A stretch of 64,000 nucleotides of DNA from Rossellomorea aquimaris TF-12 (lineage in GTDB: Bacteria > Bacillota > Bacilli > Bacillales > Bacillaceae_B): assembly GCF_001648555.1 (NCBI RefSeq), contig NZ_LQXM01000029.1, positions 434,001-498,000 on the forward strand. The letters are read 5' to 3'. Made by a program: the position numbers and the translations under genes. The notes beneath the pieces are model-generated. The model searched no databases. It had not been told where the DNA came from and saw only the letters and a list, made by a program, of their open reading frames with translations. Below, piece after piece: positions 1 through 64,000 of this stretch (positions within the stretch are counted from its first letter, which is position 1; the number at the start of each line of letters is the position of its first letter).

Positions 1-2583
1 TTCTAACTCTTTTATCCCCTGATTAATATCTGTTACCTTTTTATAAATTAGTTTGTTTTCCTTTGTATTAACAACATTACTATTTAGACGATCGTTTGCA
101 ATTTGAAGTTCTTCAGTTATCGTTTTAATTCTTTCTTCTATTGTTGATAATTGTGGGTGTTCTTTATTTTCTAAAACCTTTTGAATATCTAGTAAGCGAT
201 CTGAAACAGAACGTAGATCCTCACCGTATTTCTTTACTTTGTCTTGGAGGATAGTTATCTCTGATTCTGTTTTTTTAGCTCGTTGAAAGGCTTTATAATC
301 AGGAAACCCTTGTTCAGTGAGAAGGGATAAAAAGGCTTCTCTTTCCTCTTTCATTTCCTTCGTCACTTGTTCCATTAGATGTTTTTTATCTTTCACTTGA
401 GATTCTTTTACACTATAAAGATTTTCAAGTTCATAATACTGTGTTTGTGCTCGTTCAAAAGCAGCTTTTAGATCTTCATGAGTTTGTTTTGTTTCTCTTA
501 ATTCTTTTGTAAAATGATCCTTTGATCTAAGCTCTTTTGGTATGGCTTCTTTCACTTTATCTAATGTGGTATTTTTCGTTAAAAATTGGGTATGGAGTTC
601 TTGAAGCTTCTGACTATTTGTTTCACGTAATCGTTCTAATTCTTCAAGCTTTTCACGTCCTTTTTTCACTTCCTCCTTCATTACATTTATTTCTTCCATC
701 GCTTTTCTCATTTCAGCAATCTCAGAATGCAAAGATTGAATGGATTGTTTGAAGTTTTGAATAGTTTCATCTATATTTTCTACCATAAAGTCTTGATGAA
801 TGTCTTTAATTTTAATAACTGTATCTTCAATCTGCGCTTCAATTCCCTGAATCTTCGTTTCCTCTTGAGCCAGGGAAACATTCACCTGTTTTTCTTCATG
901 ATCTAGTTTTTGTTGTTCTTCTTTTGCCGCATTCAGATCTTCCTCAGAAGGCACCGAAGCCACCTGGTCAGCTGGATGAGGATGATGTTTTGATCCGCAT
1001 ACAGGACATGGTTGTTCATTATGAAGTCCTGTTGCTAATATGGCTGCTTGTGCAGAATGCCACTTACCTTCAAGGTACGTTACTGTTTCAGCTGCGTCTT
1101 CAGATTTCTTTTCCAGAACTGCCTGCTGTTTTTGTAGAGATTCGTATGTTTTTTGATAATCCTCACGTTTCACATTCATTTCTTGAATATGTTTCATTTG
1201 ATCAAGTATTATTTTTTTCTCTTGGACATCTTTTTCTAACTGGAAAAACTCTGTTTGACTTCTTTCTTCCTTTTCAATTCGCTTATCACGCTCTTTAATT
1301 CCTTCTTGTAGAAAGGTGATTTGTTCTGTTTGCTTGTTGGTTATCTCTTGTTGTTTTACATACTTTTCTTTGATTTCCTTTGTATCCTTCATTAAGGAAT
1401 CTAAGGAGTCTATTTCTTTTTCCATAGCTTCAAGCTGATTGATTTTTTTGGATACATTGTTTCGAATCGATTCTTTATTTTTTTCTTCATCAAGTAGCTC
1501 TTTAGCTTTATTCCATTTTTCATTTAAACTCATTTTATCTTTCATAAGTCTATCTAAGTCAACCTTTAAGCCATTCAACTTATTATTTAGCTTATGACAG
1601 TATTCATCTTGCTGAACTAACAAGGAAGCTCTTTGAGCTAATTGTATTTCTTGACTGATTGTATCCATTTCAGGCTTGATCATTTCTAACCTCTGTTTTT
1701 CGACGGTTAGTTTTTCTTTGAGCTGAAATTGTTCCACTAAGTTTTTAGCTTGGACCAGCTGCTGTTGAAGATCATCCCTATTATGTTGAATGCTTTGATA
1801 GTGTCTTTCCATTTCTTTACCAGCAATCTCCATTTTCTCAATATGAGAAGGAAGAATGTGAAGAATTTGTTTGTCATTAAGTGGATTTTCTAGTAATAAT
1901 GATTTCAGTTCCTCATTATCTTCAAAATGAATTCTAAGCAATTCTCTTGTGCGTTCTTCAACAGATAATTCCACATTCTGCTTCAAGTTATCCGCTTCTG
2001 TCTTTAATTTTTCTTGAATCACTTTGTACAACTCTGTATGAAAGAGACGTTGTAAAATAACTTCTTTATCTTTACTCTCAGAGATTAAGAGTTTACGGAA
2101 TTCACCTTGGGGAATCATGAGAATTTGCCTAAATTGGTTGGCATCTAATTGAATCAAACTTTTAACCTTCTCATCTACATCTCTAACATTGGCAGCAAGT
2201 ATCTGTTCTTCTCCATTTTCGTTTATTATATAAAGTTCTGATCTGGCATTGATGGTAGTAAAACCTTCTCCTCTTGATTTTTTCTTATCTTGTTGAGGAG
2301 AGCGCCAAATCCGATACGTTTTACCACGCAAGCTGAAGGTAAGTTCAACTTCAGTAACGTCATCCTCATTAGCGAATTGACTTCTTAATTCACTTGGACT
2401 TCGATCTTCCCCACTGGCTTTTCCATAAATTCCGTATGATATTCCATCAAAGATGGTCGTCTTCCCAGATCCGGTTTTTCCTGATATAACAAACATCGTC
2501 CTGTTCCCTAAAGAACGAAAATCTATTTCTTCTCTTTCTGCGTATGGGCCAAAAGCTTGCATCACTAATTTAAGGGGCTTCAT
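1..2583 (-). CDS. sbcC: Exonuclease SbcCD, subunit SbcC (partial, runs off left edge)
   Basis: Rad50-like ATPase subunit of the SbcCD nuclease, which opens hairpins and blocked ends during DNA repair. The first 861 codons are visible and open. The N-terminus (MKPLKLVMQAFGPYAE) is followed by Walker A GKTGSGKTT at residues 35-43, then long coiled coil. The zinc hook CPVCG (bases 994-1008, residues 526-530) with a following HHP sits where the coil turns. The second coil, the signature motif and Walker B lie outside the window. The start ATG overlaps the sbcD stop in an ATGA, so the two genes are translationally coupled. Confidence 0.96.
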   Translation of the reverse strand, partial: MKPLKLVMQAFGPYAEREEIDFRSLGNRTMFVISGKTGSGKTTIFDGISYGIYGKASGEDRSPSELRSQFANEDDVTEVELTFSLRGKTYRIWRSPQQDKKKSRGEGFTTINARSELYIINENGEEQILAANVRDVDEKVKSLIQLDANQFRQILMIPQGEFRKLLISESKDKEVILQRLFHTELYKVIQEKLKTEADNLKQNVELSVEERTRELLRIHFEDNEELKSLLLENPLNDKQILHILPSHIEKMEIAGKEMERHYQSIQHNRDDLQQQLVQAKNLVEQFQLKEKLTVEKQRLEMIKPEMDTISQEIQLAQRASLLVQQDEYCHKLNNKLNGLKVDLDRLMKDKMSLNEKWNKAKELLDEEKNKESIRNNVSKKINQLEAMEKEIDSLDSLMKDTKEIKEKYVKQQEITNKQTEQITFLQEGIKERDKRIEKEERSQTEFFQLEKDVQEKKIILDQMKHIQEMNVKREDYQKTYESLQKQQAVLEKKSEDAAETVTYLEGKWHSAQAAILATGLHNEQPCPVCGSKHHPHPADQVASVPSEEDLNAAKEEQQKLDHEEKQVNVSLAQEETKIQGIEAQIEDTVIKIKDIHQDFMVENIDETIQNFKQSIQSLHSEIAEMRKAMEEINVMKEEVKKGREKLEELERLRETNSQKLQELHTQFLTKNTTLDKVKEAIPKELRSKDHFTKELRETKQTHEDLKAAFERAQTQYYELENLYSVKESQVKDKKHLMEQVTKEMKEEREAFLSLLTEQGFPDYKAFQRAKKTESEITILQDKVKKYGEDLRSVSDRLLDIQKVLENKEHPQLSTIEERIKTITEELQIANDRLNSNVVNTKENKLIYKKVTDINQGIKELE

Positions 2584-3725
2584 ACCTCTTCAACCTCCTT
2601 CCTTGCTTCTTCAATTACATTTTGAAGAACTGCTTCTTTGTCCCTGGTAAATTCTCCTGTTGTCATATCAGAATAAAACTCTTTAAATAAATCTAATTCT
2701 GATCTTTTTTTGTCCTCAATTATGCGAAACATATTTTTCTTTTTTGCATCTGTCTTATCAATTTGCCGTTCTAGATGTAGTACATTCGGATAGACTTGGC
2801 GTAATTTATTAATGGGATCTATAAGTGTCCCTTCATCATGTAACGTGATTTTAAGATAGTCATCTACTTTCTGAGTTTGGTAGAAACCTGGATCGAGTAA
2901 TTCTTCCATATATCCTTGAAGTTCTCTCATATCCTGTTTTGGTTGAAGTACTTCCTCTCGTAAAGTGAATGACCCGTCCTTTTCCATGTCAATGATGGTG
3001 ACTGATTTTCTTTGATTCGATTCAGAGAAAGAGTATTTTAACAGTGAGCCTGAATAGCGTATCGTCTCATGTTTAATAGCATCAGGGCTATGAAGATGCC
3101 CTAGAGCTGTGTAATGAAACGGGTCGAATAGATCTGCACCTACGCAGCCTGATCCCCCAACAGATAAAGTTCTCTCAGAATCGGTTGTCTTTCCTCCCAA
3201 AACAAAGGCATGTCCAACAAATACATGTGGCTCATTTGGTATCATATGTGATTTCATTTGATCCACAATCCCTTTCATAGCATCATGGTGAGAGTGGATA
3301 GAATCATCTTGTAAAATTTGTCTTACATTCCCAGGCTCAGCATAAGGAGCACAGTGAAAATGAACCCCCTTGATGGTTACCGGGGTAAAATCAGATGTTA
3401 ATTTTCCTTTTAAATAAAACTGACTATGTTTGTACCAAGAGGAACCAAAGGATAAACGTTCTGCACTATCATGATTTCCAGAAACAGCAACTATTGGGAT
3501 GTTTAACTCTACATTAATTCGGAATAATATTTCATCTAATAGCTCCACAGCTTCTGTCGGTGGAACAGAACGGTCATACAAATCACCTGCAATCACAACT
3601 GCATCAGGCTTCTCTTTTTCTACAAGGTCAACGAATTGCTCTAATATGTATCTTTGTTCTTCCGTCATATAAATACCATGAACTAATTTACCTAAATGCC
3701 AATCAGCTGTATGAATAAATTTCAT
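2580..3725 (-). CDS. sbcD: Exonuclease SbcCD, subunit SbcD
   Basis: Mre11-like metallophosphoesterase partner of SbcC. The 381-residue protein opens with MKFIHTADWHLGK, giving metal ligands D8 and H10, followed by GD at 47-48, GNHD at 83-86, GHAF and GHLH. An in-frame ATG lies 12 codons upstream, but the chosen start at 3725 follows a good GGAGAGGAG ribosome site and begins exactly where the family begins. A TATAAT-like -10 lies upstream near 3762-3767 with only a weak -35. It is the first gene of an sbcD-sbcC operon. Confidence 0.95.
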   Translation of the reverse strand: MKFIHTADWHLGKLVHGIYMTEEQRYILEQFVDLVEKEKPDAVVIAGDLYDRSVPPTEAVELLDEILFRINVELNIPIVAVSGNHDSAERLSFGSSWYKHSQFYLKGKLTSDFTPVTIKGVHFHCAPYAEPGNVRQILQDDSIHSHHDAMKGIVDQMKSHMIPNEPHVFVGHAFVLGGKTTDSERTLSVGGSGCVGADLFDPFHYTALGHLHSPDAIKHETIRYSGSLLKYSFSESNQRKSVTIIDMEKDGSFTLREEVLQPKQDMRELQGYMEELLDPGFYQTQKVDDYLKITLHDEGTLIDPINKLRQVYPNVLHLERQIDKTDAKKKNMFRIIEDKKRSELDLFKEFYSDMTTGEFTRDKEAVLQNVIEEARKEVEEV

Positions 3726-3897
3726 GTTAAATACTCCTCTCCGATCCATCTTATTCTTCAAATTATATCAAACTATGAAGTTTTTCGTGAAAGGAATTGT
3801 TCCCATGGAAATTCTCTGTTTTTATATATTCTCATTCTTTAATTGACTCATTAGGCATATTACAAACAAAACTTTCGTTCAACAAAGTGCATTCAAT

Positions 3898-3928
3898 AAG
3901 AGGAGGCCATGTACATTGGCCTCCTCTT
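3898..3928. terminator. Hairpin at the 3' end of the yvrJ trio
   Basis: GAGGAGGCCA (3900-3909) pairs perfectly with TGGCCTCCTC (3917-3926). It lies 2 bases past the stop of the YvrJ gene. The downstream run on the minus strand is short (TTATT), so termination may be moderate. Confidence 0.6.
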
Positions 3929-3930
3929 CC

Positions 3931-4068
3931 TTATCCTTTCATCTTCTCTGGAAGGGTTTGAATAGACGTAACGACTGCATCTAACTTTGTCTCAATTCGA
4001 TAAAGTAAATACATTGTTACGATAATTGGAAACCCTACCTCTGACACAAACGGAATAATGGCTTCCAA
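3931..4068 (-). CDS. YvrJ family small membrane protein
   Basis: A 45-residue protein. The TTG start is placed by the AGGAGG a few bases upstream (complement of 4074-4081). It reads MEAIIPFVSEVGFPIIVTMY, then a basic/acidic tail LLYRIETKLDAVV. This is the YvrJ pattern: a single hydrophobic segment with the GFPI motif followed by a YRIETKLD helix. Function is unknown. It is the third gene after DUF1659 and DUF2922 genes, separated by short gaps, so probably one transcript. The non-ATG start and length make it easy to miss. Confidence 0.75.
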   Translation of the reverse strand: MEAIIPFVSEVGFPIIVTMYLLYRIETKLDAVVTSIQTLPEKMKG

Positions 4069-4147
4069 ACTTTTTCCTCCTTTATGTTCTGTCTTATAAG
4101 AAAAGCTGGAACGAAGGGGCTGCCCTTGTTGTTCCAGCTACTTCTCC

Positions 4148-4369
4148 TTAATCTGCAATCACATAATCCGTTACATTTCGTTCTAGAAGTCTTGCTCCTT
4201 TCACAGTTATGAACCTGCCTTTTGAGCTTTGAAAAACATTAGATGAGATTATATTGGTCATAACACTTTTTACAGCAGCAGAGTCAATCGGTTCTTTAGG
4301 GTGATCTATAGAAACTGTTGCAACTTTTCCCGTTTCCGTTGAGAATTGTAATTCTAGTGTTTTAGTCAT
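4148..4369 (-). CDS. DUF2922 family protein
   Basis: A 73-residue soluble protein of unknown function. The pattern LELQFSTETGKVATVSIDHPKEPID, read in parts, and the C-terminal GARLLERNVTDYVI fit the DUF2922 family. No signal peptide or membrane segment is visible. It sits between a DUF1659 gene (33-base gap upstream) and the YvrJ gene. The same trio recurs in Bacillaceae, as I recall from family knowledge, which suggests a shared unknown role. Confidence 0.8.
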   Translation of the reverse strand: MTKTLELQFSTETGKVATVSIDHPKEPIDSAAVKSVMTNIISSNVFQSSKGRFITVKGARLLERNVTDYVIAD

Positions 4370-4402
4370 GATTTCACCCCCTTCTTCATCAAATTAAGAA
4401 GT

Positions 4403-4621
4403 TTATGCGTTGATATCGTAAACTTCGTTTTTCTCTATGTCATAGAGAGGTTTAGATGATAGACTGGCAATCTCTTCACACGATTGAAGAATTTCATTCG
4501 GAGTAGCTAACATATTAATGTAGCTATACGTTTTATATTCAAATTGGGGATTACCTTCAAGATCTACTCCGTTTTCAAACACTAGTCTAATTTTTAAGTC
4601 CTTTAAATCTGCAGTCGCCAT
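4403..4621 (-). CDS. DUF1659 family protein
   Basis: A 72-residue protein of unknown function with the DUF1659 pattern: LKIRLVFENGVDLEGNP, then KTYSYI and a C-terminal helix rich in acidic residues. The start is supported by AGGAGGTGAAAGGAA before the ATG. It is the first gene of the DUF1659-DUF2922-YvrJ set. No catalytic motif is visible. Confidence 0.8.
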   Translation of the reverse strand: MATADLKDLKIRLVFENGVDLEGNPQFEYKTYSYINMLATPNEILQSCEEIASLSSKPLYDIEKNEVYDINA

Positions 4622-4946
4622 TTCCTTTCACCTCCTTTCACCTTTTATATAGGTGCAGTTGGAGGTAAAGGACACCTTACTGAAATAATAATGTAAGGTT
4701 TTTTTCGCAAAAATTGTTGTGGCTAAATATAAAGAGCTTGTAATTTGTGAACCACCGTTAAGGATTATTGCACAACTATTTTCCACGCGAGCTGAAAAAA
4801 TTGCCCCACAAAACAACTATATGCGTAGAATTAGTAAAACAAAAAGACGAATCCTTTAGTATTGTAAGGATTCGTCTTTTTCGTATATATGAAACATCGA
4901 GCACTATATTTTTTTAAATTCAAGATACTGAGGCTAGCTTTACCAG
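4622..4946. other. Intergenic, no confident gene
   Basis: It holds the upstream region of the DUF1659 gene and the terminator at 4841-4881. A plus-strand reading frame from GTG 4719 to TAG 4859 (46 codons, basic product) has no ribosome site at a sensible distance. A minus-strand frame at 4628-4816 also lacks support. Neither is called. Confidence 0.5.
4841..4881. terminator. Terminator of the lipoprotein gene, possibly bidirectional
   Basis: AAAAAGACGAATCCTT pairs perfectly with AAGGATTCGTCTTTTT across a short loop. The U-run is good on the minus strand, 66 bases past the lipoprotein stop, and fair on the plus strand. Confidence 0.85.
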
Positions 4947-5471
4947 TTATCCGTTAAGATCGCTGATCAGGCTTGAGCTTACTAATCCTGCTTCTTCTAG
5001 AAGGGTTTTGATTTGGTTTTCAGCGTCGTTTAATTTTTCATCAGCTGAAGTTAAATCTGCTTTTCCTTCTTTTTTAAGCTCTTCAGCTTTCATTGAGTAA
5101 GATTCAGTTAAAGTTGACTTAAATTCTTCCACTTTTTCCTTATGATCGCCAAGTCCTTCAGGGACCTCAAGGTTTTCTACTGCCTTTGCACTCTCTGAAG
5201 CTGATGCAGCAGCTGCTTCCTTCAGTTTAGTCAAATCGTCACCTGTTGGAGGCTCTTCAGCACCCATTGCTTCTTCATATCCATTTAAATCAATATCAAC
5301 ACCATTTACGGTTGTAGTTAAATTTAGATAAAACTCCATTAAATCTCCAGCAACATTGGTATTTTCTTCAGTTGCCTTACTTGACTCTTCTTTATTTCCT
5401 TCAGAACCTGAATCAGAACACCCTACTAATGCTAAAGATAAACCTAATCCTAAGAACCATAATTTTTTCAT
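4947..5471 (-). CDS. Small lipoprotein of unknown function
   Basis: A 174-residue secreted lipoprotein. The signal MKKLWFLGLGLSLALVGC ends in lipobox LVGC, with the lipidated Cys at residue 18. A low-complexity Ser/Glu/Lys linker follows, then Glu/Lys/Ala-rich helices with repeated EELKKEGKADL-like segments. There are no catalytic motifs. It stands alone between its own terminator and a 317-base gap shared with the tRNA gene. I do not recognise the family; an extracellular or cell-wall helical protein is the most that can be said. Confidence 0.85.
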   Translation of the reverse strand: MKKLWFLGLGLSLALVGCSDSGSEGNKEESSKATEENTNVAGDLMEFYLNLTTTVNGVDIDLNGYEEAMGAEEPPTGDDLTKLKEAAAASASESAKAVENLEVPEGLGDHKEKVEEFKSTLTESYSMKAEELKKEGKADLTSADEKLNDAENQIKTLLEEAGLVSSSLISDLNG

Positions 5472-5740
5472 ACTTGATTTCCCCCTATGTCTGTATCAAA
5501 ATGTTCAATATTTAAAGGTATAGCTACAGTCTAAGAAATCGCTTTCTTCAACCGATACTAACCAGCAAAAAGTATCATATCATGGGGATAAAGGCTTGGT
5601 AAAGAAGTATTTTCTACTTTCACTAAAGTTTAAATGTTACAAATATTTGAAATAAATTGTATTTTTTTGAAGTTCTCTATTACGATATACAGTTCTTAAT
5701 ATATAAGCCCGTCTATTAAATCACTATTTAAACAAAAACG

Positions 5741-5769
5741 TTGAATAACTCTATATCACATGTTATAAA
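5741..5769 (+). promoter_or_regulatory. Sigma-A promoter of the tRNA gene
   Basis: TTGAAT (5741-5746), 17-base spacer, TATAAA (5764-5769). The tRNA begins 20 bases further on. The rest of the gap 5472-5740 shows nothing recognisable. Confidence 0.65.
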
Positions 5770-5788
5770 TTAGATAGCATTCATTTAC

Positions 5789-5885
5789 GGGGCTGATTGT
5801 TTAGCTGGTGCTTGCCTAGGTCTTCAAAACCTCTTGGGAGGCGCGTGCCGTCTCCGCTGGGTTCGATTCCCAGGCAGTCCCGCCA
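5789..5885 (+). tRNA. selC: tRNA with UCA anticodon, selenocysteine type (selC-like)
   Basis: A 97-base tRNA with encoded CCA (5883-5885) and discriminator G. The anticodon arm AGGT-CTTCAAA-ACCT puts TCA at 5824-5826, which reads UGA. The T arm is CTGGG-TTCGATT-CCCAG. Eight bases, not seven, separate the T stem from the discriminator, as in the 8/5 acceptor-T stack of bacterial tRNA-Sec. The long variable arm (GGGAGGC/GCCGTCTC, 4-base loop, one bulge) resembles that of E. coli selC. Irregularities: the eighth acceptor pair is A-G, and the D arm has only AGC/GCT as clean pairing around a TGGT loop. It could be a working tRNA-Sec, an unusual UCA-type tRNA, or a decaying copy. No selA, selB or selD is in the window. 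Confidence 0.75.
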
Positions 5886-5919
5886 CTTTGAGATTTTAAT
5901 AATAAAATGATCATACTTA

Positions 5920-5959
5920 AAACCCCCTTCTGGGATACATCCAAGAAGGGGGTTTTTTT
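5920..5959. terminator. Shared terminator of the tRNA gene and the kinase gene
   Basis: AACCCCCTTC pairs with GAAGGGGGTT and is followed by a T-run on the plus strand. It lies 34 bases after the tRNA and its last bases overlap the kinase stop codon. The complementary A-rich left side lets it act on the minus strand too. Confidence 0.85.
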
Positions 5960-7283
5960 ATTGATTATGAACGTATTCACGTTTTTTTCGTTCGATCCCT
6001 TGAGCAGCATCAAAATGGATATGAAAGCTAGTTCCTTCTCCTTGTTCACTTTGAACTCTTATGTCAGCTGAATGATCTCGAAGGATACGTAAGCATATGG
6101 TCAAACCAAGTCCGGTTCCTTTTGTTTTTGTCGTGAAGAAAGGCTCTCCTAGCTTCTCAAGAACTTCCTTCTTCATGCCTATTCCTTCATCTTTAAATGT
6201 AACTTCCACTTTATTATCCTGGTTTAAGGTAGCTTTAATCGTAATATTTCCTCCATGAGGCATGGCTTCAATGGCATTTTTAATGATGTTAATAAACACT
6301 TGCTTTAATTGATTCTCATCCCCTCGAATGTACAATTCTTTCTTTTGAAAATGAGTTTGTATATCTATGTTATAAAGAATGGCGTTGGTGTTTAATAATT
6401 TTGAAACGTGATCAAGGGTCTCAACAATATTTATTCTCTTGTATGTAACGGATTGCGGCTTGGCCAATATTAACAATTCACTAAGTACCAGTTCGATTCT
6501 CTTAATTTCTGAGAACACAATTTCTAAGTAGTCCTTTGTTTTTTCGTCTGCTTCATCTCTCATTAATTGCAGGAAGCCATTTATTGAAGTAAGCGGGTTT
6601 CTTACCTCGTGGGCAATTCCTGCTGCTAATTGACCAGCTACAGATAATTTTTGAGATTCGATAGCCAACGTTTCATTCATTTCCATGAGCTCTTCTTCAT
6701 TATGTACTCTCTCAGTAATATCAGATATGGTTCCAACCGTGCCGATTAACATTCCTGCACTATTGTAATTAAGCTTGATATTGACTTCTCCCCATCGATA
6801 TTGGCCATCCCTCTTTTGATAGGAAATATCAATTTTCATTTTTTCTCTTTTCTTATCAATACTACTTCGCAGTAAACGTTGAATTTCATGACGTTCATTT
6901 AATGAGATAAAATGGAGTGCCGTTTTATTTAGACTCTCATTCACTGTATAGCCAGTATAATCCTCCCATGACTTATTTAAAAATTGGAATTCTCCCACTG
7001 AATTGGTGTGGAACACTACTTCATCAATGCTTTGAAGCACATGCTGCATTTCTTCATTTAGAAGATTCACTTTTTCCTCGCTCTTTCGAAAAGCATTTAA
7101 CATTTCATCGCTACGGTCATAATATTTCCCCATATAATATCCTATAAAAAGAATCATCAATGTGAAAACTAAATCTACTTTAATATGAATTGGATAATCT
7201 AAAACGAAATAATAGATAAAATCCCAAGTTATCACGATTAATAGACATATTAATACGGAAATAATTCTACCCCTAAATTTCAT
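5958..7283 (-). CDS. Membrane PAS-domain sensor histidine kinase (sporulation-kinase type)
   Basis: A 441-residue kinase. Two N-terminal membrane segments (about residues 8-28 and 37-55) are joined by a very short extracytoplasmic loop. A PAS/PAC domain (about 80-190) follows, then HisKA with phospho-acceptor His225 in AAGIAHEVRNPL. The HATPase domain has N box NAIEAM, G1 DEGIGM and G2 GTGLGL. The architecture matches B. subtilis KinD/KinE-type kinases feeding the Spo0A phosphorelay. No response regulator is adjacent, which fits an orphan phosphorelay kinase. The start is the ATG after GGGGG; a TTG one codon earlier is possible. Confidence 0.9.
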   Translation of the reverse strand: MKFRGRIISVLICLLIVITWDFIYYFVLDYPIHIKVDLVFTLMILFIGYYMGKYYDRSDEMLNAFRKSEEKVNLLNEEMQHVLQSIDEVVFHTNSVGEFQFLNKSWEDYTGYTVNESLNKTALHFISLNERHEIQRLLRSSIDKKREKMKIDISYQKRDGQYRWGEVNIKLNYNSAGMLIGTVGTISDITERVHNEEELMEMNETLAIESQKLSVAGQLAAGIAHEVRNPLTSINGFLQLMRDEADEKTKDYLEIVFSEIKRIELVLSELLILAKPQSVTYKRINIVETLDHVSKLLNTNAILYNIDIQTHFQKKELYIRGDENQLKQVFINIIKNAIEAMPHGGNITIKATLNQDNKVEVTFKDEGIGMKKEVLEKLGEPFFTTKTKGTGLGLTICLRILRDHSADIRVQSEQGEGTSFHIHFDAAQGIERKKREYVHNQ

Positions 7284-7424
7284 CAATTGAATCCCCCTAA
7301 ATCCACAATGCGAAAAAGTAATGATTTTATCGAAACTGAAAGAATATTCACGTTATTTGTAATATAAGTATATCATTTCTTATTGAGAACAGTATAGACT
7401 TCAATTGTATTTTATACGATATTC

Positions 7425-7453
7425 TTGTCACATCCTCTTACCTTGTCTATAAT
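7425..7453 (+). promoter_or_regulatory. Sigma-A promoter of the yneK-like gene
   Basis: TTGTCA (7425-7430), 17-base spacer, TATAAT (7448-7453), about 40 bases before the start codon at 7494. Confidence 0.7.
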
Positions 7454-7493
7454 GAATACGAAACATTCCCTTTTGAAAAATTGAGGTGAAAGC

Positions 7494-7919
7494 ATGCTTG
7501 AAGGTTGGTTTTTATATTTTATTATGTTTTGGGTTGTATTCTTAGTGGTTTCCTTTGCCATCGGAGGATTTTTCATGTTTCGTAAATTCTTAAAAAGATT
7601 TCCGAAAGAAGATGGTAAATCAGATATGGATTGGGAAGAATTTTATGTAAACGAATCCATACATCTATGGAATGACGAAGAAAAGAAAATGCTCAATGAA
7701 TTGGTTACGCCTGTTCCTGAAATATTTAGAGATGTTGCAAAGCATAAAATTGCCGGAAAAATTGGTGAGATTGCGATAACTGAAAAAGCACCCAGAATTT
7801 CTGAAGAATTAGTAATCAGAGGGTATATCTTGGCAACACCGAAACGAGATCATAAGTTTCTAAGGAAAAAATTAGATGATATGCAAATAGATGTAAAACC
7901 TTATGAACACTTATTCTAA
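7494..7919 (+). CDS. yneK: DUF2621 family membrane protein (YneK-like)
   Basis: A 141-residue protein with one N-terminal membrane helix (FLYFIMFWVVFLVVSFAIGG, residues 7-26) and a soluble domain. That domain contains DMDWEEFYVNES, a short helix with KHKIAGKIGEIA, and a C-terminal GYILATPKRDH. The length and pattern agree with B. subtilis YneK, which sits in the same yne neighbourhood. Function is unknown. It has its own sigma-A promoter and is followed 26 bases later by a tiny membrane-protein gene. Confidence 0.8.
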   Translation: MLEGWFLYFIMFWVVFLVVSFAIGGFFMFRKFLKRFPKEDGKSDMDWEEFYVNESIHLWNDEEKKMLNELVTPVPEIFRDVAKHKIAGKIGEIAITEKAPRISEELVIRGYILATPKRDHKFLRKKLDDMQIDVKPYEHLF

Positions 7920-7945
7920 ATTTCACATGAGAGGGTGAAGTGTTT

Positions 7946-8044
7946 ATGGGATCCATCTTAATCATTCCAATCGTATTATATTTGATTTTTTTCCTAGGTG
8001 CAGCCTTTCTATTTTATAAATGGAAAAACGCTAAAAAAAGGTAA
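7946..8044 (+). CDS. Small membrane protein of 32 residues
   Basis: ATG at 7946 follows GAGAGGGTGA at a workable distance. The product MGSILIIPIVLYLIFFLGA continues to FLFYKWKNAKKR: one membrane helix and a basic tail, a typical inside-positive single-span peptide. The stop codon lies inside the left arm of the terminator at 8040-8066, so the gene closes the yneK transcript exactly. Function is unknown. Confidence 0.6.
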   Translation: MGSILIIPIVLYLIFFLGAAFLFYKWKNAKKR

Positions 8045-8066
8045 ACGATTTTCGTTTACCTTTTTT
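8040..8066 (+). terminator. Terminator after yneK and the small membrane gene
   Basis: GGTAAACG (8040-8047) pairs with CGTTTACC (8053-8060), followed by six T. Confidence 0.9.
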
Positions 8067-8200
8067 ATATTTCTTTTTATAATGTTGCTATATAAAAGAG
8101 AAGACCCTCTTTTTTGATTTTTTATTGAAGGAGATATTCCAATTCTTAAACTTTACCTTATCATCCATATCCAAAAGATTTCACCCTTAAAACCAATGGA

Positions 8201-8680
8201 TTAATCAATTGGATCCTCTGCTTTCCCAAACCGAATAACATCTAATATAGCTTGTCCATCACTTGGTTTTCCTTCTCCATTCCTAAAAGGAAATAAAGAA
8301 AAAAAGATAAAATATACTGAGAAATATACAAATTGATAGAAAAAAATATGAACAGGGAAAACTCCTTCATAAATTAAAAAGTTGATTAATAAAATGACGA
8401 TTAAATTATAAATACTCCCTGACAAATAAATAAGAACGTGCACCCATACTTTATTGTACTTTAGTTCAGTATACTGACACCATCCTTCCATAAAATACAT
8501 TCTTTTTACTTCCAGTGGGCCGATGTGAAATAAAGTTCTCCCTGTACCAATGGCAAACTGAATCTTTGCTCCAAAAATTCTAGCTGTTAGTACATGACCT
8601 GCTTCATGTACAACCGTCACAATTGGTAACGTTAAGAAAAACGCTAAAAAAAACGTCCATATATCCCCTAGTGTGAACAA
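8201..8680 (-). CDS. M50-type membrane zinc protease (site-2 protease-like)
   Basis: A 159-residue membrane protein with four or five hydrophobic segments. The zinc-binding HEAGH lies in the second segment (VVHEAGHVLTARIFG, near residues 24-38). A second conserved element, SDGQAI, near the C-terminus could supply the third metal ligand as in M50 proteases. It is short for the family and has no PDZ domain, so it resembles compact site-2 protease homologues. The start is TTG, placed by AGGAGG seven bases upstream. The substrate is unknown and it is transcribed alone. Confidence 0.75.
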   Translation of the reverse strand: MFTLGDIWTFFLAFFLTLPIVTVVHEAGHVLTARIFGAKIQFAIGTGRTLFHIGPLEVKRMYFMEGWCQYTELKYNKVWVHVLIYLSGSIYNLIVILLINFLIYEGVFPVHIFFYQFVYFSVYFIFFSLFPFRNGEGKPSDGQAILDVIRFGKAEDPID

Positions 8681-8789
8681 AGTATTACCTCCTGCTTGAT
8701 TTCATATACTTCCTACTTTGCCCGTAATTTTCGTTCTTATTCTTTTTTTCTAGCATTGTAATAAAATTGTAATCTCATTACAATTAAGG

Positions 8790-8802
8790 AGGTCCGTCCC
8801 TC
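8790..8802 (+). repeat. Dispersed 13-base repeat, copy 1
   Basis: AGGTCCGTCCCTC, extended here to GAGGTCCGTCCCTCG. Exact copies occur at 16068-16080 (opposite strand) and 44251-44263, with a one-base variant at 41115-41127. This copy is just past the 3' end of the racemase gene. Confidence 0.6.
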
Positions 8803-8814
8803 GAGATCTTCTTT

Positions 8815-9513
8815 CTATCTTTTCATTTTTGCTTCTTTTACTGCTCTTTCGGCTAATATTTCAAGTGGGTCTATTTTTTCACATGAGGGGAGGTGTGGTA
8901 GGAGTATAGATATTTCAGTACAGCCTGCGATGATTGTTCTTGTTCCATTTCTATTATATTTTTCTATTATGTTCGCCATATCTTGAATGGCTTTATTCCC
9001 AACAACTTGTCCAGCCTTAACTTCATTAATTGCTAGATTGATGACCTCCTGTTCGTCTTGGTTAGGGATAGTAATTTCTCGATTATGTTTATGAAACTCT
9101 TTTTCATATAATCCTACTTTAATGGACGCTTCTGTTCCTAATAGTAATACTGAACCTGATTGAAAATGATTCACTACGTATTTAGTAGTCTCCTCAATAA
9201 TATTTAGAACAGGTATTTTAACTGAGAGACAAATATCCTTATACCAGTAATGAGCGGTATTACAGGGTATAATAATAAAATCCGCTCCAGCTTTTTCTAA
9301 AATTTGTGCTGATTTTTCCAATTCTAGTTGTGGACTTTCCGAATTCTTTATTATGGAATCAATGCGAGACGGGATCTTTGCATTATTATAAATAATCATT
9401 CGCAGATGCTCCTGATCATTCTTTGCTGGTGTTTTCTCAATGATTTTTTCAGCTAGAGTTATCGTAGTAAGAGGCCCCATTCCGCCTAAGATCCCAATTG
9501 TTTTATCCTCCAA
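8815..9513 (-). CDS. Aspartate/glutamate racemase family protein
   Basis: A 232-residue PLP-independent racemase that probably interconverts L- and D-aspartate in the cytoplasm. The N-terminus IGILGGMGPLTT is the family hallmark. The two catalytic cysteines are in IIPCNTAHYW (about residue 83) and IIAGCTEISIL (about 198), the Asp-racemase pair. Possible roles are D-Asp supply for peptidoglycan or a D-amino-acid signal; the neighbours do not decide this. It is a single-gene unit. Confidence 0.88.
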   Translation of the reverse strand: MEDKTIGILGGMGPLTTITLAEKIIEKTPAKNDQEHLRMIIYNNAKIPSRIDSIIKNSESPQLELEKSAQILEKAGADFIIIPCNTAHYWYKDICLSVKIPVLNIIEETTKYVVNHFQSGSVLLLGTEASIKVGLYEKEFHKHNREITIPNQDEQEVINLAINEVKAGQVVGNKAIQDMANIIEKYNRNGTRTIIAGCTEISILLPHLPSCEKIDPLEILAERAVKEAKMKR

Positions 9514-9763
9514 GACTCACTTCACACCCTTTTATTATTAAGTTTCTATCTTTATATAGAGTATGACTTTACTAATAATATGTTCTTTTAAAAAGAGTGA
9601 GTATATGGAGATTAGGTACATTCATCAAAAGGAAATGTGGAACTCAAAGAATGACAAAAATCGCCCTTTTTATCCAATTTAGGCTTTTCCGTTATACCTT
9701 TTTTTCGTTTAAGAATATTCTATATATAGTATGGTGAAGATTACTGTTGGGGGGGTGAATAGA

Positions 9764-11083
9764 ATGACGTTAATAAAAATTAGTGAGGGTTTAGTAGAAA
9801 ACAAGATTCACTTACATGAACAAACGTTAGAAAAATACAATATCTTATCACCTACATTAACCGTACACTTCGGAATGATAGAACAGAAAATGGATATTCA
9901 TATTGATAATAATCTATGTTTAGGAACCATCCTTCTTCCCAAAAAAATAAATGCATATCTAGAAATCCCATCCTTACCATATGAATGCAAATTCGCTGGT
10001 GAACATTTATACCTTGGTCCTGTGATCGGGTTTATTCCAGCTAAGCATTTATATGCTAAACCAGAAAAATTACTCATGCGATTTCAACAATATGAAAAGA
10101 TTAAAGGACTTATTTTCATTTTTTTGCAAGAAGAGATTAATACAAATAATTTAACGATACCTGGTTTTTATTTTAATCCGGATACAAAAACTTTTATTAA
10201 AGGAACCTTCCCCTATCCAAATGCAATATTTAGTAGAGATTATTTAAAGACAGCAACATATCAACATTTATCAGAGCATATTGGAAATAAAATCTTCAAT
10301 CATCCTTTCAGCTTAGATAAGCGGACTTTTTGGAAAATCATGAATCGATCTCCACTCCTCTCTCAGCATATACCTCAAACAGCCGCGTTAACAGATTACA
10401 ATATATTATTTGAAATGATAAATCAGTTTGATTCTATCTACCTCAAGCCTTTCAATTTATCCAGGGGCAGAGGGATTCTCCATATTAAAAAAGGAGAAAA
10501 CGGTAGTTTTTTACTTACAAATGAAGATTCCGAGATGAAAAAGATTTCAAATATGGAAGATTTGATTGTGATTTTAGAAAAACAAAAAAATCAACGCTAC
10601 CTTATTCAACAAGACATACCGATTAAAATTAAATCCCAAAAAGTCGATTTCAGGGTGTATTTCCATAAAAACCATATTGGAGAATGGATATGTTCAGGCA
10701 TAGAAACGAAAATTGCTAAACGAGATAGTATTATTTCAAATTATAAAAATAGGGAGAAAACCTTGTCAGGAAATGAGGGTTTTCAAGCTCTCTTTCATTT
10801 ACCCCCTCAAAAAATTATAGATATCACACAATACATTAATAGATTAGGTATACATTCACTTCAATTGATTGAAGAAAATAATTACCATTTAGGGGAAGCT
10901 GCTATTGATTTAATTATTGATGAGAATTTAAAAGTATGGCTGTTAGAGGTTCAAATAAATTTTGCTGCTGAAAAAAAACTGGCTAGAAAAGAGGGTAGTG
11001 AAGCCATCCTTCCGGACATTCTAACAGCACCATTATTTTACGCTAAATGGCTAGCTGATTTACCTCTCAACGCGCCGGAGTAA
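9764..11083 (+). CDS. YheC/YheD family endospore coat-associated ATP-grasp protein
   Basis: A 439-residue member of the YheC/YheD family. The N-terminal domain contains GPVIGFIPAKH. The C-terminal half is ATP-grasp-like, with IYLKPFNLSRGRGI, IQQDIPIKIKSQKVDFRVY and the metal-binding LLEVQINFAAEK. B. subtilis YheC and YheD are associated with the forespore surface during sporulation; the reaction catalysed is unknown. The start is the ATG after GGGGGGGTG. An ATG 11 codons upstream has no ribosome site. Confidence 0.88.
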   Translation: MTLIKISEGLVENKIHLHEQTLEKYNILSPTLTVHFGMIEQKMDIHIDNNLCLGTILLPKKINAYLEIPSLPYECKFAGEHLYLGPVIGFIPAKHLYAKPEKLLMRFQQYEKIKGLIFIFLQEEINTNNLTIPGFYFNPDTKTFIKGTFPYPNAIFSRDYLKTATYQHLSEHIGNKIFNHPFSLDKRTFWKIMNRSPLLSQHIPQTAALTDYNILFEMINQFDSIYLKPFNLSRGRGILHIKKGENGSFLLTNEDSEMKKISNMEDLIVILEKQKNQRYLIQQDIPIKIKSQKVDFRVYFHKNHIGEWICSGIETKIAKRDSIISNYKNREKTLSGNEGFQALFHLPPQKIIDITQYINRLGIHSLQLIEENNYHLGEAAIDLIIDENLKVWLLEVQINFAAEKKLARKEGSEAILPDILTAPLFYAKWLADLPLNAPE

Positions 11084-11099
11084 AATATCATCCGAATCA

Positions 11100-11134
11100 A
11101 AAACAGAACGACTGAATATCAGTCGTTCTGTTTT
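11100..11134. terminator. Bidirectional terminator
   Basis: CAGAACGACTGA (11104-11115) pairs perfectly with TCAGTCGTTCTG (11119-11130), flanked by A and T runs. It serves the plus-strand YheC/D gene and the minus-strand ccdC. Confidence 0.92.
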
Positions 11135-11144
11135 AATGAAAGAA

Positions 11145-11624
11145 TTATATTGAATTGGTAGTTAAGTCTTTATTCTCTTGATGCATCTTTCGATATTGAA
11201 GATACATTGTGACCCTCCAAGGCACAATCATCCCAAAAGCAAGTATCCAAAACATTCCACTAAGTTCCCCATAATCGATTGAGGCACTTAGAATTGACTT
11301 CGCCACAATGCGAATTAAAAGAAGTCCGATTAATATAAAAGCAAATGCCTTAGAACGTTTTAAATAAATATCATTATTACGAATTTCAAATTTGGAAGTC
11401 TTTATTAACAAAATTGAAAAAAGCATACCTACAGTGATTGCTTCTAAAAACTCCCCTAAGGACACTCGAAAAGAAGGAAAAAGAAACATTAATGCACCTG
11501 TACTCATAAATAACGGTGGTAAAATAATTTTCTTCGCATTCACTGGCTTTTTTTGTGCTCTCATACGAATAAACAAAACAAGAAACCCCATACATATCGC
11601 AATAATGGATGAAGCGATCATCAT
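11145..11624 (-). CDS. ccdC: CcdC (YneJ) membrane protein
   Basis: A 159-residue membrane protein with four or five hydrophobic segments and the conserved KKPVNAKKIILPPLFMSTGALMF stretch, read in parts. It matches the CcdC/YneJ family encoded next to ccdA and ccdB in B. subtilis. ccdC is part of the ccd group by position, although only CcdA is clearly needed for cytochrome c maturation. It is the last gene of ccdA-ccdB-ccdC, with a 123-base gap after ccdB that holds a weak hairpin. Confidence 0.85.
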   Translation of the reverse strand: MMIASSIIAICMGFLVLFIRMRAQKKPVNAKKIILPPLFMSTGALMFLFPSFRVSLGEFLEAITVGMLFSILLIKTSKFEIRNNDIYLKRSKAFAFILIGLLLIRIVAKSILSASIDYGELSGMFWILAFGMIVPWRVTMYLQYRKMHQENKDLTTNSI

Positions 11625-11747
11625 AAATCATCATCCTTTTTAAAAGTTGATTCATTTTCCCATCTATTATATCCTATTTATCTTCAAAACGAAAATACAA
11701 AAAAGAGAGGCAGAAAAAGGCTGACCTTCTTTCCACGCTCTCTTTTA

Positions 11748-12110
11748 TTATAAACCTAGCACTCTTTTAATTGATTCTTCTACGCGAACTTCATCAAATG
11801 GTTTTACAATAAAGTCTTTTGCACCTGCTTCAATGGCTTCAACTACTACTTTCTGTTGCCCCATTGCGGAACACATAATGATTTTAGCATGGGGATGTTC
11901 AACTAAAATACTTTTAACAGCTTCTAATCCATTCACTTCAGGCATAGTAATATCCATTGTAACGAGATCAGGTTGAAGCTCACGATACTTCTCAATGGCT
12001 ACTCTTCCATTTTCTGCTTCCCCTATTACTTCGTGACCACTTGATGTAAGCATGTTACCCAATGTCATTCTCATAAACTTCGCATCATCCACTACAAGTA
12101 TCGTTGCCAC
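11748..12110 (-). CDS. ccdB: CheY-like single-domain response regulator (CcdB/YneI)
   Basis: A 120-residue receiver domain with no output domain. Acidic pocket VDDAKFMR at 8-15, phospho-acceptor Asp in VTMDITMPE (about 54), switch Ser in MCSAMGQQ (about 83) and Lys in DFIVKPF (about 105). It is close to CheY in sequence, but its position between ccdA and ccdC identifies it as YneI/CcdB. Its cognate kinase and target are not known. It could be confused with cheY in automatic annotation. Confidence 0.85.
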   Translation of the reverse strand: MATILVVDDAKFMRMTLGNMLTSSGHEVIGEAENGRVAIEKYRELQPDLVTMDITMPEVNGLEAVKSILVEHPHAKIIMCSAMGQQKVVVEAIEAGAKDFIVKPFDEVRVEESIKRVLGL

Positions 12111-12240
12111 AGGTGTCCCTCCTCGTAAAAGCTACCGATGTAAATCTCTTCTCTTTTTACCTAATTAATCCATCTACAACTATACCATTAAACGTAATAA
12201 AAATTCAATTTAAAAAGAAAGAACAGATTCACCATCAAAA

Positions 12241-12948
12241 TCAAAAGCCAGTAAACCCTCCAAATATTGAAGTGAAATAAGCAAGAAGAATAGTCATCCA
12301 ATCAAAGAATAGCATGATTCCTACTACAATCATGATGTATCCCCCAACCTTTACAATTTTCCCGCTATTGCGTCGAATCCACTGCATTCTCCCAATAAAG
12401 AAAGAAAGGATTAAAAAGGGAATGGCAAACCCTAATACATAAGATGTCATATATAAAACACCAGAACCAGGATTTGTTGCAGCTAATGCTAAAACAGATG
12501 CAAGAATGGGACCGGTACAAGGTGTCCAACCTGCTGCAAAAGCCATACCAATTAAACCAGAACCGACATATCCTGCTGGTCTATTCTTAAATTCAAAGCG
12601 GCGATCCTTCATCAACATTTCTGGAGTAAATATTCCTACTACTACCAAACCAAAAATTACGATAAAGATAGCACCAAGTTGTCGTATCAAATCCTTATAT
12701 TCTAAAAAGAACTCTCCAATAAACGAAGTTCCAAATCCAATCGCAATAAAAATGCTTGAGAATCCTATTAAAAAGAATATCGTATGTAATAAACTTCTTC
12801 TTTGTAGCATAGCATTGTCTGTCTTAAGTTCATTCACGCTCATCCCAGTAATATAGGATAGAAACGCAGGATATAATGGCAGGCAACAGGGGGAAATAAA
12901 ACTTAAAAAACCTGCTCCAAATGCTAAAAAAATATTAATATCAGACAT
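12241..12948 (-). CDS. ccdA: Cytochrome c biogenesis protein CcdA
   Basis: A 235-residue, six-span thiol-redox transporter that passes reducing equivalents from cytoplasmic thioredoxin to extracytoplasmic partners during cytochrome c maturation and spore synthesis. The motif [17 protein letters not shown] near the N-terminus and GWTPCTGPI in mid-protein carry the two reactive cysteines. The ATG at 12948 follows AGGAG at eight bases; a GTG two codons earlier is too close to the ribosome site. Confidence 0.93.
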
Positions 12949-13115
12949 TTTCACATCTCCTACAAATTTTATTATATCTCTATTCTATCAAATATCAGGT
13001 AAGACCATGAGGATTGATTATGTGAAAGATTTGTGACCATCTCTTTACAATTACATTTTACAATTTCAAATGTATTAAACTGACATATCTTTTTATTAAA
13101 AACATCATTTTTGCT

Positions 13116-13144
13116 TTGAAAAATGTTTTCATTTTCGTTATACT
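13116..13144 (+). promoter_or_regulatory. Sigma-A promoter of the Spo0E-like gene
   Basis: TTGAAA (13116-13121), 17-base spacer, TATACT (13139-13144), about 70 bases before the GTG start at 13214. Divergent from ccdA. Confidence 0.7.
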
Positions 13145-13213
13145 AAAAAAAGTTACAATTATTACTAGTTTTGTATTCCTTCTGTAATTGGATACAAAAG
13201 AAAGGAAACAGCC

Positions 13214-13390
13214 GTGTCTAAACAAGAGCTTCTCGAACGAATTGAAAAAAAGCGTGCTCAATTAATTGATATTGTTGCTGAAAACGGACTTACATCTCCT
13301 CAAGCCATTCAATTTAGTCAGGAACTTGATCGTCTGTTAAATAGCTATAACTCGAAATACATAAAAAAGTATTCCCCTCAAATGAGCTAG
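13214..13390 (+). CDS. Spo0E-like aspartyl-phosphate phosphatase (small)
   Basis: A 58-residue protein beginning with GTG after GAAAGGA. It is two helices, with the family signature SQELDRLLNSY in the second (residues 35-45) and ENGLTSPQ in the turn. Spo0E-type phosphatases strip phosphate from Spo0A~P and delay sporulation. The length is typical of the short Spo0E/YnzD group. It has a strong sigma-A promoter and its own terminator, so it is a single-gene unit. Confidence 0.85.
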   Translation: MSKQELLERIEKKRAQLIDIVAENGLTSPQAIQFSQELDRLLNSYNSKYIKKYSPQMS

Positions 13391-13458
13391 TTTTTTCCTA
13401 ATAATCTTTTGAAATTATAATATTAACGATATAATGATTGTTTTTTAAATAAAAAGTG

Positions 13459-13492
13459 GGCAGACATCCTAATTTATGAATGTCTGCCTTTT
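13459..13492. terminator. Terminator between the Spo0E-like gene and yheH
   Basis: GGCAGACAT (13459-13467) pairs with ATGTCTGCC (13480-13488), followed by TTTTC. Convergent genes lie on both sides. Confidence 0.85.
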
Positions 13493-13508
13493 CTATTGTT
13501 TCTTTTCC

Positions 13509-15314
13509 TTATTCTTTTGCAATGGCAGCTTCCATTCCTTCAACTAATCCATTTTGCAACAGATACATCTTATGATATATCCCTCTTTTTGAAAGTAATT
13601 CCTGATGACTTCCACGTTCTACTACTTCGCCTTGATGAAGAACCAAGATTAAATTTGCATCTTGTATCGTCGAAAGGCGATGTGCGATAGCAATTGTTGT
13701 TCTTCCTTCCCGCATCTTTGATAATGCAGCTTGAATCGCTTCTTCCGTCTCTGTATCAATGTTTGCTGTTGCTTCATCTAGTACTAGGATTTTAGGTTTA
13801 GTAGCAATGGTTCGAGCGAAAGCAAGGAGTTGTCTTTGTCCACCTGATAGCGTTGAACCACGTTCAACTACTTTGTGTGAGTATCCTCCAGGTAATTTAT
13901 CAATAAATGAGTGAGCTTGAACAAAGGTAGCAGCTTCTTCTACTTCTCTATCAGATATATGGTCATGATGAAGCCTTATATTCTCTTTAATGGTACCATA
14001 AAAGAGAAATGGATCCTGCAATACCAGTCCCATCTTTTGTCTTAACTCTTCCATGTGATAGGATTTAATATTTTGACCATCTATCAATATTTCTCCGCGA
14101 TTGTACTCATAAAACCTCATTAATAAATTGATGATTGAACTTTTTCCACTTCCCGTATGCCCCACTAAAGCAACGGTTTCACCGGGCTTCACCGAAAATG
14201 AAATATTCTTTAATACATCCTTCTGTCCATCATAAGAAAAAGAAACATTCTTAAATGTAACTTCACCTTCATTAATTTTATTTGAATTATGATTCATTAC
14301 AATTTGTGAAGGGGCCATTTCTTCTTCATCCAGTAGTTTGAACACTCTTGAAGATGCAATAATTGCCTGCTGAAACAGTGATAATCTCATCATTATTTGA
14401 TTGACCGGCTCAAAGAAACGATCCAAATAATTTACAAAAGCATAGAGAACACCGATTTCAACAGGCTGATTAATGGAGGTAATACCAAAAAAACTTAAAA
14501 CGAGGATAAGTGCAGCAACGTAAACGAGGTCAATCGCTGGTCTTAGTAAGAGCCCATCTACTTTTATATTTTTCATGCCTGCTAAGTAATGTTTTTTATT
14601 TATATGTCCAAATTCTTCTCTAAGTCGTTTTTCCTGTCTGAATACTTGTATGATTGACATCCCTTGTAGGGATTCACTTAACTTTGCATTTAATTCACTT
14701 AGTCGCTCCCGCATATCTTGATAAAAAAGAGAGCTGTATTTTCTGTATAATTTCATTATCATAAAAATGATTGGTAATATAAATAAACAAAAGAGAGCAA
14801 GTCGAGAATTTAACGCAAACATAGCAATAAATATTCCTGTAAGCAAAAATGTTCCTTGAATAAAAGAAACCAGTACACTTACAAACATATCTTTTATTGC
14901 TTCCGTATCATTTGTCACTCTTGAGACGATACTTCCAGCAGGAGTTTTATCAAAATATTTCATACCTAGTCCCTGTACCTTTGTAAAAACATCTACACGG
15001 ATTTGTTGAATAATTTTTAAGGCTATTTCTTGAAATTTTAATAATTGAAAGTATGAAATCACGACATTCACTATTTGTATCATCAAGTATGCGAACCCTA
15101 AACTAACAAGAGGCCAATATGAAAAAAGCCGCGGAGTTAGATAATCATCAATAAACACCTTAATAATTATTGGGCCAAGCACATCACCAATAGTCGTCAA
15201 TAACAACAATGAAAATGCATAAAGAATGGTCTTTTTATGAGGTTGTGCAAATTTCATTAGTCTGAAAAAGATCTTACGTTGATCTTTATATGTTAGTGTA
15301 GGTAATTTATCCAT
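13509..15314 (-). CDS. yheH: ABC exporter half-transporter, YheH type
   Basis: A 601-residue fusion of a six-span membrane domain and an ATPase domain. The ATPase has Walker A GHTGSGKSS, signature LSGGQRQLLA and Walker B ILVLDEATANID with the catalytic Glu, plus H-loop AIAHRLS. It partners with YheI, whose gene ends two bases upstream. The RBS GGAGGATAA lies within the last codons of yheI. B. subtilis YheI/YheH is a multidrug exporter that also affects KinA activation and sporulation. A frame extending 21 codons further upstream overlaps yheI and has no ribosome site. Confidence 0.9.
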   Translation of the reverse strand: MDKLPTLTYKDQRKIFFRLMKFAQPHKKTILYAFSLLLLTTIGDVLGPIIIKVFIDDYLTPRLFSYWPLVSLGFAYLMIQIVNVVISYFQLLKFQEIALKIIQQIRVDVFTKVQGLGMKYFDKTPAGSIVSRVTNDTEAIKDMFVSVLVSFIQGTFLLTGIFIAMFALNSRLALFCLFILPIIFMIMKLYRKYSSLFYQDMRERLSELNAKLSESLQGMSIIQVFRQEKRLREEFGHINKKHYLAGMKNIKVDGLLLRPAIDLVYVAALILVLSFFGITSINQPVEIGVLYAFVNYLDRFFEPVNQIMMRLSLFQQAIIASSRVFKLLDEEEMAPSQIVMNHNSNKINEGEVTFKNVSFSYDGQKDVLKNISFSVKPGETVALVGHTGSGKSSIINLLMRFYEYNRGEILIDGQNIKSYHMEELRQKMGLVLQDPFLFYGTIKENIRLHHDHISDREVEEAATFVQAHSFIDKLPGGYSHKVVERGSTLSGGQRQLLAFARTIATKPKILVLDEATANIDTETEEAIQAALSKMREGRTTIAIAHRLSTIQDANLILVLHQGEVVERGSHQELLSKRGIYHKMYLLQNGLVEGMEAAIAKE

Positions 15315-15316
15315 AC

Positions 15317-17065
15317 TTATCCTCCATGCTCCACAAGTTCTTCTAATTGCTGGCGAAGATACATCTCTTTGTACCAACCCTTTTCTTTCATAAGCTCTTG
15401 GTGAGTTCCCCTCTCGACAATCCTCCCATTCTCCAACACAATAATGAAGTCAGCATGCTGAATCGCACTTAACCTGTGCGCTGTAATGATCGTCGTCTTC
15501 CCTTCTCTATTTTCACGGAGTGATGATAATATAGCTTCCTCCGTTTTAGCGTCAACAGCTGACAATGAATCATCTAAAATTAATAACTCCGGGTCCATTA
15601 ACAATGCCCTGGCTATTGAAATCCTTTGCTTTTGCCCACCTGATAATGATACTCCTCTTTCTCCAACTACTGTTCCATATCCATGGGTAAAACCTTCAAT
15701 ATCCTGATGAATATGAGCAAGTTTCGCTGCTGATTCGACCTCTTCCTTATGTGTTAATGGGTTCGTGAAGGCGATATTTTCTAGTATTGTTGCAGAGAAT
15801 AAGAAATGATCTTGTGGGACATAACCAATTGCTTCCCTTAAGCTATTTAGCTTATAGTCTTTAATGGAATGACCACCAAATGTAACCTCACCAGAATACC
15901 CCTCAAACTCTCTCATAAGAACCTTCAATAAAGTCGTCTTTCCTGCACCAGTCTTTCCTACAACCCCCACCGTTTTTCCCTTCTCTAATAAAAAATCAAT
16001 CCCCTCTAAAGCAACAACCGACTCCCCTGGATAATAAAATTTCTCAATTCTATATTGAATATCTCCCGAGGGACGGACCTCAATTGCATCAACCTTATCC
16101 TTCACTTCCACTACTTCATCAAGAAGATCAGATACTCGATCATAAGACGCTCTCCCTCTTTCAACAATGTTAAACAACCACCCAAAAGCAAGCATTGGCC
16201 AAATAAGAAGACCAAGGTATGCCGTAAACGAAATAAGCTCGCCTATTGTCAACTCTCCACTCACTACAAATTTAGAGCCAAAGACGATTGACAAGAAAAA
16301 TGATACCCCAACAATAATCGAAATCGTCGGATCAAATAATGAATCCACTTTCGCAACAGCCATGTTTTTTTGCACAACTTCTTCTGATTGCTTTCGAAAA
16401 GATTCAATATCTTCTCTTTCCTGACCAAATGTCTTTAATACTTTAATGCCTGATACACTCTCTTGAGTTTTATCATTTAAAGAAGAAAATGCCTCTTGTG
16501 CATTGTGAAATCGTTTATGTAAGAGTGTTCCATAATAGTTTGTTAAAAGAGCCATAATAGGCATAGGGATGAGAGCAATAAGCGTTAACTTCCAACTAAT
16601 CGTAAACGCCATTGCAAGAATGACGAATCCACCCGTTGCCAACGAATCTACGAGGGTTAAAACACCAACCCCTGCCGTTTGTTGAATGGCTTGTAAATCA
16701 TTTGTAGCATGGGCCATGAGATCTCCAACTCGTCTTTTTTGGTAAAATGACGGAGACATATTAGTAAAATGATGGTACAAACGATTGCGAAGTAAGCGTG
16801 AAAGTTTTGTAGCCGATCCAAATATTTTAATTCTCCAAACAAATCGTAAACCGTACATAGAAAGAGCTGTTCCTAAAAGAATCCCAATCCATTTGAGCAT
16901 ATCTTTAAGTGTAAGAGTATTACTTTTAATACTATCTACGACTACTCCAACAATCTTTGGTGGAATCAGTTGCAAGAATGCAACAAGTAAGAGCAGTATT
17001 GTCCCGGTTATATACGACTTTTTTTCTTGTAAAAAGAACCATCTCAAATCTATGAAGACCCTCAT
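15317..17065 (-). CDS. yheI: ABC exporter half-transporter, YheI type
   Basis: A 582-residue membrane/ATPase fusion and the first gene of the pair. Walker A GKTGAGKTT, signature LSGGQKQRIS, Walker B LLILDDSLSAVD. The residue after the Walker B Asp is Asp instead of the catalytic Glu, the usual mark of the degenerate site in heterodimeric exporters such as LmrCD. The partner keeps Glu, so the dimer has one active and one degenerate ATP site. In B. subtilis yheIH is linked to the yhe region; here it sits between ccdA and yneF genes. A copy of the dispersed 13-base repeat is inside the coding region. Confidence 0.9.
   Translation of the reverse strand: MRVFIDLRWFFLQEKKSYITGTILLLLVAFLQLIPPKIVGVVVDSIKSNTLTLKDMLKWIGILLGTALSMYGLRFVWRIKIFGSATKLSRLLRNRLYHHFTNMSPSFYQKRRVGDLMAHATNDLQAIQQTAGVGVLTLVDSLATGGFVILAMAFTISWKLTLIALIPMPIMALLTNYYGTLLHKRFHNAQEAFSSLNDKTQESVSGIKVLKTFGQEREDIESFRKQSEEVVQKNMAVAKVDSLFDPTISIIVGVSFFLSIVFGSKFVVSGELTIGELISFTAYLGLLIWPMLAFGWLFNIVERGRASYDRVSDLLDEVVEVKDKVDAIEVRPSGDIQYRIEKFYYPGESVVALEGIDFLLEKGKTVGVVGKTGAGKTTLLKVLMREFEGYSGEVTFGGHSIKDYKLNSLREAIGYVPQDHFLFSATILENIAFTNPLTHKEEVESAAKLAHIHQDIEGFTHGYGTVVGERGVSLSGGQKQRISIARALLMDPELLILDDSLSAVDAKTEEAILSSLRENREGKTTIITAHRLSAIQHADFIIVLENGRIVERGTHQELMKEKGWYKEMYLRQQLEELVEHGG
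16068..16080 (-). repeat. Dispersed 13-base repeat, copy 2, inside yheI
   Basis: GAGGGACGGACCT on the plus strand, an exact complement of AGGTCCGTCCCTC. It encodes part of EVRPSG in the linker before the ATPase domain of YheI. Confidence 0.55.
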
Positions 17066-17410
17066 CTTATATCCTCCGTATCTTAATTAAATAGACTCTT
17101 TATTTTACCAAATTTCAAAAAAATGAGAAATATTTTTTTATGGAAGCTTCTTTTCTTTCGGCTCTTTCACAATGATTGATATTTATTCCATTTATTCTGC
17201 CATTGCCTCGGTCAAGCATTATGTTCTAGATGGTGAGGGATTCGTTCCTTACTTTCCACCAAGACTCCTCCATCTCTGATGAGTTATTCCAACACGATTT
17301 TTCGTATAAGTGGCTAAATTATTATATAAATGCAATCAACTAACAAGAATTAAACTAAAAAAAGAGCAGTACCTATGAAAGGTCTGCTCTAATTGTATGA
17401 AGTTCTGGTA
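17066..17410. other. Intergenic, upstream of yheI and downstream of camS
   Basis: It contains the terminator at 17363-17390. A 35-codon plus-strand frame at 17172-17279 (begins MIDIYSIYSA) lacks a ribosome site and is not called. Nothing else is recognisable. Confidence 0.5.
17363..17390 (-). terminator. Terminator of the CamS-type lipoprotein gene
   Basis: AGAGCAG..ACC pairs with GGT..CTGCTCT around TATGAAA. It is followed on the minus strand by TTTTTTT and lies 20 bases past the stop. Confidence 0.8.
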
Positions 17411-18538
17411 TTACTCATGAATTTGAACAAATGGCTCTTGGTCAACCTCTTTTACAATGGTTGCTTTAATGCCTTTAGGCGTTTTCACATAAAGATAAAC
17501 AGGAGTATGTGGAAAGTAATCGACAATTTCCGGTCCAATTGCTTGAGAAAACCCAATGAGCTCTGATTCCTTGACCATTCCTGTATGCACATCAATAACA
17601 AGCTTGTTTAGATTGTCCTTTTTATACAATCCTTTTCCCACAAATTCAATGTCTTGATGAGAAAAATACTTCGATACATAATCTTCTAGGTCTCTAATTC
17701 GATTATGTAGATCACGATCTTTTTCTTCACCAGCATTACTTGGGAAGTAAAAATAGTTCTCAGACACATCTTGCCATTTTTTTATCCCTTTATCATTTTC
17801 ATCAAGAAAACTTGATGTGAAATAGTTTCCAGGGATGACACTATTTAATGGCTGAAGTTTAAAAATTGAAATAAGAATAGGAACATTCTTTAATTCTTTG
17901 TTCCCTCTTACACGACTTACTATTATTTTAGCCGCCTTCTTCCCATACTCTTCCAAAGTCTTATCATCAATTTTAACTTCATCAAAATGCATTAAGCTAT
18001 TTGCATCCTTTACACGAATGTAATCGATTGAATTCATAGCTAGCCCTAAGGAAATACCTTGAATTTTCCCCTTAGAATCAACAAAGTTCTGTTCATGAAC
18101 GTAAGCAAGATACATAGGATTCTTTTTTTCAATTTCCATCCGCTTCTTCCAGTCCATATTTTCACTGACTTCAATCGCTGGATTCAAGCCTAATTCATTT
18201 GATTCGGATTCTCTCCTTAACCATAAATCAAGATCCTCTAAATACTGCCCTTCTTCATACACATATTTTTCAGGAGAAAAATGTTCCGTCGATAAAGACA
18301 TCAGCCCTGTCTCGATTTCGTCCATGTCTGCTCGATTATTAATCGTCATCGTAATGAGCCCTCGATTTACAGACTTCTTCTCTTTATTAACGTTATAATT
18401 TAAATATTCACGTGCCTCACTTGCTGCACTATTTTGCTTTTCAAGTGTTTCTTCATCTATCACTTCTTGAGGTTTCGTATTATTACAACCTGAAATAAGG
18501 ATTACTAGTGAAAGTGAAGCAATCATCCATTTTTTCAT
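17411..18538 (-). CDS. CamS family sex-pheromone-type lipoprotein (YerH-like)
   Basis: A 375-residue exported lipoprotein. The signal peptide MKKWMIASLSLVILISGC ends in lipobox ISGC. The mature part contains the CamS landmarks LDLWLRRESESNELGLNPA and IGPEIVDYFPHTPVYLYV. In enterococci and staphylococci the signal peptide of CamS-type lipoproteins is processed into a peptide pheromone; the role in Bacillus (YerH) is unknown. The start is chosen by GGAGGGAGTC before the ATG at 18538; a frame start seven codons earlier is unsupported. It is a monocistronic gene with its own terminator. Confidence 0.85.
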   Translation of the reverse strand: MKKWMIASLSLVILISGCNNTKPQEVIDEETLEKQNSAASEAREYLNYNVNKEKKSVNRGLITMTINNRADMDEIETGLMSLSTEHFSPEKYVYEEGQYLEDLDLWLRRESESNELGLNPAIEVSENMDWKKRMEIEKKNPMYLAYVHEQNFVDSKGKIQGISLGLAMNSIDYIRVKDANSLMHFDEVKIDDKTLEEYGKKAAKIIVSRVRGNKELKNVPILISIFKLQPLNSVIPGNYFTSSFLDENDKGIKKWQDVSENYFYFPSNAGEEKDRDLHNRIRDLEDYVSKYFSHQDIEFVGKGLYKKDNLNKLVIDVHTGMVKESELIGFSQAIGPEIVDYFPHTPVYLYVKTPKGIKATIVKEVDQEPFVQIHE

Positions 18539-18697
18539 ATGACTCCCTCCGCACTTCATTCTATCATAAAATCATTTTTAACTTGAAAGATTATCCTTAA
18601 GTTTTTTCCTATTCTCCCAAAATCCTCGTTTATACCTATAATTAATCATCTACTATCTCTCATGTCATCGGTAGCCCGAAATGACACCACAAAGAAA

Positions 18698-18720
18698 GAG
18701 CACTCATAACCTGAGTGCTC
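18698..18720 (-). terminator. Terminator of yneF
   Basis: GAGCACTCA (18698-18706) pairs with TGAGTGCTC (18712-18720), seven bases past the yneF stop. On the minus strand it is followed by TTTCTTTG. Confidence 0.85.
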
Positions 18721-18727
18721 CCACTTA

Positions 18728-18949
18728 TTACTTCATGTTCTTATTCATTGCGTTCATCATTTGATTAATCTTCTTTTGAGATGGTTTTTGACCCATTTGC
18801 ATCATCATCATGCGAAGCATTTGTTCATTAATTGGTGGATTTTTCTTTAGGTAGCTCATCATATATTTACGAGCAATGAAAAATCCTAGTGCAATTCCAG
18901 CAAGTAGTGCTAGAACTCCAACTAGAATAAGTAGCCAAGTCGTTGACAT
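18728..18949 (-). CDS. yneF: YneF family (UPF0154) small membrane protein
   Basis: A 73-residue protein with one N-terminal membrane helix ([22 protein letters not shown]) and a basic, Met-rich cytoplasmic tail containing [18 protein letters not shown]. This is the conserved UPF0154/YneF pattern; function unknown. The ATG at 18949 is placed by AAGGAGGAAG. The gene follows sirA, as in B. subtilis (yneE-yneF). Confidence 0.9.
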
Positions 18950-19034
18950 ATTCTTACTTCCTCCTTCATGTTGTCCTTTTAAAAGTGTACTAAACCAAGA
19001 AACATTATACAATATTTCTGTCACAATTTCTTAA

Positions 19035-19472
19035 TTAATATATAAATTTTCTTTGTTTTATAGGTTTTAGCCAACCAAAACGTTCATTTTTTATATCAAT
19101 GGCTAGTAATTGTCCCATATTTCTTCTTAAAATTTCAAAGAAAACATACTCTGAATCATCTTTTCCCCAAGCATGAATCGTTATGCATTTTTCATGCAGC
19201 ACCAAGGAAGCTCCTGATTTAGGATTTTCAAGCTTAGCAGCGGAGTTTTCCCATTTCGCTCCATCTACCTTTGCTATTTCATGTTGCAGAAGTCTCTGGG
19301 TGGGAAGATATGGTATGGGCTTTGTAATATACTCAACTTGTTTGGCTATGATATCAGACATCTCTCCATTACTTGTTTCCCATTCAGAAAAAAGTTGAAA
19401 GAACATTCTTTCTCGACCGTAATAGTGCTGAACAAACATTTCTTCAATCCAATAGATATGATAGTTTCGCAC
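19035..19472 (-). CDS. sirA: Sporulation inhibitor of replication SirA (YneE)
   Basis: A 145-residue cytoplasmic protein. It matches SirA by YHIYWIEEMFVQHYYGRE at the N-terminus, VEYITKPIP in the middle and FFEILRRN...RFGWLKPIKQRKF at the C-terminus. SirA binds domain I of DnaA and stops new rounds of replication in cells committed to sporulation. It starts with GTG after GGGGGGAGAAAAG. The order tkt-(acetyltransferase)-sirA-yneF mirrors tkt-yneE-yneF of B. subtilis. The upstream DNA carries Spo0A-box matches and a long-spacer promoter (19500-19565), consistent with direct Spo0A~P activation. Confidence 0.9.
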   Translation of the reverse strand: MRNYHIYWIEEMFVQHYYGRERMFFQLFSEWETSNGEMSDIIAKQVEYITKPIPYLPTQRLLQHEIAKVDGAKWENSAAKLENPKSGASLVLHEKCITIHAWGKDDSEYVFFEILRRNMGQLLAIDIKNERFGWLKPIKQRKFIY

Positions 19473-19499
19473 CTTTTCTCCCCCCTACTTCTTTTATTA

Positions 19500-19565
19500 A
19501 GTATAATTGAAAGAATAGGGAGTAATTGTCAAAATTTGTTGAAAAATAACACTAGTTTTGTCGAA
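19500..19565 (-). promoter_or_regulatory. Spo0A-dependent promoter/operator of sirA
   Basis: On the minus strand TTGACA (19532-19527) and TATACT (19505-19500) are separated by 21 bases, too long for ordinary sigma-A use but like the Spo0A-dependent spoIIE and spoIIG promoters. Three matches to the 0A box TTTGTCRAA lie on the plus strand: ATTGTCAAA (19525-19533, on the -35), TTTGTTGAA (19535-19543) and TTTGTCGAA (19557-19565, perfect). The last two are 22 bases apart. Confidence 0.75.
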
Positions 19566-19569
19566 AACT

Positions 19570-20037
19570 CTATTTATCAATCTTTTTCTCTAACATCACC
19601 ATATCGTAGGCTCTCAAGCCGTTTTCAATGATTGGATGGGGATAGGATAAGAAAAAGTCCTTCTCTACTGCATTCATTCGAAAACCACACTTCTGATAAA
19701 AAATAAGATTGCCGATGCTTGAATTTGCTGTTCCAACAATCATTTTTTTATATTCTTTTCCTTTGAGGTAATCGGTTATTAACTCTAGAGCTCTTTTCCC
19801 CATCCCTTTCCCTCGAAATTCTTCAAGAATCCCTAAATTTTTAATTTCAATTGTCTGTGCATCTTTCTCAATAAGAAGGATTATTCCAATTCGTTTCTCT
19901 TTAGTCCAAACTGTATGAAGTGTTCCAGAGTGGATATATTTTGATATCATCTCTTTTGATTCATCCGCTAAATTTAGTAACGGGAAAAACTTAGACCTAT
20001 CCTCTTTAGCTTCCTGTACGAGCTTCACTGAATCCAA
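19570..20037 (-). CDS. GNAT family N-acetyltransferase
   Basis: A 155-residue acetyl-CoA-dependent acetyltransferase. The acetyl-CoA binding motif A is RGKGMGKRALELI, preceded by beta strand IKNLGILEEF. The C-terminal IFYQKCGFRM is the usual GNAT motif B. The substrate is unknown. The TTG start at 20037 is only two bases from AGGAGG, so a GTG three codons later (20028) is possible. It lies between tkt and sirA, where B. subtilis has no gene, and its 3' end abuts the Spo0A boxes of sirA. Confidence 0.85.
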   Translation of the reverse strand: MDSVKLVQEAKEDRSKFFPLLNLADESKEMISKYIHSGTLHTVWTKEKRIGIILLIEKDAQTIEIKNLGILEEFRGKGMGKRALELITDYLKGKEYKKMIVGTANSSIGNLIFYQKCGFRMNAVEKDFFLSYPHPIIENGLRAYDMVMLEKKIDK

Positions 20038-20054
20038 AACCTCCTATCAAAAAA

Positions 20055-20085
20055 GACTAACTCCTAAAAGCTTTAGGAGTTAGTC
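20055..20085 (-). terminator. Terminator of tkt
   Basis: A perfect inverted repeat: GACTAACTCCTAAA pairs with TTTAGGAGTTAGTC around a 3-base centre, followed on the minus strand by TTTTTTGATAGG. It lies 9 bases past the tkt stop. Confidence 0.92.
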
Positions 20086-20094
20086 CAAAAGATG

Positions 20095-22098
20095 TTACTG
20101 AAGTAATGCTTTAATTCTTGAAACAACATTATCAGGAGTAAAGCCATATTCTTCAATGACCCTTCCTCCAGGAGCTGAAGCACCGTATCCATCAATTGCT
20201 AGGATGTCTCCTTCATCCCCAACATACCGATCCCATCCAAATGGTGAACCCATTTCAATTGCCAAGCGCTTCTTCACACTCTTCGGTAATATAGATTCTT
20301 TATATTCTTTTGATTGCTTCTCAAAACGATCAAATGAAGGCATACTCACAACAGAAACACTAATTCCATCTTTTTCAAGTGCGTTTTGTGCTTCAACAGC
20401 TAAGCTGACTTCTGAACCAGAAGCAATTAGCAATGCATCTGGTTGATCTTTACCGGACGCTGAAACGACATATGCACCTTTTTCTACACCATTATAAGCT
20501 TTATCTGCTGTACCTTTTAGAGTAGGTAAATCTTGGCGTGATAACACTAACATTGTTGGCTGATCTTTTGACTGTAATGAAAGTCTCCAAGCAGCTGCTA
20601 CCTCATTCCCATCAGCCGGTCTAATGACGCATAGATTTGGCATGGCACGTAGTGATGCAAGCTGTTCCACAGGCTCATGGGTTGGACCATCTTCACCAAC
20701 AGCAATACTATCATGAGTAAATACATACGTTACTGGTAACCCCATTAATGCAGCTAATCGGATAGCTGGTCTCAGGTAATCACTAAATACAAAGAATGTA
20801 CCGCCGAATACATGTAAACCACCGTGCAACGCCATACCATTCATGGCACCACCCATTCCAAATTCACGTACACCAAACCAAATATTTCTGCCCTCATAGG
20901 ATTCTGGACTGAAATCAACTTCCCCTTTAATCATGGTTTTGTTTGATCCTGCTAAATCAGCTGAACCACCAATGAACGATGGAAGTTTTTGTGCAATTGC
21001 ATTTAATACTTCACCGGATGAAGCACGACTTGCCAGGGCTTTACCTTCTTCATAAACAGGAATTTCACTATCCCATCCTTCAGGCAGTTCTCCTTTAATG
21101 GCTGCTTCTAATTGAACAGCAAGTTCAGGATATTCATCTTTATATTTAATGAATAATTCAGCCCATTTTTCTTCTGCTTCTGAGCCTGCTTTTTGAATTT
21201 TATCTTCAAAACGACTGTACACCTCATCAGGAACATGGAAATCTTGTTCGAATGTCCATTGATAAGCTTCTTTTGTAAGCTTCATCTCATCTTCTCCAAG
21301 TGGAGCACCGTGGACAGCAGACTTACCTGATTTATTCGGAGCACCGTATCCAATAACTGTTTTCACTTCTATCATTGTAGGTCGCGTCGTATCTCCTTGA
21401 GCCTTTTCGATGGCTTTAGAGATCTCTTCTAAATCATTTCCATCTTCTACACGGATATACTGCCAACCATATGATTCAAATCGGCCTTCAACACTTTCAG
21501 AAAACGACTTATCTAAATCCCCGTCAAGCGAAATATCATTAGAATCATAAAGTACTACAAGTCGACCTAACTTTAAATGTGCAGCTAATGAAGCCGCTTC
21601 AGAGGATACACCCTCCATTAAATCTCCATCTCCGCAAATTGAGTATGTATAGTGATCAACAAGATTGTATTTATCTTTATTATAAGTTGACGCCAAATGT
21701 CTCTCGGCTAATGCCATACCCACTGCCATAGCAATCCCTTGTCCTAGAGGACCAGTTGTCGCTTCTACTCCTGGTGTATGAAGATATTCAGGGTGTCCAG
21801 GTGTTTTACTGCCCCATTGACGAAAATCTTTTAGGTCATCCATGGAAACGTCATAACCTGAAAGGTGTAGTAGGCTATATAATAGCATTGATCCATGACC
21901 GGCTGATAAAACGAAACGGTCACGATTAAACCATTGAGGATTTTTTGGATTATGATTCATAAAGCGCGTCCAAAGAGCATAAGCCATTGGAGCGGCTCCC
22001 ATAGGCATTCCCGGGTGACCCGAACCTGCTTTTTCAATTGCATCAATAGATAATGTACGAATTGTATTAACTGCTAAATGATCTGTATTATCAAACAT
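20095..22098 (-). CDS. tkt: Transketolase
   Basis: A 667-residue thiamine-diphosphate enzyme that transfers C2 ketol units in the non-oxidative pentose phosphate pathway. N-terminal landmarks are [20 protein letters not shown] and [13 protein letters not shown]. The ThDP/metal motif is GDGDLMEG, followed by an aspartate-rich YDSND. The second domain has [19 protein letters not shown] and the Glu activator. Full length for the family. It lies upstream of the acetyltransferase and sirA and is separated from ynzC by a terminator. Confidence 0.97.
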
Positions 22099-22234
22099 TT
22101 GTCAGACATCCTTCCTTTTCAATCTTCATTCTTAATATTAATCTTCTTTGATAGTTTATACAACTATCTTGAATGATAACATGACTTTTATATGGTTAAA
22201 AACAAAAAATCTTTCTGACCTTCTAAAAACAAAA

Positions 22235-22270
22235 AAGCCATCATTAGATTCCAGACCTAATTGATAGCTT
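22235..22270 (-). terminator. Terminator of ynzC
   Basis: On the minus strand AAGCTATCAATTAG pairs imperfectly with CTAATGATGGCTT and is followed by TTTTTTG, 20 bases past the ynzC stop. Confidence 0.75.
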
Positions 22271-22290
22271 AGTTTGAAAACGATACACTA

Positions 22291-22524
22291 TTAGTGCATT
22301 TTTTTCTTGTTTTGAATATCTTGTATTTTCTTAGGTGTCACTTCATTGCCTGAAGGATCAAATATTCTTGTATTTTCAATTGTGCCCTTCATAGATTGAC
22401 GAAAGGTTTCCAGGTACTCTTTTCTTAGTTTGGATTGTTCCTTTGCTTCATCCTGTGTTAGTCCTTGAGATTTCGACTTTTTAGCCAGCTCATTTATACG
22501 ATTCATTTTTTTCTTTGAAAGCAT
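22291..22524 (-). CDS. ynzC: YnzC/DUF896 family protein
   Basis: A 77-residue, highly charged helical protein with the DUF896 pattern INELAKKSKSQGLTQDEAKEQ and RKEYLETFRQSMKGT, ending in an N- and K-rich tail. A helical hairpin structure is known for B. subtilis YnzC, and the gene belongs to the yneA-yneB-ynzC SOS-linked group there. The start follows AAAGGAG. Confidence 0.92.
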   Translation of the reverse strand: MLSKKKMNRINELAKKSKSQGLTQDEAKEQSKLRKEYLETFRQSMKGTIENTRIFDPSGNEVTPKKIQDIQNKKKMH

Positions 22525-22611
22525 CTATAAAAACTCCTTTATTGCGTAATCAATAATAGTACAAGGAAATACTATCGTCATGTTACTAAATTAAAGGAGA
22601 TAAAACAAGAA

Positions 22612-23600
<989 letters not shown>

Positions 23601-23654
23601 ATAATTAACCCTCCATGCGAATGTCTGTTCTGTTTTGTTAACTTTATTGTAATA

Positions 23655-23697
23655 CGAACATTCGTTTGGTGTCAACTAAAATTCGAACTTATGTTTG
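23655..23697. promoter_or_regulatory. LexA boxes between yneA and lexA
   Basis: Two near-perfect SOS boxes of the CGAACNNNNGTTCG type: CGAACATTCGTTTG (23655-23668) and CGAACTTATGTTTG (23684-23697). A weaker third, GGAACATAAGATCG, is at 23725-23738, just after the lexA -10. They cover both divergent promoters. Confidence 0.88.
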
Positions 23698-23723
23698 TAT
23701 CATGTAAATTCCCATGCTATAAT
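23695..23723 (+). promoter_or_regulatory. lexA promoter
   Basis: TTGTAT (23695-23700), 17-base spacer, TATAAT (23718-23723). The -35 overlaps the second LexA box, which gives autorepression. Confidence 0.8.
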
Positions 23724-23757
23724 GGGAACATAAGATCGATAATAGAGGTGCGTGAAT

Positions 23758-24378
23758 ATGACAAAATTATCTAAAAGACAGCAAGACATACTAGAATATA
23801 TTAAAACAGCAGTAAGGGATAAGGGCTATCCACCTTCTGTAAGAGAAATCGGGGAAGCAGTTGGACTTGCTTCCAGTTCCACCGTACACGGGCATTTAGC
23901 TAGATTAGAAAGCAAAGGATTAATTCGCCGAGACCCTACCAAACCTAGAGCCATAGAGATATTGAACCTTGATGAGGATACCATTCCACGTCAAAGAGTC
24001 GTGAATGTACCCTTAATTGGTAAAGTTACTGCCGGTCAACCTATAACAGCTGTTGAAAATGTGGAGGAGTTTTTCCCTCTGCCTGAGCGTATGGCACCTT
24101 CTGATGAACAGGTGTTTATGCTAGAAATTATGGGTGATAGTATGATAGAAGCTGGTATTTTGGATGGAGATTTTGTTATTGTACGTCAGCAGCAAACAGC
24201 TAATAATGGAGATATTGTCGTAGCGATGACAGAAGAAGATGAAGCAACGGTAAAACGCTTCTTTAAAGAAAAAGATTTCGTGAGATTACAACCGGAAAAT
24301 TCAACGATGTCTCCTATTATTTTACGAAATGTATCTATTCTAGGAAAAGTTGTTGGAGTATATCGACAGGTGCATTAA
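23758..24378 (+). CDS. lexA: SOS repressor LexA
   Basis: A 206-residue repressor. The N-terminal winged HTH contains [22 protein letters not shown]. The self-cleavage site Ala92-Gly93 is in KVTAGQPI, with catalytic Ser128 (MGDSMIEAG) and Lys166 (ATVKRFF). The ATG at 23758 begins MTKLSKRQ, as in B. subtilis, seven bases after GAGGTG; the GTG two codons earlier is too close. LexA boxes in its own promoter show autoregulation. Confidence 0.97.
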
Positions 24379-24391
24379 TGATGAAAAAAGG

Positions 24392-24418
24392 GGCAATGCA
24401 TATGCATTGCCTTTTTTT
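24392..24418 (+). terminator. Terminator of lexA
   Basis: GGCAATGCAT pairs with ATGCATTGCC (24392-24411), followed by seven T. Confidence 0.92.
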
Positions 24419-24441
24419 CATGTAGCCTAATTAGAATAGAA

Positions 24442-24480
24442 AAAAAACCAAGTCCGATCATCTAACGGACTTGGTTTTTT
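24442..24480 (-). terminator. Terminator of glnRA
   Basis: AACCAAGTCCG pairs with CGGACTTGGTT around a 9-base loop, with T-runs on both strands. It lies 28 bases past the glnA stop. Confidence 0.92.
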
Positions 24481-24507
24481 ATGACTGAATTCAGTTCATT
24501 TACTATC

Positions 24508-25842
24508 TTAATACATCTGAATGTATTGCTCGCGCTCCCAAGGATGTACTTGTGTACGGAACATATCCCACTCGATTTCCTTCGCTTCTACGAAATGTTC
24601 GAAGATGTGTTCTCCTAGTGATTTCACAATCACTTCATTTGATTTAAGGTTTTCTAATGCAGCATGTAATGTTGCTGGAAGATCAACAATTCCTGCTTCT
24701 TCACGCTCTTTTTTATCCATAACATAGATGTTACGATCAATTGGTTTTGGCGCAGGAAGGTTGTTTTTAATTCCGTCTAAACCAGCAGCTAATAATACAG
24801 CCATCGCTAAGTATGGATTTGCAGCAGGGTCTACACTACGTACTTCTACACGTGTGCTTAGTCCGCGTGATGCCGGAATACGGATTAATGGGCTACGGTT
24901 ACGAGCTGACCACGCTACATAACAAGGAGCTTCATAGCCTGGAACTAATCGTTTATATGAGTTTACAGTTGGATTCGTGATTGCAGTGAAATCTGTTGCA
25001 TGCTTGATAATTCCAGCTAGGAATTGACGTGCAGTATCACTTAACTGTAAATCACCTTTTTCATCAAAGAATGAATTCACACCATCTTTGAATAAAGACA
25101 TGTTACAGTGCATTCCTGAACCATTAACTCCAAATAGTGGTTTTGGCATGAATGTTGCATGCAACCCATGCTTACGAGCAATCGTCTTGACAACAAGCTT
25201 GAATGTTTGGATATCATCACAAGCTCTTAGAGCGTTTGCATATTTAAAATCAATTTCATGCTGTCCAGGAGCTACTTCATGGTGAGAAGCTTCAATTTCA
25301 AATCCCATTTCTTCAAGTTCTAATGCAATATCTCGACGGCAGTTTTCACCTAAATCTGTTGGGGCAAGGTCAAAGTAACCACCATTATCATTTAATTCAA
25401 GAGTTGGCTCACCATTTACATCTAATTTAAAGAGGAAGAATTCCGGCTCTGGCCCAAGATTGAAATCAGTAAAACCTAGATCTTCCATTTCTTTTAGAAT
25501 ACGCTTTAAGTTGTTACGGGGATCTCCTTCGAATGGAGTTCCATCTGGATTATAAATATCACAGATTAAACGAGCAACCTTTCCTTTTTCGGCTGTCCAA
25601 GGAAATACAAGCCATGTATCTAAGTCCGGGAATAAATACATATCCGATTCTTCGATACGAACAAATCCTTCAATGGAAGAACCATCGAACATCATTTTGT
25701 TATCTAGTGCTTTTTCAAGCTGACTTAGTGGAATCTCAACATTCTTGATTGTTCCTAAAATGTCAGTGAATTGAAGACGTATGAATTTCACACCTTCTTC
25801 ATTAGCTAATTTTAAAATATCTTCTCGGGTAAACTTTGCCAT
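24508..25842 (-). CDS. glnA: Glutamine synthetase, type I
   Basis: A 444-residue enzyme that makes glutamine from glutamate, ammonia and ATP in the cytoplasm. [10 protein letters not shown] and GPEPEFFLF (metal-binding Glu) are in the N-terminal half. [24 protein letters not shown] and the latch-region [11 protein letters not shown] follow. The length and the adjacent glnR mark the GSI-alpha form of Bacillus, which when feedback-inhibited also controls GlnR and TnrA. Second gene of glnR-glnA, 38 bases after glnR. Confidence 0.98.
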
Positions 25843-25880
25843 TTGCGTAATTCCTCCTCAAGTTTATTAAAGCTTATTTA

Positions 25881-26297
25881 TTAATGAAAAAAGCGAGACA
25901 TGTCACCTTGACGTAATGAAGCCCGTTTAAATCGTCCAGAATGCATTAATTCATTGCGAAGCAATTTCCGCAGCTCATCGTCAGATAGATCTTGTCGTGC
26001 TTTTTCTTCCTTTTCACTACTTACGTCAGATACTACTTTGTTTTCATTATGAACAGATACAGAGAATATCTTCTTAATACCTGCCATATTTACACCTTGA
26101 TCTAACAGATCCTTCACTTCTAATAACTTATCAATGTCATTCAAGGAAAAGAGCCTGCGATTTCCCTCTGTTCGTGCAGGAGTTATCAGTTGATGCTCTT
26201 CGTAGTACCGAATCTGACGAGCTGTTAAGTCCGTAAGCTGCATGACAATGCTTATTGGAAATAATGCCATGGTTCGACGAATTTCACTTCCACTCAT
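25881..26297 (-). CDS. glnR: MerR-family nitrogen repressor GlnR
   Basis: A 138-residue regulator. The winged [23 protein letters not shown] (residues 19-38) is followed by [12 protein letters not shown]. The C-terminal [13 protein letters not shown] and QGDMSRFFH tail, which senses feedback-inhibited GlnA, match B. subtilis GlnR. The middle linker is more variable and slightly longer. It represses its own operon through sites at 26343-26382. Confidence 0.96.
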
Positions 26298-26331
26298 CTC
26301 GATTCCTCCTTTTCTTTTCCTTCATGCTCTT

Positions 26332-26382
26332 ATTATATGTAATGTCAGGAGTTCTGTCAATCAAATGTTAGAAAATCTAACA
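26332..26382 (-). promoter_or_regulatory. glnRA promoter with two GlnR/TnrA sites
   Basis: On the minus strand TTGACA (26360-26355) and TATAAT (26337-26332) have a 17-base spacer. TGTTA-N7-TAACA (26366-26382) is a perfect match to TGTNAN7TNACA just upstream of the -35. TGTCA-N7-TGTCA (26343-26359, one mismatch) fills the spacer. The two sites are 23 bases apart. Confidence 0.88.
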
Positions 26383-26400
26383 TAAATAATCAAAAGAAAA

Positions 26401-26423
26401 GGATAGTCGATTTTAGACTATCC
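26401..26423 (-). terminator. Terminator of ynbB
   Basis: GGATAGTC (26401-26408) pairs with GACTATCC (26416-26423). The minus strand continues TTTTCTTTTG. It lies 14 bases past the ynbB stop. Confidence 0.8.
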
Positions 26424-26436
26424 AATTAGTATTATA

Positions 26437-27714
26437 TTATCCGTTCCTAATCTTGATTAAACCTTTTTCTATTAAATTATCTAAAGCCGTACAAACAGCA
26501 ATTTTTACATGTGAATAGGTTAATCCGCCTTGAACATACGCCACGTATGGTGGTCTTATCGGTCCATCCGCTGATAGTTCTATGCTTGAACCTTGGATAA
26601 ATGTACCCGCAGCCATAATTACATCGTCTTCGTATCCAGGCATATAATTGGGATACGGGGTAAAGTGCGAATTTATTGGGGATGAAAATTGTATAGACTG
26701 ACAAAATGCAATCATTTTTTCCTTGTCATCAAATTGAATGGACTGAATTAAATCTGTTCTAGTAGCATCCGGTTTAGGATTTGTGTTCATTCCAAGTTCC
26801 GTTAATAACGCAGATGTGAAAACTGCCCCCTTTAATGATTGTGAGACAACATGAGGGGCAAGAAAGAACCCTTGATACATTTCTTGTAAGCTGTAAAGTG
26901 ATGCACCGGCTTCGGCTCCAATGCCAGGAGACGTCATCCGATAGGAGCAAGCCTCAACCAGTTTTTTCTTCCCTACTATATAGCCACCGGTTTTGGCTAA
27001 GCCACCGCCTGGATTTTTAATCAGAGAGCCTGCGATTAAATCTGCTCCTACGTGGCAAGGTTCTAAACCTTCCACAAATTCACCGTAACAATTATCAACA
27101 AAAACAACTATTTCCGGATTTATTTCTTTAACAAATGAAATCATTTCTCTAATTTCTTCTATTGTAAATGAGGGACGATTGGCATATCCTTTTGAACGTT
27201 GAATTCCAATCATTTTGGTTTTTGAGGAAATCACCTTTCCTACTTCGTCAAAATCGACTTTACCACTCGCGTTTAAATCCACACTTTGATACTCAATTTG
27301 AAAGTCTTTTAACGAACCTGTTCCATTCCCTCGTAACCCTACAATTTCTTCTAACGTATCGTATGGCTTTCCAGTTATGTAGACCAACTCATCTCCAGGT
27401 CTTAGTACACCAAATAAAGCAATCGAGATGGCGTGGGTTCCTGATATAATTTGAGGTCTCACTAAACCAGCTTCCCCTCCAAAAACATCTGCATAAATAC
27501 TTTCCAGCGTATCCCTCCCGATGTCATCATACCCATACCCTGTTGATGGAATGAAATGGGAATCACTTACACGATGATTTTGAAAGGACTTTAATACCTT
27601 AAATTGATTACTTTCTGCTCGCTCGTCTATTTGTTGGTGTAATGGACGAATACTACTCTCTACTTTTTTAACTAATGGCTTTAATTCTTCTCCATGTACC
27701 AGTTGTTCAAACAT
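26437..27714 (-). CDS. ynbB: YnbB-type PLP enzyme (methionine gamma-lyase/aluminium-resistance family)
   Basis: A 425-residue fold-type I PLP protein. The PLP lysine is in AGSLIKNPGGGLAKTGGY. GTHAISIALFGVLRPGDEL binds the cofactor phosphate and VFVDNCYGEF holds the PLP-binding Asp. It belongs to the family annotated as aluminium resistance or methionine gamma-lyase-like; the true substrate is unproven. The order hflX-ynbB-glnR-glnA is the same as in B. subtilis. It is 17 bases after hflX, so co-transcribed. Confidence 0.88.
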   Translation of the reverse strand: MFEQLVHGEELKPLVKKVESSIRPLHQQIDERAESNQFKVLKSFQNHRVSDSHFIPSTGYGYDDIGRDTLESIYADVFGGEAGLVRPQIISGTHAISIALFGVLRPGDELVYITGKPYDTLEEIVGLRGNGTGSLKDFQIEYQSVDLNASGKVDFDEVGKVISSKTKMIGIQRSKGYANRPSFTIEEIREMISFVKEINPEIVVFVDNCYGEFVEGLEPCHVGADLIAGSLIKNPGGGLAKTGGYIVGKKKLVEACSYRMTSPGIGAEAGASLYSLQEMYQGFFLAPHVVSQSLKGAVFTSALLTELGMNTNPKPDATRTDLIQSIQFDDKEKMIAFCQSIQFSSPINSHFTPYPNYMPGYEDDVIMAAGTFIQGSSIELSADGPIRPPYVAYVQGGLTYSHVKIAVCTALDNLIEKGLIKIRNG

Positions 27715-27731
27715 ATTCTCATGTTTCCTTT

Positions 27732-28985
27732 CTACGGTTGAAATTTCTTGATGCTTCCTGCGATCGGATGATCCTCTAAGTTATACCCTGTCAATTCGTA
27801 TTGTTGTGCTTCTTCTATAAATTCAAGCTTTGTTAAAATGGTTTCTTGCTTTAATTGTGAAAGAAGCTTTCCTTCATGTGCAGGAATCAGGACATGATAG
27901 ATAGACATTTGACGCTTCACAATTTCTTCAATCTTTTGAAGAAGCCTGTTTCGATCATTGTCATTTAAGGCACTAATAATGATCCGTTCTGAATCACTAT
28001 CTGGAACAAATTCATGGTGAATTAAATCACTTTTATTGTAAACGGTAAGCTGTGGCATTCCTATCATATCTAAATCCTTCAATAATGATTGAACTGTTTC
28101 TTCATGCTGCTTGTAATCAGGATTTGAGCTATCCACTATATGTAATAAAAGGTCTGCTTCCTTAACTTCTTCCAAAGTAGATCGAAAAGCAGCTACTAAA
28201 GATGTAGGTAAATCTTGAATGAACCCTACTGTATCTGTAAGTAATGTGGTATATCCACTCGGAATGACCATTTTTCTGGTCATAGGGTCTAATGTAGCAA
28301 AAAGCTGATTTTCTTCAAAAGAATCCGCAATCGAAATACGGTTAAATAAAGTAGACTTCCCAGCGTTTGTGTATCCTACAAGAGCAACTTGAAATGTTTT
28401 ATTACGCTTTCTTCTTTCTCGATATCGTTCACGATGCTCAACAATCGTTTGTAGCTGACCCTTGATATCATCGATTCTTCTACGGATATGGCGTCGATCA
28501 CTCTCTAATTTTGTTTCACCAGGTCCTCTTGTACCAATACCTCCTCCAAGTCTTGATAAGGAAGCTCCTTGACCAATTAACCTAGGAAGCAAATATTGAA
28601 GTTGAGCCAGTTCCACTTGCAATTTCCCTTCTCTTGAACGCGCACGCTGGGCAAATATATCTAATATTAATTGAGTTCGGTCAATTACTCTTGCATCCAA
28701 GTCCTTTGATAAATTCCGAATCTGACTTGGTGATAATTCATCATTAAATATGATGATATCAGGCTCTAATTGCTCCTCTAAAAGAACCAATTCTTCTACT
28801 TTTCCTTTTCCTATATATGTACTGGGATGTATTCGATCTCGCTTTTGAAAAAGAGTTGCTACGACTTTCCCTTGAGCTGTTTCAGTCAACTCTTTTAATT
28901 CCCCCAAGCTATATTGAAAACGCAAGTCATCCTCTTCAAGCTGACACCCAACAAGTATGACTTTTTCTCTGGAATCGTTCTTCAC
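27732..28985 (-). CDS. hflX: Ribosome-associated GTPase HflX
   Basis: A 417-residue GTPase that binds the 50S subunit and rescues or splits stalled ribosomes. The N-terminal nucleotide-binding HflX domain contains YIGKGKVEEL and IIFNDELSPSQIRNL. The glycine-rich LGGGIGTRGPGETKLE precedes the G domain: G1 GYTNAGKST, G3 DTVGF, G4 NKSD. It starts with GTG after AGAAGGATGTTGA. Called ynbA in B. subtilis. Confidence 0.96.
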   Translation of the reverse strand: MKNDSREKVILVGCQLEEDDLRFQYSLGELKELTETAQGKVVATLFQKRDRIHPSTYIGKGKVEELVLLEEQLEPDIIIFNDELSPSQIRNLSKDLDARVIDRTQLILDIFAQRARSREGKLQVELAQLQYLLPRLIGQGASLSRLGGGIGTRGPGETKLESDRRHIRRRIDDIKGQLQTIVEHRERYRERRKRNKTFQVALVGYTNAGKSTLFNRISIADSFEENQLFATLDPMTRKMVIPSGYTTLLTDTVGFIQDLPTSLVAAFRSTLEEVKEADLLLHIVDSSNPDYKQHEETVQSLLKDLDMIGMPQLTVYNKSDLIHHEFVPDSDSERIIISALNDNDRNRLLQKIEEIVKRQMSIYHVLIPAHEGKLLSQLKQETILTKLEFIEEAQQYELTGYNLEDHPIAGSIKKFQP

Positions 28986-29074
28986 TCAACATCCTTCTTT
29001 CTTTGGATTTCATTATATTCTTCATCATATCAAAATTACCTTGTAAACTCTATGTAAAAAGAAACCGAAAATGG

Positions 29075-29102
29075 TTGCAATTGATTATATTCGTGTTAAA
29101 AT
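29075..29102 (+). promoter_or_regulatory. Probable promoter of the TRIC-type channel gene
   Basis: TTGCAA (29075-29080), 16-base spacer, TAAAAT (29097-29102), about 85 bases before the start codon. Confidence 0.5.
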
Positions 29103-29187
29103 CAGTATGTTTGATTAAAGAACTTCACACATTCAGCATCCTACATATAGTAATGTAGCAGATTGTAACGGGTTAGGAGGAATGTAT

Positions 29188-29796
29188 ATGACGTGGGAAG
29201 TATTAAGTATTATTGGAACCATTGCTTTTGCCGTTTCAGGAGCTATCATTGCTATGGAAGAGGAATATGATATTTTAGGTGTTTATATATTAGGGATTGT
29301 GACCGCTTTTGGTGGAGGTGCCATTAGAAACTTGTTGATTGGAGTACCTATCTCTGCACTTTGGGAGCAAGGGATGCTATTTCAAATTGCCCTTCTTTCC
29401 ATCACAGCTGTTTTCCTTTTCCCAAATAATCTTTTAAAGCATTGGAGAAAATGGGGAAACTTTTTCGATGCCATTGGTCTATCAGCTTTTGCCATACAAG
29501 GAGCTCTTTATGCATCTGAAATGAATCATCCAATTAGTGCAATCATTGTGGCAGCTGTTCTAACTGGAAGTGGCGGAGGAATCGTACGCGACCTTCTTGC
29601 AGGAAGAAAACCGCTTGTCCTTCGTTCAGAGATTTATGCTGTTTGGGCCATCATGTGTGGTGCTGCTATAGGATTAGGTTTAGTTCATTCGGCCTTTGAA
29701 CTTTATGCTTTGTTTATTATTTCAACTACTTTACGCGTACTTTCGTTCCTATATAAATGGAGATTACCAAATAGAAGTTTAAGAGCACATGTTTAA
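29188..29796 (+). CDS. TRIC cation channel family (UPF0126) membrane protein
   Basis: A 202-residue, roughly seven-span protein made of two similar halves. Each half has a glycine motif: TAFGGGAIRNLL in the first and TGSGGGIVRDLLAGR in the second, as expected for bacterial TRIC trimeric cation channels; B. subtilis YvgT is of this type. The ATG at 29188 is seven bases from AGGAGG; an ATG two codons earlier is too close. Confidence 0.88.
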   Translation: MTWEVLSIIGTIAFAVSGAIIAMEEEYDILGVYILGIVTAFGGGAIRNLLIGVPISALWEQGMLFQIALLSITAVFLFPNNLLKHWRKWGNFFDAIGLSAFAIQGALYASEMNHPISAIIVAAVLTGSGGGIVRDLLAGRKPLVLRSEIYAVWAIMCGAAIGLGLVHSAFELYALFIISTTLRVLSFLYKWRLPNRSLRAHV

Positions 29797-29908
29797 TGAC
29801 TGTTTTTTCAAAGAATGAGCCTTCTCGTATATTACTGTTAACCCTTTTCATTTATACTTCTTAAAGAAATTTATGCACTAGTTTAATATCAAGTATATTT
29901 AATGAAAT

Positions 29909-29940
29909 AAAAAATGCATTCATATATGAATGCATTTTTT
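29909..29940. terminator. Bidirectional terminator
   Basis: TGCATTCATA pairs with TATGAATGCA (29915-29934) as a continuous palindrome with flanking A6 and T6. It separates the channel gene and spoVK, which are convergent. Confidence 0.9.
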
Positions 29941-30007
29941 ATTTCATCTATTATATATCGTGGCATACACCATTGCATGATTGACAATGTAGTGTATATA
30001 AGTATGT

Positions 30008-30961
30008 TCATTCAGAATTCCCTTTAGAAAAATTAAGGTCATTGCTTCGAATAGTTAATAAATCATGCCGATTATAACAATTTTCCATTAACAGCCTCAT
30101 TGCTTGTGCTCGGATAGATTTTTCCAATACATTTCTTACATACCTTCCGTTAGAAAATGCCATTGGTGATAAACTAGTTTTTGCTATATGAAGATGTTCC
30201 CTTATCTTCCGTTCAGCATCATGACTTAATATATACTCCTTTTCATCCAACATTCTTTTTCCTATTTCCATAAGTTGATCTACTGAATAATCTGGAAAAT
30301 GAAAAACCAGTGGAAATCGGGATTGCAATCCTGGATTTAAGGTTAAAAAATGTTCCATTTCTCTCGAATACCCTGCGAGAATTAAAATAAAATCATGCTG
30401 TTTATCTTCCATATGTTTTACTAAAGTATCGATTGCTTCTTTTCCAAAGTCCTTCTCTCCACCACGACCTAAAGAATAGGCTTCATCAATAAACAATATA
30501 CCTCCTAAAGCTTTTTTAATAAGATCTCTTGTTTTCTGAGCTGTATGACCAATATATTCCCCTACCAGATCAGCTCTCTCTGCTTCAATTAAATGCCCCT
30601 TCGATAAAACATTCATCTTCAGGAATAGTTTTCCAATGATTCTGGCAACGGTGGTTTTCCCTGTACCTGGATTCCCTTTGAACATCATATGAAGGGCCTG
30701 TTTACCCGCTTTAAGCCCCATCGCTTCCCGTTTCTTATTCACATAAATCCATGCATAGATTTCCTTAACCATTTTTTTCATTTCTTCCATTCCAACTAAA
30801 CTCCCTAACTCCTCTTCTATTTCCTTTAAGGCCATATGCTCAAGAGGAAACGTTTGAGGAATGGCTTCAGTCCTTAACGTATCTCGGATGGACGTTCGCT
30901 TCTGAGAGTTTAATACAATACTAATTTGTCCGTTATTTTTCATTCTCATTGGTTGATCCAA
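30008..30961 (-). CDS. spoVK: Stage V sporulation protein K (AAA+ ATPase)
   Basis: A 317-residue AAA+ protein of the CbbX type. Walker A is GNPGTGKTT, then EADLVGEYIGHTAQKTRD read in part, Walker B ILFIDEAYSL, sensor 1 LILAGYS and an Arg finger in NPGLQSRFP. Needed in the mother cell for spore maturation in B. subtilis. TTG at 30961 is the best start, six bases after AGGTG; with it the N-terminus (MDQPMRMKNNGQ) aligns with B. subtilis SpoVK. GTG at 30970 would overlap the ribosome site. A sigma-E-like -10 (GTATACTG, complement near 30987-30995) is possible. Confidence 0.94.
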   Translation of the reverse strand: MDQPMRMKNNGQISIVLNSQKRTSIRDTLRTEAIPQTFPLEHMALKEIEEELGSLVGMEEMKKMVKEIYAWIYVNKKREAMGLKAGKQALHMMFKGNPGTGKTTVARIIGKLFLKMNVLSKGHLIEAERADLVGEYIGHTAQKTRDLIKKALGGILFIDEAYSLGRGGEKDFGKEAIDTLVKHMEDKQHDFILILAGYSREMEHFLTLNPGLQSRFPLVFHFPDYSVDQLMEIGKRMLDEKEYILSHDAERKIREHLHIAKTSLSPMAFSNGRYVRNVLEKSIRAQAMRLLMENCYNRHDLLTIRSNDLNFSKGNSE

Positions 30962-31352
30962 AGGTATCACCTCGCTATTCTACAGACAGTATACGCATCG
31001 AAGGTGTTTGCGTGACAAACGCCTATATTTCATCATTTCATTTTTCGACAATTAGGGAGGATTCTGTCAATTCATGCGCTTTCCCGAGAAATAATTCAAT
31101 TATAGACACGGTAATTTGGAGTTCCACATGCATGATTTGTGAATTTTCGAGGCTTTATGATTTCCCCCATATATCCTCCTTTACCGCTCCCTTTAAGTGC
31201 TGCAATAAGTCTCTCATATCATCCTATTCAACTAGTAAGCTTTTCATTAATTAATTCTCATAGATCTAGCTTCCATTCCTTATAAATATAGGGAGGGAAA
31301 ATAAAAAAAGCTGCCCGTTGGGCAGCCTTTATTAACTTACTTATTAGTGGAA
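30962..31352. other. Intergenic between spoVK and hfq
   Basis: It holds the spoVK leader and the hfq terminator (31304-31330). On the minus strand a weak sigma-E-like pair (GTCACGCA ... CGTATACT) and an 0A-like box ATTGTCGAA (31052-31044) are visible; neither is strong. Open plus-strand frames here lack ribosome sites. Confidence 0.45.
31304..31330 (-). terminator. Terminator of hfq
   Basis: GCTGCCC (31310-31316) pairs with GGGCAGC (31320-31326); the minus strand continues with seven T. Confidence 0.92.
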
Positions 31353-31589
31353 CTATGCTTCTTGATTTTCAAAGTTTATCTGAACATTTCGCTGTGGAGC
31401 GAAAGTAGAAATAGCGTGCTTATAAACGAGCTGCTGCTTCCCTTCAGTTTCAAATAACACTGTAAAGTTGTCAAAACCTTTCACTTGACCACGAATTTGG
31501 AAACCATTTAAAAGGAACACCGTTACTAATGAATTGTCTTTCCGTAATTGATTAAGGAACTGATCTTGGATATTAATGGATTGTTTCAT
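31353..31589 (-). CDS. hfq: RNA chaperone Hfq
   Basis: A 78-residue Sm-like protein forming hexamers. Sm1 is [23 protein letters not shown], read in parts. Sm2 is [10 protein letters not shown] with the conserved YKHA. The poly-U and A-rich RNA-binding residues (Q, F, K-H) are in place. The C-terminal tail is short, as in Firmicutes. The gene follows miaA by 28 bases, the usual miaA-hfq order. Confidence 0.97.
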
Positions 31590-31617
31590 ATTTAGTCCTC
31601 CTCTTCTCTCTCTACTT

Positions 31618-32577
31618 TTACTTATTCGACTTTAAGTGAAGCTTTCCTGCAATAAAATCAGAAATCTCTTTAATAATTTTAGGATGTTCCTCTTTATTCG
31701 TCATATCATACCAAGTGACATCCATCTTGTTTCGAAACCATGTGAGCTGACGCTTGGCATACCTTCTAGAATTTTGCTTTAAATTTTCTATGGCCCGCTC
31801 TAAACTGACTTCTCCGTCTAGGTACTCAAAAAGTTCTTTATAGCCAATGGCTTGTACAGATTGAGCTGATTTTAGTCCTTCATCATAAAGAGATTTTACT
31901 TCTTCTAATAACCCTTGGTTCATCATTAAATCTACACGATCATTGATTCTCCCATAAAGCAAATCTCGGTCCATTGTTAACCCGATTAAAGCGATATCAT
32001 ATAAAAGCTCTTGTTTTTGTTCTGCTTGGAATTCAGACATCTTTTTACCTGTACAATGATAAATCTCCAAAGCCCTAATAACTCTCCTAACATTATTAGG
32101 ATGTATACTCTTTCCAGCTTCGGAATCTGTTTCTAAAAGTTTGGTATGAAGCCATTCATTCCCATACCTCTTGACTTCTTCTTCAAGGTGAATACGATAC
32201 TCCTCATCTCCAGGTGTCTCTGTAAATTGATAATCGTACAGCACAGATTGAATATAAAGTCCCGTTCCTCCAACAATTATTGGAATATGACCTTTTGAAT
32301 GAATTTCAGTAATCTTCTTTCTTACAAGTTGCTGAAATTCGGCTACTGAAAATGATTCTTGTGGTTCCTTTATATCCAATAAATGATGTGGAATATTGTT
32401 CATTTCTTCCTTTGTGATTTTAGCTGTCCCAATATCCATCCTTCTATAAATTTGCATGGAGTCACCGCTAATGATTTCTCCATCAAATTGTTCGGCAAGT
32501 TGGATACTTGTATTTGTTTTTCCAACAGCGGTTGGACCAATAAGTACAATAACCTTTTCTTTCGATTCATTTGACAT
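31618..32577 (-). CDS. miaA: tRNA dimethylallyltransferase MiaA
   Basis: A 319-residue enzyme that adds a dimethylallyl group to A37 of tRNAs reading UNN codons. P-loop GPTAVGKTN lies near the N-terminus. [18 protein letters not shown] holds the catalytic Asp, and [14 protein letters not shown] and [13 protein letters not shown] are further landmarks. The start is uncertain: MSNESKEK at 32577 fits the family length, while an ATG at 32604 adds nine codons. Neither has a strong ribosome site. First gene of miaA-hfq. Confidence 0.95.
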
Positions 32578-32604
32578 ACGTTCACTGCTTTCTATGTAAA
32601 TCAT

Positions 32605-32946
32605 TCAACACCATTACATATTATCGTACCATAATATTAACCGTTGATAAATCACATCTTGTCAGTATGTCCAAATGTTTGATGATTATTCATGAAAGTA
32701 GTGTTCTTAATAATTTGAAAATAGTTGCCATAAGATATTCCTTTAAAATGTCGACATGACTAGGCAGTTTATTTTTCTGTGGAAACAGTCACTTAGATGC
32801 CACTTTACCCAAATGATTGTCCTATAAAACTCGCCAATTTCTCAATGCATTCATACTGATAAAATTTTATATTTTTTTCATAGCAACCTTTTTGATAGAA
32901 AGTAATAAACCTGCTTGATTAATATCAAGCAGGTTTATTATCGAAA
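32605..32946. other. Intergenic upstream of miaA
   Basis: It contains the terminator of the acylase gene at 32904-32938. Otherwise AT-rich DNA with no supported gene or clear promoter. Confidence 0.5.
32904..32938 (-). terminator. Terminator of the penicillin acylase-type gene
   Basis: AATAAACCTGCTTGAT pairs with ATCAAGCAGGTTTATT around a 3-4 base loop. It lies about 8 bases past the stop. Confidence 0.88.
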
Positions 32947-35337
32947 CTATTCTATAGCTTTTAAAATGAGGCTATCTTTTTCAGGTTGATCACCAATGGA
33001 CGTTTTGTGATAAGTACCGTTTACCCATGCCTCAATTTGATTGTCATACCATGTACTTTTGTAATGTCCAGATTGACCAGGACCAACAATATGATATCCA
33101 TTAGTCATATCCTCAGTGTCCATCACGAATCTCCATGATGCACCGTGATTCACAATTCCGTTCTTATTATAGCTTGCAGCCTCAACGGTTACCCTGCTGC
33201 CACCAACAGGAATTGGTTCTTTATTGTTAAAAAACCATTTTAATACGGGAGATGCACCTGATAATGGGTGTTCAAAGTACACCTTGTGATAGTCTCCCCA
33301 TTTCCAGGAATCCATCGAAGATCCGTATGCCTCTTCTAACTCACCAATCGCTTGTGAAAATGTTGATGTTAAAAATTCTTCATACCCTCCACGGTCCGCA
33401 AACCATTGAGATGGCTCCCCATTATGGGCATTGCGAATTAATTCATCTACTACACTTTGCCTTCCTTCAAAGAGCTTCATCATTTCATCCGGTATTTCAT
33501 CTTTAAAGAGTTCACTTGAGATCTCATTCATCCATTGATGAAATAGAAGAGGAGCCGTTTGTTCTTTATCATCTTGATAGTTCCACTGTTCTATAACCTT
33601 CAGTACGTCCTTTTCTATTGATGAAAGGCCACTTTCATTAAGATCTTCTAATAAAATCGGGACGAATTCTCTTGCATGTAAGTTTAGTTGGTCCATTTGA
33701 AGACTTTGCATATCTTCAATAGTTAAGTCATTTCGATCTTCCAAGAATTCTGCGATTCTCATGTATCGATAAGGTTGTGCCCAGTGATGACTGATGTGAT
33801 AAGGATATTCGTCAGTAACAACTTTGTTATTAGCGGTTGCTACAAAGCCAGATTTGGGATTAACAATTGTAGGAAGTTCATCGAATGGAATAAACCCTTG
33901 CCATTCATAGTCAGGATCCCAGCCTGGCACTGGTAGTAGTCCATCTCCCTTTTTTCGAATGGGAATTTTTCCATTCGCTTTGTATGCAATGGTCCCATCT
34001 TTACTTGCAAATACGAAATTTTGGGTAGGAACATGGAAATCCTTTAACGCTTCTTCAAACTCACCCCAATCCTTTGCTTTGTTGATGTTAATAATGGCTA
34101 GGAGCTCAAGGCTTGGATCAAGGGCAGTCCACCTCATGGAAAGAACCTTTTCACTATCATTTTGATGTGCGAATTCTGAAATAACCGGACCATGTCTTGT
34201 TATTGTTACTTCATATGGAATAGTTTTTTCGTCCTTTATATTGATTGGTTCCGATATAATAGTAGCCTTCTCCCAATTTTCATTGTACAGAAACAGGGAA
34301 GAGTCTTCTGGATTTTGTTTTTCCACGTATAAATCTTGTACATCCGGACCTGTATTGGTTACGCCCCATGCTATTTGTTCGTTATGACCTAAAATAATTC
34401 CAGGAATCCCTGCAAAGATAACTCCACTTACATTTACTTCAGGGGATTCCAGATGCATTTGATACCAAATGGAAGGTGTGCCTAAAGAGAGATGTGGGTC
34501 ATCTGCAAGCAATGGTTTCCCACTGGTTGTTTTATCTCCACTGACGACCCAATTATTACTCCCATTAAATTCCGGTGGAATAATAGCACTTGCAAATGAT
34601 TGACCGAGGTCTATTTCAAGTCCACCAATATCGGAAAGAATGGTAGGTGCACCTTTTGGATATGTTGGGAATACATCATATGCTTTTTCTTCAGAAAGAT
34701 TTTCTAAAGCCCAGTATCTAAAGGCCTGTCCTTGCCAATGTCCACCTAAATCAAAGGCCATATACTTTCCAATTGTAAGGGAGTCTACTGGTGACCATTT
34801 TGTAGGCTTATATCCTAATAGCGTAAATTCAATTGGCAATCTTCCTTCTTTCCTTGCCTCTTCCATGTATGCATTCACACCATCTGCATACCATTGTAAT
34901 AGTTGTTTACCTTCTTCAGGATAAGCAATGTACGAGACCTCAGCAGCTCTTCTTAAACCTAATGTTCGGAAGAATTTATCCCTTTCCACTGTTTTCTCAC
35001 CAACCACTTCACTGAGCTCTCCAGAAGCTTGTCTTCTACTTAGATCCATTTGAAATAATCGATCTTGAGCTTGTACATACCCCTGTGCGATGTAAAGATC
35101 TCTTTGATTTTCAGCTAGTATATGGGGAACCCCATCCCTGTCACGAATAACTTCAACATCTTCTGATAACCCTGATAATGAAATGGTTCCAGACGTAACA
35201 GGTAATGAACGCTCTATGTAAAAGTTTGCTGTCATTAGGATCCCAAGCATTGTAAAAATGGTGATACCTGCAGCCCATAACGTGATTTTAAGCCTCTTTT
35301 TTCTTTTTTGTTGTTGAAGCTCTAACCCTCCAGTCAT
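32947..35337 (-). CDS. Penicillin acylase family Ntn-hydrolase, membrane-anchored
   Basis: A 796-residue precursor. An uncleaved N-terminal anchor (ITLWAAGITIFTMLGILMTA, residues 18-37) places the enzyme outside the cell. The alpha-chain region carries VIRDRDGVPHILAEN and AQGYVQAQDRLFQMDLSRR. The autocatalytic nucleophile is Ser260 in FNGSNNWVVSG, which would start the beta chain after self-cleavage. VGGSRVTVEA and NHGASWR follow near the C-terminus. Family members cleave penicillin side chains or acyl-homoserine lactones and other N-acyl amides; the natural substrate here is unknown. RBS GGGGGA. Monocistronic. Confidence 0.9.
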   Translation of the reverse strand: MTGGLELQQQKRKKRLKITLWAAGITIFTMLGILMTANFYIERSLPVTSGTISLSGLSEDVEVIRDRDGVPHILAENQRDLYIAQGYVQAQDRLFQMDLSRRQASGELSEVVGEKTVERDKFFRTLGLRRAAEVSYIAYPEEGKQLLQWYADGVNAYMEEARKEGRLPIEFTLLGYKPTKWSPVDSLTIGKYMAFDLGGHWQGQAFRYWALENLSEEKAYDVFPTYPKGAPTILSDIGGLEIDLGQSFASAIIPPEFNGSNNWVVSGDKTTSGKPLLADDPHLSLGTPSIWYQMHLESPEVNVSGVIFAGIPGIILGHNEQIAWGVTNTGPDVQDLYVEKQNPEDSSLFLYNENWEKATIISEPINIKDEKTIPYEVTITRHGPVISEFAHQNDSEKVLSMRWTALDPSLELLAIININKAKDWGEFEEALKDFHVPTQNFVFASKDGTIAYKANGKIPIRKKGDGLLPVPGWDPDYEWQGFIPFDELPTIVNPKSGFVATANNKVVTDEYPYHISHHWAQPYRYMRIAEFLEDRNDLTIEDMQSLQMDQLNLHAREFVPILLEDLNESGLSSIEKDVLKVIEQWNYQDDKEQTAPLLFHQWMNEISSELFKDEIPDEMMKLFEGRQSVVDELIRNAHNGEPSQWFADRGGYEEFLTSTFSQAIGELEEAYGSSMDSWKWGDYHKVYFEHPLSGASPVLKWFFNNKEPIPVGGSRVTVEAASYNKNGIVNHGASWRFVMDTEDMTNGYHIVGPGQSGHYKSTWYDNQIEAWVNGTYHKTSIGDQPEKDSLILKAIE

Positions 35338-35483
35338 TATTTATCCCCCTGTTTTATTAATGGAATTTTCTGAAAACATCTTCTTGTTTAATATTAGCCT
35401 TTTCTACCAAGAATTCCTTCTTTCTTACCAAATAAGGTTAAGGGGGGACATCTATCCTTATCTGATACAAATTGAAAATCCAA

Positions 35484-36041
35484 CTAACTTTCCTTTGCTA
35501 CAGATTGATTGAACATTGAACCATGGTGGACTAGTATTAATCCACTCAAAAGAAAAAAGATTGAACAACCATAAAAGATGATGGTTATGGTAAAATAATC
35601 GATTAAAAATCCAGTTCCCATTACAGCTGCACTTGCCAGCAGAGAGGTACAAAAATGATAGTTTCCAATTATGACACCTTTCTTTTTCCTTTCGGTTACA
35701 TCACTAATGACGATTTTTTCACTAGTTTTTTGCAACGCACCCAAGAGGCCGAGAACTACTTGAATTATGTATACTTCAATAATAGAATCCATTACAGGAA
35801 TAAATAAAAATAATAGGCTCATACCAAAGGAGTATACGACAAGAAGTTTTCCTCCTCCGATTCTGTCTGCTAATCTCCCAATAAACAAGTGACATACGGC
35901 AGCACTTAATGTAAACAAGCCATAAGCAAATCCAAAACTAGTAAATGATCTTCCTATATTTTGTATAAACAGCAAATAGAATGGAAAGGACACACTTGCA
36001 GCCATCATGGCAAAACTTTGAGACCATATAAACCATTTCAT
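35484..36041 (-). CDS. Half-size MFS-type membrane protein
   Basis: A 185-residue protein with six hydrophobic segments, half the usual 12-span MFS length. The loop-2/3 motif FIGRLADRIGGGKLL is clear, as is the segment RKKKGVIIGNYHF at the fourth loop. After the stop there is no second half before the acylase gene, so it is either a genuine half transporter or a truncation. Its start overlaps the stop of the upstream FAD oxidase gene (ATGA), implying coupled translation and a joint job, perhaps moving the oxidase substrate or product. Confidence 0.75.
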   Translation of the reverse strand: MKWFIWSQSFAMMAASVSFPFYLLFIQNIGRSFTSFGFAYGLFTLSAAVCHLFIGRLADRIGGGKLLVVYSFGMSLLFLFIPVMDSIIEVYIIQVVLGLLGALQKTSEKIVISDVTERKKKGVIIGNYHFCTSLLASAAVMGTGFLIDYFTITIIFYGCSIFFLLSGLILVHHGSMFNQSVAKES

Positions 36042-37489
36042 ATACCATACTCCTCATAAAATTCATTCACAAACCTCTCATTTGGATCAAAATTTCTTTT
36101 TTTGTTAAAAAATTCTTCCGAGTATGGATAAGCTTTGATCATTTGGTCTTTAGCAGGATATTCATAGTAAGGAAGGTAATAGCTCCCCCCATACTTTAAT
36201 GTGATATCAATCATTCCTCGTATACAATCTCCTGTTTCCAATTTAGCCTCTTCACTCATATCTTGATTAATTAGAAGTACAAGAGCAAACATATCTTCCT
36301 TTGCAAAAGACATTAACGCATCTTCGTTGTGATCTACATAACGAACGGTTATATTCATTAAATTAATGTTTTCGTCTTCAAGGTACACTCTCAACTCATC
36401 AATATATTCTTCAAATTGATCGATGGGAATAAAATATTCTTGGAGAATATCAGTATCGCTCTTCCCTTCATATTCTAAAAACTCTGATTCTGAACGCATT
36501 ACATTGTTTCTTGTTTCCAGATAACCGTCCTTATCACGAAAATAGGATTTTTGCATATTCCAAAATGCATCTTTCCCCCAATCGAAATCTCTGGAAAGTC
36601 CAAGCAAAAATTTTGTTAAAAACGTCATACTATCTTCTTTAAGTTCTTGATTATATGGTTCTAATTCTTTTTGATCCGTTATGAGGTAATCTGTGGAATA
36701 CATTTCTGAAAGAAATGTATCAGGCGCAGTTGACAAACGGGCTAAGTGCATTTTCACTTTCTCGTTCCCTAACACGTTCTCTTTAAAATATCCTTCGTAT
36801 TCATCATACTTAAATTCCTCTGTTTTCAATGAATAGAGTTCATCATCCGTAAGTTGAAGCTCGACGTCGAGGATGACTCCAAATAACCCATAGCCACCAA
36901 TGACTAATGGAAAATACTCACTATTTTTCTCCCTGGATACTTTTATCACTTCTCCGTCAGGCTTTAGTAAACGAAACCAGTTAACTGTTTCAATGAGTGA
37001 GCCATTACGAATATCACGCCCATGCACATTAACGGAAAGAGATCCCCCTACGGTAAAAATATTTTGAGACTGCATCACCTTCACAGCAAGGTGATGAGGA
37101 TTTACAGCTTTTTGAATATCATCCCATGTCGCTCCACTTTGAACATGAACCGTTTTTTGCTCTGTATCTACCTTCAAAATTTTGTTGAATTCCGTCATAT
37201 CCAGTACGACTCCATCTCGATAATACGTGTGACCACCTTGACTATGTCTTTTTCCAGCAATTGATATTTTCATATTTTTTTCATTGGCTTCATGTATTGT
37301 TTTCACTATACTATTTTCTTCATTTCCTTTAACTATTTTCTTAATCTTAGTTGGCATGAGTTTACCTACATCTGTTATAACATTTTCTGACTCTTTCGAT
37401 TGATAGCTAAAAATAAAGAACAAGGAATAAGAGAATATGATACAAAAAATGAACCACAACCTTAACTTTTTTGTTTTTGCTAACTCCAT
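36038..37489 (-). CDS. Membrane-anchored FAD-binding oxidase (VAO family)
   Basis: A 483-residue flavoprotein. The N-terminal anchor LWFIFCIIFSYSLFFIFSY (about residues 11-29) is followed by an FAD_binding_4 domain: AGKRHSQGGHTYY, VVLDMTEFNKI, VQSGATWDDI and QNIFTVGGSLSVNVHG contact FAD. The C-terminal domain ends in YYLPYYEYP and a Tyr-rich stretch, as in sugar-lactone or aldonolactone oxidases. The substrate cannot be told from sequence. The ATG at 37489 is seven bases from GGGTGA; a TTG five codons earlier is possible. Coupled to the half-MFS gene. Confidence 0.82.
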   Translation of the reverse strand: MELAKTKKLRLWFIFCIIFSYSLFFIFSYQSKESENVITDVGKLMPTKIKKIVKGNEENSIVKTIHEANEKNMKISIAGKRHSQGGHTYYRDGVVLDMTEFNKILKVDTEQKTVHVQSGATWDDIQKAVNPHHLAVKVMQSQNIFTVGGSLSVNVHGRDIRNGSLIETVNWFRLLKPDGEVIKVSREKNSEYFPLVIGGYGLFGVILDVELQLTDDELYSLKTEEFKYDEYEGYFKENVLGNEKVKMHLARLSTAPDTFLSEMYSTDYLITDQKELEPYNQELKEDSMTFLTKFLLGLSRDFDWGKDAFWNMQKSYFRDKDGYLETRNNVMRSESEFLEYEGKSDTDILQEYFIPIDQFEEYIDELRVYLEDENINLMNITVRYVDHNEDALMSFAKEDMFALVLLINQDMSEEAKLETGDCIRGMIDITLKYGGSYYLPYYEYPAKDQMIKAYPYSEEFFNKKRNFDPNERFVNEFYEEYGI

Positions 37490-37584
37490 TTCCAAATCAC
37501 CCAACTTTATCCTTTTTGTGTAATTTTACACTAAAATAGATGATTTTCAATATGTTTTTTAAAACTTTGTTTTCATTTCAAAAA

Positions 37585-37622
37585 AAAAGCTTTCAATTGG
37601 TTATAACCAATCGAAAGCTTTT
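37585..37622 (-). terminator. Terminator of the methyltransferase gene
   Basis: AAAAGCTTTC..ATTGGTT pairs with AACCAAT..GAAAGCTTTT, followed by TTTT on the minus strand, immediately past the stop. Confidence 0.88.
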
Positions 37623-37626
37623 CCTA

Positions 37627-38670
37627 TTAACGAGCTTTTCCAATTATTCCATTATGAACTTTAATGAATCCATGCTTTAGAATATCTACTCCATTTTCAT
37701 ATAAATACATGCCCATTTGTTCAATCGTCATTAGCTCTCTGTAAGTATGATTCATAACATCAGCCATTACTTCATAATAAATTTTCGATTTAACTTGAGC
37801 TCTTGGAGTCGTTAAAATCATGTACCCATTAGGTTTTAAAAATTTACGGTGCCACTCCACGACTTCAGGTTTGTATTCATCAGGAAAATGTTCAAGAAGT
37901 CCAACGCTAAGGACAATATCGAATTCTTTTCCAAAGGATAAATTTCGTATATCCTCGACAACGTATGATGTGGGAAAGTCATTTTTATAATATACTTTAT
38001 AGCTGCTTGTTGAAGGATTTTCTCCTAGGAATGGATACGTTTCAGGGAAGTCTTTGTATCGAGTATCCCGACAGAATGGATCATAATCTACCATCACAAT
38101 CTCACTCCCCGGGTACATAGCAGCAAGCTGCATGGCTTCATAACCTTCTGCTGCACCTAGGAATAATATTTTAGGCTTCGTTACATCTAAGCCACTAAAT
38201 AATGCTCTCTTTCCGCGAGGATCCCAGACCCCATCTTGAATTCTATGAACATAATTCCATAAATGCAGACGTAAATGATCTCCCAAAGCCGACTTCGTTT
38301 CCTTCATATTTAATTTCAAGGCACTGCTCAAAAATCGACTCCTGCTCTCGTTTAATTCAGCTGGAACGTCCTTTACAAACCATTCATGAAAAGAGCGATT
38401 GAACATTTCCCATGAAGTATGAACAGGAAGAGAGCTTCCATGTTCAGATTCCCATTCTTTTTTCTCTTTAGAAAAGCTCCTTACTTCGTAAGGCTTTCCT
38501 ACCTCTTTCCAGGTTAAGGTCGACCAATCCCTTACTCCATTCAATGTAACAAATTTATTGTATTCTTTCTCTGTGAACTGTCTTTTATCTACACGATAGG
38601 ATGGTTTAAGATATGTTTCTTCTACTACATCATTTTTTACCGATGTTTCAAGTTCAATCACATTCATCAT
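37627..38670 (-). CDS. Class I SAM-dependent methyltransferase, substrate unknown
   Basis: A 347-residue protein with a long N-terminal extension (about 165 residues) before a Rossmann methyltransferase fold. Motif I is KILFLGAAEGYEAMQLA, motif II EIVMVDYDPF (acidic residue binding SAM ribose), then EFDIVLSVGLLEHF and a post-motif LKPNGYMILTTPRAQ. The extension has YKPSY/WSTLTW elements that I do not recognise. The start codon is uncertain because three closely spaced ATG/GTG codons follow GGAAGG. It is a single-gene unit between two terminators. Confidence 0.8.
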   Translation of the reverse strand: MMNVIELETSVKNDVVEETYLKPSYRVDKRQFTEKEYNKFVTLNGVRDWSTLTWKEVGKPYEVRSFSKEKKEWESEHGSSLPVHTSWEMFNRSFHEWFVKDVPAELNESRSRFLSSALKLNMKETKSALGDHLRLHLWNYVHRIQDGVWDPRGKRALFSGLDVTKPKILFLGAAEGYEAMQLAAMYPGSEIVMVDYDPFCRDTRYKDFPETYPFLGENPSTSSYKVYYKNDFPTSYVVEDIRNLSFGKEFDIVLSVGLLEHFPDEYKPEVVEWHRKFLKPNGYMILTTPRAQVKSKIYYEVMADVMNHTYRELMTIEQMGMYLYENGVDILKHGFIKVHNGIIGKAR

Positions 38671-38785
38671 CCTTCCAAAAAATAAAACGCTTACATTCTC
38701 TTATTATATAAATTAAACAATTTGTGGAAAATCCCTTTATCTATCACCAATTAATTCTTAGTTTACATAATGATATTACTGTCTA

Positions 38786-39430
38786 TTAATTTAAAAAAAT
38801 GATATAAACGAACATAATTCCTCCATCAGCAAGACTATGACTCAGAATACTCGTTGAAATACTATTAAATTTTAATCGAAAATAAGCCCAGATCACTCCG
38901 CCTAAAAATACAGGGATGACAGCAAATATATTGAGTGGCCAATTCATTAAAGGGATTAATGTTAATAAATGATATAAACAATAAAAAAATGATGTTATGA
39001 GTACCACTTTCCTCATACTAATGGTTACTCTTAACTTATTTAACATATAATCACGCCAGTAGATCTCTTCAAAAATAGGGTTTAATACAATTAAAAAGAC
39101 AACAAGGTACCAATTATAATGACCTGAAAAACCCCAATCATTTAGTAATTGTTTCACAGATTGCACTTCAAAAAAATGATTTAATAGGAAAAAAGCACTT
39201 CCGAATATCAGAATAAATGCGACTAGCCCACTCATTAACCCTACAACCATTTGTTCTCGTTTCAATTCTAATAGTGTTGGTATATACGTTTTTCTCATTA
39301 TCTCTATCATAGGAAAAAACGCTAACCAGCCATAAAACAGTATAAAAGTTAAAGGTACATTCTGATAGATTTGAATACCAAGGAAAATCATTATGGTTGG
39401 ACCTAGCAAAAGAGATATTCGTTTTACCAT
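38786..39430 (-). CDS. CPBP family intramembrane metalloprotease
   Basis: A 214-residue protein of six to eight membrane segments. The CPBP (Abi) motifs are EEIYWRDYML (EExxxR) and FFYCLYHLL (Phe...His); a third His is in LSHSLADGG. These residues form the glutamate/histidine active site of CAAX-prenyl-protease-like bacterial proteins, often linked to bacteriocin immunity or protein processing. No bacteriocin gene is nearby. The ATG at 39430, nine bases after AAAGGA, is preferred over one three codons upstream. Confidence 0.85.
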   Translation of the reverse strand: MVKRISLLLGPTIMIFLGIQIYQNVPLTFILFYGWLAFFPMIEIMRKTYIPTLLELKREQMVVGLMSGLVAFILIFGSAFFLLNHFFEVQSVKQLLNDWGFSGHYNWYLVVFLIVLNPIFEEIYWRDYMLNKLRVTISMRKVVLITSFFYCLYHLLTLIPLMNWPLNIFAVIPVFLGGVIWAYFRLKFNSISTSILSHSLADGGIMFVYIIFLN

Positions 39431-39516
39431 AGACCACATTCCTTTTTCAACATTCTTTCTATAAGTATATCAAATTTAGATTTATTCCTATTTAGTTTTT
39501 CGAAAAAAGCCTAAAT

Positions 39517-39555
39517 AAAAAAAGCAGATTGAATTCTTTTCAATCTGCTTTTTTT
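39517..39555 (-). terminator. Terminator of mutSL
   Basis: AAGCAGATTGAA pairs with TTCAATCTGCTT around TTCTT, with long A and T runs. It lies 9 bases past the mutL stop. Confidence 0.93.
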
Positions 39556-39563
39556 CTATTTGA

Positions 39564-41471
39564 TTACATGATTCGTTTAAACATTTTTTCCATTTCATAG
39601 GTAGAGTAATGAATAATGATTGGTCTACCATGAGGACATGTAAATGGGTCTGTAGTTCTTCTAAGTTCATCGAGTAAGGCAAGCATCTCTTCATTACGTA
39701 AATGATGATTCGCTTTTATTGAGCCTTTACAGCTCATCATGATGGCTGCCTCTTCTCTAAGTTTTTTAATATCTACTCGATTCATTTTTAATACCTGTTG
39801 TATCATATCTTCAATCGTCTCTTGTTCTTCTCCACTTGGAAACCATTGTGGATGAGCACGCACAATAAAACTGTTATGCCCAAACTCTTCAAGAAATACA
39901 CCAACGTCTTCAAGTAGGCCCCGATGTTCATTGATTTTTATATACTCATCTGTTGAAAACTCCAGAGTTAAAGGCACTAATAATTCTTGAAGTTCCTTTG
40001 CAACGTCTCCTACTTTCTCTTTGAAAAACTCATATTTTATACGTTCTTGTGCTGCATGTTGGTCAATAATGTAAAGACCACGATCATTTTGAGCAAGAAT
40101 ATAGGTCCCATGCATTTGTCCAACCGGATAAAGAGGTGGAACCCGAGTCGGGTTCTTTTCATCCTCTGTTTCTTCATAATCAGAATGAGTAGAAGATTCA
40201 TCGGTTTTCGTGTTTTCAATTTGGTAACCACTACTAGGTGTAGAGAACTCATCCAGTGTATAGCGAGCTTCTCCACTACGATCATTTTCTTCCACATCTT
40301 CCTCAGTTACATATATCCTTTTCATATCTTCTTTTGGCAGCAATGGTTCTTTCACTGACGAAAAGGAATGTGTGAAATTTTGCTTAGCTTTGGGTTCTGA
40401 TAATGCTGAATGATCCAAGCTCATAAAGGTCTGTTCTGATTTTGTCTGCAGCGCTTTAGGTGTCGTTGCACCTGAGGGAATAAGTTCCTTCCCTTTAAAT
40501 ATCTTCTTGATTCCATCCGTTACTAACGTATTTAATTCGTTTTCCTTACTAATCCGCACTTCCATTTTTGAAGGGTGAACATTCACATCCACAAGTATTG
40601 GGTCCATTTCAATATTTAACAATACGATTGGATGTCTCCCTATTGGAAGAAGGGTATGGTATCCCTCTCCAATGGCTTTTGCTAAAGAATAGTTTTTGAT
40701 AAATCGGCCATTGATCATCGTTGAGATATAATTTCTAGAAGCACGCGTTATTTCAGGCAATGAAATGTATCCTTTCACTTTAAAATCTAGCGAAGTCATT
40801 TCAATTGGCACCATTTTTTTTGCAATTCCAACACCGTAGATCGCAGCAAGTACTTGAAGAACATCTCCGTTCCCATTTGTATGAAGAAGAGATTTGCCAT
40901 TATGCAGTAATTTGATTGATACGGTTGGATGGGCTAAGGCAATCCGATTGACGACATCGGTTATGTTCCCTAGCTCAGTATGAATTGTTTTCATATATTT
41001 CAAACGAGCAGGTGTATTGAAAAACAGCTGTGAAACTGTGATATCCGTCCCTTTTCGAGAGGATGTATGTTCAAACGTGTTAATTACCCCACCTTCAAGT
41101 TCTATCCAAGTCCCAGGTCCGTCCCCCGTACTCGACTTTAAAGTGAAATGGGAAACAGAAGCTATACTAGGAAGTGCTTCTCCTCTAAATCCTAACGTTC
41201 GTATTCGAAAGAGATCATTTTCATCTTTAATTTTACTAGTAGCATGGCGTTTAAAGGCTGTTTTTACATCTTCTTCCTCAATACCATCTCCGTTGTCAAT
41301 AATTCGAATGGAATTTAAACCTGCTTCTTCTATGTGAATTTCGATAACAGTTCCATTGGCATCTATACTATTTTCCAGTAGCTCTTTTACTACAGATGCA
41401 GGTCTTTCTACAACCTCACCTGCTGCAATCTTATTGGAAAGAGAATCGTCAAGTTGAAATATTTTCACCAC
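39564..41471 (-). CDS. mutL: DNA mismatch repair protein MutL
   Basis: A 635-residue protein. The GHKL ATPase is N-terminal: [36 protein letters not shown] and the Walker-like [11 protein letters not shown] variable linker spans about 340-430. The C-terminal domain carries the endonuclease motif [12 protein letters not shown] (DQHA-x2-E-x4-E) and metal-site CPHGRP, so this is a nicking MutL as in other Firmicutes lacking MutH. It follows mutS by 13 bases in one operon. A variant of the dispersed repeat lies at 41115-41127. Confidence 0.97.
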
Positions 41472-41484
41472 AGTTTCACCTCCT

Positions 41485-44106
41485 TTAATACTTTAATTTT
41501 TTTTGTATCCCGTAGAGAATATTCATTGCATCTAGTGGAGTCATTTCTAAAATATCAAGCTGTTTAAATTCTTCTACTACTTTTCTCTCTTTAGCCGACA
41601 GGGAGGTTCCCTTTGTTTCTTTTTGATCAGAAGCAAAGAATGATAGCTGAGCTATTTCGTCCCGAGAGTGGTCTACCATTTGACTGGATTTTTTAGTTTC
41701 CGGTACTTTTTTAGAAACTACAGGTTCTTCCTTTTTCTCAAGTTGTAATAGGATTTCATTGGCTCTGTTAATAAGAGATTTTGGTAGTTGTGCTAATTCT
41801 GCTACATGAATTCCATAGCTCTTATCAGCAGCACCTTCTTTTATTTTATGAAGGAAAACGAGTTTACCATTTTGCTCCATTGCGCTAACATGTACATTTT
41901 TCAATCTTAGAAGCTCTTCTTCAAGGACTGTTAACTCATGATAATGGGTAGAGAAAAGAGTTTTGGCTCCAATATGTTCATGTATATATTCTATTATCGC
42001 TTGAGCTAAAGCCATTCCATCGTAAGTTGACGTCCCACGTCCAATTTCATCAAATAAAATTAGGCTTGATTGTGTTGCATTTACTATGGCATTTTTTGCT
42101 TCAAGCATTTCAACCATGAATGTGCTTTGGCCAGAAATAAGGTCATCCGCTGCACCAATACGAGTGAAGACCTGATCAAAGATTGGTAAGTTGGCTTCAC
42201 TTGCAGGAACATAGCAGCCGATTTGAGCAAGGATGCTCGTTAATGCTACTTGTCTCATATAAGTACTTTTACCAGACATGTTTGGACCCGTAACGAGTAA
42301 GATTTCTCTTTCTGCATCCATATAACATTCATTTGGTACATACTCCTGTGCTCCCATTACCTTTTCTACTACTGGGTGGCGCCCTTCCTTCAATACGATG
42401 CGTCTTTCTTCATTAAAGGATGGTCTGGAGTAATGTCGGTTTTCACTTACAGTAGCAAAACATTGAAGGACATCAAGTTCACTTACCAACTTAGCAAGCT
42501 TTTGGAGTCTTGGTATATACTCCTTAACTCTTTCACGGATTTCACTAAATAACTCATATTCTAAGTCGACACTTTTCTCATCTGCTTGAAGAATAAGGGA
42601 TTCCTTTTCTTTTAATTCAGGAGTGATAAAGCGCTCAGCATTCGTTAAGGTTTGTTTTCTTTCATAACGACCCTCTTCAAGGTGCTGAAGGTTCGCTCTT
42701 GTTACCTCGATATAATAACCAAATACACGGTTAAATCCTACTTTTAATGATCGAATACCCGTTCGTTCTCTTTCATCTCGCTCAAGCTGTGCAATCCATG
42801 ACTTTCCATTCCTGCTTGCATCACGGAATTGATCCAGTTCTTCGTGATAACCATCTCTAATGAGACTGCCTTCTTTTATCGTAAGAGGTGGATTATCCAC
42901 TAAAGCTTGTTCCAGTATATCGGTTAGATCTTCACAGGGATCTAACTTTTCCAACAGTTCATTCATTGCATCATTTTCAAGGGTTGCAACTAGATGCTTT
43001 AAAACAGGAACTTGCTGCAATGATTTTTTAAGTTGAATAAGATCTCTTGCGTTAACATTACCGAAGGCAACACGTCCCGCAAGTCTCTCCAAATCATAAA
43101 CTTCTTTTAGATGCTCTCTTAGATCTTGTCGCTCAAAATATCGTTGAAGGAGTACTTCTACCACTTTTTGTCGTTTTTCAATTGCTTCTTTTTGTATTAA
43201 TGGTCGATCTACCCATTGTTTTAAAAGACGGGCCCCCATGGCCGTCATAGTCTCATCCAGTAACCATAGAAGGGAGCCTTTTTTACCTTTTGAACGAATG
43301 GTTTCAGTAAGCTCTAAATTTCGTTTTGAATAGTAATCCATCTTCATAAATTCATGGATTTCATACGTATCTACTGCTTGTAAATGATCTAAACTTCTCT
43401 TTTGAGTACGAAATAAATAATGCAAGAGTTGGGCTGACGTTTTTTTAAGCTTTTCTTGAGAAAGAGCTGATACTAAATGTAAAAACTCATGGGCAATTGT
43501 ACTTTCTTTTTCAAATGAAAGAGTGATATCGTTTCGTTCATTCAGTTTCACTTGGAATTCTTCTTCAAGATCAGGGTGAATGACAACTTCTTTTGCCCCA
43601 ATCGTGGATAATTCGTTTAATAAAGAGGTGAGTCCTCCTGTAATAAGAGTAACCTTTGTTTCACCAGTTGTTAAATCGCTATAAGCCAGTCCATACGTTT
43701 GATCTTCAAAATTTGAAATGGAAGCAATATAGTTATTTTCTTTATCATTTAACCCTTTCCCATCCATTACAGTACCTGGAGTAATAAGTTGAACAACCTC
43801 TCGTCGAACAACTCCCTTTGCTTGTTTAGGATCCTCGGTTTGCTCGCAAATTGCTACTTTATAGCCTTTATCAATTAATTGCTCTATGTAATTAGGAGCT
43901 GAATGATAGGGAACACCACACATAGGAATACGTTCTTTCCCACCACCATCACGGCTCGTTAAAGTTATTTCAAGTTCTTGAGACGCTCGAATGGCATCAT
44001 CAAAGAACATTTCATAAAAATCTCCTAAACGAAAAAATAAAAAGGCATCCTGGTATTCTGCCTTTACCTGAAGATATTGCTTTATCATTGGAGTATATTG
44101 AGTCAT
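41485..44106 (-). CDS. mutS: DNA mismatch recognition protein MutS
   Basis: An 873-residue protein. The mismatch-sensing FYEMFFDDA (the Phe-x-Glu motif is in LGDFYEMF) is at the N-terminus. Connector, lever and clamp domains lead to the ABC-type ATPase: Walker [15 protein letters not shown], signature STFMVEM, Walker [17 protein letters not shown] and [10 protein letters not shown]. The C-terminal tail ends [14 protein letters not shown], a MutS dimer/tetramer and beta-clamp-interacting type of tail. First gene of mutS-mutL. The cotE gene often found upstream in Bacillus is absent. Confidence 0.97.
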
Positions 44107-44250
44107 GGGTTATAATCAAACCTTTCCACGGAAATCTACTAATCTCGACTATTCATTATATCATAACAAAACCTTGTGAAGCATTTAGTAGATTGAGGAA
44201 AGTAGTGTGAAATAGATTGAACTGAGGGTTTTCAATATGAAAGCCAAAGA

Positions 44251-44263
44251 AGGTCCGTCCCTC
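44251..44263 (+). repeat. Dispersed 13-base repeat, copy 3
   Basis: AGGTCCGTCCCTC again, in the gap between the small hypothetical gene and mutS, a few bases from the hypothetical stop codon. Confidence 0.6.
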
Positions 44264-44269
44264 ATAATT

Positions 44270-44539
44270 CTAGGAACGAACCTGACCAGATAGTATGTTT
44301 TCAAGATCATTTAGTAGTTGGTGTATTTCATGTGATTGAATGGGGATGAGCATTTGGTCATTTAGTGTTATTACTTGACCTTGTTCATCCTGATCGTGAT
44401 TTTTCAAATAGTGACAAAGGGCGTGTAATTGCTTCTCTCCTAAAATCGTTTCCGTTTGAAAATGTTTTATTTCTTGTACCGTAAAGACATTGTCTTCTTG
44501 AAACAAACCTTTTAGAATTTCACCTTGATAATATGTCAT
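44270..44539 (-). CDS. Hypothetical protein of 89 residues
   Basis: A soluble, mainly helical protein (MTYYQGEILKGLFQEDN ... NDLENILSGQV), rich in Gln, Leu and acidic residues. A possible short winged-helix pattern (VFTVQEIKHF, then LHALCHYLKNHD) is suggestive but not diagnostic. GAGGAGG supports the ATG. No family recognised. It lies upstream of mutS with a 163-base gap and downstream of the DedA gene by 63 bases, so co-transcription with DedA is possible. Confidence 0.65.
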   Translation of the reverse strand: MTYYQGEILKGLFQEDNVFTVQEIKHFQTETILGEKQLHALCHYLKNHDQDEQGQVITLNDQMLIPIQSHEIHQLLNDLENILSGQVRS

Positions 44540-44602
44540 AAAAAGATACCTCCTCTTTTGAGATATCTTTTACGAAAGAAATCATTTTTATCATTTTTTC
44601 TT

Positions 44603-45241
44603 TTATTTTGTTTGTTTTACTAAAGAGCCTGCATCTTTAAGACAACTGTTTTTACCATCGTTTTCAACGTCTTCTTCTTTTTTCTTGTATACATATTTAT
44701 AAACTAAATAGCCAACCAAAATGACACCTAAACCAACTATTAAATATGTTTGGATATTACTCATTAGTGATTGCACTGATTTTAGATTTCCGTTCTTACC
44801 GACAACTAGCATCGCGAAGGTTACAGGGAAAATACCGATGAAGGTTAGTGCTCCAAACTTCCACATGTTTACTTTACTTATACCTGCTACATATGATACG
44901 TAATTACCGATTCCTAAAGGTCTAGTTATGGCAATACTCCATAAACCACATTTACGAAACCATTTTTGTCCTTTTGCAATCTTCTTGGAGCTCGTCTTTT
45001 CTTTCAGTTTATCTTTTAGTTTGTATCCAATTCCATATGGAATGTAGCTAAAAACCGTATAAATTAAACTACTTGAAACCGCTAAGATAATTAGTTTTGA
45101 CCATGATGGATCCAAAAGGTAGCCATATGTCAACGTAACAAGAGCTCCTGGGAATGGTAAGGAAGAAGCTTCGATTGCATTTCCCGCAAATAATCCCCAC
45201 ATTCCAAGTTCTTTAATTAATTTAATTACAACCTCAAACAT
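44603..45241 (-). CDS. DedA/VTT-domain membrane protein
   Basis: A 212-residue protein of about five membrane segments with the VTT (SNARE-associated) core: NAIEASSLPFPGALVTLTYG near the N-terminus and ITRPLGIGNYVSYVAGI in the second half. DedA proteins help return lipid carriers (such as undecaprenyl phosphate) or phospholipids across the membrane. The lineage-specific role here is unknown. The C-terminus is a Lys/Glu-rich cytoplasmic tail. RBS GGAGGGAA. Confidence 0.88.
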   Translation of the reverse strand: MFEVVIKLIKELGMWGLFAGNAIEASSLPFPGALVTLTYGYLLDPSWSKLIILAVSSSLIYTVFSYIPYGIGYKLKDKLKEKTSSKKIAKGQKWFRKCGLWSIAITRPLGIGNYVSYVAGISKVNMWKFGALTFIGIFPVTFAMLVVGKNGNLKSVQSLMSNIQTYLIVGLGVILVGYLVYKYVYKKKEEDVENDGKNSCLKDAGSLVKQTK

Positions 45242-45364
45242 CGGTTATGTTCCCTCCACGATTCATTTATCTATCATTTTCCCTGTTCCAAAAGAAAAAA
45301 ACATATTATAAATATTTCTTTTCTCCACTTGAGGTAAATAATGTTAGAAATGATCGTGAAAGAT

Positions 45365-46222
45365 TCAATTTTGTTTATCTAGACTATGAAGCAAGGCATG
45401 ACCATCGATCTTCCATTGATCCTCTGGAGTGTCTCTGCGAATGAACAATACTACATCATTTCTTTTAACCTGATGATCATGAACCCATGTCATCTTAGCT
45501 TTAACCTCAATTCCGAAATACGCGTATATATCCTCTGATGGGAGTAAAGACCGATAAGTTATTTCAACATGATCCATTTCCTTTAAGATTTTCTTAGATA
45601 GTCCTTTACGACTAATCATAACTTGCGAGAGAAGTTTTTCTTCTCTCTGATTAATGGCCACTTCCATCACTTTTACTAATTCATAAGGATCCATTCCATA
45701 CAAATACCGATGCAATTCCCCTCCAGCTTTGAGGATCATGATTTTATGAGCAAGATCAGGTATAGGAGTCTTATGAGTTGTACTTCCATAAAAATGAACA
45801 CAGAAATGACCAGGAAATCCATTATCTAATGCTCCTGCCCCATGAGGCATCCCATTCATCGATGCAGATATTAATTGATCATTGAATTTTACGAGTATTG
45901 CTCTCCGATCCCAGCTCCATTTCCCTCCAAAAATTTTCTTCATGATTTCTGTATCCTTCTCCGTAACAGGCTGTACATCTGCATGTTTACTGCCTGCCCT
46001 TCTTTGAACATCAAATTGTAAACCAGTTTCAACATCAATGATCGTAAAATAGGTTTTATTGGGAATCATTTCGTTAACCGTGCTCCAAGGTATTATTTCT
46101 ATTGAAAAACTTGGCCTTGGAGCATTCTCTCTCGCTTTTATACCTCCTTCCACTTCACCTAAAAAAGCGATAAGAACACAAGAGATTGTAATCAGGATTT
46201 TCTTTTTCATAAACACATTCAA
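45365..46222 (-). CDS. Exported protein of unknown function
   Basis: A 285-residue protein with a signal peptide (MKKKILITISCVLIAFLGEVEG). The conserved-looking core has FDVQRRAGSKHADVQPVT, then GMPHGAGALDNGFPGHFCVHF. The His and Cys in HGAG...GHFC resemble the spacing of the YkuD L,D-transpeptidase HG...SHGC motif, but other YkuD marks are missing, so this is only a suggestion. TTG at 46222 (five bases after AGAGG) or the ATG four codons on are the likely starts. It is divergent from the VanW gene across 136 bases. Confidence 0.7.
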   Translation of the reverse strand: MNVFMKKKILITISCVLIAFLGEVEGGIKARENAPRPSFSIEIIPWSTVNEMIPNKTYFTIIDVETGLQFDVQRRAGSKHADVQPVTEKDTEIMKKIFGGKWSWDRRAILVKFNDQLISASMNGMPHGAGALDNGFPGHFCVHFYGSTTHKTPIPDLAHKIMILKAGGELHRYLYGMDPYELVKVMEVAINQREEKLLSQVMISRKGLSKKILKEMDHVEITYRSLLPSEDIYAYFGIEVKAKMTWVHDHQVKRNDVVLFIRRDTPEDQWKIDGHALLHSLDKQN

Positions 46223-46358
46223 TCAAACCTCTTTTTCCCTTAGTTTCTGAATTATTTAGTAATACATAACCCTCAATTTTTGGTAATGTGATATTTATCT
46301 TTTATTACATGAAAGATCATTAGAAACCTTATACTAGCTCTGAAGGGAGGATATTCAT

Positions 46359-47300
46359 ATGCTTTGGTTAAAACTCGGTTTTTTGTGTCTTCTTTCAATA
46401 CCTACCCTTAAAAGCAGTTCAGATCAATTACATATTCTGTTAGATGAAGAAAACATCATTTCGGTAGAGAAGAAGGATTTAATGATTGAGTTAGTGGATA
46501 TTCCAATACTTCATCATGATCAAGTTGAGTCATTAACTTCTGAAATCAGTCATCAAGTATATACGCCTCCAAAAAATGCCTATATAGATGATCGAAATCA
46601 AATAAAATCTGAAGTAGTTGGATACAAACTCCATCATCACAAGTTTATGGAACATCTAAATGACTTTTTCTACTCAAAAGGGTCAAAAGTAGTGAAGGTT
46701 CCACTTCTAATGGTGTACCCACAAGTAGATAGTGAACTCCTTGCCAATATTTCAACAGTCAAAATTGGTCAATACCGTACTTACTTTAACAATCATAACG
46801 AGGAACGCTCACAAAACATTGAACTAGCTACCAAAAAAATTAATAATACAGTGGTTTTTCCAGGTGAAGTTTTCTCGTTTAATAAGGTTGTCGGGAAACG
46901 AACCAAAGCAAAAGGATATATGAAGGCACCTGTCATTGTAAAAGGGGAACTTTCTGAAGATATAGGAGGAGGAATTTGTCAAGTATCTTCAACTTTATAT
47001 AATGCAGTTGATCATGCTGGAGTAGAAATCGTGGAACTTTATCATCATTCAAAAGGAGTACATTATGTACCAAAAGGTAGAGATGCAACAGTAAGCTGGT
47101 ATGGACCTGACTTTACTTTTCGAAACTCTTACAACCAGCCATTACTTATTCGAGGAAGAGTTTTAGGAGGTCAAGTATTGATTTCCATTTATTCTTCTGA
47201 TTTTCTGGAATACAAGAATAGGCAAGTTCCAATGGCATCAAGTGATCTTCCTGAAGAATCTCCAATTGAAGATCATGTGAATCATCCAATTAGAGATTGA
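46359..47300 (+). CDS. VanW family exported protein
   Basis: A 313-residue protein. A short hydrophobic N-terminus (LWLKLGFLCLLSIPTL) may be a signal peptide or anchor. A variable region leads to the VanW domain: TVVFPGEVFSFNKVVGKRT, GGGICQVSSTLYNAV with the conserved Cys, RDATVSWYGPDFTFRNSYNQPLLI. VanW is found in some vancomycin-resistance clusters and in many Bacillus cell-envelope proteins; its activity is unknown. RBS GGGAGG. Divergent from another exported protein gene. Confidence 0.88.
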   Translation: MLWLKLGFLCLLSIPTLKSSSDQLHILLDEENIISVEKKDLMIELVDIPILHHDQVESLTSEISHQVYTPPKNAYIDDRNQIKSEVVGYKLHHHKFMEHLNDFFYSKGSKVVKVPLLMVYPQVDSELLANISTVKIGQYRTYFNNHNEERSQNIELATKKINNTVVFPGEVFSFNKVVGKRTKAKGYMKAPVIVKGELSEDIGGGICQVSSTLYNAVDHAGVEIVELYHHSKGVHYVPKGRDATVSWYGPDFTFRNSYNQPLLIRGRVLGGQVLISIYSSDFLEYKNRQVPMASSDLPEESPIEDHVNHPIRD

Positions 47301-47315
47301 TCATTTTTAGATGGA

Positions 47316-47355
47316 ACCTCATGCACATAAAGGTTTTATAGAAAGTGCATGAGGT
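47316..47355. terminator. Shared terminator of vanW-type and VOC genes
   Basis: ACCTCATGCAC (47316-47326) pairs with GTGCATGAGGT (47345-47355) around an 18-base loop, followed by TACATTTT on the plus strand. Confidence 0.7.
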
Positions 47356-47364
47356 ACATTTTCA

Positions 47365-47733
47365 TTATTGAAACTCTAAAAATTCAATTCGATTGCCAAA
47401 AGGGTCCGATACAAAAAAACGATCTCTTCCTTTAATGGGAGTATCCTCTTTAACCTCCACACCCATTCCAACCAGCCTTTCTCGAAGCTCTTCCAGATTA
47501 GAAACGAGTAAACCCGGATGAGCCTTCGTTGCTGGAACAAAGTCTTTTTGTACTCCAACATGAATTTCCTGAGAACCAAATTGAAACCAACACCCTCCCC
47601 TTCCTTGTAAGTTTTCAGGCTTTGCAATTTCTTCTAATCCAAGAATTTCATTATAAAATTTTCTTGCTTCTTCTTCACATCCCTTTGGTCCTGCAAGTTG
47701 AATGTGATCAATCCCTTTAAATACGATTGACAT
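47365..47733 (-). CDS. VOC family (glyoxalase/bleomycin-resistance-like) protein
   Basis: A 122-residue vicinal-oxygen-chelate protein with two beta-alpha-beta-beta-beta modules. Metal ligands are probably His in GIDHIQLAGP, His in SQEIHVGVQ and Glu in FGNRIEFLEF. It could be a dioxygenase, a lyase or a resistance protein; the substrate is not predictable. RBS AAAGGTGG. Monocistronic. Confidence 0.85.
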   Translation of the reverse strand: MSIVFKGIDHIQLAGPKGCEEEARKFYNEILGLEEIAKPENLQGRGGCWFQFGSQEIHVGVQKDFVPATKAHPGLLVSNLEELRERLVGMGVEVKEDTPIKGRDRFFVSDPFGNRIEFLEFQ

Positions 47734-48054
47734 GAAAATTCCACCTTTTCTATGTGTGTTTTCGTTTATTTTTGATTATTTATGAGGAATGTCCCTCAGA
47801 AGCTGTCAAGAATATAGAGGAATCTTCTTCAATAATCAAAAGGAGCAATTAACAAAATATTTTCTTAATGTTGCATTGATAATATTCTATATATTGGATG
47901 GTTTATCCTTTTTTTTTAAAGGCTCTTTTCGCAAAGATGGTTGTTTTTAACATGATATATCAAAAAAAATCAGGCCAAATTCGCATACGAATTTGGCCTG
48001 ATTTTATTAATTTTCTCTCCTAAAACGGTACAATTACAAGACTTAATAGGTGTT
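47734..48054. other. Intergenic with the 3' terminator of the pyrimidine locus
   Basis: It contains the hairpin at 47968-48003. The rest (VOC upstream region) shows no gene or clear promoter. Confidence 0.5.
47968..48003 (-). terminator. Terminator at the end of the pyrimidine locus
   Basis: AATCAGGCCAAATTCG pairs with CGAATTTGGCCTGATT around a 4-base loop, followed by TTTTTTTG on the minus strand. Confidence 0.92.
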
Positions 48055-49407
48055 TTAATTTAAATGGCTAATACCTTCTACAACCGACTTTAATAACAAT
48101 TCTATATCCTCCACCTCAATGTTTAATGGAGGTGAGAGAGTTAATACATTGTTATATCCAGCAACTGTCGCCCCATTTTTTCCTATGATAACACCCTTTT
48201 GCTTACAATAATGTATGACTTCATTCACTTTGTTTACATCCAGTGGTTCTTTCGTACTTTTATCTTTTACTAGTTCGATTCCGATTAGCAGACCCTTTCC
48301 ACGTACATCTCCAACATATGGGTGCTTTTGCAATTTATTTTTCAATGTATTAATTGCTTGTTCACCTAGCTCTTTTGAACGGTCAAAAAGCTTCTCATTT
48401 TCCATGATCTCAATGTTCTTTAACGCTAGAGCACAAGCAGCAGGATTTCCTCCAAAAGTATTTATATGACGTAAATAATCATATTCCTCCGTTCCTTTAA
48501 AAGCTTCATATATCTCCCTTTTAACTGCTGTTGCTGATAAAGGAAGGTAGGCACTTGTGATTCCTTTAGCCATGGTTATGATATCTGGCTTTACATCATA
48601 ATTCATAAATCCAAACGGCTTTCCTGTTCGACCAAATCCACAGATGACCTCATCAACAATCATTAAAGCTCCATGTTTTTCACAAATTTCTTTAGCAGCT
48701 TTCATATAATCTTCTTGTGGAACGAGTATCCCACCACCTGTAATGATCGGTTCTAAAATCATTGCAGCCACTGTTTCACTAAGCTCCCAAGTCATCGTTC
48801 TATCAATTGCTTGAACTCCAGGAAGATCATAAGCTCCCTTGCCTTCAGAATGATCTCGATACGAATCAGGTGGAGGGATGTGAACAAATCCAGGTGCTAA
48901 TGGTTCGTATTTGTATTTACGCTGAGCTTGGCCTGTAGCGGCAAGTGCCCCCATCGAGTTACCATGATAGGCCCTATACCTTGATATGATTTTATAACGG
49001 CTATGCTCACCTTTTTGTTGATGATACTGTCTGGCAATTTTAAAAGCAGTCTCATTGGCCTCTGATCCACTATTGGAGAAGAAAAAGACATACTCTTCAC
49101 CAAGAATTTCATTTAACTTTTCCGCAAGTAGTATGGCAGGCTGATGGCTTTGAGTTAGAGGGAAATATGCCATTTTTTTAAGCTGGTCATAGGCAGCTTC
49201 AGCCAATTCCTCTCGACCGTAACCAACATTCACACACCATAACCCAGCCATTCCATCTAAAAATTTATTACCATCTTTATCCGTTATCCAAGATCCCTTA
49301 GATTCAGTCACAACCATAGTTCCTTCTGGATTATAGGGCTTCATAGAATGCCAAATTAATTGTTCATCCTGCTTCAACCAGCTATCCTGCGTATGTTCTG
49401 TTTTCAT
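48055..49407 (-). CDS. Class III omega-aminotransferase (beta-alanine:pyruvate type)
   Basis: A 450-residue PLP enzyme likely to convert beta-alanine (or 3-aminoisobutyrate) to malonate (or methylmalonate) semialdehyde. Class III landmarks: DGMAGLWCVNVGYGREEL, SNSGSEANETAFKIAR, RAYHGNSMGA, VDEVICGFGRTGKPFG with the PLP Asp, and the Schiff-base Lys in TMAKGITSAYLPL. Last gene of the pyrimidine locus, 28 bases after the dehydrogenase. The ATG at 49407 follows GGAG; the 13 codons upstream are not used. Confidence 0.88.
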   Translation of the reverse strand: MKTEHTQDSWLKQDEQLIWHSMKPYNPEGTMVVTESKGSWITDKDGNKFLDGMAGLWCVNVGYGREELAEAAYDQLKKMAYFPLTQSHQPAILLAEKLNEILGEEYVFFFSNSGSEANETAFKIARQYHQQKGEHSRYKIISRYRAYHGNSMGALAATGQAQRKYKYEPLAPGFVHIPPPDSYRDHSEGKGAYDLPGVQAIDRTMTWELSETVAAMILEPIITGGGILVPQEDYMKAAKEICEKHGALMIVDEVICGFGRTGKPFGFMNYDVKPDIITMAKGITSAYLPLSATAVKREIYEAFKGTEEYDYLRHINTFGGNPAACALALKNIEIMENEKLFDRSKELGEQAINTLKNKLQKHPYVGDVRGKGLLIGIELVKDKSTKEPLDVNKVNEVIHYCKQKGVIIGKNGATVAGYNNVLTLSPPLNIEVEDIELLLKSVVEGISHLN

Positions 49408-49435
49408 TATGCCCTCTCCTTCTAAACTATTTTTC

Positions 49436-50902
49436 TTAGAAATCAAAACGAGAAGTAATCATTTTCTTTCTGGTATAGAAATTCACTCCATCCTTACCGT
49501 TAACATGCATATCTCCATAAAAGGAATCCTTCCATCCTGAGAAAGGGAAAAATGCCATAGTAGCTGGAACTCCAACATTAATTCCCAACATACCTGCATC
49601 GGCTTCTTCTCTGAACTGTCTTACTGCCTTTGCATCCTTTGTATAAATGGTGGCTCCATTTCCATATCTGGATTGACGAATGTATTCCAATCCTTCATCA
49701 AGATCCCTGGCTCGTAGAAGACTTAATACAGGAGCAAAAATCTCCTCTTTTGCAATCGTCATACTTGGAGAAACATGGTCAAAGATTGTCGCGCCTAAGA
49801 AATTTCCATCTTTAAAGGTTTCCATTTCTTTACGTCCATCTCTTATAAGGGATGCACCTTCTTCGACTCCTTTTTCTATATAAGAAAGAGTTTTATTTCG
49901 GTGCTCCTTTCGAATTACAGGTGTTAGAAGAACTTCTTCATCCATACCATTTCCTATACATAATTCATCTGCTTTTTTATTTAATGCTTGAATAAATGGT
50001 TCATTCTCTCCTACCACAACGACTGCACTACAAGCCATACACCTTTGTCCTGCACTACCAAATGCAGAACTAACAATATGATCGGCAGCTTTATTAACAT
50101 CTGCATCGGGCATGACAACATGATGATTTTTAGCCCCTGAAAGTGCTTGAACTCTCTTTCCATGGGATGCAGCTTGTTCATATACATATTTAGCCACTGG
50201 CTGTGAACCAACAAATGATACCGCTGCTATGTCTTTATGTTGAAGAATTCCATTTACTACATCATGTGCTCCATGAACAATATTTAAGACCCCATTAGGA
50301 AGACCTGCTTCGGTAATTAATTCTGCAAGGCGGTTTGCAAGAAGCGGCGTTCTTTCGGAAGGTTTTAGAATAAACGTATTTCCACATGCGATTGCCAGAG
50401 GAAACATCCAAAGTGGAACCATCATCGGAAAATTAAATGGTGTAATACCAGCAACAACTCCAAGTGGATAACGATACATTTCAGAGTCAATTTCTTCAGC
50501 TATTCCACTGAGCGTTTCCCCCATCATTAAAGTTGGAGCTCCACATGCAAATTCGACACATTCCAGCCCTCTCTGTACTTCTCCATATGCTTCTTTAAAC
50601 GATTTACCATTCTCTTCAACAACTAACTTTGCCAATTGTTCATGGTTTTCAGATAGTATTGAGTGATATTTATATAAGATGCGTGCTCTCTTTGGAACAG
50701 GGATTTTCTTCCACGTTTTCGATGCTTCTTTTGCTGCCACTACTGCCATTTCAACATCTTCCTTTGTTGAAATGGGAACTCTAGCAATCTCTTCATTTGA
50801 AGCGGGATTTAACACTTCTAGGGACTGGGAACTAATAGATTCGATCCATTTCCCATTAATAAAATTCTTTATTGCTTCTACATCTTTTTTTATAATTGTC
50901 AT
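49436..50902 (-). CDS. mmsA: CoA-acylating (methyl)malonate-semialdehyde dehydrogenase
   Basis: A 488-residue NAD-dependent dehydrogenase that oxidatively decarboxylates malonate semialdehyde to acetyl-CoA or methylmalonate semialdehyde to propionyl-CoA. The hallmarks are GVVAGITPFNFPMMVPLWM, SFVGSQPVAKYVYE, SGAKNHHVVMPDAD and catalytic Cys in GSAGQRCMACS. Cys followed by Met rather than Gly and lack of the usual catalytic Glu mark the MmsA/IolA branch. The second of two tandem ATGs is preferred, seven bases from AGGAGG. It supplies the last step of pyrimidine catabolism. Confidence 0.92.
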   Translation of the reverse strand: MTIIKKDVEAIKNFINGKWIESISSQSLEVLNPASNEEIARVPISTKEDVEMAVVAAKEASKTWKKIPVPKRARILYKYHSILSENHEQLAKLVVEENGKSFKEAYGEVQRGLECVEFACGAPTLMMGETLSGIAEEIDSEMYRYPLGVVAGITPFNFPMMVPLWMFPLAIACGNTFILKPSERTPLLANRLAELITEAGLPNGVLNIVHGAHDVVNGILQHKDIAAVSFVGSQPVAKYVYEQAASHGKRVQALSGAKNHHVVMPDADVNKAADHIVSSAFGSAGQRCMACSAVVVVGENEPFIQALNKKADELCIGNGMDEEVLLTPVIRKEHRNKTLSYIEKGVEEGASLIRDGRKEMETFKDGNFLGATIFDHVSPSMTIAKEEIFAPVLSLLRARDLDEGLEYIRQSRYGNGATIYTKDAKAVRQFREEADAGMLGINVGVPATMAFFPFSGWKDSFYGDMHVNGKDGVNFYTRKKMITSRFDF

Positions 50903-50997
50903 CATGTATCCTCCTTTTAATCTTCAATGATTCACTTCCTAAATTCTTTCTCCTTACTGATTGTCATACTTCAATTATGATGAGTAATGATAAGGCT

Positions 50998-51040
50998 TTC
51001 ATTAGACAATGTGTAAAAAATACAAGTCATTCATTAGACA
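50998..51040. repeat. Direct repeat upstream of mmsA, possible operator
   Basis: TTCATTAGACA occurs exactly at 50998-51008 and 51030-51040, 32 bases (three helical turns) apart, about 100-140 bases before the mmsA start and just past the pucR stop. It could bind the adjacent PucR-type regulator. Confidence 0.45.
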
Positions 51041-51050
51041 GTTTACAATT

Positions 51051-52664
51051 TTATGGGATCACACCTTTCACCTTAGTACACCCCTGAAAGTTTAAAGACT
51101 GTTTATATTCATGTGCTGCTAACATAAATTCAAGAGCGATCCTTTTTTCTGGAGTCATATAATGTTCACCAAGGAGTTCTTCAATTTTTTTTAATCGATG
51201 GTACAAAGTTTGCCTTACGATAAATAACCGTTTGGCTGTTTCTTGTTTAGAGCCTTGACAGCTTAAGTAGACTTTTAGCGTTTGTAATAAATTTCCATCG
51301 TGTTCTTTATCATAATCGAGAATTGGGTGTATACATTCTTCTAACATTTCTGCTAAATCACCGTTTTTTTGCACAATAGATATTAAACGGAACAGATGTA
51401 AGTCGTCATAGAAATAATATCCTTTATGATCTTTTATTTTAGATCGATATAAAATACTCTCCTTTGCTGTTTGATAGCTATTATGAATATTCATTAATTC
51501 TTTTTGATATTTACCCGTAGAGAAAATGATGTCACTATTACATTGGAAAAGATCAGAATCACGTATTCTTTCATATGCATGTACAATTCTTGGTTTCCAG
51601 TCTTTGTTTAGGCGTGTATCAAGCAAAATGAAAATTAGATCATTCCCCTCCCTTTCAGATAAGACTTGAAAACCTTGTTGTTCAAAAATACTTCTAGCCA
51701 CTAAGTTAAAGTATGTTAAATCAAGTGTTTCATTTTCATTTGTCCTTTTTAATTGACAGATACTGACAACTCCACCTTGAATATTTATCTTTAAATCAGA
51801 TAAGTATGTTTCTATCCTGTCAAAGGAATGTTCACCTTTTATCCAAGACATAATCCATTTGGACTCTTCTATCCTTTTCTTCTCCTCAAAATAAAGTTCT
51901 CTCATGAGAAATTGAGCTAGTGCAGTTGATGTTCTGTCCAGTAACAATAATTCATATTCACTAAAAGGAAGACTACTCCGATAGATTGAAAGTTCAGCGT
52001 ACTCTTGTTCAAAGAGAATGAGCTTAGTGGAAGCAAATTGAGCGTCTATGCTTTTTTTATGGCGCAGATAACACATCCTAAGCCTTTGCTCTTCAGGACG
52101 ACGAAAGGGGGGGTATATTTCTACATTTTGTTCCTTTAATTCAAGAAAAACAGGTACATCTAACTCTTTATGTAAAACATGGAGAATTTCGCGAAAATGG
52201 TTCACATTTAGAAGTTTTTTATTTAACTGTTGAGCATAAGAATCTAATTGTTTAACCATTTCATATTGGTAGTGAATGAGAACAGAGTGAATATCTTGAG
52301 TGATGCTTACAAAAGGAACTTCTTTTTCAAAAACGATTATCGGAAAATCATTTGCATCAGCGCAACGTATTACTGAATTAGGAATAGTTGAGATATTGGT
52401 ATCCAGCTCTATACAAATGGCAGCTGCTTGGCAATCAACCAATTGGTTAATAAGTGAAAGAAACGTACCTTCTTCCTTTAAAGCTAATCCAGTAGAAAGA
52501 ATAAGTTCGTTTCCATTTAAAAGGTTTCTTATTGCTGTCACTTCCACTACATGTACCCACTTTACTTTGCGCTTAAGTCCTTTATGTCCTGCAATTACCT
52601 TTGCGTGTTCAAAATGCTTCCGAGTTAGAATATCTTCTACTGAAAAATAATAATTACTTTTCAT
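51051..52664 (-). CDS. PucR family transcriptional regulator
   Basis: A 537-residue regulator. The N-terminal PucR domain (VEDILTRKHFEHAKVIAG, VHVVEVTAIRNLLNGNELILSTGL) is followed by a variable sensor region and a C-terminal HTH_30: LLQTLKVYLSCQGSKQETAKRLFIVRQTLYHRLKKIEELLG, read in parts. Relatives activate purine or pyrimidine degradation genes when the substrate or an intermediate is present. Its place in the middle of the pyrimidine locus points to that pathway. The ATG at 52664 follows GAGGAG; a frame 21 codons longer is unsupported. Confidence 0.9.
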   Translation of the reverse strand: MKSNYYFSVEDILTRKHFEHAKVIAGHKGLKRKVKWVHVVEVTAIRNLLNGNELILSTGLALKEEGTFLSLINQLVDCQAAAICIELDTNISTIPNSVIRCADANDFPIIVFEKEVPFVSITQDIHSVLIHYQYEMVKQLDSYAQQLNKKLLNVNHFREILHVLHKELDVPVFLELKEQNVEIYPPFRRPEEQRLRMCYLRHKKSIDAQFASTKLILFEQEYAELSIYRSSLPFSEYELLLLDRTSTALAQFLMRELYFEEKKRIEESKWIMSWIKGEHSFDRIETYLSDLKINIQGGVVSICQLKRTNENETLDLTYFNLVARSIFEQQGFQVLSEREGNDLIFILLDTRLNKDWKPRIVHAYERIRDSDLFQCNSDIIFSTGKYQKELMNIHNSYQTAKESILYRSKIKDHKGYYFYDDLHLFRLISIVQKNGDLAEMLEECIHPILDYDKEHDGNLLQTLKVYLSCQGSKQETAKRLFIVRQTLYHRLKKIEELLGEHYMTPEKRIALEFMLAAHEYKQSLNFQGCTKVKGVIP

Positions 52665-52731
52665 AAGTCTCTCCTCGTCATCCGCCTTAGTACCTTTTAG
52701 AATTGATAAAAGGATTGGAAAACCCAACCCT

Positions 52732-52947
52732 TTATTTTTCTTTTATTTTCGGGATCAAAAGTTGAACTTCCTCATTGAACAAATACATCATTTCTTCATC
52801 TGTCACACTTTCTGAAGTTAAGAATGATAGTACCCATTCTACCAATTCCTCAGATGATTGAATGTCCTTCTGTATATCATCATGGCTCCTATTTTCATCA
52901 AAGTGGTTACCCTTTAGGAAATTCTTCACTTTAACCCCCCCATTCAT
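52732..52947 (-). CDS. Small hypothetical protein in the pyrimidine locus (second)
   Basis: A 71-residue acidic helical protein (HFDENRSHDDIQKDIQSSEEL ... MYLFNEEVQLLIPKI) with no recognised family. The ATG at 52947 overlaps the stop of the preceding small gene (ATGA). Alternatively GTG at 52929, six bases after a GGGGGG stretch, begins VKNFLKG and may be the better start. Tight coupling to the other small gene and position between permease and PucR suggest a shared accessory role, such as partner, regulator or transporter subunit. Confidence 0.65.
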   Translation of the reverse strand: MNGGVKVKNFLKGNHFDENRSHDDIQKDIQSSEELVEWVLSFLTSESVTDEEMMYLFNEEVQLLIPKIKEK

Positions 52948-53153
52948 TGCTTATGTGTAAACAAGAGATTGGAGAAGTACTTTCTCGCATTGGCTGTTTT
53001 AACATGAAGTGTGGCACTTCTCTTATTCTCAGTATGCTTAAATTGAACAAACGCACCGCTAAGGTTCTCTGTTACCTTTTCAATTTTGAACCCCTTTTGA
53101 ATGAGGAAATCAATCTTATCTCTTTCACTTAGGAATTCTTGATATTCTGACAT
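52944..53153 (-). CDS. Small hypothetical protein in the pyrimidine locus (first)
   Basis: A 69-residue protein, MSEYQEFLSERDKIDFLIQ at the N-terminus and a basic C-terminal half (KHTENKRSATLHVKTANARKYFSNLL) predicted as alpha-beta. No family recognised. AGGAGGGG precedes the ATG. It overlaps the next small gene by four bases and follows the permease after a 14-bp hairpin. Confidence 0.7.
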   Translation of the reverse strand: MSEYQEFLSERDKIDFLIQKGFKIEKVTENLSGAFVQFKHTENKRSATLHVKTANARKYFSNLLFTHKQ

Positions 53154-53190
53154 CTAAACCCCTCCTTATTTCCTTTTTCACATTAAACAT

Positions 53191-53227
53191 AAGACCTTTA
53201 TGTTAATCGACTAAACATAAAGGTCTT
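53191..53227. other. Intercistronic hairpin after the permease gene
   Basis: AAGACCTTTATGTT (53191-53204) pairs perfectly with AACATAAAGGTCTT (53214-53227) around a 9-base loop. There is only a weak U-run on the minus strand, so it is either a leaky terminator or an mRNA stability/processing element. Confidence 0.75.
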
Positions 53228-53256
53228 CGATACAAATAAATGAGCTTTGTTTATCT

Positions 53257-54726
53257 CTAAGTAAGACTTGTTCCCGTTGGCACTTCATCAACGGCTACTT
53301 CAGGTTCTATATCAATCTCCCAATCTCTTCCTACTGACAGTCCTAGATATTTTTCATCACTAGGATCAAGTAGCTCAGCCTGTTCATATTTCTTAAACCA
53401 CCAATATTTTGCCAACACATAATAGCAAAGAGCTCCCAAACCAAATCCAACTAGAAAAGAATAATTTGGTACATAATAGGATGCAACGCCACCTATTATC
53501 CAGGATATGAACCCAGCTAAATTTACACCGTTCATATAGTTATATTGACCATTGTCTTCGTAAAGATCCGGTACGTTTACTCTCCGCTTCCTAATAAAGT
53601 AATAGTCAGCTATTAAAATACCAACGATAGCAGATAGAATACCCCCTACAAACAAAAGAACAGGAATGATGACACCGAATAACTCCCAAGGTTGAACAAT
53701 GGTCCCAACAATCCCAGCTGTTATAACCCCTGCCCAGAATGGAAATTTAGGTCCACCTACATTAGAGAAAATTGTTGCGGCTGGCACAATGTTTGCTGCG
53801 ATATTCGTAGACCACTGAGCTAACACAATCATGAGGAGAAGAATACCTAGAATGAGACCACCTGCTGCTTCCTGAAGGGCTACAACTGGATCATAATTTA
53901 GGACAGCAATATATGATATCCCTCCAATTAATACCATAAACGCTTGGGTGATAGGAAGTGCAACAAGATTCCCAATTAATGAACTACGATTTCTCTTAAA
54001 CCAATTTCTTTCGTTTTTAGGAGCTTTCATAAAACGGGAAATAGATGGAATATCTGCAGAAAGTGTAGCCCAAAACCCCATATTGCTAAAGACTACAACT
54101 AAAAATGCTGTAAACGCTGCGCCACCTGTCACGGGACTTTCAACCCAGCTCCATATGTCTCTTCCTTGAGTTGCTGCAGATTCGGATAAGGAAGAATACA
54201 TCCAGACAGATATCAAAATAATAACTGGTGCTGCAAGATCAGCAAAACGTTCCACTGCTTTAATTCCTAATGCTGTATTCACTAATTGAAGAACAGCAAA
54301 TATTAGAAAGCATATAAACCAATTATCAAAACCAAAGAGGATATTTAAAATTCCATTCATGGCAGTTGCGCCAAAATACGTATTTATTCCAAACCACATA
54401 GAGGCTGCCAGTCCACGAACAATGGACGGTATATGGGTACCAAGAGTTCCAAAAGGTGCTCTCATATAGACAGGAAAAGATAGTCCATGTTCGATTCCGA
54501 TATCCCCTGTTAATGTAATAAATAGTCCAATAGCTAAAGATCCGATAATTGTGGCAAGGACAACTAGAGGTAGAGGTAGAGACATCACCCCGGCTCCTCC
54601 AATGGCAAAAGTGGCAAGGACAACAACCATTCCAACCCACATAAACGAATATCCTAATTTCGTAATTTTTCTTTCACTTTCCTTAATTGGTAATAAATCT
54701 GGTGACTTTAAATAGCTTCTTTTCAA
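53257..54726 (-). CDS. NCS1 family nucleobase/hydantoin permease
   Basis: A 489-residue, 12-span cation symporter of the NCS1 family (PucI, Mhp1, uracil/allantoin permeases). Landmarks are the N-terminal LPIKESERKITKLGYSFMWVGM, the GDIGIEHGLSFPVYMRAPFG segment, GLAASMWFGINTYFGA with the substrate-site Trp, and IADYYFIRKRRV. By context it imports uracil, thymine or dihydropyrimidines or hydantoins. TTG at 54726, eight bases from AAGGAG, is preferred over a GTG three codons earlier that overlaps the ribosome site. Confidence 0.88.
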   Translation of the reverse strand: MKRSYLKSPDLLPIKESERKITKLGYSFMWVGMVVVLATFAIGGAGVMSLPLPLVVLATIIGSLAIGLFITLTGDIGIEHGLSFPVYMRAPFGTLGTHIPSIVRGLAASMWFGINTYFGATAMNGILNILFGFDNWFICFLIFAVLQLVNTALGIKAVERFADLAAPVIILISVWMYSSLSESAATQGRDIWSWVESPVTGGAAFTAFLVVVFSNMGFWATLSADIPSISRFMKAPKNERNWFKRNRSSLIGNLVALPITQAFMVLIGGISYIAVLNYDPVVALQEAAGGLILGILLLMIVLAQWSTNIAANIVPAATIFSNVGGPKFPFWAGVITAGIVGTIVQPWELFGVIIPVLLFVGGILSAIVGILIADYYFIRKRRVNVPDLYEDNGQYNYMNGVNLAGFISWIIGGVASYYVPNYSFLVGFGLGALCYYVLAKYWWFKKYEQAELLDPSDEKYLGLSVGRDWEIDIEPEVAVDEVPTGTSLT

Positions 54727-54783
54727 ATGGAACACTCCTTTTTGTTTGCTTCAAATGGCAAAACCAAACTAATTACAAGAGAG

Positions 54784-54829
54784 GCAAGCTAGTGAAAAAG
54801 GGACATTTCTCCTTTCTCACTATGCTTGC
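54784..54829. other. Intercistronic hairpin between hydA and the permease
   Basis: GCAAGC-TAGTGA-AAAGG pairs with CCTTT-TCACTA-GCTTGC with single-base interruptions. No U-run follows on the minus strand, so it is more likely an RNA processing or stability stem than a terminator. Confidence 0.7.
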
Positions 54830-54870
54830 AGGAGTTGTTCTAGGTTTTAGCTGGATAGAGTAGGAGTTTA

Positions 54871-56301
54871 CTAGGATTTAGAGGCTTGAAGTGCTTCTAC
54901 ACTCTCTTCTATTGAAAGTTGCTTCCCGTATTTCGCTCTCTTAATATACTTCCCATTCCCCAATTTGCCGACGAATTGCTTATCTTTAATTACATATTCT
55001 CCTCTTGATAAAACGGAAACAGGTTCTCCTTTAATTTTCATCCCTTCAAATGGATTATAGTCTGCTGCCATATGATGGGTTTGTTCTGAAATAACCCTCT
55101 CTGTTTTCGGATCAAAGATGACCAGGTCAGCATCAGAGCCGACTGCAATGGTTCCTTTTTGAGGATATAACCCAAATAATTTAGCACTTCGTGTAGACAT
55201 AATATCGACAAACTGATTCAGGGTAATTCTTCCTTTATCCACTCCTTCTGAGAATAATATAGATACACGGTCCTCAATGATTGGTCCGCCATTCGGAATT
55301 TTAGTGAAATCATTTCTTCCAAGATCTTTTTGTCCATTGAAATCAAATGAACATTGATCAGAACCTAATGTTTGTAGTTGCCCACTCTTCAACGCATTCC
55401 AAAGGACATCTTGATTCCATTTTTCGCGTAGGGGAGGAGACCATACATATTTTGCACCTTCAAAATTCGGTCTTTCTAGATAGGATTGATCCAACACTAA
55501 ATATTGAGGACATGTCTCGCCCCAAACATTTAATCCTTTACTTCTCGCTTCAGCTATTTGCTCAACCGCTTCAGCACAGGAAACATGAACAACATAAAGT
55601 TGTGAATCAGCAAGACCGGTTAGTTTCGCAGCTCTCCCTGTTGCTTCTCCTTCAAGTTCAGGTGGTCTTGTTTTAGCATGATAGATAGGCTCTGTATTTC
55701 CTTCTTTTAGAGCTTTTTCCGTTAAGTATTCGATGACGTCTCCATTTTCTGCATGTACCATGACAAGAGCACCGAGTTCTTTTGCCGCTACTAATGTGCG
55801 GAAAAGAGTTTCATCATCTGCTTGAAAAACATTTTTATATGCCATAAAGACCTTGAATGAGGTGATACCTTCTTTCTCAATAACTTTTGGAAGTTGTAAT
55901 AGGACTTCTTGATTGATTTCCCCAATCATTAAATGGAAGCTATAATCAATAACAGCTTTATCCTTTGATTTCGCATGCCAAGTATCAATAGCGTTTTGAA
56001 GGGGCTCTCCTTTGTTCGTTAAACAAAAGTCAATTAGAGTCGTTGTTCCACCAAAAGCTGCAGCAATAGTGCCTGTTTCAAAATCGTCCTTTGAAACTGT
56101 CCCCCCAAAAGGCATTTCAAGATGGGTGTGAGGATCGATTCCACCGGGAAATATGTACTTCCCCTTTGCATCAATGATTTCAGCATTTTCTGCTTCAAAA
56201 TCTTTACCAACTGCAGAAATCACACCATCTTTAATAAGAATATCTCCACTATATGTGTCTGTTGCTGTAACAATGATTCCATCTTTAATAATCTTTATCA
56301 T
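54871..56301 (-). CDS. hydA: Dihydropyrimidinase
   Basis: A 476-residue cyclic amidohydrolase that opens dihydrouracil or dihydrothymine to the N-carbamoyl-beta-amino acid (also called D-hydantoinase). The binuclear metal site is complete: H58 and H60 (GIDPHTH), carbamylated K150 (SFKVFMAYK), H183 (VHAEN), H239 (VHVSC), D315 (GSDQCSF). The numbering matches the family almost exactly. Second catabolic step after PreTA; the gene is 16 bases after preA. RBS AGGAGGGA. Confidence 0.95.
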   Translation of the reverse strand: MIKIIKDGIIVTATDTYSGDILIKDGVISAVGKDFEAENAEIIDAKGKYIFPGGIDPHTHLEMPFGGTVSKDDFETGTIAAAFGGTTTLIDFCLTNKGEPLQNAIDTWHAKSKDKAVIDYSFHLMIGEINQEVLLQLPKVIEKEGITSFKVFMAYKNVFQADDETLFRTLVAAKELGALVMVHAENGDVIEYLTEKALKEGNTEPIYHAKTRPPELEGEATGRAAKLTGLADSQLYVVHVSCAEAVEQIAEARSKGLNVWGETCPQYLVLDQSYLERPNFEGAKYVWSPPLREKWNQDVLWNALKSGQLQTLGSDQCSFDFNGQKDLGRNDFTKIPNGGPIIEDRVSILFSEGVDKGRITLNQFVDIMSTRSAKLFGLYPQKGTIAVGSDADLVIFDPKTERVISEQTHHMAADYNPFEGMKIKGEPVSVLSRGEYVIKDKQFVGKLGNGKYIKRAKYGKQLSIEESVEALQASKS

Positions 56302-56317
56302 TTTCTTCCCTCCTGAT

Positions 56318-57604
56318 TTATTTGATTACATCCATCTTTGAAGCTGCTAATTTCCCTACTACTGCCTGTCGCTCATTCCATGTCATGGGCATGTGTCCAC
56401 TCGGAACTTCAATCATGTCGATGGCACCGTCTACAGGACATACAATGCTGCAAAGGTTGCAACCAACACAATCCTCTTCTCTCACCTTTAGGAAAGGATT
56501 ACCATGAGGATCTTTTAACATGTCAATACATTGGTGAGAAGTATCTTCACAAGCAATATGACACTTATTACAATTAATGCACACATCTGTATTAATTTTA
56601 GCTACAACACTATAATTCAAATCAAGATTTCCCCAATCAGAAAACTTCGGAACTGATTTTCCTACAATATCTTCTACTGATGATATCCCTTTACCATCAA
56701 GATAATTATTTAATCCATCGATCATATCCTCAACAATTCTAAAGCCATGATGCATAGCAGCCGTGCAGACCTGAACACCTGACGCACCCATGAGCATAAA
56801 CTCAACAGCGTCCTGCCAGTTAGATACTCCACCCATTCCTGAAATTGGCACATTAATACGTGGATTTCTTGCACATTCTGCTACCATATTTAAGGAAATT
56901 GGTTTAACTGCAGGACCACAATAACCACCATGTGCTCCTTTACCACCTACATGAGGGATAGTATTCCAAGAATCCAAATCAACTCCAGCAAGACTGTTTA
57001 TTGTATTGATCATACTGACTGCATCGGCTCCACCACGAACTGCTGCTTCAGCTGTTACCGTAATATCCGTTATATTAGGTGTTAATTTAACAATCACGGG
57101 TGTTTTTGCCATTTCTTTAGCCCAATACGTTTGTTTTTCAACTAATTCAGGCACTTGTCCGGATGCAGAACCCATTCCTCGCTCTGCCATACCGTGGGGA
57201 CATCCAAAATTAAGCTCCAAACCGTCTACTCCAACGTCTTCTACTTTTTTTACGATTTCGTGCCATTTCTCCTGCTTAGGCTCTACCATCAAAGATGCAA
57301 TGATAGCATGATTTGGAAAACGTTTCTTTGTTTCATATATTTCTTTTAAGTTCACTTCTAACGGTCGATCTGTAATTAACTCAATATTGTTAAAGCCAGC
57401 CACTCTCTGACCATTAAAACTTACTGCCGCAAACCTTGAAGATACATTAATAATTGGTTCTCCAAGTGTCTTCCATACCGCTCCACCCCAACCAGCTTCA
57501 AATGCTCTTTGCACCTGATACCCTGAATTCGTTGGAGGTGCAGAAGCCAACCAAAAAGGATTGGGTGATTTTATTCCTGCTAAATCAATCGATAAATTTG
57601 CCAT
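56318..57604 (-). CDS. preA: NAD-dependent dihydropyrimidine dehydrogenase, subunit PreA
   Basis: A 428-residue subunit. The N-terminal DHOD-like FMN barrel carries SPNPFWLASAPPTN, LELNFGCPHGMAERGMG and a flavin/pyrimidine pocket NTINSLAGVDLDSW. Two C-terminal [4Fe-4S] clusters are CINCNKCHIAC and CVGCNLCSIVCP. With PreT it reduces uracil or thymine to the dihydro form. It follows preT by 11 bases. In eukaryotic DPYD the two halves are one chain; here they are separate. Confidence 0.95.
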   Translation of the reverse strand: MANLSIDLAGIKSPNPFWLASAPPTNSGYQVQRAFEAGWGGAVWKTLGEPIINVSSRFAAVSFNGQRVAGFNNIELITDRPLEVNLKEIYETKKRFPNHAIIASLMVEPKQEKWHEIVKKVEDVGVDGLELNFGCPHGMAERGMGSASGQVPELVEKQTYWAKEMAKTPVIVKLTPNITDITVTAEAAVRGGADAVSMINTINSLAGVDLDSWNTIPHVGGKGAHGGYCGPAVKPISLNMVAECARNPRINVPISGMGGVSNWQDAVEFMLMGASGVQVCTAAMHHGFRIVEDMIDGLNNYLDGKGISSVEDIVGKSVPKFSDWGNLDLNYSVVAKINTDVCINCNKCHIACEDTSHQCIDMLKDPHGNPFLKVREEDCVGCNLCSIVCPVDGAIDMIEVPSGHMPMTWNERQAVVGKLAASKMDVIK

Positions 57605-57615
57605 TGGTTTCCCCC

Positions 57616-58983
57616 CTAGAACATTCTTTCATTGGTCTGCAATTCTGAGTACTGTGCATGCAAATGATAGGCAGCTCTCTTACCTTGTTCAGCTGCTGTC
57701 ACAACCATTGCCTCACCAATCCCCTTCCCAAAAACGACATCTCCACAAGCATAAACCTTTGAGTTTGATGTTTGGAAGGTCTCAGCATTCACCTGCACAA
57801 CTCCGCCATTATGCTGAAGTCCAAATTGTTCTATCAAAGAAAGATGACGTGTCTGACCGATTGCCTTAATCACAACATCTACAGGTAAATTAAATTCTGA
57901 GCCTTCAATTGGGATCGGTCTCCTGCGCCCATCCTCACCAGACTCTCCTAACTTCATTTTGATACATTCTATAGCTGTCACTTTTCCTTCTTCATCCCCA
58001 ATAATTCTTTTTGGTGCTGTAAGCCACCTGAACTCAACTCCGTCTTGCTTTGCAAAATCATATTCAAAATCATAGGCTGTCATTTCATCCTTTGTTCTTC
58101 TATATAAAATCTTCACGTTCTCTGCACCTAATCGAACGGAGCAGGTAGCCCCATCAATAGCTGTATTTCCGGCACCAATAACGACTACATTTTTCCCGGC
58201 GTATTGTTCAGAAAGAACTCCGCTTTTGGTTGCCTTTACAAACTCAATAGCATCATGAACTCCCTTCAACTCTTCTCCTTCAATCTTTAAGTTTGGAACA
58301 TTTCCCATTCCGATTGCTAGAATGATATAATCGTGACGATCCATAAGCTCATCTACTGAAATATCTTTCCCCACTACTGTATTCGTTGTAATTTTCACAT
58401 TTAATTTTTTTACTTGATCTACTTCCCAGTATGAGATGCTTTGTGGAAGCCGGAATGAAACGATCCCATACGTATTTAACCCTCCTGCTTCCTTCTCTGC
58501 TTCATAAATAGTCACTTCATACCCAAGTCGGGCCAATTCCCTGGCAGCAGATAAACCGGCAGGTCCCCCACCTACAACCCCTACTTTAAATCCATTAGGT
58601 TTCCCTGCTTGAAACAATGTAGCATCATTATGTCGAGCCCAATCTGTTGCATAGCGTTGTAGATCTCCAATCATAATTGGTTTAGTTGAATGATTTAAAA
58701 CGCACGCACCTTCACAGAGTTCTTCTGTTGGGCACACTCTTGAACAACTAGCCCCTACTGGATTAGCCGACATGATCGTTTTAGCTGATCCATACAGATT
58801 ACCTGATGCTATTTTCTTAATAAATGATGGTATATCGATTCCAGTCGGACACGCTTGAATACAAGGCGCATCATAGCAATATAAGCATCGATTAGCTTCC
58901 TCTTCGGCTTCTCGATTCATTAACCCTTTATGTGCTTCTTTGAAATTCTCTTCAAGATTCAACTTTAATAGAGTGTTAGACAA
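57616..58983 (-). CDS. preT: NAD-dependent dihydropyrimidine dehydrogenase, subunit PreT
   Basis: A 455-residue flavoprotein passing electrons from NAD(P)H to PreA. The N-terminal Fer4_20 domain has Cys-rich CLYCYDAPCIQACPTGID and CSRVCPTEELCEGACV. The FAD motif is GVVGGGPAGLSAARELA and the NAD(P) motif VVVIGAGNTAIDGA. The C-terminal YACGDVVFGKGIGEAM closes the FAD site. The start is TTG after GGGGGA. Its length and order match E. coli PreT. Confidence 0.95.
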   Translation of the reverse strand: MSNTLLKLNLEENFKEAHKGLMNREAEEEANRCLYCYDAPCIQACPTGIDIPSFIKKIASGNLYGSAKTIMSANPVGASCSRVCPTEELCEGACVLNHSTKPIMIGDLQRYATDWARHNDATLFQAGKPNGFKVGVVGGGPAGLSAARELARLGYEVTIYEAEKEAGGLNTYGIVSFRLPQSISYWEVDQVKKLNVKITTNTVVGKDISVDELMDRHDYIILAIGMGNVPNLKIEGEELKGVHDAIEFVKATKSGVLSEQYAGKNVVVIGAGNTAIDGATCSVRLGAENVKILYRRTKDEMTAYDFEYDFAKQDGVEFRWLTAPKRIIGDEEGKVTAIECIKMKLGESGEDGRRRPIPIEGSEFNLPVDVVIKAIGQTRHLSLIEQFGLQHNGGVVQVNAETFQTSNSKVYACGDVVFGKGIGEAMVVTAAEQGKRAAYHLHAQYSELQTNERMF

Positions 58984-59069
58984 ATTTTATTCCCCCTCTT
59001 CCCTTAATAGAAAGATTCTTTTCTACCTCATTGTTCCTGTTACGAAGATGATTTGTTAGAAATAAGTTT

Positions 59070-59110
59070 GGCTGACGATGAATACTATCTAAAACGTATC
59101 AATGTCAGCC
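59070..59110. other. Intercistronic hairpin between pydC-type gene and preT
   Basis: GGCTGAC (59070-59076) pairs with GTCAGCC (59104-59110), with inner GAATAC/GTAT pairing. It lies 10 bases past the amidohydrolase stop and has no U-run on the minus strand. Confidence 0.65.
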
Positions 59111-59120
59111 ATTTCAGTTA

Positions 59121-60011
59121 TTAAGGAAGTAATGCCGTCATATCGTTATACGTTTCAGGTCTTCGGTCACGATAGAACTGCCATGTATCCCGCACTTCCC
59201 GTATAAGCTTTTTATTCATTTCACCAATAATCACTTCATCTTGATCTCTACTTCCAATAGAAACAAAGCTTCCCCTTGGATCTACTAGGTAAGATTGACC
59301 ATAGAATTCTCCCATATTCCAAGGACCTTCATATCCAACCCGATTTATCGCACCTAAGTAGTAACCATTTGCAACAGCATGGGCAGGTTGTTCTAATTTC
59401 CATAGGTATTCTGAGAGTCCAGCTACTGTCGCTGAAGGATTAAAGACTATTTCCGCTCCTTTTAAACCTAATAGTCTTGCACCTTCTGGGAAATGTCGAT
59501 CATAGCAAATGTAAACTCCTACTTTAGCGTACGCCGTATCGAATACTGGATACCCAAGATTTCCCGGCTTAAAATAATATTTCTCCCAGAAACCGTAACC
59601 ATTTTCGCCAACTCCAACATGAGGGATATGTTGTTTACGATATTTACCTAAATAGGTACCATCTGCATCGATGACCGCTGCAGTATTATAGTATGTAGCA
59701 ATGCCCTCTCTTTCATAGATTGGTAGAACTATTACTACTTTAAGTTCCTTTGCTAACTCTTGAAACCGTTTTGTAGTTGGACCGTTAGGAATTTCTTCAG
59801 CTGATTCATACCATTTAGAATTTTGCTCTGAGCAAAAATAAGGTCCGTAGAATATTTCTTGCAAACAAATAATTTGAGCTCCCTTTGTTGCTGCATCTCT
59901 CACAAGTTTGATGTGCTTGTTTATTCCTTTCTCTTTGTGGACTTCCACTGGTTCACTACCATCCACATCATGAGAGGCCTGAATCAACCCTATTTTCACC
60001 ATATCTGACAT
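59121..60011 (-). CDS. Beta-ureidopropionase-type nitrilase-superfamily amidohydrolase
   Basis: A 296-residue carbon-nitrogen hydrolase. The Glu-Lys-Cys triad is visible: E52 (CLQEIFYGPYF), K126 (KYRKQHIP), C169 (VYICYDRHFPEGAR). The sequence resembles N-carbamoyl-beta-alanine amidohydrolases (PydC-type of the nitrilase superfamily) that release beta-alanine, CO2 and ammonia. By position it is the first gene of the pyrimidine locus. RBS AGGAGGAA. A perfect cre site lies just upstream. Confidence 0.88.
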   Translation of the reverse strand: MSDMVKIGLIQASHDVDGSEPVEVHKEKGINKHIKLVRDAATKGAQIICLQEIFYGPYFCSEQNSKWYESAEEIPNGPTTKRFQELAKELKVVIVLPIYEREGIATYYNTAAVIDADGTYLGKYRKQHIPHVGVGENGYGFWEKYYFKPGNLGYPVFDTAYAKVGVYICYDRHFPEGARLLGLKGAEIVFNPSATVAGLSEYLWKLEQPAHAVANGYYLGAINRVGYEGPWNMGEFYGQSYLVDPRGSFVSIGSRDQDEVIIGEMNKKLIREVRDTWQFYRDRRPETYNDMTALLP

Positions 60012-60046
60012 TGTTATTCCTCCTATACTAATAGAATTATCAAAAA

Positions 60047-60060
60047 AGTAAGCGTTTACA
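60047..60060 (-). promoter_or_regulatory. cre site (CcpA) upstream of the pyrimidine locus
   Basis: On the minus strand TGTAAACGCTTACT, a full match to the cre consensus TGWAARCGYTWNCW. Located 36-49 bases before the first start codon, so bound CcpA would block transcription. Confidence 0.85.
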
Positions 60061-60085
60061 TATCTTTTGTATTAACTAGCAAACA

Positions 60086-60159
60086 CCTACTTAATTCCAC
60101 ATGATTCCTACTTATTCAGAATATTTAGTATTTTCACTTCATTCTAACTCCTACTTATT
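60086..60159. repeat. Three phased direct repeats, candidate activator site
   Basis: CCTACTTA(A/T)T begins at 60086, 60107 and 60150. Spacings of 21 and 43 bases are about two and four helical turns. Located upstream of the cre site. Candidate binding site for the PucR-type regulator. Confidence 0.5.
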
Positions 60160-60354
60160 TTTATTGCACTATACACAATGTAAAACGAACTCCTCCCACC
60201 GTTTGTCATTATGTAAATTCTATTTAAAAATAGATGCAAATCTCTATTTTCTTATACGTTAGCACAGTTATACTGCGAAATTTGTAAAATAGCACCTTTA
60301 AAATATTGAATATTCTAACTATTTATCGACAATTTTCTACTCCCCTACTAAAAA

Positions 60355-60382
60355 GACAGACTTTTCAGCTGAAAAGTCTGTC
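60355..60382 (-). terminator. Terminator of cstA
   Basis: GACAGACTTTTCAG pairs with CTGAAAAGTCTGTC as a continuous palindrome, followed on the minus strand by TTTTT. Confidence 0.92.
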
Positions 60383-60394
60383 AAATACTACCTA

Positions 60395-61840
60395 TTAATT
60401 TATAGATTTCACGTTCATTACTTCTCGATAGATCGGTTTATATTTTATCAGTTGAAAAATAAACCAAAGGAATATTACTCCCCATAGAATCGCTCCTAAA
60501 ATCATTGACGTATTATAAGGTAGACTGAGCCCTTCTGGTGCATAAAAAATATAAGAACTAACCACTCCTGTCATAAATAAGGCAGGAACACTACATATCC
60601 AATGAAACTTACCATTTTGTAGTAAATAGATAGTTGCTGTCCATAACATTACGGTTGCAACTACTTGATTGGACCACCCTACATATCGCCATAAGAATGT
60701 ATAGTCAATCTGAGTAAGAAAAAAAGTTGGTAATGCAACGGGGATTACGAGTAACATGGAAGTCCATCTCCCATTCTCTTTTTTCTTGTTTACACCTTTT
60801 AATAGATCTGCCAGCATCATTCTGGACGATCTTAGAGCGGTGTCCCCGGTTGTGATTGGAAGAATAATCACTCCTAGTACAGCTAATACACCACCAAAAG
60901 AACCTAGGGTGGATTTACTAATTTCATTTACTACTCCTGCAGGACCTCCTGATGCTAATGCTTCTTGAAGTCCGTGGGTACCATTAAAAAATGCCATTCC
61001 AGCTGCTGCCCAAATAAGTGCAATAATTCCTTCCGCCACCATTGCACCAAAGAAGACTTTCCGACCTTCACTTTCTTTCTTTAATGTTCTAGCAAGAATC
61101 GGACTTTGTGTGGAATGGAACCCTGAAATTGCTCCGCAGGATACAGTTACCATTAGTAATGGCCAAAGGGGTAATTCCTGAGGATGCAAGTTAGTAAACG
61201 TTAGGTTTGGAACCGGATTGTCAAAGAAAAATAACCCTCCTCCAATTGCTAATGCCATAAAGATTAAGATGGCTCCGAAAAATGGATATACCTTACCAAT
61301 AAATTTATTGATGGGCAGCACTGTTGCTATTAAAAAATATGTAAAAATTATTATTAACGATGTCATAAATGAAAGGGGTGTTACTTCAGCCATTAACTGA
61401 GCAGGGCCTGAAGTAAAAGCAGCTGCCACAAGAATCATTAAAATTATGGATAAAATATTCATGACTGACTGAACTGGTTTTCCAAGGTATTTTCCGACAA
61501 GAGTTGGAAATTGAACACCATTATGTCGGAGCGACAGCATTCCCGAGAAATAATCATGAACCGCCCCTGCAAATAAGGTACCAACCACAATCCAGATAAA
61601 CGCCACCGGTCCATATAAAGCTCCTAAAATGGCTCCGAAGATTGGACCTAACCCCGCAATGTTTAATAATTGAATAAGACTTGCTCTCCACCAGCTCATG
61701 GGCATATAGTCATAATTATCTTTACTTTTGTATGCTGGAGTTACATTGTCGTCATCGATAACAAAAATCTTCTCTACCACCTTTGAATAAATAAAATAAC
61801 CTAATAGTAAGATCATGATGGATGCAAGGAATGTAAGCAT
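60395..61840 (-). CDS. cstA: Carbon starvation protein A (CstA family transporter)
   Basis: A 481-residue multi-span membrane transporter of the CstA family, members of which import pyruvate or peptides during carbon limitation. Landmarks: MPMSWWRASLIQLLNIAGLGPIFGAILG read in parts, GAVHDYFSGMLSLRHNG, and SCGAISGFHSTQSPILAR. It is the short form, lacking the long C-terminus of E. coli CstA/BtsT. The start is the ATG at 61840 or the GTG before it, both after GGGAGG. The 13 upstream codons are not needed. A cre-like site upstream fits glucose repression. Confidence 0.9.
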   Translation of the reverse strand: MLTFLASIMILLLGYFIYSKVVEKIFVIDDDNVTPAYKSKDNYDYMPMSWWRASLIQLLNIAGLGPIFGAILGALYGPVAFIWIVVGTLFAGAVHDYFSGMLSLRHNGVQFPTLVGKYLGKPVQSVMNILSIILMILVAAAFTSGPAQLMAEVTPLSFMTSLIIIFTYFLIATVLPINKFIGKVYPFFGAILIFMALAIGGGLFFFDNPVPNLTFTNLHPQELPLWPLLMVTVSCGAISGFHSTQSPILARTLKKESEGRKVFFGAMVAEGIIALIWAAAGMAFFNGTHGLQEALASGGPAGVVNEISKSTLGSFGGVLAVLGVIILPITTGDTALRSSRMMLADLLKGVNKKKENGRWTSMLLVIPVALPTFFLTQIDYTFLWRYVGWSNQVVATVMLWTATIYLLQNGKFHWICSVPALFMTGVVSSYIFYAPEGLSLPYNTSMILGAILWGVIFLWFIFQLIKYKPIYREVMNVKSIN

Positions 61841-61983
61841 CACGAACGTCCTCCCTTCAATTTTGAAATTAACGTTCATTCTAATACGTTAAACGACAAA
61901 AAACAACAGAATTTTCTAAAAATATTATTTTTTCAGATAAAAATTAACGAAGACTAAAAGAATGATTCCTTTTTATTCAGTCA

Positions 61984-61997
61984 TGTAAACGCATACA
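61984..61997 (-). promoter_or_regulatory. cre-like site upstream of cstA
   Basis: TGTAAACGCATACA on the plus strand has one mismatch to the cre consensus and a strong inverted symmetry. About 145 bases before the cstA start codon. Confidence 0.65.
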
Positions 61998-62029
61998 CTC
62001 TCAGTGAAAAAATTTTTTGTTTTAATAGC

Positions 62030-62062
62030 AAAAGAGAACCTCAAATTTTGAGATTCTCTTTT
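62030..62062 (-). terminator. Terminator of topB
   Basis: AAAAGAGAA.CTCAAA pairs with TTTGAG.TTCTCTTTT with one internal mismatch; 38 bases past the topB stop. Confidence 0.8.
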
Positions 62063-62100
62063 CGTTTGCGATTCCTCACACACTTCATTACTTTTATTTT

Positions 62101-64000
62101 TTATTGATCTAATTTTAATTTAGCTAAAGCGTCTGCTAAAGCTGTGTTCACTGGTTCTTCTTTTTCCTGAGTTTTTAAATACTTATGAACGTCTCGTTTT
62201 GTTGCTTTAGTGTCTTTTTCTTTTTTTCTTCGATTGTTAAACGTTGATAGCTTCTCTTTATGTCCACATGTACATACGAAAACTTGACCTTCTCCCTGGC
62301 CACGTAATTCTAGTTTTTTATGGCAGTTTGGACAACGGGCATTCGTTTTTTTACTTATATTTTTTCTGTGTCCGCATTCACGATCTTGACAAACTAGTTT
62401 TTTCCCATGCTTATTTTTTATCTCCAACATTAAGTTACCGCAATCCGGACATTTTGTTCCAGTAAGATTATCATGAGTGAATTTCTTCGTGGAATTTTTG
62501 ATCTCTGAAACAGATTTTTTCGTATACTCCTTTATTTCTTTGAGGAATTCAGTTTTACTTAGAGATCCATTAGCGATTTTTTCGAGTTTTTGCTCCCATT
62601 CAGCCGTCAGGGCGGGGGATTGTAATTCAATAGGTACCAGCTCTAATAATTGCTTTCCTTTTGAAGTGATGTAGATTTCTTTCCCTTTTTGCTCAATAAC
62701 CCCTGAATTAAACAATTTTTCAATAATATCAGCACGAGTGGCTACTGTTCCGAGACCCCCAGCTTCATTAATTGTCTCCAGGAGATTTTTATTACTTTCC
62801 TTCATGAACGTTTTTGGGTTTTCCATTGCTGATAATAAGGTACCTTCGTTGAAACGACTGGGTGGATTTGTTTTTCCTTCACTTTCAGAAATAGATTGGA
62901 TAGATATGTTTTTACCTTCCTCCATCTTTGATAATACTTGGTCTTCTTCATTATCAAAGTTATAAATCTCTTTCCAGCCTATTTCAACGATTCTTTTTCC
63001 TTTTGTTTGAAAACTCTCTCCCCCAATTGAAGCCTTAACGGTTGTTTGCTCAAATTCATAGGGTGGATAAAAAACAGATATAAATCTCTTAACAATTAAA
63101 TCATATACCTTTAACTCTCTATTTTGTAATCGTTGTAAAGAAGGTGTCTCTTCTGTTGGAATAATGGCATGATGATCAGATACCTTACGATCATCTACAT
63201 ACGCTTTTGAAAGAGTTAGTGAACCTTTCACCGCTTTATTTACAAACGTTCGATACGGTTGTACATTGATTGCATCAAGTCTGTCTTTTAGCGTGCTTAC
63301 CATATCTGAAGATAAGTGCTTACTATCTGTTCTTGGATAAGTAACTAGTTTATGTTGTTCGTACAGTTTCTGCATGATAGATAGTGTTTCTTTAGCAGAA
63401 AATCCATAGAGTTTATGTGCATCCCTTTGTAATTCAGTCAAGTCGTATAGTGAAGGGGCATAATTTTTCTTAAACGTACTATTAACTTTATGAATTGTAG
63501 CTGTTTTTTCATTTTTTAAACTGTTAAAAACGGTTGAAATCATTTCCTTAGAAAAGGTTTTTGTATCTTGGTTCTTAGAATTTATCCAAACAAAATTACC
63601 CTTCTCAGTCGAAGCCTTCAATCCATAAAACGGTTGAGGACTAAACTCTTTAATCTCTTTTTCCCTTGCTGCGATTATACTAAGGGTGGGTGTTTGTACA
63701 CGACCACATGATAATTGTGCATTGTGTTTCGTAGTGAGTGCACGTGTGGCATTCATACCTACATACCAATCCGCTTCTGACCTCGCTTCTGCGGCTTCGT
63801 ATAAACGGATATAACTTTTGGCATCAGACAGTTTACTAAATCCATCGCTAATCGCTTTGTCTGTTACGGAAGAAATCCATAATCGTTTTAATGGTTTCTT
63901 TACTCTTGCCTTTTCTATAATCCAACGAGCCACCAGCTCACCTTCTCGTCCAGCGTCTGTTGCTATAATAATTTCCTTTACATCCTGTCGATTCATTAAG
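62101..64000 (-). CDS. topB: DNA topoisomerase III (partial, 5' end beyond right edge)
   Basis: A type IA topoisomerase that relaxes and decatenates DNA. The visible part starts inside the Toprim domain with IIATDAGREGELVARWI. The catalytic Tyr is in HKLVTYPRTDSKHLSSDM, preceded by NATRALTTKH and SCGRVQTPTLSIIA. The C-terminal tail has two zinc-ribbon-like units (CPDCGNLM ... CQDRECGHR; CPNCHKKL ... CTCGHKE), then a basic end. The frame is open to base 64000; the N-terminal Toprim start (about 100 residues) is missing. Confidence 0.95.
   Translation of the reverse strand, partial: LMNRQDVKEIIIATDAGREGELVARWIIEKARVKKPLKRLWISSVTDKAISDGFSKLSDAKSYIRLYEAAEARSEADWYVGMNATRALTTKHNAQLSCGRVQTPTLSIIAAREKEIKEFSPQPFYGLKASTEKGNFVWINSKNQDTKTFSKEMISTVFNSLKNEKTATIHKVNSTFKKNYAPSLYDLTELQRDAHKLYGFSAKETLSIMQKLYEQHKLVTYPRTDSKHLSSDMVSTLKDRLDAINVQPYRTFVNKAVKGSLTLSKAYVDDRKVSDHHAIIPTEETPSLQRLQNRELKVYDLIVKRFISVFYPPYEFEQTTVKASIGGESFQTKGKRIVEIGWKEIYNFDNEEDQVLSKMEEGKNISIQSISESEGKTNPPSRFNEGTLLSAMENPKTFMKESNKNLLETINEAGGLGTVATRADIIEKLFNSGVIEQKGKEIYITSKGKQLLELVPIELQSPALTAEWEQKLEKIANGSLSKTEFLKEIKEYTKKSVSEIKNSTKKFTHDNLTGTKCPDCGNLMLEIKNKHGKKLVCQDRECGHRKNISKKTNARCPNCHKKLELRGQGEGQVFVCTCGHKEKLSTFNNRRKKEKDTKATKRDVHKYLKTQEKEEPVNTALADALAKLKLDQ

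Follow-up and report, generated by a model that had tools for sequence, protein, structure and literature searches.

The 64-kb stretch of Rossellomorea aquimaris TF-12 DNA analyzed here, referred to as the window, contains a single tRNA gene, identified by ARAGORN as tRNA-SeC(tca) at positions 5789–5885 of the forward strand. This gene, selC, encodes a tRNA-Sec (UCA) of 97 nt with an encoded CCA end and G as discriminator, and its anticodon TCA (5824–5826, forward strand) reads UGA. selC stands alone between two ORFs on the reverse strand, a small lipoprotein-like ORF (4947–5471) and a histidine-kinase-like ORF (5958–7286) that is convergent with it, both named from sequence reading. About 20 nt upstream of selC lies the promoter TTGAAT-17-TATAAA (5741–5769, forward strand), which an earlier note made from the sequence had also recognized. 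A promoter consensus scan of the window did not flag this site. A looser pattern (TTG[ACT]A, 17–19 nt, [CT]ATAA), chosen post hoc after the sequences had been seen, ends 15–25 nt before selC in 30/30 genus genomes, as compared with a mean of 0.13/30 in mononucleotide shuffles. The terminator proposed in the same note is likewise present, as an intrinsic hairpin at 5919–5956 (no strand assigned) between selC and the convergent ORF, with an RNAfold energy of −24.6 kcal/mol; it was not listed by a terminator scan covering loops of 3–8 only, a limit that its loop exceeds.

The anatomy of the tRNA given in the earlier note, including the encoded CCA, the position of the anticodon, the 8-nt acceptor strands, the A-G eighth acceptor pair, and the long variable arm, proved to be correct. 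The bacterial tRNA-Sec model (Rfam RF01852) gave a full-model match at 5789–5881 with a score of 54.3 bits (gathering score 47, E 3.4e-8), so that a poor score was not seen. No other sequence in the window reached any Rfam gathering score. In the whole genome, selC alone passed the RF01852 cut-off, the other 11 matches listed scoring 43.9 bits or less. Sequence reading gives five pairs in the T stem, and the helix of acceptor and T stems comprises 13 steps, 12 of which are standard or G.U pairs, while the eighth is formed by A5796 on the 5′ side and G5874 on the 3′ side. The gene resembles E. coli selC (NC_000913.3, 3836222–3836316), which has the 8/5 layout (review, PMC7609411), in the UCA anticodon, 8 nt in each acceptor strand, G discriminator, CCA end, four-base D loop, and long variable arm. 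It differs in two features: E. coli selC, used as a control, has eight standard acceptor pairs with C-G as the eighth, in place of A.G, and its six-pair D stem is unbulged, whereas that of the window gene is bulged. In single-strand RNA folding of the window gene, the minimum energy structure was not the cloverleaf.

In the established pathway, selenocysteine is inserted through the action of SerRS, SelA, SelD, and SelB at a UGA codon accompanied by a SECIS hairpin. The earlier note had found no selenoprotein or sel gene in the window; this holds for the window itself, in which a simple screen detected no UGA-type gene, but the sel genes are located outside it on the same contig and were for that reason unseen. 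Profile searches of the genome identified selA (553.6 bits, cut-off 267.9), selB (351.5 bits, cut-off 242.25; the only SelB match in the genome above the cut-off), and selD (387.5 bits, cut-off 125), all on the 748-kb contig C28 that carries selC, with selB 13 kb and selA and selD about 200 kb upstream of selC. Although the assembly is flagged as 9.56% contaminated, the sel genes are thus all on the contig of the window. Neither selA nor selB contains an inner stop, and the sole in-frame TGA of selD is at the Sec site, within the motif KAG-U-GC. Between selD and selA, and divergent from selD, lies a SelW/Rdx-like gene of 80 codons (L011:10997–11239, reverse strand, at about 237 kb on C28), which matches TIGR02174 (SelT/SelW/SelH) with 63.6 bits (cut-off 34.2) and contains one in-frame TGA in a motif of the CxxU type, C-M-R-U. 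This gene is likely to be missed or cut by annotation that stops at UGA. The window and two 19-kb stretches were also screened for genes in which an in-frame UGA is accompanied by a Cys close by and by a hairpin, and SelD and the SelW-like gene alone emerged. As the screen covered genes of that kind in those stretches, further selenoproteins may exist in the genome.

In both genes the UGA is followed by a candidate SECIS hairpin. That of the SelW-like gene is CCGCG-AGUUU-CGCGG, with the loop AGGUU in 7/30 genus sequences. Within this hairpin, the codons of all five invariant residues (5/5) are fixed to a single codon across the 30 genomes, as compared with 0/28 outside it (62 codons compared). 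The hairpin of selD has the stem UGACGCA/UGCGUCA and the loop GGUCU in this genome, other loops such as AGUUU and AGUGU occurring in relatives, and 2 of the 25 genus sequences compared have U-A in place of an A-U pair of the stem, a compensatory change, the selA loci of 25 of the 30 genomes reaching far enough to include this flank. Fold z-scores for the two regions are weak (−1.13 and −0.78); the case for SECIS elements therefore rests on the comparison of relatives, among which the aligned hairpins are very alike.

To this evidence from one genome, a survey of 36 genomes of the genus adds the distribution of four parts of the system, namely selA, selC (above the cut-off), selD, and the SelW-like gene. 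Each was present in 30/36 genomes, and the same six genomes (G003, G010, G011, G012, G013, and G022) lacked all four. In these six selA-less genomes, RF01852 gave weaker matches only, the best having an E-value of 2.3e-7. If absences were random and independent, the chance of one such two-gene coincidence would be 5e-7, a figure that the kinship of the genomes prevents from being a true probability. The genus is probably Rossellomorea in the GTDB sense, one relative in the group (L026) matching a record of Rossellomorea aquimaris AcN21-5 without a difference over 4,377 bases. The SelW-like gene contains exactly one TGA in 30/30 genomes, and no Cys form of it was found in the 36 genomes at an E-value of 0.001. 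SelD likewise has the TGA in 30/30, the copy in G023 being on a gene in two pieces. In that genome (G023:C1:3028746-3032042), selA and selD are each split in two, one of the selD fragments containing a TAG, which may reflect sequencing error or early decay.

Taken together, these observations indicate with a probability of about 0.95 that 5789–5885 encodes a functional tRNA-Sec, and of the three options offered in the earlier note, a true selC is the best supported, by the sel genes, the UGA genes with hairpins, and their co-occurrence. As judged from the gene content, SerRS would place serine on this tRNA, SelA would convert the serine to selenocysteine using selenophosphate from SelD, and SelB would deliver the Sec-tRNA-Sec to those UGA codons that have a SECIS hairpin downstream. 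The UGA genes recognized in this genome, which would be read in this way, are selD itself and that of the 80-residue SelW/Rdx-like protein, both known as sequence. In its ordinary part, this selC is near certainly of a known kind, within a complete bacterial Sec system; its structural features belong to a variant shared across the order genes sampled, for which we found no description in the literature searched.

The earlier note had called such tRNAs rare in Bacillus relatives, a statement that is not supported by a survey of the order, in which Sec decoding is common. Among 397 sampled order genomes, selA (E ≤ 1e-60) was present in 181, belonging to 67/135 genera, and selC in 180, belonging to 65/135 genera, the filters of the selC search being stricter than those of the selA search. 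Both genes were present in 179 genomes (lists compared by eye). A 2006 survey reported Firmicutes/Bacillales with three selenoproteins in three families (PMC1794560). Two genomes had selA without selC (G066 and G301), and one (G214) had selC without selA, with the weakest score (E 1.5e-8); these three, the only discrepancies between the two genes among the 397 genomes at the thresholds used, may have lost part of the system or possess a tRNA that has diverged.

The order-wide collection allowed the two irregular features of the window gene to be compared with those of its relatives. For this comparison, 76 selC genes from the order outside the genus (72 distinct sequences) were taken from the matches listed in a non-random manner, 30 being the best-scoring and 46 being picked mostly at one per genus. 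The D arm of the window gene (5799–5815, forward strand; 5′ strand 5799–5805, loop TGGT 5806–5809, 3′ strand 5810–5815) forms, when read straight, three clean pairs and one U.G pair. With one 5′ base bulged, five of six pairs form, one of them G.U, and U.U occupies the remaining place. The same reading, in which the best bulge place was picked for each sequence and pairing is therefore favored, gives a D stem of six pairs and a single bulged 5′ base in 76/76 order genes, as compared with two to five pairs when these genes are read straight. The outer levels of the stem show many compensated changes across the 76 genes. Within the genus, 26/30 D stems have six pairs with one bulge and four, including that of this genome, have five. 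The oddity of the D arm pointed out in the earlier note is thus real as poor pairing, and one pair is extra weak here; it does not indicate decay, since the bulged six-pair stem is conserved, and on comparison of the sequences the bulge is best read as a trait of the lineage. A similar bulged 5′ D-stem base has been described in the 12-bp AT-stem tRNA-Sec of Clostridiales, where a bulge at 13a is reported as Clostridiales-specific among tRNAs of that type (PMC5330540); in many order genes the bulge lies two pairs from the loop. In the text of that paper, taken apart from its figures, the Clostridiales tRNAs have seven residues from T stem to discriminator, as compared with eight, including the purine-purine step, in the order genes. 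The fifth and sixth pairs of the D stem are stated to assist SelA activity on tRNA-Sec (review, PMC7609411, in the part consulted).

The A-G eighth acceptor pair described in the earlier note is also present (A5796.G5874), and again it carries no sign of decay. In 106/106 genes (76 from the order and 30 from the genus; 89 distinct sequences), the eighth position is occupied by two purines and never by a standard pair, the types being G.A in 59, A.G in 42, A.A in four, and G.G in one. By contrast, every one of the 89 distinct sequences has only standard or G.U pairs at acceptor positions 1–7 and throughout the five-pair T stem, even though pairs 4–7 are variable. The comparison supports reading the purine-purine eighth pair, too, as a lineage trait. 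The fourth acceptor pair (5792/5878 in the window) is G.U in 86/89 distinct sequences.

What the eighth pair does is suggested by its position. In E. coli, C7-G66, G49.U65, and C50-G64 serve in SelB recognition and EF-Tu rejection (2023 review, PMC9976931, in the part consulted), and C7-G66 would correspond to the eighth pair, as deduced from the E. coli sequence, where a C-G pair precedes the G.U pair that opens the T stem. Because of this position and its conservation, we tentatively propose the purine-purine step as an element of SelB/EF-Tu sorting, which could fill the role of the E. coli eighth pair, a possibility that we rate somewhat below even odds. On an equally guarded extension of this proposal, the tRNA-Sec of the order might be of a distinct design, in which the position of C7-G66 is an obligatory purine-purine step that alternates between G.A and A.G and is never Watson–Crick. 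Distortion of the helix would then contribute to SelB/EF-Tu sorting beyond stem length and pair identity, and SelB would be co-adapted to it, as perhaps would SelA, which faces the bulged D stem. Bacterial SelB binding and EF-Tu rejection have been credited to the longer acceptor stem itself (review, PMC7609411, in the part consulted). A solution by way of a non-standard pair is possible since in eukaryotic tRNA-Sec the non-Watson–Crick 5a:67b pair is needed for function; as in the order genes, it is a conserved non-standard pair in an extended acceptor stem, thought to be relevant for the Sec elongation factor, but it occupies another position, in a 9/4 fold and in another domain of life (PMC7609411, same part). 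No description of a conserved eighth-pair mismatch was found in the literature titles, abstract starts, and text passages searched, figures and supplements being outside the search, and none joining Rossellomorea with selenocysteine was found.

The main rival to a role in sorting is that selC is real but that its eighth pair and bulge are neutral, the purine-purine step being merely tolerated after it became fixed by chance in the ancestor of the order, to which we assign a chance approaching one in two. All the genes compared are related, and both features could descend from a single ancestor. Against simple tolerance, the eighth pair has changed among G.A, A.G, A.A, and G.G without becoming standard in any of the 89 sequences, while pairs 4–7 also vary yet stay standard or G.U. 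If the purine-purine step is indeed a sorting element, the means by which tRNA-Sec is told from ordinary tRNAs would change for a large bacterial group, and the step would be relevant to Sec-insertion systems built in Gram-positive hosts.

The two other options of the earlier note concern the nature of the gene itself, and each retains only a very small probability. An allo-tRNA, or a tRNA of the selC* type, would carry serine, cysteine, or a different amino acid and insert it at UGA by way of the UCA anticodon. Both the anticodon and the interruption of the acceptor stem at pair 8 are compatible with this. As described in the review consulted in part, some selC* tRNA-Cys have a UCA anticodon, some groups having a dedicated CysRS*, and both selC* tRNAs and allo-tRNAs have unusual acceptor domains, as here; those of allo-tRNAs are 8/4 or 9/3 (PMC7609411). 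A second SelB* is a further mark of the selC* type; a single SelB match exceeded the cut-off in this genome. The layout here is a different one: the window gene and 76/76 order genes combine acceptor strands of 8 nt with a T stem of five pairs. The UGA codons lie at positions known to hold Sec and are accompanied by SECIS hairpins, and selA, selD, and the SelW-like gene travel with selC across the 36 genomes. A relic, left over from a Sec system since lost, is as improbable. It would fit a D stem weaker than in 26/30 genus genes and a best E-value weaker than in 175 of the 180 selC-bearing order genomes (four being weaker still). Against it, selA and selB are without an inner stop, selD has only the TGA at its Sec site, the promoter pattern is kept, the anticodon, discriminator, and seven outer acceptor pairs are all intact, and those six genomes of the genus in which the system is missing have retained none of the four parts singly. 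Because these parts are jointly present or absent, and given selA, selB, and selD on the contig and UGA genes with hairpins, both options are very unlikely, and a functional tRNA-Sec remains the reading that we adopt.

With close relatives that have and lack the whole Sec system, the genus offers a test bed for its evolution. The apparent selenoproteome is small, consisting of SelD and the SelW-like protein in the window and the two 19-kb stretches screened. Formate dehydrogenase was looked for in this genome and not found, and it was accordingly rejected as the reason for the Sec system here. In the genus, 10/36 genomes had matches above the TIGR01591 cut-off, none of them with an inner stop. 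One genome, G019, which is flagged as 7% contaminated, has a formate dehydrogenase alpha gene (G019:C118:33162-35153) just below the cut-off with one in-frame TGA, the only such gene among the matches listed.

Several minor observations were made in the course of the searches. Four order genomes (G084, G104, G166, and G371) each have two tRNA-Sec matches with an E-value of 2e-8 or better. Near selB, a SAM riboswitch (L010:2134-2241, reverse strand) and a T-box leader (L010:3425-3670, reverse strand) each lie upstream of a reverse-strand gene; we take the former gene to encode an enzyme of the trans-sulfuration type and the latter a protein resembling tryptophanyl-tRNA synthetase. Neither element seems to be connected with Sec decoding. 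A gene for 138 aa (L011:10534-10950, forward strand), located between selA and the SelW-like gene, has no NCBIfam match, and its product presumably is CS/Hsp20-like, to judge from its look.
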